From: a virus
Virus record (IMG/VR): IMGVR_UViG_3300010883_000430
Span: 1 to 25,019 of that record
DNA: 25,019 nt
Direction: 5' to 3' (one strand)
Position numbers and translations under genes: made by a program. The notes beneath the pieces are model-generated. The model ran no database searches and was not told the DNA's origin. It saw only the letters and a list, made by a program, of their open reading frames with translations. This document shows positions 1 to 25,019 of this stretch, piece after piece; the stretch's first letter is position 1, and every line of letters starts with the position of its first letter.

Positions 1-3000
1 GCGTTCATGAAAAAGGCTGGTCTCACCCCAAGCGCGGGCGAGGAGGTCCTCAAAACAGGCAAGCTCGATGGCGTCACAAGGGCAGCCGTCTCGAGGTACC
101 TTATGAACCGGGTGCGGAACCCCGTAAAGGGATACAGGGACCTGGCTATCGGGTCGACTGGATTTCAGGTAGGCCTGAACTCTGCAGACCAAGTGCTCAA
201 CCCCAACGCCACCGAGCCCGCTGAAGGCTTCATGGGCGACGTGTTCAACTTCGCTCGACGCTGGGGCGACAACAAGCCACTGGCCGATAATGACCTGTTC
301 ACACTGTACGCGATCATGAAAGTCCCAGGCCGTACGATGGCCGCTGCTGCAGTCAAGCCGATCAAGAACAAGCGCAACACGGGACAGTTCACAGACCTGA
401 AGAAGGGTGAACAGGCTAAGAAGGCCCGAATCGGTGGCCGTGAACACATGCACGAGAACTATATCGCTGCCAAACTCTCTGAAGTCGGTGACATCTCTGG
501 CGCTCGGCCAGGCGCGAGGAGTTACAAGGCGGTCAAGGCCGAGTTCTTGGAGAATGCCGGCAGCCCCGAGATGGCTGCTGCGACGTACTCGCACATCCTG
601 CGGGCCGCGCTCAACCGATCGAACTTCATGGAGCGTGTGCCCAGCATGCCCAACCTGCTAAAGATCTCGAACCTTATGGAGGCCGGTCAGGCCGTCCGAC
701 GTTACAGCGCCATCATGAACGATCTGGTTGCAGAGGCCTTGCAGAAAGGCAACATCAAAAAGAACGATATCGACGCTGCGATCGAGAACTTCACCAAGAC
801 ACGCGGTGGCGTCATTACCGATGCCACCAGCGGTGTCGAGAGCGTCTTCCGGCCAAAGGACTTCTGGGTCGCTTGGGGGCAGTTTGAAGACCTAGCCACT
901 GCGTCTAGCAAGGCCTTTGATGACGGCCTCGCTGCTCGGCCGGGGCTCTCTGCCGACATCGTGACCACTACAGACATCGATTGGGCTATGGCGCATCTCG
1001 CCGTCATCTACAGGGACTCGCCCACCATCACTGGCGATCAGGTGCTCGACCTGTTCCGAACGATGCCTGCCATCACCCACTACCCCGATGGTGGGAAGTT
1101 TGTCCGAGCCCTGACTCGAGACGGCGTGAACAACGTATACGATATAAAGGAACTCAAGAAGTTCCTGGAGACTACCAGAAAGGACTGGGCCATCTCACAT
1201 GCCGAGTACACGGCCACCGCAGATCATTGGGAGTTCCTCGCACAGGCCAACGAGAGCACGGCCCGCGCTGCAAACCAGCACCTGACGGCAGGCGGAAAAC
1301 TGAATGAAAACATAAGCGTCGACTTCGAGCACGCGACTTCTGCCTCCATCCCCATGTCTGACGCCAAGGGAATGCTCGCGGCACAGGCAGAGGTGAGTGG
1401 TAGTGTTGGGCTCGTACGGACTATCCGCGACAGCGCGGGAGGTCAAGCCTTCCGGTACAACACGGCTGCGGGCATGAAGTTGGGCGGGTACGACGTACGC
1501 TCTAGCGTCGATGGCATAAACCTGATCGGCAACAAGTCCGGCAGGCACGGCATGATGACGCCCTCGCTGCTAATCCGACTTGCTCCCGGAATGTCCGTAG
1601 ACGAAGTCATGGACGTCCTGGTACTGGGACTCGAGCGTTCCGATGCCAACTCGGCCACGGCAGTCTTCCGTGGCCCGATCGAACTCAAGGATCTCAACCT
1701 GCAAAAGAACGCGGAAGAACTGACCTGGAACGTGGGCAAAAAGACCGAGAGAGAATGGGAGTCCATGCTCGACGAACTCACTGACCAGTGGGGCGACCGA
1801 GTCACGGCCAGTGACACGACCGGTGTCGTGAAGATCCTGGTCCCTGACCACCAGAAGCTTGACAGAACGGCACGACTCAATAAGGCCGACAAGATACTTG
1901 GTGGCAACCGCACGAGAGAGCCCGTCCACTTCATTGACGTAATCAAGAACAGGAGTAAAGCCAACCGTGCCGACGCCGTCGCATCCAGAAGTTACGCAAC
2001 CGAACTTGCTAGGGCCGAACTCAGCCGACGATACCGCATCACCAGTGAGCTCATCGACGAAGGGGTCGGTGGGTACCCCGCTTCAGGAAAACGTATTGGA
2101 GACGATGCCCTTCAGAGAGTTCGAGCCAAGGGTCGAGGTGAATATCCCCTACGGGATGACGGCACAATCGAGCGAAGTTCGGAAACTCTATGGGAGCAGC
2201 AGCAAGGAGGAGGAATACTGGGCAGCTCAGAGGAGTTCCTTGTTCACGGGACAGAGGGAGGAGCAAAAACCAGCAAGCGATGGGAAGCCAAGATCGTCGA
2301 AGCCGGCATCCTCGACACCCCCCACGGAAACGAGTTCCGCCTCCGACCCGGAGACAAAGTCTATGCCACCGGAAAGCCCAGATCAAAAAACCGAGGTAGC
2401 GGCGGAGTCGTCGTCCGAGCCAACGGAGAGATCATCCCCTGGCTCCTCCACCCCAAGAAGCAGCGACCAGACGACTGGAACGCCGTCCTTGCAGAGGCCA
2501 GCCGAGAGGGAACTTGGTCCCGCTTCATCGACTACGGACCCAACCAGTCCTTCAGCCCTGTCGACATTCTCAGCCAGCACGGATACGTCCCCGCAGTCCG
2601 AGGACGAGTCGGTGAAGCAGCAGACGGGATAGGCGACGTCGTCTACATGGTGCTCGACCCCGACAATAAACACGGGTTCGCGCTCGGCCAGGTCAAGTGG
2701 AAAGACGCCAAATACTCGCACTCGAGCAAGCAACTCAATGACGCCACAAACGCAAAGACGCAGGCCGTGGAGGGCTACGCTGGCTCGCTGCACCCTGAGC
2801 GCGTAAAGCGTCAGGCTACTGTCAAGCTCAACTCTGAACTGATCGAGAACCAGCGGCTTCTGAGTGAGGTCGAGGATAAGCTCGCAGCCAAGCAGAACGA
2901 TCTGAGGCAGAAAGACATCGAGCGCGTCATGTCCAAGGGCAGCAAGACGCGCCGGCCACTCCCTGAGCCAGGCACGTCCGGGGCCTCCGTCAGGGCCACG

Positions 3001-5475
3001 TTCCTACAGGAGGGTGTCGACGCTACCAAGGGTGGCGGGGCAACTCTCGATGCTAACACCTTGCTGCCGGCGCCCGGCTCAGGGTACTCGGTCGGGACGA
3101 CACAGGGAACCCATGTGCTCGTGCCCCTGAATGCACCAGACTCAGAGATCGCTGCCGCGATCGAGAAGGTGCTCAAGGACTTCCCTGACGCAGAAAATGT
3201 GGGCACATGGAAGAACACCGTGGCCGCTGACGGGAATGTCGGCTACCACATCGACCCCATCACGATCCGCCACCAACGCCGAGACGCCGAGCTGCTAGCG
3301 CAGCAGAACGACCAGATCAGCATCCTCGATATGGACGTCATCTCCAACCCAAACTACGAGCCGATCCTCACCCCGACGACGCCAGTCCCGACCAACTTCA
3401 ACCGCGCGCCCAAGTACAAGGAACTTCTCGCTGAGCGCATCGCCATCAAAGCGAGGATGCCCGGCCAGGCCGCGAAGAGTCGTGCGAACCAGGTCAAGGT
3501 CGAGACGATCAACCCCGGCAACGTGACGTTCATCGATGCGACTGAGCGCGGTGTCGACAACCTCGTGCCCCGGCTTGACGAGTCCCTTGAGGGAACACTC
3601 GACAGCCTGCCTCCCGGCGAGATCGCAAAAGTCCACGCCCTCGAGGCCGAGATGAAGCTGACCGGATCATACGTCAACGCACAGGGTGTGCTCGTGGACT
3701 CGGCCAAATATCGACTCAAGCGCCTGCCCGCGAAGGCCACTCCATACCAAGGCTTGGTCGCCGAGTCAGAGGCTTACAACATGATAGTCGGGTCGCGCAT
3801 CGCGCACGAAGATGGCTGGCGAACCAATCTAACCAGTTACATGAGCCAAGCTATGAGCTTGGTGTTCTCGCCCGTCTTCGCTCTCGCGCTCCGACAGGCA
3901 CAGCGGCAGGAGATCTACAACGAACTACTGAACAAGGGCGCTACGGTAACAGAAGTCAACCATTTCCTCGCAGCGCTCCAGCAAACTTGGCGGGACTCTT
4001 CGTTCCCATCCGTGTTCCTCGGGGCTAGAGCTATTCGTTCGGCCGACATGATGTCGCCGGGGCATATCAACAAGCTCGCACGAGATGGCGTCAAGAACTC
4101 GAAGACCTTCGAGAATGGCTTCGAGTTCGAGGGTTTTGCGACGTTCGACTTCGCTGACGTAATGCAGCGCACCGGATCGCGGACGTACCGTAATCTCGCC
4201 AATAAGTTCCCCGCACAGGAGGGGCGTGGACACCTCGGAAAACTCATCGAGGCCACTTACGGAAAAACCACTGGCACAGGCCAGACGATAGTCAAGGGCG
4301 GGCGCCGTGTGGTCTACGCGACGACAGTCGGCTACAACATCGGTCGCTTCATGCTAGACCCACGCTGGTACGCCATGAATATCCTCGAGGCTGACATCCT
4401 GGGCATGGCCCGGTGGGGCTCTAAGGTCCGAGGCGTTGCCGGTGGCGAGGCGAGGAACACAGGCGTTATCGGCAGCATGCAGGGCAAGCCCGCGAAAGTG
4501 GACGCTGACGTCTTCGTTGACGCGATGTCTGGCAAACGCCGAACGAATAGCCCTAGCCCCGAGGAACTCGAGCGTGCTAAAAAGTCCACCACAAAGGTCG
4601 ACGATGCAGAGGACACCCAGTTGCTGGGGGTCGAAGAGACCCTCCACGTCAACTCAGGGGCTGCGGGCTGGATGGATCAGCGCAACCTGTACGGCTACGT
4701 CGCCGAGGCCGCGAAACTCGAGCGCCCACATTTGGCCAGCAAGCTGTTCCAGAAGATGGTCGATGACGGCAGCCCTGTCATCGACGACTTGATCGCACGC
4801 CACGGCAAGAACGAAAAGGCTTGGTTTGACGAGGTCGACGATCTGCTCTACGCCATCGACACGAAGGGAGCCAAGCGTGCTGTGCTGGATAACGAACTAG
4901 CGCAGCAGTTGATCAACGACCCGATCAATGGTGCGGCCTATGAAGAGTTCGTCACCAACCTATGGAAGCAACAGCGCGAGATGTTCAAGGACATCACTCG
5001 CACGTTCCACGGCAACATCAACAGGAACAACATGGAACGCATGCTCAACAGCCCGCTTCTGTGGTGGCCCCTGAGTTATCAACTCAAGACAGGCAAGTGG
5101 CTGATCGACGTACTCACCAAGAACGCCGGAGGTAGCGCCAGCGAACTGGCTGGCCTGGGCCTACTCGGCAAACTAATGGTAAACCATCGCTGGGAAATGG
5201 AGAACAACGACGAATACATGAAGATGTTCGAGGACCACCCGGCTCTATTCCGGGCCCTCTCGATGATGCTACCGATCACCCCATTCGACATGGGCGTGTT
5301 CATGGCTCGCTGGACACGCTACGCAGGTAGCTGGACCGGCGCACAACTCGGGCTGTCTGAACAAGACGAGTCCTATCCACAGGAGTTCACAGACTTTATG
5401 ACTCGGGTCCTCGCACTAGGACCGCTTTATAGCGCAGACATCATGGGTGATGTCATCGGAGAACTACAAGAGTAA
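1..5475 (+). CDS. Giant virion protein, C-terminal part (partial at left edge)
   Basis: The reading frame is open from base 1 to the stop at 5473-5475. The first ATG (base 7) has no room for a ribosome site and the sequence before it is also in frame, so at least 1,824 residues of a larger protein are visible. No enzyme motif is recognised with confidence. The protein is mostly polar and helical, with a coiled-coil-like stretch near residues 935-980. The C-terminal third has amphipathic and hydrophobic helices rich in Trp and Leu (for example around 1275-1300 and 1680-1740). It lies directly upstream of scaffold and capsid genes. Location, size and composition fit an internal or ejected virion protein, or a MuF-type polyvalent giant protein; very large single genes are known in some actinobacterial podophages. 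Function is inferred from context. Residues about 699-760 (bases 2101-2280) use codons unlike the rest. Confidence 0.8.
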   Translation, partial: AFMKKAGLTPSAGEEVLKTGKLDGVTRAAVSRYLMNRVRNPVKGYRDLAIGSTGFQVGLNSADQVLNPNATEPAEGFMGDVFNFARRWGDNKPLADNDLFTLYAIMKVPGRTMAAAAVKPIKNKRNTGQFTDLKKGEQAKKARIGGREHMHENYIAAKLSEVGDISGARPGARSYKAVKAEFLENAGSPEMAAATYSHILRAALNRSNFMERVPSMPNLLKISNLMEAGQAVRRYSAIMNDLVAEALQKGNIKKNDIDAAIENFTKTRGGVITDATSGVESVFRPKDFWVAWGQFEDLATASSKAFDDGLAARPGLSADIVTTTDIDWAMAHLAVIYRDSPTITGDQVLDLFRTMPAITHYPDGGKFVRALTRDGVNNVYDIKELKKFLETTRKDWAISHAEYTATADHWEFLAQANESTARAANQHLTAGGKLNENISVDFEHATSASIPMSDAKGMLAAQAEVSGSVGLVRTIRDSAGGQAFRYNTAAGMKLGGYDVRSSVDGINLIGNKSGRHGMMTPSLLIRLAPGMSVDEVMDVLVLGLERSDANSATAVFRGPIELKDLNLQKNAEELTWNVGKKTEREWESMLDELTDQWGDRVTASDTTGVVKILVPDHQKLDRTARLNKADKILGGNRTREPVHFIDVIKNRSKANRADAVASRSYATELARAELSRRYRITSELIDEGVGGYPASGKRIGDDALQRVRAKGRGEYPLRDDGTIERSSETLWEQQQGGGILGSSEEFLVHGTEGGAKTSKRWEAKIVEAGILDTPHGNEFRLRPGDKVYATGKPRSKNRGSGGVVVRANGEIIPWLLHPKKQRPDDWNAVLAEASREGTWSRFIDYGPNQSFSPVDILSQHGYVPAVRGRVGEAADGIGDVVYMVLDPDNKHGFALGQVKWKDAKYSHSSKQLNDATNAKTQAVEGYAGSLHPERVKRQATVKLNSELIENQRLLSEVEDKLAAKQNDLRQKDIERVMSKGSKTRRPLPEPGTSGASVRATFLQEGVDATKGGGATLDANTLLPAPGSGYSVGTTQGTHVLVPLNAPDSEIAAAIEKVLKDFPDAENVGTWKNTVAADGNVGYHIDPITIRHQRRDAELLAQQNDQISILDMDVISNPNYEPILTPTTPVPTNFNRAPKYKELLAERIAIKARMPGQAAKSRANQVKVETINPGNVTFIDATERGVDNLVPRLDESLEGTLDSLPPGEIAKVHALEAEMKLTGSYVNAQGVLVDSAKYRLKRLPAKATPYQGLVAESEAYNMIVGSRIAHEDGWRTNLTSYMSQAMSLVFSPVFALALRQAQRQEIYNELLNKGATVTEVNHFLAALQQTWRDSSFPSVFLGARAIRSADMMSPGHINKLARDGVKNSKTFENGFEFEGFATFDFADVMQRTGSRTYRNLANKFPAQEGRGHLGKLIEATYGKTTGTGQTIVKGGRRVVYATTVGYNIGRFMLDPRWYAMNILEADILGMARWGSKVRGVAGGEARNTGVIGSMQGKPAKVDADVFVDAMSGKRRTNSPSPEELERAKKSTTKVDDAEDTQLLGVEETLHVNSGAAGWMDQRNLYGYVAEAAKLERPHLASKLFQKMVDDGSPVIDDLIARHGKNEKAWFDEVDDLLYAIDTKGAKRAVLDNELAQQLINDPINGAAYEEFVTNLWKQQREMFKDITRTFHGNINRNNMERMLNSPLLWWPLSYQLKTGKWLIDVLTKNAGGSASELAGLGLLGKLMVNHRWEMENNDEYMKMFEDHPALFRALSMMLPITPFDMGVFMARWTRYAGSWTGAQLGLSEQDESYPQEFTDFMTRVLALGPLYSADIMGDVIGELQE
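1967..2632 (+). CDS. Possible overprinted ORF inside the giant gene (221 aa)
   Basis: This open frame is shifted +1 relative to the giant gene. It begins with GTG, 11 nt after an AGGAG (1951-1955), and has an internal ATG at 2105. The product starts as mixed sequence (about residues 47-90, with Tyr, Trp and charged residues) and then becomes a long Ser/Thr/Pro/Glu-rich tail without cysteine. In 2108-2281 this frame has about 67% GC at third positions (39 of 58 codons, hand count) against about 47% (28 of 60) in the giant frame, the reverse of what a shadow ORF should show. After 2281 both frames look codon-acceptable and the giant frame looks globular. It could be a real overprinted gene, a product of frameshifting, or chance. 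The low-complexity tail favours caution. Confidence 0.2.
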   Translation: MPTPSHPEVTQPNLLGPNSADDTASPVSSSTKGSVGTPLQENVLETMPFREFEPRVEVNIPYGMTAQSSEVRKLYGSSSKEEEYWAAQRSSLFTGQREEQKPASDGKPRSSKPASSTPPTETSSASDPETKSMPPESPDQKTEVAAESSSEPTERSSPGSSTPRSSDQTTGTPSLQRPAERELGPASSTTDPTSPSALSTFSASTDTSPQSEDESVKQQTG

Positions 5476-5519
5476 ACAGGGAGTGGGAGCGAATAGTCGC
5501 CCCCAAGAAAGGAACTACC

Positions 5520-6098
5520 ATGCCAGACAACGATACCACTGGTCAGTCGGAGAACGGAGATGCGCCAGCAGCAGCGCCCGCACCATCCCTCGAAGACATC
5601 CAGCAGCTTATCGCAGAAGGCGTCAAGGACGAGACAGAGCGTCGAGTCCGTGGACTGCAGTCCGCACATGACAGTCAGATGTCGGGACTGCGTCAAGAGT
5701 TGAAGGAAGCAAAGGCTGATCCAGATCAGTACGGCGCCGACCTGAGCTCGAAGCTTGAGAGTGACCTCGCGGCCTCCCGTCAAGAGACGGAAGCACTGCG
5801 GATCGCACGCGAGTACAGCCCGGAAGTATTCCCGCTGTACGAGGCAGTCCTCGCTGCCAAAGACCCGAGGGGACAACTCGATCTCTTGGAAGCGTTCGTT
5901 GCCGGCAAAGCGTCCGTGCCACCCGCCCCAGAGCCGCCCGTACCTACGGCGGAACCTGCGATCGTCCCTCCATTCAGTGATCCCAACCGACCAGTGCTGG
6001 CTCCATCAGTGCCATCCGACGTAAACCATGATGGAATGGACGCGAGTCTCGCGGACCAGATCCTCACGAGCATCGGGGGCTACTGGCCAAAGGGCTAG
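5520..6098 (+). CDS. Capsid scaffolding protein
   Basis: A 192-residue acidic protein with ATG start and a good AGAAAGGA site (5506-5513). Residues 1-25 are disordered and Ala/Pro-rich, and 25-105 are strongly helical with coiled-coil spacing and many Glu, Gln and Lys. A Pro-rich linker (about 131-165) follows, then a short C-terminal helix (172-190) that would be the coat-binding segment. This architecture, the size and the position immediately before the major capsid gene are typical of phage scaffolds, which template procapsid assembly and leave or are cleaved before packaging. There is no protease motif, so self-cleavage is not suggested. Assignment rests on composition and position, not on a sequence motif. 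Confidence 0.8.
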   Translation: MPDNDTTGQSENGDAPAAAPAPSLEDIQQLIAEGVKDETERRVRGLQSAHDSQMSGLRQELKEAKADPDQYGADLSSKLESDLAASRQETEALRIAREYSPEVFPLYEAVLAAKDPRGQLDLLEAFVAGKASVPPAPEPPVPTAEPAIVPPFSDPNRPVLAPSVPSDVNHDGMDASLADQILTSIGGYWPKG

Positions 6099-6128
6099 TA
6101 CAACCAATCCAGAAAGGCTAACACCACA

Positions 6129-7061
6129 ATGGCTAACACCACTGTCGCTGCCTTCAGTGCAGCGATCACCTTCACCGTTCAGGAGAAGGTTCTTGAAAAC
6201 TTGCGGAACGAACTACTCTGGTCTAACCCGGCATGGGCCGAGCAGGGCCGCTTCGATCAGGCGTCAGACCTACTGACGTTCCTGACGTTCCCTGATCTGT
6301 CCTCGACCACGCCAGAGACGCCCCTCACAGAGGGCTCGCCACCTACTGCCCGCGCTATCACGATGACTACGGTCACCGTCAGCACGTCACAGTATGGTGA
6401 CCTCGTCAACATCACCGACCTCGCCAAGGTCAAGGCACCCCGAGAAGTCATCGGGATCGCCAGCGAGCGCGTGTCACGCACCGCCCGCGAAGTCATGGAC
6501 ACGATCGCCCGTGACAACATCTTCCTCGGCGGCACTGGCTTTTATCAGGCCGGCGATACCACGCGGTCAGGCCTAGCCTCGAGCGACCTCCTGACCCATG
6601 CGGACCTAGTTTTGCTCCGCGCAACCATGAAGGCCGCGAATGTTCCCGTGCCTTCAGACGGCTTCTACAAGTTGATCCTTTCGGTCAACCAGGCCTACGA
6701 TCTCATCTCTGAGACGACCGCGACGAACAGCTTCACGGCCCTGTCCCAGTACACGGATCGCGTGGCGGATGTCTTCAAGGGCGAGATCGGTACCATCGCT
6801 GGTTTCCGAGTCGTCGAGTCGGACACCGCTCCCACGTTCGCCAGCACTACCACGGTCTACGCAGGTCTCGCCATCGGCGATATCAAGGGCTGGGGCGCGG
6901 GTGAGCTCCAAACTCTTCGGACCTACCACATCACTCCGGGTGGTGATCACACCGATCCCCTCGCCCAGCTTGAGAAGGTCGGCTGGAAGATCAACTTCGG
7001 TGTCGCACCGCTCAACAACTCGTACTACTACCGAGTTGAAACCGCAGCGACTTCGCTCTAA
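6129..7061 (+). CDS. Major capsid protein, N4-gp56 family
   Basis: A 310-residue HK97-fold coat protein. The stretch around residues 65-120 carries the pattern of the N4-gp56 capsid family: TEGSPP (67-72), then a Thr/Val strand leading to SQYGD (87-91) and V-x-ITDL (93-98). A long helix with repeated RxxREVMDTIARD-type spacing follows. This is a P22/N4-like coat arrangement of E-loop, spine helix and P-domain. The C-terminal half is beta-rich with a Gly-containing A-domain. It builds the icosahedral shell with the scaffold encoded just upstream. The start is the ATG closely following AGAAAGG (6110-6116). The gap to the next gene is only 18 nt. Confidence is high because family pattern and synteny agree. 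Confidence 0.9.
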   Translation: MANTTVAAFSAAITFTVQEKVLENLRNELLWSNPAWAEQGRFDQASDLLTFLTFPDLSSTTPETPLTEGSPPTARAITMTTVTVSTSQYGDLVNITDLAKVKAPREVIGIASERVSRTAREVMDTIARDNIFLGGTGFYQAGDTTRSGLASSDLLTHADLVLLRATMKAANVPVPSDGFYKLILSVNQAYDLISETTATNSFTALSQYTDRVADVFKGEIGTIAGFRVVESDTAPTFASTTTVYAGLAIGDIKGWGAGELQTLRTYHITPGGDHTDPLAQLEKVGWKINFGVAPLNNSYYYRVETAATSL

Positions 7062-7079
7062 GAAAGGAAGCACTAACAA

Positions 7080-7589
7080 ATGGCTGCAATCGTTCGCCGT
7101 TCTTCGATCCTCCCCATCAGCATCGGTGCTGCTGCACAGGATGCCGGTGACCTAAACGGGGTCGCCGATGAAACCAACTCCTTCGATGTGACGGGCGCAC
7201 TCCGCGTCCTCATCATCCAAGGCACTATCCAGGACGACACCGCCGGCACTGCTGGCATCGACGTCGTCCAGGTCAGTTACGACGGTGGAGTTCTCTGGGA
7301 GCCCGACACTACGGTGTTGCCGCTCGCTCAGAACGACGCCACTGGCACTGTCCAGGCTATCGGCGCTCTCAATACCGCTGGCGTTGAGCCCGCCACTTCA
7401 GCACTTGGTATCTTCAAGTGCGGCCCATACGAGGGTAAAGCTGCTATCCGAGTCGTTCGCGACACGGCTGGTGGCCTCCTCGACTGGGAAGGCAATGGCG
7501 GCACTGACTGGGCGACTGGCGCTCCAGCAGTAACCATTATCGCTATCGGTGGCGACCACGGTGGTGGTGCCCTGACGGCTATCGCCTAG
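7080..7589 (+). CDS. Head accessory (decoration-like) protein
   Basis: A 169-residue, Gly/Ala/Thr-rich, beta-predicted protein with a single cysteine and no hydrophobic segment. An AAGAAAGGAAG site (7061-7071) precedes its ATG. Strand-like segments alternate with short loops (residues about 36-52, 60-72, 108-127, 145-158), and the C-terminus is a Gly-rich tail. The slot directly after the major capsid gene, and before the connector, usually holds a decoration or capsid-stabilising protein or a head fibre. No family is recognised from sequence, so the role is inferred from position and composition. A possible alternative is a head-closure protein, although those are usually smaller and follow the adaptor. 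Confidence 0.6.
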   Translation: MAAIVRRSSILPISIGAAAQDAGDLNGVADETNSFDVTGALRVLIIQGTIQDDTAGTAGIDVVQVSYDGGVLWEPDTTVLPLAQNDATGTVQAIGALNTAGVEPATSALGIFKCGPYEGKAAIRVVRDTAGGLLDWEGNGGTDWATGAPAVTIIAIGGDHGGGALTAIA

Positions 7590-7597
7590 ACGGCGAG

Positions 7598-7615
7598 CGG
7601 CCCGCTTATGGGCCG
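7598..7615 (+). terminator. Hairpin after head accessory gene
   Basis: CGGCCC (7598-7603) and GGGCCG (7610-7615) form a perfect 6-bp stem with loop GCTTAT, eight bases after the stop codon. No U-run follows. A second, weaker GGTGGGG/CCCCACC pairing with a long loop lies just downstream (about 7626-7660). It probably attenuates transcription or protects the capsid mRNA end rather than terminating fully, because connector and tail genes continue on the same strand without an obvious new promoter. Confidence 0.45.
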
Positions 7616-7679
7616 TACTTCGGGGTGGTGGGGTTTCTCCCGACCTCATCACCCCACCCATACTCACTGAAAGGATAGC

Positions 7680-8327
7680 ATGGCCAACGACCTAGAGACG
7701 ATGCGCCAGCGACTGCGTGACGTCCTCTACGATGTAGATGACGAGACGTGGAACGCAGGCGAGAAGGACGACATCCTTGGCGTAGCTGTGCGTCGACTAA
7801 GCCAGCGTCTACCACGCCCACTCGACCCCACGGTCGCGGCACAGACAGTCACGTTGGTCACCCTGACGTACTTCTACGCTATCGACTCCGGCATCTCAAA
7901 CATCGAGAAAGTGTTCTACATCAACTCCGACAGCGACAGGATCGGCTACTTGGAGGCCGGCTGGGAAGTAACTGGTGATATCACGGCAGGAACGGCGAAG
8001 CTCCATGTTGCGCCGAAGGTCGTCGAGCGCCTCGGCACTCTCCAGATCACGGGCACTGGACGGTACACTTTGGTTACCAAAGCCGCATCGCAGACAGCGG
8101 CCATCCCCGACGACTACATTCCGGTGGTACTCGCCTACTCAAGGGCGGAGTCGTACCGGCGTCTCCTGAGTGACAGGGCACGCTTTTACCAGTGGCAGAA
8201 CACCAACCAGGTCCAGAACGTCAGCCTCAACGAACTGATCCAGATGGTCAACGAGGCCGACCGACAGGCTGACGACGAGTGGGTCAGCATCAAGCGATGG
8301 CAGCAGCCAGTGATCGGCCGCATCTAG
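7680..8327 (+). CDS. Head-tail connector / adaptor protein
   Basis: A 215-residue protein. N-terminal helices (residues 2-45, with RQRLRDVLYD and a basic RRLSQRLPRP) lead into a beta-rich insertion (55-135). A C-terminal helical bundle begins at IPDDYIPVVLAY (142-153) and continues with Arg-rich helices to about residue 205. This helix, beta insert, helix plan, with a conserved-looking PDDY before a YR-rich helix, is common in phage adaptors that bind under the portal (gp4/gp6/gp15-like). The start follows GAAAGGA (7669-7675). It lies after the capsid genes and directly before the tail-tip genes. No separate head-closure, tail-terminator or major tail gene follows, so this protein may join the portal straight to the tail tip. 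Confidence 0.65.
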   Translation: MANDLETMRQRLRDVLYDVDDETWNAGEKDDILGVAVRRLSQRLPRPLDPTVAAQTVTLVTLTYFYAIDSGISNIEKVFYINSDSDRIGYLEAGWEVTGDITAGTAKLHVAPKVVERLGTLQITGTGRYTLVTKAASQTAAIPDDYIPVVLAYSRAESYRRLLSDRARFYQWQNTNQVQNVSLNELIQMVNEADRQADDEWVSIKRWQQPVIGRI

Positions 8328-9346
8328 TGATCTCGATCTACGACGACGCAGGCAACCGAAAGTCGATCACCTGGAATGGGTTGGAGTTCAATAGTCCGAC
8401 CCTCGGCCGCATGGAACTACCAACGGGATACCGTGTAGACTACATCGGCTTCTCTACTCCGGCCAACTTCCATGCAGAGCAGGTGCAAGACATCTCGAAG
8501 AATGGTGGAGGCGTCATCGTCTACAACCCCCTAGTAGGTACCCGTGTGCTGAACATGCGAGGCTCACTTCGCGCTACGAACGAGTCGACTATCAACTCTC
8601 AGATCAGGGACTTGCAGCGAGCGTTCTCTCCACTACTCCTGCAGGGCACACAGCAGTACCTACACCAGTATGCTGGTGATGAAACCGCGATGGACGTCCC
8701 AACGGGCGCCACGGCCGTCTGGCCCCCACGAGCGGGCATCCCTTCGTGGGTCCGCTCCCTTCCCCTCAAGTTCACTCGCGTGCTGCCGGCAGGCGAGGCA
8801 GGCTTCAACGCCCCGACGTGGGCCTCCCTCTACACGAACGGGTTGTACCTTATGCAGTACCACGTCATGCCACTCGAACTATCCGACCCCATCAAGTCCG
8901 CAGTCGGCACCGGCTTCGGCGCTGACTATCAGGCCCAGTTCCTGGTCCTCGACGGTGGACGGAGTTTCGACCAGACCGCAACCATCCTGACTGGTAATGG
9001 CCAGTTCCCCGTAACCTGGGGACGAGCGCCTATGTGGCCCCGTATCTACTTTACGATGGATGGCGCTGGGAGCGCGACGGCCACGGTCACGACCACGGGA
9101 GCGCACATGAACACCGCCCTAGTTCTGGACCTGGACGCCTTGGCCAACCTCGACAAGGTAGACATCGATTGCCGCGACCAGACCATCCGATTGAATGGCA
9201 CGCTGAACTCTGCGCTCAAGGCAAGCGGGGACTTCCCGGTCATCGCCGACAAGGTCGGGGGCTACACTACTTTCACTTGGACTAACACGACGAACATGAC
9301 GGCATCAAGCAACAAGGTCGTTGCCCGAGAGAGCGACTACTTTTAG
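8327..9346 (+). CDS. Distal tail (Dit)-like / tail-tip protein
   Basis: A GTG start at 8327 shares the G of the upstream TAG (TAGTG), and the next gene starts in the same way, so I prefer it over upstream ATGs at 8279 and 8297 that would overlap the connector and lack a ribosome site. The 339-residue product opens with two strands and a Trp-Asn-Gly turn, then a Gly/Val-rich segment. NMRGSLRA (about residues 75-82) is followed by a helix, as in the N-terminal ring domain of Dit/siphovirus tail component proteins. The C-terminal part (about 215-335) is a beta-sandwich like the galectin-type domain of such proteins. It would form the ring between connector or tail and hub. Family assignment is by pattern and context. 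Confidence 0.6.
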   Translation: MISIYDDAGNRKSITWNGLEFNSPTLGRMELPTGYRVDYIGFSTPANFHAEQVQDISKNGGGVIVYNPLVGTRVLNMRGSLRATNESTINSQIRDLQRAFSPLLLQGTQQYLHQYAGDETAMDVPTGATAVWPPRAGIPSWVRSLPLKFTRVLPAGEAGFNAPTWASLYTNGLYLMQYHVMPLELSDPIKSAVGTGFGADYQAQFLVLDGGRSFDQTATILTGNGQFPVTWGRAPMWPRIYFTMDGAGSATATVTTTGAHMNTALVLDLDALANLDKVDIDCRDQTIRLNGTLNSALKASGDFPVIADKVGGYTTFTWTNTTNMTASSNKVVARESDYF

Positions 9347-11172
9347 TGGCCAGCTACAAGGTGCAGTTGTGGTCGACGAGCACTACTGACTTCTCTACAG
9401 ATGCCCTAGTCGCTGAGTTCGAGTACCCGATGAACCTTGGGTATGGGACGTACCTGAACGACATCGGCGAGGCGTTCTTCACCGTCAGCCAGTACGACGT
9501 AAAGGCGAACGTGCGTAGCCACGAGGGCAAGGGCCACATCGTGATCATCAGAGACGACGGCACCAACCAGGACGTCGTATGGCGCGGCATCCTGGCCGAG
9601 CACGACGCCAATGGCAGGGACGTAGTGTTTTACTGCTACAGTTACGAGCACCTGCTGTTCAGCCTTTACACCAAGTGGAACGAGAAGTGGCGCAACCAGA
9701 AGATCGCCGGAGCATCCGGCCGGCCCATCAACGACCTGTGGGCTAGAGCCATCGCCATTACCGACAGCCCTCTCCAGTGGGTCGGCACCGGCACACTGCA
9801 GGCTCCGACGAATACTACAGGGGGCACGTCAGAGATCACACTGAACAGGTACCGAACGAACTGGAAGCGCATCCTGTCCGCCATGCGTGAACTGGTTGCG
9901 ATCTCTGCCAGCGACACATCGAACATCACGTACCTAGAGATCGACTACGGGAAACTCGAGAGCGATCTATCCGCCACCTTTAACTTTTGGAAAGACAACA
10001 CCTCAGACGCCACCGACATCCGACTCGAGTGGGGGGAGAACGTCATGGACTTCAACGACAGGTACACCCCGGTCATGTTCAAGAACAAGACCCTCGCCGT
10101 GGGCACCGGCCCTCGCAACCAACTGTACCGTTTCGTACACACGGTAAAGGGCAACACGTTCGGCCGCAACACGTTCGGGATGCGAATGCAGAACATGTAC
10201 CTGAGTTGGGTTCGCGACCGCAAGGAGCTCAAGAGAGTCGTCAAGCGACGCACCCGCCTGGCCCTGCGTGAGGATACCAACGTGTGGGTCAGGTGCTTCC
10301 CGGACTCCCTCGTGCCTTGGCGAGCCACGGGCTCCAGTCACGAACTAGGAGACCGCGTCTACACCGACATCGTACACGGCGTGACCAGCATCCAGAAGTG
10401 GCTTCACATGATGGGTGAGCAAGTCGTGTGGGTCAACGGACGAGAGTACGTCCAGCCCATGCTCGAGGAGCGCACAGGTTCTCAGGCCGCATACACAGGG
10501 TTTACGTGGATCGGGCCCACCTCCACTACGATCTGGAAACTCGGAGGTACGTCCGGCGTTACCGCTGCCGCTACCGCCAACCAAAGCGTGGCGATCCCAG
10601 ACGACACAAGGGTCGTCTTGATGCCCTGGATCCAGGACAACAAGAAGACCACCAGTTACGTCACGGGAGTCACCCTTAATGGGGTGGCTGGCACCAACGC
10701 CGTGTCGCAGACTGGCGACGGAACCTACGACAGGTTCACCCAGATCTTCTCTTGGTACGCACCGAACGTCCCAGCAGGGGAGACGGTGACCCTCGCTGTC
10801 ACGCACAGTGAGATCGCAGACGAGCACATCAATGGCTACGGGCTGGCCGTATCATCAGCCGACCTCGAGCTCCCAGTACAGATCGCAACGGGGGTCTCAG
10901 CCACATCTGAGTCGGTAACCATCGATGCAGGTTTGGTCCCAGGAATGGGAGTCGTGGCCATCGCGCACGACTCAGGCATCTACTCGGCGCTGTCCGGTAA
11001 CACCATCCTGCTCAACGCACAACTCCTGAATACACATTATATGTCCGTAACCTACGAAGACGTGGAAGCAGCGGGCAACAGGACGCTGGGCGAAGAAAGT
11101 CTGAACACACCCTCAAGTGGTGGAGCGACACATTCGGCGGTCGGCATCATGGTTTCGGACGACGAGACATGA
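9346..11172 (+). CDS. Tail hub / Tal-like minor tail protein
   Basis: GTG start in TAGTG, coupled to the Dit-like gene. The 608-residue protein has an N-terminal half (residues 1-345) with alternating strands and amphipathic helices similar to gp27/Tal-type hub domains of actinophages. This half is rich in aromatic residues and has basic patches (around 290-305). After a linker, residues about 370-605 form a beta-rich, Gly/Thr-rich region like Ig or carbohydrate-binding sandwiches. No peptidase or glycosidase catalytic motif is evident. It probably forms the central tail spike or baseplate hub that contacts the fibre protein encoded next. The order Dit-like, hub, fibre is standard. Exact family cannot be fixed by eye. 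Confidence 0.6.
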   Translation: MASYKVQLWSTSTTDFSTDALVAEFEYPMNLGYGTYLNDIGEAFFTVSQYDVKANVRSHEGKGHIVIIRDDGTNQDVVWRGILAEHDANGRDVVFYCYSYEHLLFSLYTKWNEKWRNQKIAGASGRPINDLWARAIAITDSPLQWVGTGTLQAPTNTTGGTSEITLNRYRTNWKRILSAMRELVAISASDTSNITYLEIDYGKLESDLSATFNFWKDNTSDATDIRLEWGENVMDFNDRYTPVMFKNKTLAVGTGPRNQLYRFVHTVKGNTFGRNTFGMRMQNMYLSWVRDRKELKRVVKRRTRLALREDTNVWVRCFPDSLVPWRATGSSHELGDRVYTDIVHGVTSIQKWLHMMGEQVVWVNGREYVQPMLEERTGSQAAYTGFTWIGPTSTTIWKLGGTSGVTAAATANQSVAIPDDTRVVLMPWIQDNKKTTSYVTGVTLNGVAGTNAVSQTGDGTYDRFTQIFSWYAPNVPAGETVTLAVTHSEIADEHINGYGLAVSSADLELPVQIATGVSATSESVTIDAGLVPGMGVVAIAHDSGIYSALSGNTILLNAQLLNTHYMSVTYEDVEAAGNRTLGEESLNTPSSGGATHSAVGIMVSDDET

Positions 11173-12254
11173 GAAATAGCAACCAGTTTTACGATGGAGG
11201 CAGCGAGGAGTTGGACAAGCTCTTCAACCGAGTGTCGGAGTCTCCGTGGAAAACCAGAGACCGCGACAACCAGGTCAGTGACGAGGTTCAAGACTCAGAG
11301 GGAGTCGAGTTCGAGCGTGGCGGTGAGTCGCTGGAACTCAGGAACGGGAGCCTCTCGAGCGGTCCCTCCGAGGACGACACCCTTACTATCGACGCACTGG
11401 AGAACGCCCTACCAGACTGGGACTTCGTGGCTGTGCAGGGAACGTGGTCCGTTGTCTGGACTGTCGATGCTAACGGACCCTTCGGCTACTCTCTAGTCGC
11501 CACTCAGTCCTCATCCAGCGCGAGCGATCAGTTCTATCTCGAACAGACCATCCCTGCGGCCTACTATCGACGCCTCGTAACGACCGTCCGGTCGAGCGCC
11601 AGCAACGCCAACATGCAACTCGACATCGTCGTGGAGTTCCTCGACGAGGACGGGGACGCCGTAGGCTCCACTCGGACTGGAGCGTACACCGCCACTGCTG
11701 CCACCACTGACCGACTCTGGAGGGAGCCCCCAGCACTGGCAATCGAGGCCCGCATCAGGATCGGCGTCACAAATATAGCAGGTACAGCCGATCAAACCCG
11801 CACCATTCTGTTCATTTCAGCGGACGATCCGCAGATGTATTCTGTGCAAATCACTGGTGTATATTCGTACCTTTCTCCTGCCGCTAGCACCGACTACGCC
11901 ATGTCATATCCGAACGACATGATCCCTGCCGGTGTGTGGAAAGCAGACACAGAGGGCTTCGTCATCGGCATCCAAGCCAAGACCAACGACGCCATCTCTG
12001 CTGGAACCATTATAACACGTGTAGAGAATGATACACAGACAACGACACCTGGGCCTGACGCAACCCTACAAAACGGCACACTCGCGGCTGTGGCTACCAC
12101 GAGCCTAGACGGGGCGACCACACCACACTTCGCAGCGAGTGACGAGCTCCATCTAGAGCTGTCGGGAGACGGCTCACTAAGCACGACGGGTACGGCGGAC
12201 TATTGGGGTTCGGCCAGGCTCTTGCTATATGTAAATGACGAAGGAGATTGGTAA
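11169..12254 (+). CDS. Putative tail fibre / receptor-binding protein
   Basis: ATGA overlap with the hub gene. The 361-residue, acidic, Ser/Thr-rich product has a charged helical N-terminus (1-60), a beta-sandwich-like region (75-220) and a C-terminal jelly-roll-like domain (235-361). The last ends in a repeated-strand pattern typical of phage fibre tips. No enzymatic motif is visible. Bases about 11760-12040 are richer in A/T and in codons such as ATA, TAT and ATT than neighbouring genes, as expected when receptor-binding domains are swapped between phages. Being last in the tail operon also fits a host-recognition protein. The assignment is contextual. Confidence 0.5.
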   Translation: MRNSNQFYDGGSEELDKLFNRVSESPWKTRDRDNQVSDEVQDSEGVEFERGGESLELRNGSLSSGPSEDDTLTIDALENALPDWDFVAVQGTWSVVWTVDANGPFGYSLVATQSSSSASDQFYLEQTIPAAYYRRLVTTVRSSASNANMQLDIVVEFLDEDGDAVGSTRTGAYTATAATTDRLWREPPALAIEARIRIGVTNIAGTADQTRTILFISADDPQMYSVQITGVYSYLSPAASTDYAMSYPNDMIPAGVWKADTEGFVIGIQAKTNDAISAGTIITRVENDTQTTTPGPDATLQNGTLAAVATTSLDGATTPHFAASDELHLELSGDGSLSTTGTADYWGSARLLLYVNDEGDW

Positions 12255-12257
12255 ACA

Positions 12258-12554
12258 ATGGGAGACAGGACGGACTGTCCGGATGCGCTAACAGAATGGA
12301 CAGACAGAGATGATGAAGTGAACGAAGACAAGGTTCCGTGGTCGGAGTTCCTTAAGGAGATCCGAGGCTCCGAGTCTCGGATCAGAAAGGATCTGTCCGC
12401 TCTTGACGTCAAAGTCGAGAGGCTTGAGATCAATGAGGCTAGAAGGGAAGCAGCCTCCAGGGCTAAGGCCAGCATGGTGTTCAGTGCCGAGAGGGTCGTT
12501 GTCACAGTCGGCATCATCGCCGCTCTAGGTATGAGCCTCTGGTCGAACCTCTGA
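12258..12554 (+). CDS. Holin-like coiled-coil membrane protein
   Basis: A 98-residue protein, three bases after the fibre gene, with AAGGAG (12241-12246) 11 nt before its ATG. Residues 1-35 are acidic. Residues 36-70 are a charged amphipathic helix with heptad spacing. Residues 79-96 form a single hydrophobic segment ending in SLWSNL. The layout (N-terminal coiled coil, C-terminal membrane helix) resembles XhlA/haemolysin-type accessory holins found next to tail and lysis genes. It could also be a tail-associated membrane anchor. A separate two-TM candidate at 14846-15043 sits beside the lysin candidate and is the better primary holin. Confidence 0.5.
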   Translation: MGDRTDCPDALTEWTDRDDEVNEDKVPWSEFLKEIRGSESRIRKDLSALDVKVERLEINEARREAASRAKASMVFSAERVVVTVGIIAALGMSLWSNL

Positions 12555-12745
12555 GTTTCTAACCCTGCTACCTGTGTGCGGGCTAGCCTTCGATACCTAT
12601 ATCTATCTAACGGAGTTTGCCAGAGGGAGTGTATTCGGTTTGTTCTAGGACGCGAGAGCGTTCACTCGGATACTGGGTGAGTATAGACTCCTCGAACAGG
12701 CTTGTCAAGCCCGGCACACGTAGCAAGGGGTAAAAACTTTGAGAG

Positions 12746-12774
12746 TTGCACGATCCTTCGGGACGTGTCATGAT
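12746..12774 (+). promoter_or_regulatory. Candidate extended -10 promoter
   Basis: TTGCAC (12746-12751), a 17-base spacer and CATGAT (12769-12774) preceded by TGT, giving an extended -10 TGn element. The -35 is poor and the -10 matches 4 of 6, so the extended element would carry most of the strength. It would start transcription about 20-30 bases before the TTG start at 12810. Confidence 0.35.
12749..12767 (+). promoter_or_regulatory. Hairpin with UUCG tetraloop
   Basis: CACG, bulged A, TCC, loop TTCG, GGA, CGTG: a seven-pair stem closed by C(UUCG)G, a very stable tetraloop. It overlaps the candidate promoter spacer. It would act either as the end of the upstream transcript, without a U-run, or as an RNA element in read-through transcripts. 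Confidence 0.45.
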
Positions 12775-12779
12775 GGGGC

Positions 12780-12802
12780 TTATTCAAATCAGTATAGGGA
12801 GA
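12780..12802 (+). promoter_or_regulatory. T7-promoter-like sequence
   Basis: Aligned without gaps to the 23-base T7 class III promoter consensus, this site matches 18 positions, including TATAGGGAGA from -4 to +6. Mismatches are at -16, -13, -11, -9 and -5, which include recognition positions. AGGGAG is also the ribosome site for the TTG at 12810, so part of the match is explained by that. Only one copy was seen. Confidence 0.15.
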
Positions 12803-12809
12803 AAACCGC

Positions 12810-13964
12810 TTGCCGAACCTAACGTGGACTAGCTCGATGGACGCAGCACTTTTAGAGGCTGTCGACCAGAACCCAGAAGCGACCTGGCCCGAAATCGCTG
12901 CCATCGCCAGTGTCTATACCCAGCTCACTTTAACCGAAGATCAGGTTCGCAACAGGCATCGCAGAGCGACTGCCGTCGCCAGTATGGCAACACCCGCACG
13001 GGGAGCGTTGTCGCAGGTGCGCGAGGCCCTGTACGCAGCCGAGGAGGAGCTAGAGGCGCTCAAGGCCAAGCAGACGGCCGGCGAAGAGATGATCTGGCGG
13101 ATCGTCGAGCAGAGCCTTGCCGGCATCAAGATCGATCCCGTGTTTCCTCCGGGCCCACCTGACGCCGCATCACCTCAAGATGCAGTGCTCCTCAACTCCG
13201 ACTGGCAGACAGGCAAGTTTATTCGCGGCGCCTACTCGAGCGAAATCGCTCAGAGAAGGGTCGCGGATTTTTATGCCGAGAGTGTACGGATTATCCAGTC
13301 TCAGCCTCGCCAAGTCAGGACGGCTCACTCGCTGTATCTGGGCGACCTGGTTGAGGGTGAGCAGATTTTCCAGGGCCAGGCGTACAAGATCGATGAGAGT
13401 CTGTTCCGTCAGATCTTCCGAGTAAGCGAGATGATCGTCAATGGATTGCGCCAGTTGCTGTCTGTCGTCACGACGGTCAATGCCGAGGGCGTCGGTGGCA
13501 ATCATGGAGACAACGGAAGGGACTCTCATCCAGAGACTAACTTCGACAACGTCTCGATGGAGGTCGCTAGGCGCCTGCTCCGTGACGAGTCACGCCTGAC
13601 CTTCCCCGAACCTATCACGCCCGATGAGAACCACTGGAGCATGGTGCATAAGGTAAGGGGCAAGGAGTGGTTCGGCCTTCACGGCAACCAGATCAGGTCA
13701 CAGCCGAACACCAAGGCCACGCGAGACAAGCTGCAGGGGTACTTCAATGTGATGGGCCCGTTCGACTACGCGGTCACTGGGCACTATCATCAGGCCTTGC
13801 AGCAGGACGTCGGCAAGTTCACGCACTGGGCCGCAGGCTCGACAGAGAACGGCAACACGTTCGCTCAGGAGTTCATGGCCAGCGGAGCACAGGTCGGTAG
13901 CCAGTGGCTACACTTCCAGGACAACGAAGGGGTGACACAATCACATCTAATCCGACTGCAGTAG
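12810..13964 (+). CDS. Myb/SANT-like DNA-binding domain fused to metallophosphoesterase
   Basis: TTG start, eight bases after AGGGAG; the next in-frame ATG (12837) lacks a ribosome site and would cut the first domain. Residues 4-52 have the Trp spacing and helix pattern of a Myb/SANT-type HTH (W6, W26 and QVRNRHRR at 45-52). Residues 68-105 form a coiled linker. Residues 125-384 carry calcineurin-like phosphoesterase motifs in order: DWQ (131-133), GDLVEG (178-183), GGNHGDN (229-235), GLHGN (289-293) and GHYH (324-327). These supply the metal-binding Asp, Asn and His residues. The enzyme would be a DNA-associated phosphodiesterase or nuclease; the substrate is unknown. It begins the operon ahead of the Nmad1 and lysis genes. 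Confidence 0.85.
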   Translation: MPNLTWTSSMDAALLEAVDQNPEATWPEIAAIASVYTQLTLTEDQVRNRHRRATAVASMATPARGALSQVREALYAAEEELEALKAKQTAGEEMIWRIVEQSLAGIKIDPVFPPGPPDAASPQDAVLLNSDWQTGKFIRGAYSSEIAQRRVADFYAESVRIIQSQPRQVRTAHSLYLGDLVEGEQIFQGQAYKIDESLFRQIFRVSEMIVNGLRQLLSVVTTVNAEGVGGNHGDNGRDSHPETNFDNVSMEVARRLLRDESRLTFPEPITPDENHWSMVHKVRGKEWFGLHGNQIRSQPNTKATRDKLQGYFNVMGPFDYAVTGHYHQALQQDVGKFTHWAAGSTENGNTFAQEFMASGAQVGSQWLHFQDNEGVTQSHLIRLQ

Positions 13965-14380
13965 ATAAGCTTGAACCAGACTACGTTGCCATCGCCGCTC
14001 GAGTTCTTGAGCAGCAGGACAGCACAGGCCCGCGCTGGGCTGATCACTACTCGCCGGGTTCGTTCGAGCATGCCTTCGCTGGCGTGTATCAGGAGGCCTT
14101 TGAGATCCTGGTCGAACGCCAGAACAAGTACGGCTCTGAGAACATCTCAAGCCAAGGCGTGTACGGGGTGGTGACAAGGATCGGCGACGACAAATTGAAC
14201 CGCATCCGCCGCGCCCTCAACGGCAAGGTCGTCAACGGTCGCATCATCCTAGATCCGATCCCAGAAGGCGAGAGCACCGATACATTCGAGGACGCTGCGC
14301 TCGACATCGCGAACTACGCGCTGATCACCCTCGGCCTGCACCGGGGTCTTTGGGGCCGGCCATTGGAAATGGAACTGTGA
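13904..14380 (+). CDS. Nmad1/DUF1599-like protein (nucleotide modification associated)
   Basis: The 158-residue frame starts at a GTG inside the preceding gene (61-nt overlap) without a ribosome site. GAAGGGG (13926-13932) stands seven bases before an in-frame ATC at 13940, so a non-canonical start is possible. The conserved core is residues about 60-155: NKYGSENISSQGVYGVVTR, DDKLNRIRRAL, then ESTDTFEDAALDIANYALIT. That is the pattern of the DUF1599 domain named nucleotide modification associated domain 1, an all-helical MazG-like architecture with acidic residues. The family occurs beside phage nucleotide or thymine hypermodification genes, but biochemistry is poorly known. No base-modification enzyme is seen in this window. 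Confidence 0.75.
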   Translation: MATLPGQRRGDTITSNPTAVDKLEPDYVAIAARVLEQQDSTGPRWADHYSPGSFEHAFAGVYQEAFEILVERQNKYGSENISSQGVYGVVTRIGDDKLNRIRRALNGKVVNGRIILDPIPEGESTDTFEDAALDIANYALITLGLHRGLWGRPLEMEL

Positions 14381-14397
14381 GAAATGAAGGAGCAACT

Positions 14398-14631
14398 ATG
14401 AAGTTCAGTTTCGACGAGTTTATCCTGCCCGTACCCCACCGCTGCCCGGCCTGCATGGGCCCTGATGCCTGTGGCTTCAACGGTCAGTTGGTGCTCCCTG
14501 TTGACTTCGGCAAGCCACCTGTCTGTGACCACAACGAGAAGCCCGGCAGGCAGTGCCACCCAGAGCCCATCACGATGATTGCATCGTCGTTACGTCGGAG
14601 AGGAACGGCAAGAAAGTATTCACTAACGTGA
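14398..14631 (+). CDS. Small zinc-binding protein, likely 5' half of a frameshifted gene
   Basis: ATG at 14398 follows AAGGAG (14387-14392) with five-base spacing, better than the in-frame upstream start at 14350. The 77-residue product contains CPAC (residues 15-18), a Cys at 24, CDHNEKPG (about 42-49) and CH (52-53), so it looks like a zinc-binding domain. After about residue 55 (base 14562) codon choice deteriorates (TTA, AGA, CTA, GCA). At the same point the overlapping -1 frame starts to look coding. The pair may be one gene split by an indel, or joined by frameshifting. Function unknown. Confidence 0.6.
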   Translation: MKFSFDEFILPVPHRCPACMGPDACGFNGQLVLPVDFGKPPVCDHNEKPGRQCHPEPITMIASSLRRRGTARKYSLT

Positions 14632-14849
14632 AGTGTACGTGGGAGATCATGGAGAAGGGTGAGGGCGACGATGTCGTCCTTGCCCACGCTTGCGACAAAA
14701 AGGCAGTGGTCACCTACTCAAAACTAAACCCTGAACGGCGCAAACCTGATGAGCCACGCCAAAAGATCCACCCGCGATGCACTTCGCATGACACGCCAGC
14801 AGCCCGCAAGGCTGCACCAGAACAAGGATACGAAAGGACCGAGCTTTGA
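14553..14849 (+). CDS. Small Cys-containing protein in the -1 frame, likely 3' half of the gene above
   Basis: The nominal GTG start at 14553 has no ribosome site and overlaps the preceding gene by 79 nt, an unusually long overlap for two tiny genes. The 98-residue frame has HHDDC near residue 6-10, a beta-like TSERNGKKVFTNVKCTW stretch and a second Cys at about 47. It then has a charged, Arg/Lys/Pro-rich tail. Good third-position GC begins right where the upstream frame loses it. Read through a -1 shift, the two would give one compact multi-Cys protein of about 150 residues. Independent translation cannot be excluded. The TTGA at the end couples to the holin candidate. Confidence 0.5.
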   Translation: MPPRAHHDDCIVVTSERNGKKVFTNVKCTWEIMEKGEGDDVVLAHACDKKAVVTYSKLNPERRKPDEPRQKIHPRCTSHDTPAARKAAPEQGYERTEL

Positions 14850-15043
14850 ACATGAACAATCTGGTCGACGAACCACGAGACATCTTGGCGCTCTTTGGCG
14901 GCACGGTGATTACCGCTGCGCTGATCGCGATGGTGTTCCTCCTGCCTGACGTTCGAGAGATCGTCGTGGGTTCGCTCATTACTATCACCGTCTTGATCTA
15001 CAATCACTTCTTCAACAAGTCAGGGGGATCGAATGGTAGCTAG
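14846..15043 (+). CDS. Two-TM holin candidate
   Basis: TTG start in a TTGA overlap, with AAAGGA (14833-14838) seven bases upstream; an in-frame ATG at 14852 is the alternative. The 65-residue product has two hydrophobic segments (residues 14-33 and 38-55) separated by a short LPDVRE turn. It ends in a short polar tail. Size, two-helix topology and the 11-nt overlap with the cysteine peptidase gene fit a class II-type holin that times lysis and releases the endolysin. Small phage membrane proteins of other function look similar, so this is contextual. Confidence 0.6.
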   Translation: MNMNNLVDEPRDILALFGGTVITAALIAMVFLLPDVREIVVGSLITITVLIYNHFFNKSGGSNGS

Positions 15044-15812
15044 GACCGATGACTACAGGCCGCTGCTCATTAGCGAGCACCTGCAACGCAACGACATAGG
15101 GAAGCTCACCCTGTGCCGTGCGGCCTCTCTCCTGATGGGTGTGTGTGCTGCCACCAATGGTGAGTTCGTCACCAACGTGAACGGCACGACATGGGGCAAG
15201 GCCAAGATCAAGAGTGCCCTGAACAGGATGATGAAGGCAACAGGCGATGCCTCTCGGGACGGATACAACCAGTCTCACATGGATGATTTCCTTGTTGGTC
15301 TGGGGTTTGACTACGACGCATGGAGCAGGTTCAATAGGCCTTTTGATGACATCATCGAGAAGCTCAAGAACAGGCACGTCGTGTTCCTGGCTGGCGACGT
15401 GAAGCACACGCCGGCAAACAGTCCTCTCCGTAAGTACGTCGATCCCAATATTGGCCACGAGATCATCCTCGTCAGCGTTAACAAGGCCGGCGACAGGATC
15501 AGGTTCATCGATCCGATGACACCGCACGGCACGAAAAAGTACCTACGGTCAGCGCCGATCAAAGACTTCCGTCTGTTCGGTTCGGAGTTCAAGGCCAACA
15601 ACGACTTCATCGCCGGCATCATGCGGAAGGGCTACTACACCCTAGCGAACACCGCCCGCCGACAGGCTCAGGCCCAACTCCGCCGCTTCGGCGTTCCATC
15701 CGAGATCAACTCGGTCCCACCATGCCCGCCTGAGACGGACTGCAGTAGCGTCGAGGCCCAACTCACTGAAGCCAATACCAGGATCGATGCGGTTCGGGCT
15801 GCCGTGTCGTAG
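15033..15812 (+). CDS. C39-like cysteine peptidase, endolysin candidate
   Basis: ATG after AGGGGGAT, overlapping the holin candidate by 11 nt. In the 259-residue product, LCRAAS (27-32) matches the nucleophile region of papain-like C39 peptidases, with C28 as the catalytic Cys. GHEIILVSV (141-149) and RIRFIDP (155-161) supply the expected His142 and Asp160 in the strand-turn-strand arrangement. The segment 170-215 is basic, and the C-terminus (240-259) is a short amphipathic helix. C39-like N-terminal peptidase domains are common in actinophage endolysins. No separate amidase, muramidase or wall-binding domain is visible, so it may cut peptide crosslinks alone or with a partner outside the window. 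A virion-maturation peptidase is the alternative. Confidence 0.6.
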   Translation: MVARTDDYRPLLISEHLQRNDIGKLTLCRAASLLMGVCAATNGEFVTNVNGTTWGKAKIKSALNRMMKATGDASRDGYNQSHMDDFLVGLGFDYDAWSRFNRPFDDIIEKLKNRHVVFLAGDVKHTPANSPLRKYVDPNIGHEIILVSVNKAGDRIRFIDPMTPHGTKKYLRSAPIKDFRLFGSEFKANNDFIAGIMRKGYYTLANTARRQAQAQLRRFGVPSEINSVPPCPPETDCSSVEAQLTEANTRIDAVRAAVS

Positions 15813-15825
15813 TCCGGTACATCGT

Positions 15826-15856
15826 GAAGCCCTCCCAGAAATGGGGGGGCTTCTTT
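15826..15856 (+). terminator. Intrinsic terminator
   Basis: An 11-bp stem of 15826-15836 (GAAGCCCTCCC) with 15843-15853 (GGGGGGGCTTC) has one G-U pair and a six-base loop, followed by TTT. It lies 14 bases after the lysin stop and ends the lysis operon. Confidence 0.85.
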
Positions 15857-15872
15857 ACGTCCAGAGTCGGAC

Positions 15873-15902
15873 TTGACAGGTAGGACCGGGCAAACCTATA
15901 CT
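15873..15902 (+). promoter_or_regulatory. Sigma70-type promoter for the DNA module
   Basis: A perfect -35 TTGACA (15873-15878), an 18-base spacer and TATACT (15897-15902, 5 of 6). Transcription would begin around 15909-15911, just after the terminator of the upstream operon and heading into the recombination and replication genes. This is the strongest promoter in the window. Confidence 0.8.
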
Positions 15903-16068
15903 CATTCAGCAGGGGGGAGGGACGCGACTTGACGGCCACGGACACTGAACCCCTGCAACCCTACTGAGGTCCCTCGGAGTCACGCTAAGTGCTCCCTCAC
16001 TTGTGGCTCCGATGGAAACCAGCAGAAGATAAACAGGAGGTTGTCTGTACCAAGAGATAATCAATAAG
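15903..16068 (+). other. Long leader before the exonuclease gene
   Basis: About 150 transcribed bases without a convincing gene. Short inverted repeats are visible (AAGTG/CACTT around a CTCCCT loop near 15987-16002, and a GAGG/CCTC pairing near 15966-15975). A consensus AGGAGG stands at 16035-16040, which is 28 bases before the annotated ATG and four bases before an in-frame CTG at 16045. No known riboswitch class was recognised. Confidence 0.5.
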
Positions 16069-16791
16069 ATGTTCGTGGACGATCCTAAGAACGAGGATCG
16101 CTCGGGTGATGGCAAGCTCCATCCATCCGCCATCAGCGGGTGCGAGCGCAACGCTATCTACTCGTCACGCGGCGAGCCCGTTAGCAACCCTCGCGACGTG
16201 CGCTTTACCCGCATCATGGGCAATGGCACTGACTACCACATCAAGCTGCAGGCCTACCTCAAGGCCACCATGCCCGGTATCATCCTCGAGCCGGCTGTCA
16301 GGTGGGGGCCTATCACTGGCCACGGTGACGCGCTGCTCCCGGTAGCGCCAGACGGTGACGAAGCGTGGGAGTACGACCTGCATGGTGACTGGTACGAACT
16401 CCAGGAATACAAAAGCATCAGCCCTAATGGCAAGCGGTACATCGCCGGAACCAAAACCAGGACCCTCAAGAGCGGAGAGGTAAAGCTCGGGCGTGAAGCG
16501 GCGCCGAAGGACGAGCATGTACTTCAGACCCGCATTTATCACTACGGCCTCACGAAGATGGGACGACGGATGACGGACACGATCCGCATCCTCTACATCG
16601 ACCGGGACGACTGGAGCACCCTCGAGTTCGAGGTGGCGCCGTGGACCGAGGAAGAGGGCAGCGAGTACCTCGAGCACATGGCTGAGTTGGAGGCTCACCT
16701 GCTCGATGGCACGCTCCCTGACCAACAGCCAGACGATTACTGGCTCTGCAAGATGTGCGCTTACCGCACGACATGTAAAGGATGGGAGTAA
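16069..16791 (+). CDS. Cas4/RecB-like PD-(D/E)XK exonuclease with Fe-S cluster
   Basis: The 240-residue product carries the RecB-family nuclease signature: H57, GHGDA with D87, ELQEYKSI with E113 and K115, and QTRIYHYG (153-160). SGCER (C25) together with C227, C230 and C236 near the C-terminus provide the four cysteines that bind a 4Fe-4S cluster in Cas4/AddB-type enzymes. It should resect dsDNA ends to give single strands for the annealing protein encoded one base downstream. Start choice is uncertain. The only strong ribosome site (AGGAGG, 16035-16040) would suit an in-frame CTG at 16045, adding the residues YQEIINK in front of the present Met. No CRISPR array or cas gene is nearby, so a CRISPR role is unlikely. 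Confidence 0.85.
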   Translation: MFVDDPKNEDRSGDGKLHPSAISGCERNAIYSSRGEPVSNPRDVRFTRIMGNGTDYHIKLQAYLKATMPGIILEPAVRWGPITGHGDALLPVAPDGDEAWEYDLHGDWYELQEYKSISPNGKRYIAGTKTRTLKSGEVKLGREAAPKDEHVLQTRIYHYGLTKMGRRMTDTIRILYIDRDDWSTLEFEVAPWTEEEGSEYLEHMAELEAHLLDGTLPDQQPDDYWLCKMCAYRTTCKGWE

Positions 16792-17559
16792 ATGTCAGCA
16801 ACACCTGAACAGATCAAGACTCTTGGAGCACCGACGCCAGCCGACGAGATCGGCACACGCCCCGCAATGGGGAGCTCTGGTGGCCTGAGCTACATCGATG
16901 CACGCTTCGTTGCACAGAGGTTCGATGACGCAGTCGGCCCTGAGAACTGGCAGGTCGACATCGTCTGGTCGGACGAGTTGAGCAAGGACGCCAAGCTCAC
17001 CAAGGCCGGCAAGGCAATGGATGGCACTGAGGCCCACGGCCGCTTCCCGATGGCACGCATCGGGGTGTCGACAGACGCCGGCTGGGTTTGGAAGATGGAC
17101 ATTGGGGACTTCTCCGACATCTCCTCGGTCAAGGGTGGCGTCAGCGATGCCATCAAGCGAGCCGCTGTCCAGTGGGGCGTAGGCCGTGACCTGTATCCGA
17201 AGCCCGCCGACAAGAACAAGCCAGCCGTGCGCCAGAAGCGCAAGGCCACGACCAAGGCGGAGGCCAAGCCTGCCATCGCACAGGCCGCCGAGAATGCAGT
17301 CGTCGGGCAGTCCGGGCTAACTGGGCCTGAGAAGGCTCAACTCTTCGAGGCCCTCAAGTCTGCCGGAGTCCCCAACGACAAGCGCAAGGACCTGGTTCAC
17401 ACCATCACCGGCAAGACCAAGACCACCGACATGACGGCTGATGACCTCGAGTTGGTGCTCGCGTTCGCTGAGAACGGCGAGTACAGCGAACATCCTGCAG
17501 AGACGCCAAGGCTATCCAACAACTTCACCCGCGCGCTGGCAGCCTCGGCCGTTACGTGA
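16792..17559 (+). CDS. Rad52-like single-strand annealing protein (Sak type)
   Basis: ATG directly after the exonuclease stop, with AAAGGA (16777-16782). In the 255-residue product, residues about 34-146 fit the Rad52/Rad22 core. This core runs from YIDARFVAQRFDDAVG with a following NWQVDI strand, through a beta-hairpin (about 84-103) and a DIGDFSD turn, to KGGVSDAIKRAAVQWGVGRDLY (the conserved GVSDAIKRA...G.Y helix). Residues 150-190 are a Lys/Ala-rich linker, and 178-235 form a small helical C-terminal domain that may bind SSB or other partners. With the upstream exonuclease it makes a phage recombination pair analogous to Exo/Beta. The helicase follows in a GTGA overlap. Confidence 0.85.
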   Translation: MSATPEQIKTLGAPTPADEIGTRPAMGSSGGLSYIDARFVAQRFDDAVGPENWQVDIVWSDELSKDAKLTKAGKAMDGTEAHGRFPMARIGVSTDAGWVWKMDIGDFSDISSVKGGVSDAIKRAAVQWGVGRDLYPKPADKNKPAVRQKRKATTKAEAKPAIAQAAENAVVGQSGLTGPEKAQLFEALKSAGVPNDKRKDLVHTITGKTKTTDMTADDLELVLAFAENGEYSEHPAETPRLSNNFTRALAASAVT

Positions 17560-18782
17560 GCCAAGCCGAAAGGGCGATCGTCGGGCACCTGCTCATCGAT
17601 CCCTCCCGCATCCCCGAGGTGGCCCGGCGCCTGGAGCCCGCTCACTTCGGGGTGAAGAAGCACCGCGTCGCGTACGAGGGCATGCTTACGTTGGTGCGTG
17701 AAGGCCGGAAGGTCGACGCCATCAACCTCGCCAACATAGGAGTCGAGACAGGCGACCTGGCTCTCAGTGATGGCACTGCCATCGAGGACTACGTCGAGAT
17801 CGTTCGGGAGGATGCCTTCAGGCGCCTCGTGGGCACGGGCCTGGGAAAAGTTGGCGACCTTGTGGACGACGGCCAGAGCCAGTCCAGCATCTTGGCCGGG
17901 CTTTCGGAGGTCATGCACGACATTACTGCCGAAGCCAGCGACGACAAGACTTTCAGCGCCGAGGATGCAGTCGCTGAATACAACGAGGTCCGCAGGACAC
18001 GCAAGATCAAGGGAGTGGGCCTTAGTTACGGCATCCCTGCTCTCGACAAGTATTTGCAGCCGGCACACGGTGGCGACATGATCGTCGTGGCCGCACGACC
18101 AAGCATCGGCAAGACCATCGTGGCCGAGCACATCGCTGACCACTGGAGTGGCGGCAAAGAGGACAAGCCTGTTATGTTCATGTCGATCGAGATGAGCCTG
18201 GCCCAGTTGATGGACAGGGCAGTCTCACGCTGGGGTGGTGTGCCGTCGAGTGACATCGTTCGCGGTGTGCTCACGCCCGATCAAGACGTTCGCATCGACT
18301 TGGCCCTCGAGGCTCGCAAGTCTGTGAATATCTGGTACGTCGACAACCCATATGCCACGACCGATACGGTTCGTGCGTCTGCGGCCGAGGTCAGTATCCA
18401 GGCAGGGGGCCTACGCGGTATCGTCGTCGACTACCTGCAGTTGCTGGCTAACAAAGGTGACAACGACAACCAGCGTGTGAGCAAGATCAGTCGAGACCTC
18501 AAGGCCTTGGCGAGGGAGCACGACTGCCCCGTCCTAGTCTTGAGTCAACTCAACAGGAAGAGCGAGTTCCGAGAAGACCAGCACCCTATCTTGTCAGACC
18601 TTCGTGACTCGGGTGCAGTAGAGCAGGATGCCGATGTGGTGCTGGGGTTGTTCCGAGACAAAGACAACCCCATCGACGATCCTTTCATGGACGTCGACAT
18701 TCTCAAGAACCGCCAGGGCCCACTGGCGCGTACAGAAGTAGGCTTCGACGGTGAGCGCGTCAGGCTAGTAACGGAGGACTGA
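17556..18782 (+). CDS. dnaB: Replicative DNA helicase, DnaB family
   Basis: GTG start in a GTGA overlap. The 408-residue protein has a DnaB N-terminal domain (residues 1-95, with AERAIVGHLLIDP and EPAHFG) and a linker helix (110-150). The RecA-like ATPase follows, with Walker A ARPSIGKT (180-187), IEMS with catalytic Glu212, Walker B VDYLQL (291-296), SQLNR (330-334) and DLRDSGAVEQDADVV (348-362). It is a little shorter than cellular DnaB because the N-terminal region is compact. It would unwind DNA at the phage fork, working with the AEP primase and SSB encoded downstream. No helicase-loader homologue was recognised nearby. Confidence 0.95.
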   Translation: MSQAERAIVGHLLIDPSRIPEVARRLEPAHFGVKKHRVAYEGMLTLVREGRKVDAINLANIGVETGDLALSDGTAIEDYVEIVREDAFRRLVGTGLGKVGDLVDDGQSQSSILAGLSEVMHDITAEASDDKTFSAEDAVAEYNEVRRTRKIKGVGLSYGIPALDKYLQPAHGGDMIVVAARPSIGKTIVAEHIADHWSGGKEDKPVMFMSIEMSLAQLMDRAVSRWGGVPSSDIVRGVLTPDQDVRIDLALEARKSVNIWYVDNPYATTDTVRASAAEVSIQAGGLRGIVVDYLQLLANKGDNDNQRVSKISRDLKALAREHDCPVLVLSQLNRKSEFREDQHPILSDLRDSGAVEQDADVVLGLFRDKDNPIDDPFMDVDILKNRQGPLARTEVGFDGERVRLVTED

Positions 18783-18835
18783 TGGAACAAGACGAGCTTG
18801 ACTTGCAGAACTACCTGCTGGCGCAGGCCGAATGA
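18782..18835 (+). CDS. 17-residue micro-ORF coupling helicase and metallopeptidase
   Basis: ATG at 18782 shares the A of the helicase stop, with GGAGG (18773-18777) four bases upstream. The peptide is MEQDELDLQNYLLAQAE, acidic and helical. Its TGA (18833-18835) overlaps the ATGATG start of the next gene, which has no ribosome site of its own. It is either a real micropeptide or a translational leader whose termination delivers ribosomes to the metallopeptidase start. It is too short for family assignment. Confidence 0.5.
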   Translation: MEQDELDLQNYLLAQAE

Positions 18836-19413
18836 TGTCACAGACGGATGACTTCACCAACGAGGTGGTCGGCTGCCCTGCGTGCGTGGAAAGTGTCATC
18901 GACTCAGACGTTGGCTGGGACAACCATCGATGCGAGCCGGCTGCAGGTGGCTCGGTCCTGATCCAAGCCTCCGACACCAACGAGGCGTCAGCGGACGCAG
19001 CAGCGCAGGTCCTGCCTGTGCTCGACCGCCCTCTCGAGTGGCTGGCCGAAGAGTGTTCTGCCTGGGCTGATACCCTAGGACTGGGCAACTGGACTATCCA
19101 GATGGGTGCCCACTTCAAGTCCGACACCGAGGACGCCTATGTCCTCAAGGAACGTCGAGAGCAGTTCGCCACCATCTTTATCAACCCGAAGGCCAGCTCG
19201 ACACAGGCCCGCAGGCTCATCGTCCACGAGCTCCTGCACCTCATGCTAGATGGCATCGAGTTCATCGCCATCAACAACCGATCCGTCACCACGATGGACC
19301 TGTTCGAGGTGGAGCTTGAGCGCGTCATCAACACGCTTACAGAGAGCCTGACCGGGGTGGCTTGGGAGCCCATCAACCCGGTCGTACGGAAGAACCATGA
19401 GTTCGAGGACTAA
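18832..19413 (+). CDS. HExxH metallopeptidase with N-terminal zinc finger
   Basis: Starts at ATG 18832 (or 18835). The 193-residue product has a possible zinc finger at CPAC (15-18) with H32 and C34. An acidic linker follows, then a domain with IVHELLHLML (130-139), in which HELLH (132-136) is the HExxH zinc motif. A later Glu in DLFEVELERV is a candidate third ligand, as in gluzincin or SprT/ImmA-type small peptidases. A preceding strand (ATIFINPKA) matches the edge strand usual before such an active site. The gene sits between helicase and endonuclease VII. That suggests a role on DNA-bound proteins (SprT-like cleavage of crosslinks) or in removing a host regulator; both are inference. Confidence 0.75.
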   Translation: MMSQTDDFTNEVVGCPACVESVIDSDVGWDNHRCEPAAGGSVLIQASDTNEASADAAAQVLPVLDRPLEWLAEECSAWADTLGLGNWTIQMGAHFKSDTEDAYVLKERREQFATIFINPKASSTQARRLIVHELLHLMLDGIEFIAINNRSVTTMDLFEVELERVINTLTESLTGVAWEPINPVVRKNHEFED

Positions 19414-19729
19414 GGCCGAGAAGGCCAGAGAAAAGTACCTGCAGCGTGCTTACGGCATCGGGCTTGATGACTACGAGGCACTGTTGGCAGCACGCGGGGG
19501 GGCATGTTGGATCTGCCAAAAACCACCCAAGAAACGTCGACTGCATGTCGACCACGATCATTTGACCGGCAAGGTGCGGGGCCTCCTCTGCTGGCTGTGC
19601 AACACAGGCCTTGAGAAATATCATGACAGACCTGCTATACTAAGGCAGGCAGCAAGTTACCTAGAGTCCCACAAGGCTCAGGATATAATCGAAAGGAGCC
19701 AATCGAATGGCATCACGAGAACGAGTTAA
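19397..19729 (+). CDS. Endonuclease VII (Holliday junction resolvase family)
   Basis: The 110-residue product shows the recombination endonuclease VII pattern: Y19GIGLDDYEALLAARGG, then CWIC (37-40), LHVDHDHLTG (49-58), VRGLLCWLCNTGL (60-72) and a C-terminal helix. C37, C40, C65 and C68 bind structural zinc; D52, H53 and N69 belong to the HNH/beta-beta-alpha metal catalytic site. In T4 the enzyme resolves branched DNA before packaging. It overlaps the metallopeptidase gene by 17 nt and its 3' end overlaps the SSB start by 23 nt. It is shorter than T4 gp49 because the C-terminal dimerisation extension is absent, as in many actinophage homologues. Confidence 0.9.
   Translation: MSSRTKAEKAREKYLQRAYGIGLDDYEALLAARGGACWICQKPPKKRRLHVDHDHLTGKVRGLLCWLCNTGLEKYHDRPAILRQAASYLESHKAQDIIERSQSNGITRTS
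19611..19641 (+). promoter_or_regulatory. Internal promoter before the SSB gene
   Basis: TGcTATACT (TG at 19633-19634, TATACT 19636-19641) is a full extended -10. A TTGAGA (19611-19616) lies 19 bases upstream. CCTGC/GCAGG (19631-19635 and 19645-19649) flank the -10 as an inverted repeat that could be an operator. It would start transcription about 60 bases before the SSB start. Confidence 0.5.
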
Positions 19730-20108
19730 CAAGGCCAGCGCAGGACGAACCGCTCAGGCGGAAAAGCCCCTCAAGCAGATCGCTGGTTATGCAGGGGCAG
19801 CGCCCGAGGTCCGCTTCAACCCGAATGGTGAGGAGTTCACGACGTTCCGCGTCGGCGTCAACCTGTACTACGACGATGAGCGCGACGACTCGACTAAGTG
19901 GTACGGCGTCGCCGTCAACAAGCCTGCGGTCCAGGACTGGGTACTCGAGAACGTCAAGACCGGCACGCCCATCGTCGTTGAGGGCACTGCCTCGAAGACC
20001 GAGAAGGACGGCAACGTATACTTCAACATGACCGGCTACAAGGTCGGCCTCGTTGACTGGTTTGTCTCCGGCCCGGATACGTCTGTCGACGACGACGACG
20101 AACTTTGA
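19707..20108 (+). CDS. ssb: Single-stranded DNA-binding protein
   Basis: ATG preceded by AAAGGAG (19690-19696). The 133-residue protein has an OB-fold core (residues about 22-118). Its features are IAGYAGAAPEVRF, FRVGVN, a Trp-Tyr in KWYGVAVN, a long helix-turn (PAVQDWVLENVKTG) and VEGTASKTEKDGN, like actinobacterial and phage SSBs. The C-terminus ends in an acidic DDDDEL tail, the partner-binding tip common in this family. It would protect single strands made by the exonuclease and at the replication fork, and assist annealing and primase. The TTGA at the end couples it to the next gene. Confidence 0.9.
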   Translation: MASRERVNKASAGRTAQAEKPLKQIAGYAGAAPEVRFNPNGEEFTTFRVGVNLYYDDERDDSTKWYGVAVNKPAVQDWVLENVKTGTPIVVEGTASKTEKDGNVYFNMTGYKVGLVDWFVSGPDTSVDDDDEL

Positions 20109-20368
20109 GCCCAGACTTGGAGCTGTTGCCGGATGCGGACTTCACGATCCGCACCCTGACGGGAGCGTTGGTGTCATTCGCCGAGTGCCCGTACCCTCCG
20201 GTCGACGACGCCTCTGAGAACATCTACCAGATGGCAGCGGCTCACCACTTCGAGATCCTAAACTATGAGACAGGCGTGTCGGTTGAGGCGATCTGTGACA
20301 AGTGCCTGCTGCTGGCTGAGTTCAGCATCGCTGATGTCGGCGTCGACACCGGAGTACCGGTAAACTAA
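20105..20368 (+). CDS. Hypothetical acidic protein
   Basis: TTG start in a TTGA overlap with the SSB gene. An 87-residue acidic protein with three cysteines (about residues 28, 64 and 67, the last two as CDKC). No hydrophobic segment or recognised family is present. The ends look beta-rich and the centre helical. The single CxxC could bind metal with residues from a partner or a second subunit. It sits between SSB and primase, so it may be an accessory replication protein, but nothing in the sequence shows this. Confidence 0.6.
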   Translation: MSPDLELLPDADFTIRTLTGALVSFAECPYPPVDDASENIYQMAAAHHFEILNYETGVSVEAICDKCLLLAEFSIADVGVDTGVPVN

Positions 20369-20369
20369 G

Positions 20370-21206
20370 ATGAGAGACTTCCTTGACTTTCTCATGCCCA
20401 GACAGGGCCTCGTAGAGATACGAGCGATCAAGGATGGCAGGGTCCATCAGTGGTGGGAGTCCGATCGGCAGGCTGCAGTCGATCGGGCTCTTGCCGAGTC
20501 CGCTTCTGGCAGCGACAGCTACTATGGCGTACTGCCACGGCTGGCGAGGGGCGGCACGGCACGTGATTGTGCGCCCAGCACCGGCGTGCTATGGGCGGAC
20601 CTTGACGCCAAGGCTATCGGCTCGAAGCATGACGCCCTCATGGCATTGACTCGCTACAAGTTGTCGCCATCTGTCGTGGTCGACTCAGGCCACGGCTACC
20701 ATGCTTACTGGAAACTCGATAGCCTCGTGGATTGGGAGGATGCGAAGCGGGCGATGATCGGCATAGCGAAGGACCTCGTCGGCGACCACGTCTACGACCA
20801 GCCTCGCATCCTCCGCATCCCAGGTACTACGAACTGGAAACACCAGAACGCTCCTGTGCCGGTGAGGACGGTCGTCTTCAATACGACCCAGGTCATGAGC
20901 TTCCGTGACTTCAGTCGTCAGAGTGTTCGGGGGATCTCGCCACCGAGGATTTCGCCAACCAGCGATTGGGACAAGGACCCGACTCTTCCCGGTTGGCTAG
21001 ACGATCTCATTCGAGATGGCATGCCTCAAGGCGAGCGGTCTGAGGCATGTTGGAAAGTCATGAAGAAACTGATCGTCAAGCAGTGGTCGGACGAAGATAT
21101 CCGTGCCGCCTTTGACGGCGGTAAGATCGGCGAGAAAATGAGAGAAATGAGGAACGGAGACAAGTGGTTCAAGAACAGCCTAGCGAAAGCACGAGCGACA
21201 CTCTAG
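20370..21206 (+). CDS. Small AEP-type (RepB-like) DNA primase
   Basis: The 278-residue product has the archaeo-eukaryotic primase pattern: a YYGVLPRL strand (51-58) and WADLDAK (75-81), with D77 and D79 as catalytic metal ligands. SGHGYHAYW (106-114) and QPRILRIPGTTNWK (144-157) are the typical His and Arg nucleotide-binding segments of RepB-like primases. Residues 205-275 form a helical C-terminal region resembling PriCT domains. It would prime replication for the DnaB helicase encoded upstream. No primase-fused helicase is present, so priming and unwinding are on separate proteins. Its 3' end overlaps the next gene by 43 nt. Confidence 0.85.
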   Translation: MRDFLDFLMPRQGLVEIRAIKDGRVHQWWESDRQAAVDRALAESASGSDSYYGVLPRLARGGTARDCAPSTGVLWADLDAKAIGSKHDALMALTRYKLSPSVVVDSGHGYHAYWKLDSLVDWEDAKRAMIGIAKDLVGDHVYDQPRILRIPGTTNWKHQNAPVPVRTVVFNTTQVMSFRDFSRQSVRGISPPRISPTSDWDKDPTLPGWLDDLIRDGMPQGERSEACWKVMKKLIVKQWSDEDIRAAFDGGKIGEKMREMRNGDKWFKNSLAKARATL

Positions 21207-21481
21207 TCGAGGCAGGCGAAGCGTATGCCTCGGCACACCGCGCTCATGCAGAGGCCTTTGTCAGGTACAGGGCCTCCGACCCCAAGAGGACAGACGGTCA
21301 AGCGCGAGCGATGGCCGACCTCGACATCGACGTAACAGGAGCTATGGTCCGCTGGACCGTGGCCCAAGCCCAAGCGCAGCTTCGACTTGTGGAGATCGAA
21401 TACCGCATGTTGACACTGCAGATCGCCGGAGCCCGCAATGCCTTTGAACAGCCCAGCTCGACCACCTGGTCGCACGACTAA
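21164..21481 (+). CDS. Hypothetical helical protein
   Basis: GTG start with CGGAG four bases upstream, inside the end of the primase gene. The 105-residue product is nearly all helix: residues 15-45 (Ala/Glu/Arg-rich) and 49-95 (with QAQAQLRLVEIEYRMLTLQI in heptad-like spacing), then a polar tail. No cysteines or membrane segment are present. Size and helical-hairpin character recall small phage recombination or replication mediators, but no family is recognised. It begins a run of overlapping small genes. Confidence 0.6.
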   Translation: MVQEQPSESTSDTLVEAGEAYASAHRAHAEAFVRYRASDPKRTDGQARAMADLDIDVTGAMVRWTVAQAQAQLRLVEIEYRMLTLQIAGARNAFEQPSSTTWSHD

Positions 21482-21581
21482 TCTAGCCGCTGCGGCTCAG
21501 GCCGTCGAGCGAGTCTTTACCTCCAGGTCTGCGCTTATCGCAGCCTTTCTTTTGGGTCTAGTCATCGGACGGGGGTGGTGA
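21438..21581 (+). CDS. 47-residue single-TM protein
   Basis: ATG at 21438 with GGAG (21428-21431) six bases upstream, overlapping the previous gene by 44 nt and ending in the GTGA that starts the zinc-ribbon gene. The product has a polar, Pro/Arg/Thr-rich N-terminus. A helix (residues 16-30) follows, then a C-terminal membrane segment ALIAAFLLGLVIGRGW (32-47). The coupling on both sides and the good ribosome site support a real gene. Such peptides are often lysis regulators or superinfection factors in phages, but the role here is unknown. Confidence 0.55.
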   Translation: MPLNSPARPPGRTTNLAAAAQAVERVFTSRSALIAAFLLGLVIGRGW

Positions 21582-21856
21582 GATGCCCGACCTGTCAGTC
21601 GACCGAGAGCGGGAGGCCGAGGAAGGGCCCTCGGTCCTGGAAGAACCCAGTGCTGATGGAGGGCAAGACGTGGAGGGTCCACGAGTGCCTCTCGTGCCAG
21701 AGGATTTTCATAAGCGTCCAGGTAGCACTATCGAGTCAGGACGCGGGCCGGTGGGCGGAAGCTTTCGAGCCCGCGATCCCGCTGCCGAATGGCTCGACCA
21801 GCACGCCAGAGACGAAGCCCTCCTCCGACCCGCCAACGAGCGTATCAGGGCAGTAG
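21578..21856 (+). CDS. NrdR-like zinc-ribbon protein
   Basis: GTG at 21578 overlaps the previous TGA (GTGA); the adjacent GTG at 21575 is an alternative. The 92-residue product begins MRCPTC and continues to ECLSCQRIFISV, giving a four-Cys zinc ribbon with CxxC pairs about 30 residues apart and an aromatic after the second pair, as in the N-terminal domain of NrdR. There is no ATP-cone. After residue 55 the chain becomes Ser/Thr/Pro-rich, and that part overlaps another good frame. It may bind DNA or act as an adaptor. The zinc ribbon itself is convincing. Confidence 0.65.
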   Translation: MRCPTCQSTESGRPRKGPRSWKNPVLMEGKTWRVHECLSCQRIFISVQVALSSQDAGRWAEAFEPAIPLPNGSTSTPETKPSSDPPTSVSGQ

Positions 21857-21945
21857 CCAAGGCTCGACGGGCTTCCGGCATCCTGACTAGGCATCAGGAA
21901 GATGAAATCAGAGCATGGGAAGTACCGTTGTTCGATGACGAGTAG
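21751..21945 (+). CDS. Small charged helical protein overlapping the zinc-ribbon gene
   Basis: The frame is open from an ATG at 21583 (120 residues) to 21945. I prefer the GTG at 21751, with AGGA ten bases upstream. The part before it is low-complexity and coincides with the conserved zinc ribbon in the other frame. The 64-residue product is charged and helical (AAEWLDQHARDEALL, then RIRAVAKARRASGIL) and ends in an acidic VPLFDDE tail. Both frames have acceptable codons over 21751-21856, so this is a dual-coding stretch. No family recognised. Confidence 0.55.
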   Translation: MGGSFRARDPAAEWLDQHARDEALLRPANERIRAVAKARRASGILTRHQEDEIRAWEVPLFDDE

Positions 21946-21954
21946 CGTGCAAGC

Positions 21955-22212
21955 GTGACTTCCGGAGTCGACAGGCACGACTGCACTTGGTATCCTGTAT
22001 CTAGGAACGAAGCCGGCGAGCCGGCACTGTGGGCCTGCGGAGTTCGCTGGCGCTGCATAAAGACTAGGTCCCTGGTCAGGGGCCAACCACCGCAGCCACA
22101 GATGCAACCGCCGACGACTGGGATCTGGGGGGACCAGGCGCCGGCACGCAGGCAGCCTGCGAAATCAATCAGACCCGTTCGGAAGCCATCTAAAGGCAGG
22201 CGGAGAAAGTAA
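21955..22212 (+). CDS. Hypothetical basic Cys-containing protein
   Basis: GTG start without a clear ribosome site, nine bases after the previous stop. The 85-residue product has HDCTWYPV, then ALWACGVRWRC with three cysteines (about residues 10, 28 and 34), which may bind metal. A Pro/Gln-rich linker and a strongly basic end (RKPSKGRRRK) follow, suggesting nucleic-acid contact. Coding status rests on open frame, position in the operon and the Cys-rich N-terminus. Confidence 0.45.
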   Translation: MTSGVDRHDCTWYPVSRNEAGEPALWACGVRWRCIKTRSLVRGQPPQPQMQPPTTGIWGDQAPARRQPAKSIRPVRKPSKGRRRK

Positions 22213-22224
22213 GGGAGGAGCTTT

Positions 22225-22824
22225 ATGAGACTACCAGAGATCCTAATCGGAGCGACGCTGGCAGCACTGATCTGTGTGCTGCTTGTACTTACTGTCGCAT
22301 CCGGCGCACTGGGCGCTCCTAACAAGGCACGGGAGTTCGCTAAGTTCACCAACATCACGCTCGAACTAGACGCTGAGATCGACGCATACGGCGAAGAGTT
22401 CGAGAAAGATAACGATCGCAGCGGACTCACCCAGCTCACCGCCGACCACATCAACCGCGTCCTCAATATCCAGACAGCCCTACTCCTCGACTCTGACCCG
22501 CACAGTTGCTTTTCCTCGGCGTATTGGAACACAGTCGGTTACATCGACGCCATCGTCCTATCGCAAGGCATGTTCCTTGCCTGGAGCGTACAAGTGCTCG
22601 GAGTCACTGCCTCTGAGGCCACGATCGAACGTGTATTCTCATTCGCGACCTACTCTGAAACCCTGTACGTAGAGTCATTCAATAAGGCACTCAAGAAGTG
22701 CGGATCACCCAAGAACTTTACCTACGCCCCGACCTCGCACGCCACTGACTCAGACATCCCTATCATCCCACCAGTGCAAGGTCCACCAGTACCGACCAAC
22801 ACACCGACACCGATAGCAGACTGA
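22225..22824 (+). CDS. Exported or membrane-anchored protein
   Basis: ATG with GGGAGGAG a few bases upstream (about 22211-22219). The 199-residue product starts with a signal-like segment: a short N-region, hydrophobic residues about 6-27, and ASGALGA (25-31) as a possible signal peptidase I site. No proper lipobox surrounds C17. The mature part is helical (36-160) with two cysteines (about 94 and 162) that could form a disulphide outside the cell. It ends in a Pro/Thr-rich tail typical of wall-spanning linkers. Placement among phage early-type genes suggests a surface role such as superinfection exclusion; this is inference. Confidence 0.7.
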   Translation: MRLPEILIGATLAALICVLLVLTVASGALGAPNKAREFAKFTNITLELDAEIDAYGEEFEKDNDRSGLTQLTADHINRVLNIQTALLLDSDPHSCFSSAYWNTVGYIDAIVLSQGMFLAWSVQVLGVTASEATIERVFSFATYSETLYVESFNKALKKCGSPKNFTYAPTSHATDSDIPIIPPVQGPPVPTNTPTPIAD

Positions 22825-23006
22825 TGGGTACGCCATGCTCATGCGACAACTGTGGAAAAGACTCAGCGATCCAGCAAGCCCGTGAGGAAGGTGCTACAGA
22901 GGAATACGAGCGCGTAAAGAAGTACGTGATAGACGAGTTCGGACTCGAAGACTGGACCGCTATCGAAAACCTAATGGCAATCGGACAACACGAAGGAGAA
23001 AACTAA
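22824..23006 (+). CDS. Small Cys-motif protein
   Basis: TGATG overlap with the previous stop. The 60-residue product starts MGTPCSCDNCGKDS, a C-x-C-x2-C cluster. A charged helix (17-37, Glu/Arg/Lys) and an acidic end follow. The three close cysteines may bind zinc in a dimer. No family recognised; coupling on both sides supports expression with its neighbours. Confidence 0.6.
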   Translation: MGTPCSCDNCGKDSAIQQAREEGATEEYERVKKYVIDEFGLEDWTAIENLMAIGQHEGEN

Positions 23007-23089
23007 TGCGCTACATCGCTTTCGTACTCGCCATCGCAGTCATCGCAGTAGCGGGGCTCATCTTGTCACCAGCCACGCACGCAGGCTAG
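23006..23089 (+). CDS. 27-residue single-TM peptide
   Basis: TAATG overlap with the previous stop, and GAAGGAG (22992-22998) seven bases before the ATG. The peptide starts MRYIAFVLAIAVIAVAGLIL and ends in SPATHAG. It is one membrane helix with a single Arg at the N-terminus and a short outer tail, or a cleavable signal-like peptide. It ends the plus-strand operon, 18 bases before the terminator. The strong ribosome site supports translation; the function is unknown. Confidence 0.6.
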   Translation: MRYIAFVLAIAVIAVAGLILSPATHAG

Positions 23090-23107
23090 CGCCTGATCGA
23101 CAAAGAG

Positions 23108-23144
23108 AAAAGCCCCGGACCAATAAGGTTCGGGGCTTTTCTTC
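23108..23144. terminator. Bidirectional intrinsic terminator
   Basis: A 14-bp stem of 23108-23121 (AAAAGCCCCGGACC) with 23127-23140 (GGTTCGGGGCTTTT), one G-U pair and loop AATAA. A-run and T-run flank the stem, so it gives a U-run on both strands. It stops the plus-strand operon ending at 23089 and the minus-strand operon ending at 23157. Confidence 0.9.
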
Positions 23145-23156
23145 GCTCGGGTCAGG

Positions 23157-23525
23157 TCATTCGTTCGTCCTTGCTACTACCAGACAGCAGCACTTCGTCT
23201 CATTGACCAAGCACAACTGCCCCTTCCTGAACGGTCCCGGCGTGGCGTCGTGGTTGGGGTGAGCGTCGATGGTCTGGGCAAGCATCCTCAATTGAACCTC
23301 GCCCATCGTCTTGATGGCCGCGAGGTAGCCCAGGTGGTACGATCTCTCGGTTGCTAGGCTTGCTTCGGCCCCCCGGTACAGGCGGGCGTGCCTGTTTTGC
23401 AATGCGCCCATGTACTCAGCGGCACGCACGTACCCAAGGTGCCGGAACTCCATGCTCTGGAGCTCGGCGTATCGTGACCGGTCAACTACCATCTCGTTCT
23501 GTTCTAGGTATTCCTTTCGGCTCAT
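23157..23525 (-). CDS. Hypothetical protein, last gene of minus operon
   Basis: ATGA overlap with the upstream gene places the start at 23525 (GAAGG seven bases before), rather than the longer frame from 23567. The 122-residue product is helical, rich in Arg, Tyr, Met and Gln. It has two stretches of alike spacing (FRHLGYVRAAEYMGALQ and SYHLGYLAAIKTMGEVQ, about residues 26-42 and 61-77), which looks like an internal helical repeat. The end has a CCC triplet (near 113-115). No family recognised. Bases 23441-23463 recur in the upstream gene 24078-24590. Confidence 0.65.
   Translation of the reverse strand: MSRKEYLEQNEMVVDRSRYAELQSMEFRHLGYVRAAEYMGALQNRHARLYRGAEASLATERSYHLGYLAAIKTMGEVQLRMLAQTIDAHPNHDATPGPFRKGQLCLVNETKCCCLVVARTNE
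23441..23463 (-). repeat. Repeat block R3, source copy
   Basis: 23 bases identical to 24106-24128. Here the segment encodes LQSMEFR in the minus-strand gene; in the other copy it is read in a shifted frame. Confidence 0.9.
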
Positions 23526-23914
23526 TTGTTGCCTTCGCTGTAGTCCCAGTTCCAGGTAGCGATCCACGGGGTCTTCTTGTCGTCACGAGTGCCAACCTCA
23601 CTGTGGTTAGGTGGGAAAACCGCCGCCTCCTCGAAGTATGGGTCGCGCTGAACTGCCGATACCTTTGGCGGCGCTCCGGGGCACTCCCCCGAGTCATCGT
23701 AAGCCAGCCCGTAGCCATCGAGTGACTCAGCGAAGTCGATCACGAGGAAGCCCTCACACTCTGAGCACCGGGCCAGCCATGCAGCAGGTGCGGCATCATG
23801 CCACCCCTGTTCCATGACGTGACCGCGCTCGATAGCCTCATCGCGGAGCCCTGAGAACCTTATCATGGAGCTCGCCTCTGCGGCTATGGCTCGAGCCCCG
23901 TACGGGTTGTTCAT
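23522..23914 (-). CDS. Hypothetical protein with CxxC motif
   Basis: ATG at 23914 (AGAAAGGA eight bases upstream) in an ATGA overlap; the longer open frame reaching 24436 is rejected because it runs through two other genes. The 130-residue product has a helical N-terminus and ERGHVMEQGWHDAAPAAWLARC (29-50, a His/Trp-rich helix). ARCSEC (48-53) with a later GEC (near 76-78) follows, suggesting zinc binding. The C-terminus is acidic with several Trp residues. No family recognised. Bases 23790-23831 recur in permuted order at 24129-24170. Confidence 0.65.
   Translation of the reverse strand: MNNPYGARAIAAEASSMIRFSGLRDEAIERGHVMEQGWHDAAPAAWLARCSECEGFLVIDFAESLDGYGLAYDDSGECPGAPPKVSAVQRDPYFEEAAVFPPNHSEVGTRDDKKTPWIATWNWDYSEGNK
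23790..23831 (-). repeat. Repeat blocks R1 and R2, source copies
   Basis: R1 (23790-23815, 26 bases) and R2 (23816-23831, 16 bases) are adjacent here. Both recur exactly at 24145-24170 and 24129-24144, also adjacent but in the opposite order and in the same orientation. Confidence 0.9.
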
Positions 23915-24081
23915 CGGTTTGATCCTTTCTTCGCTCGCTTCACTATGGCGTTGAAGACGTGCTGCGTCCTGCGGTCGCCCTTCATCCTCCGCTCCTGGGC
24001 CTCGACGAGGCGCTTGCGCTCCCGGTCTGCGGCCCGCCGGCGCACCACCATTGCCTGATGCTCTCGCTCGCCGGGGTTCAT
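23911..24081 (-). CDS. 56-residue basic helical protein
   Basis: ATG at 24081 with GGAGGAG about five bases upstream, and ATGA overlaps at both ends. The product starts MNPGEREHQAMVVRRRAADR and continues as a single long Arg/Lys/Glu-rich helix to RAKKGSNR. Charge and length suggest a nucleic-acid- or protein-binding peptide. The strong ribosome site and double coupling support it as a real gene despite its small size. Confidence 0.65.
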   Translation of the reverse strand: MNPGEREHQAMVVRRRAADRERKRLVEAQERRMKGDRRTQHVFNAIVKRAKKGSNR

Positions 24082-24590
24082 TCTTTCTCCTCCGTGAACA
24101 TAAAGGCCGGAACTCCATGCTCTGGAGCGACGTGACCGCGCTCGGCGGCATCATGCCACCCCTGTTCCATTCGCAGCCGGCATCTTGTATCTCTACTATG
24201 CTCCGCGATATGCCCTGCCCGCCCGCGCAGTCGCAACAGTACATCGGACTCGGCATCGGACGCGACGTCATACAGGTCTGCGATAACCTTTTCGACCTCG
24301 AGCTGTATGAGTTCAACCTTTTCGACCTCGAGCTGTATGAGTTCGCGGCCCTCGTCATCTCGGCGGGCTCCCGTCGTGTATGCGCTGTATGGCAACAGGA
24401 TGCCAGCCACCCGGCCCCGCGCGTCGTCTGCGTCATCGGCCCTGATGTGAACCTCTACGAGGTACCCCTTGGGTTGTTCAGGCTCAGGCGCAGCCGACGC
24501 GCTCGACTTCGTCGATAGCAGCTCGTCTTGCATGGCTTGGTATGTCGCATAGCGGATGTTGTTCATGTTCTCAGTTTCCTCGGGTGTCAT
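24078..24590 (-). CDS. Hypothetical protein with duplicated and mosaic segments
   Basis: ATG at 24590 directly follows the upstream TAG; an ATG at 24566 with GAGGAA upstream is an alternative start (MNNIRYATYQ). The 170-residue product has a helical N-terminus and an Ala/Pro linker. A beta-like segment (about 42-70) follows, then ELIQLEVEKV repeated twice (about 83-102) from a 30-bp tandem duplication. The last about 30 residues are encoded largely by the mosaic 24106-24170: MEQGWHDAA and ERGHV come from the next-but-one gene in frame, and APEHGVPA comes from the last gene in another frame. The original C-terminus was therefore replaced or extended. Confidence 0.65.
   Translation of the reverse strand: MTPEETENMNNIRYATYQAMQDELLSTKSSASAAPEPEQPKGYLVEVHIRADDADDARGRVAGILLPYSAYTTGARRDDEGRELIQLEVEKVELIQLEVEKVIADLYDVASDAESDVLLRLRGRAGHIAEHSRDTRCRLRMEQGWHDAAERGHVAPEHGVPAFMFTEEKE
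24106..24170 (-). repeat. 65-bp mosaic of three copied blocks (R3-R2-R1)
   Basis: 24106-24128 equals 23441-23463 (23 bases), 24129-24144 equals 23816-23831 (16 bases) and 24145-24170 equals 23790-23815 (26 bases). The blocks join without a spare base. All are in the same orientation, but order differs from the source region. Confidence 0.9.
24285..24344 (-). repeat. Perfect 30-bp tandem duplication
   Basis: 24285-24314 and 24315-24344 are identical. The unit is a multiple of three and encodes ELIQLEVEKV twice in the minus-strand gene, so the frame is kept. Complete identity suggests a recent slippage or unequal crossover. Confidence 0.95.
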
Positions 24591-25019
24591 CTAGTATCCG
24601 CGCTCCCAGTTCGCTGTTTTGAGGGCGATATCCCCGATGGCATCGTCGCCAAGCTCGGCGATGATGAGGCTGGCCCGGCGCCAGACCGCAGCGCCATCAG
24701 CTACCTGCTCAGCGATAACGCCGACCAAGTCTTCGTCCAGGTGCTCGGGGCCTATCAGTTCCTGGATGCTGCCGTTGGCAGCAGTCGGCGGCTGCTCGGC
24801 GATGATGTCTTCGAGGGCGGTTTCCAGGATGCCGCGATAGTCGGGCTCGAAGATGTACAGGCCACATGAGTCACAGGCCATTCCGTGGGTCTCGGTGGCG
24901 TCCACCGAGTGCAGGGGCGAGGCCTTCGTGACTTCGCCACCATCGCCGACGACTGCGAATGTGTGGCCAGTGCTGTTATACAGCACCTCGCCAGCACACT
25001 TGTCATCGTTGTGAACTAC
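24591..25019 (-). CDS. Zinc-ribbon-like protein (partial at right edge)
   Basis: The frame is open to the right edge; a GTG at 24986 is the first in-window start, but upstream codons (VVHNDDKCAGE) look coding, so the gene very likely begins outside. The visible 142 residues contain KCAGEVLYN, then HSVDATETHGMACDSCG, giving cysteines and histidines for a zinc ribbon. An acidic helical domain with ALEDIIAEQ and LVGVIAEQ-type helices follows. No family recognised. It heads the minus-strand operon seen here; its promoter is beyond the window. Confidence 0.6.
   Translation of the reverse strand, partial: VVHNDDKCAGEVLYNSTGHTFAVVGDGGEVTKASPLHSVDATETHGMACDSCGLYIFEPDYRGILETALEDIIAEQPPTAANGSIQELIGPEHLDEDLVGVIAEQVADGAAVWRRASLIIAELGDDAIGDIALKTANWERGY

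Follow-up and report, generated by a model that had tools for sequence, protein, structure and literature searches.

A 65-bp segment at the 3' end of a small phage gene consists of three exact copies from two neighboring genes

RESULTS

Gene content of the window

The window analyzed here, a virus record of 25,019 bases with linear ends, comes from an uncultured tailed phage and is probably a fragment of its genome. Head and tail genes are followed by replication and recombination genes and then by a group of small genes on the minus strand. The replication and recombination set encodes a PD-(D/E)XK nuclease, a Rad52/Erf-like single-strand annealing protein (SSAP), a DnaB helicase, endonuclease VII, SSB, and a primase-like protein, with the annealing protein gene (16792-17559) adjoining the gene of the Cas4-like PD-(D/E)XK nuclease (16069-16791). 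A strong inverted repeat at 23106-23142, with 16-nt arms, a 5-nt loop, and a T-rich end, separates the converging plus-strand genes from the minus-strand group and is probably a bidirectional terminator.

The small genes are named A to E by coordinate and are read in the direction from E to A. G001 is the related genome described below.

23157-23525, minus strand: gene A, donor of block R3; syntenic homologue in G001 (33% over 100 aa)
23522-23914, minus strand: gene B, 130 aa, donor of blocks R1 and R2; syntenic homologue in G001 (41% over 71 columns)
23911-24081, minus strand: gene C, 56 aa, with an ATGA overlap with the end of gene D; weak syntenic homologue in G001
24078-24590, minus strand: gene D, 170 aa, the recipient; no relatives detected, including in G001
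24591-25019 (open), minus strand: gene E; homologue in G001 (34%)

Read directly from the sequence, an ATGA overlap is present at each of the A/B, B/C, and C/D junctions. No protein family match was obtained for any of genes A to E.

Composition of the 65-bp patch

The sequence-only reading had described the segment at 24106-24170 as three copied blocks in permuted order, and this composition is exact. The segment equals 23441-23463 (23 bp), 23816-23831 (16 bp), and 23790-23815 (26 bp) joined in that order, with 65 of 65 positions identical and no bases left over at the joins.

24106-24128, minus strand: R3 copy, 23 bp identical to 23441-23463 in the same DNA orientation as the donor; APEHGVP in gene D
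24129-24144, minus strand: R2 copy, 16 bp identical to 23816-23831; ERGHV in gene D
24145-24170, minus strand: R1 copy, 26 bp identical to 23790-23815; MEQGWHDAA in gene D
23441-23463, minus strand: R3 donor within gene A, LQSMEFRH; aligns without gaps to the G001 homologue
23790-23831, minus strand: R1 and R2 donor, one 42-bp stretch of gene B, ERGHVMEQGWHDAA; aligns without gaps to the G001 homologue

None of the blocks can be lengthened by even one base without a mismatch, and the internal joins have neither shared nor unassigned bases. Both joins are blunt (CTGGAGC/GACGTG and GCGCTCG/GCGGCA, the slash marking the join), neither donor running on into the other. All three blocks are in direct orientation, and the donors lie 0.3 to 0.7 kb from the recipient site. 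The R1 and R2 donors abut at 23815/23816, and the R2 and R1 copies together (24129-24170) form exactly one circular permutation, at offset 26, of the 42-bp unit 23790-23831.

The reading frames were likewise as first described: R1 (MEQGWHDAA) and R2 (ERGHV) are read in gene D in the same frame as in gene B, and R3 is read in a new one, giving APEHGVP in gene D versus LQSMEFRH in gene A. Since the frame of R3 is not kept and silent positions are identical, the blocks were copied at the DNA level and do not reflect selection for a peptide. The same facts bear on the idea that the blocks represent a conserved functional motif or a small mobile element common to the three genes. The frame retained by R1 and R2 is what such an element would predict; the frame change of R3, DNA identity that includes silent positions, the absence of R1 from all other viral contigs, and the lack of any protein family match for genes A to E all argue against it, and we regard it as very improbable.

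Chance and the repeat background

Chance origin of the blocks is excluded. In simulations under an order-3 Markov model with a 14-bp cutoff, the longest repeat per simulated window was 14 to 19 bp or fell below the cutoff, and never exceeded 19 bp; an independent-base estimate gives approximately 7e-6 expected repeats of at least 23 bp and 1e-7 of at least 26 bp. The 16-bp block by itself is expected 0.09 times anywhere in 25 kb, so that its match alone could be due to chance. Its placement exactly between the R1 and R3 copies, with a donor that abuts that of R1, is not chance; exact abutment of the R1 and R2 donors has a chance of approximately 0.5% if both were drawn independently from gene B.

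The four longest direct repeats in the window (30, 26, 23, and 16 bp) each have a copy in gene D, and the next longest is 15 bp. Thus, the search for similar block copies proposed in the sequence-only reading returned R1, R2, R3, and a 30-bp tandem duplication and no other direct repeat longer than 15 bp in the 25 kb. Comparable abutting, nontandem copied blocks were absent from approximately 376 kb of other phage, viral, and related contig DNA, an AT-rich locus containing a repeat array (L005) having been set aside from this comparison. Abutting pairs of 14 to 15 bp in GC-rich genomes were rejected as parallels; their donors lie many kilobases away, and they look like chance matches.

Relatives and the direction of copying

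A search of viral contigs with gene B, gene D, primase, capsid, and helicase identified a single usefully related genome, G001 (IMGVR_UViG_3300037071_000430; 48,698 bases, with 126-base end repeats), whose helicase, primase, and endonuclease VII are 58 to 60% identical to those of the window. Homologues of genes A, B, and E, and weakly of gene C, occur in G001 in the same order and on the same strand. Both donor blocks align without gaps to their G001 counterparts, that in gene A as RYAELQSMEFRHLGY against RLLELLAKEKHHDGY and that in gene B as AIERGHVMEQGWHDAAPAAWLARC against TIALGHDLTPESPDGERGQYIAYC, which indicates that the donor stretches are native to these genes. No significant homologue of gene D was found in G001 (best E value, 0.05), where its slot is filled by other genes. 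With the donors native and gene D undetected in the relative, we conclude that genes A and B served as the source of the copies and gene D as the recipient, and the 65/65 identity indicates that the copying was recent. The comparison with related phages that had been suggested to find the ancestral form thus came down to one relative, in which the donors appear in their ancestral state. A close relative carrying gene D as it stood before the event was not among the genomes found.

Elsewhere, nothing in the phage collection matched 22000-25019 at the DNA level or the products of genes A, B, and D at the protein level, exact R1 was absent from other viral contigs, and genome contigs gave two remote primase matches only. 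R1 is also not among the listed repeats of at least 16 bp in G001. Copies of the blocks were thus found in neither the viral contigs nor the phages nor the relative, which speaks against the old conserved motif family that the sequence-only reading had named as the finding that would overturn it.

The slot itself is variable. Comparison of L004 7039-9826, from the relative, with window positions 23911-25019 places other genes between the C and E homologues, where the window has only gene D; one of these genes resembles a small glycosyltransferase.

Gene D as the recipient

Gene D is an open frame of 170 codons with coding-like composition upstream of the patch, and it carries a second change.

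24285-24344, minus strand: perfect, in-frame tandem duplication of 30 bp in gene D, ELIQLEVEKV twice; the longest direct repeat in the window

The patch and the duplication together fall within approximately 240 bp of the 513-bp gene D. The replacement tail is approximately 22 residues long. A pure 65-bp insertion would imply that the frame of gene D ran into gene C without a stop before the event, so that the event must also have removed bases or altered the frame; in view of the ATGA overlaps at adjacent junctions, we think that it deleted some of gene D as well. In the predicted structure (mean pLDDT, 45.9), the N-terminal part is modestly folded and the C-terminal part, including the patch, is of very low confidence (pLDDT of about 30), consistent with a new tail that is tolerated because it is probably disordered. 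Viral fold matches to this model were not meaningful.

Two independent-looking changes within approximately 240 bp of one gene, and none elsewhere in 25 kb, raise the alternative that gene D attracts such changes, as a hotspot or a target of diversification, the 65-bp patch and the 30-bp duplication having arisen as separate copying events through mutation bias or selection. The changes number only two, a sensitive search of gene D for older, diverged block copies found none above the level of control genes, and no reverse transcriptase or recombinase-site pattern was seen. A diversity-generating retroelement would combine template and variable repeats with a nearby reverse transcriptase; no reverse transcriptase family was detected among the genes scanned, a subset of the open reading frames of this fragment contig. 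We consider a hotspot quite unlikely. Overall, the searches gave no sign of a mobile element or a motif family, nor, among the genes scanned, of programmed diversification.

DISCUSSION

The segment at 24106-24170 is probably genuine and was probably copied into gene D recently, at the DNA level, from its neighbors A and B. The proposal that an event at the DNA level gave gene D a new C terminus is thus supported, and it was most likely a one-off, single event. We suggest that filler DNA, namely, 23 bp of gene A followed by a 42-bp piece of gene B with its halves swapped, sealed a break in the 3' portion of gene D. The pieces may have been captured and ligated rather than copied by template switching, in which case the 42-mer would have been cut once and religated in swapped order or would have passed through a small circle, and the frame would have been left open with a replacement tail of approximately 22 residues. 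The phage Rad52-like annealing protein, PD-(D/E)XK nuclease, endonuclease VII, and SSB, or host end joining, are candidate actors only; none of the genes identified here encodes Ku or LigD.

The principal competitor differs from this reading in submechanism only. In serial template switching of the FoSTeS/MMBIR type, the nascent strand would leave gene D, copy R1, R2, and R3 or the reverse, and return. Short, direct blocks in series from nearby donors have the general look of replication-based complex rearrangements, the process is well described in Escherichia coli (PMC2621351), and the sequence that follows R2 shows a loose similarity, at 6 of 10 positions, to the start of R1. However, MMBIR junctions typically have 2 to 5 bp of microhomology and E. 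coli lac amplification junctions have 2 to 15 bp (PMC2621351), whereas both internal joins of the patch share zero bases; moreover, template switching offers no reason for the strand to switch back and to end after exactly one 42-bp period. The sequence-only reading had offered template switching or a tandem R1R2R1R2 intermediate. The former is possible but, given blunt internal joins without microhomology, is not favored, and we judge it rather unlikely; the latter gives the observed block order, but taking exactly one 42-bp period from it would be a coincidence.

A circularized or religated 42-bp fragment, in contrast, yields exactly one 42-bp period directly. Because of the blunt joins and the permuted 42-mer, we favor fragment capture over microhomology-driven template switching, a tentative preference that stops short of even confidence. 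The fully specified version, in which a 42-bp gene B fragment was circularized or cut and religated before being captured, along with a second fragment, at a break in the phage DNA, is doubtful on present evidence; if true, it shows that blunt end joining enables phages or their hosts to make new protein termini out of captured fragments of their own DNA shorter than 50 bp.

An artefact would take the form of a chimeric library molecule or an amplification chimera carried into the contig. It draws some weight from the single uncultured contig, with no independent copy found, and from the concentration of the four longest direct repeats in one 513-bp gene. A de Bruijn assembly joins sequences that share no bases only if the reads contain the join, and the blunt joins here thus argue against one made by the assembler; the frame also stays open and ends in an ATGA overlap like those of the neighboring gene junctions. 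Chimeras of MDA are inverted in >85% of cases and primed at 2 to 21 nt of complementarity in >70% (PMC1855051), but all three blocks here are direct, with blunt internal joins. Thus, the assembly artefact that had been raised from the outset is unlikely at the assembler level, a chimeric low-coverage molecule being possible, and we rate an artefact of either kind as distinctly improbable.

Among known systems, the patch most resembles the filler DNA, or templated insertions, at end-joined double-strand breaks, which is known best from plants, primates, and other eukaryotes. As there, short pieces of nearby DNA stand serially, as exact copies, end to end at one site; they come from within 0.7 kb, with the donors retained and the recipient derived. 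The patch differs from filler DNA in being in a phage, in its blunt internal joins, in the exact circular permutation of the 42-bp unit, and in having no known induced break. It shares discontinuous local duplications in series with MMBIR/FoSTeS but has no microhomology at its internal joins, much shorter blocks, and none inverted. The 30-bp duplication in gene D is of the ordinary kind known from illegitimate recombination and tandem duplication in phages and bacteria. The blunt joins of the patch fit recombination independent of short homology, whereas the combination of two donors in permuted order at one site departs from ordinary illegitimate recombination and tandem duplication. Most likely, the patch belongs to an established class of mutation, complex templated or captured-fragment insertion (filler DNA), of which it is an exceptionally clean example, and is not a new system. 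A literature search did not find a phage precedent of exactly this form, which does not show that there is none.

If real, the patch is a base-precise snapshot of small, fast-turnover phage genes gaining new coding ends through local copying or capture of tens of bases, without homologous exchange between phages. With its blunt joins and permuted 42-mer, it can serve to test end joining against template switching in phages.

All three donor blocks start at a T/G step (23440/23441, 23789/23790, and 23815/23816), with GGT/GC at two of them. This was noticed post hoc and could reflect chance or a cleavage preference.
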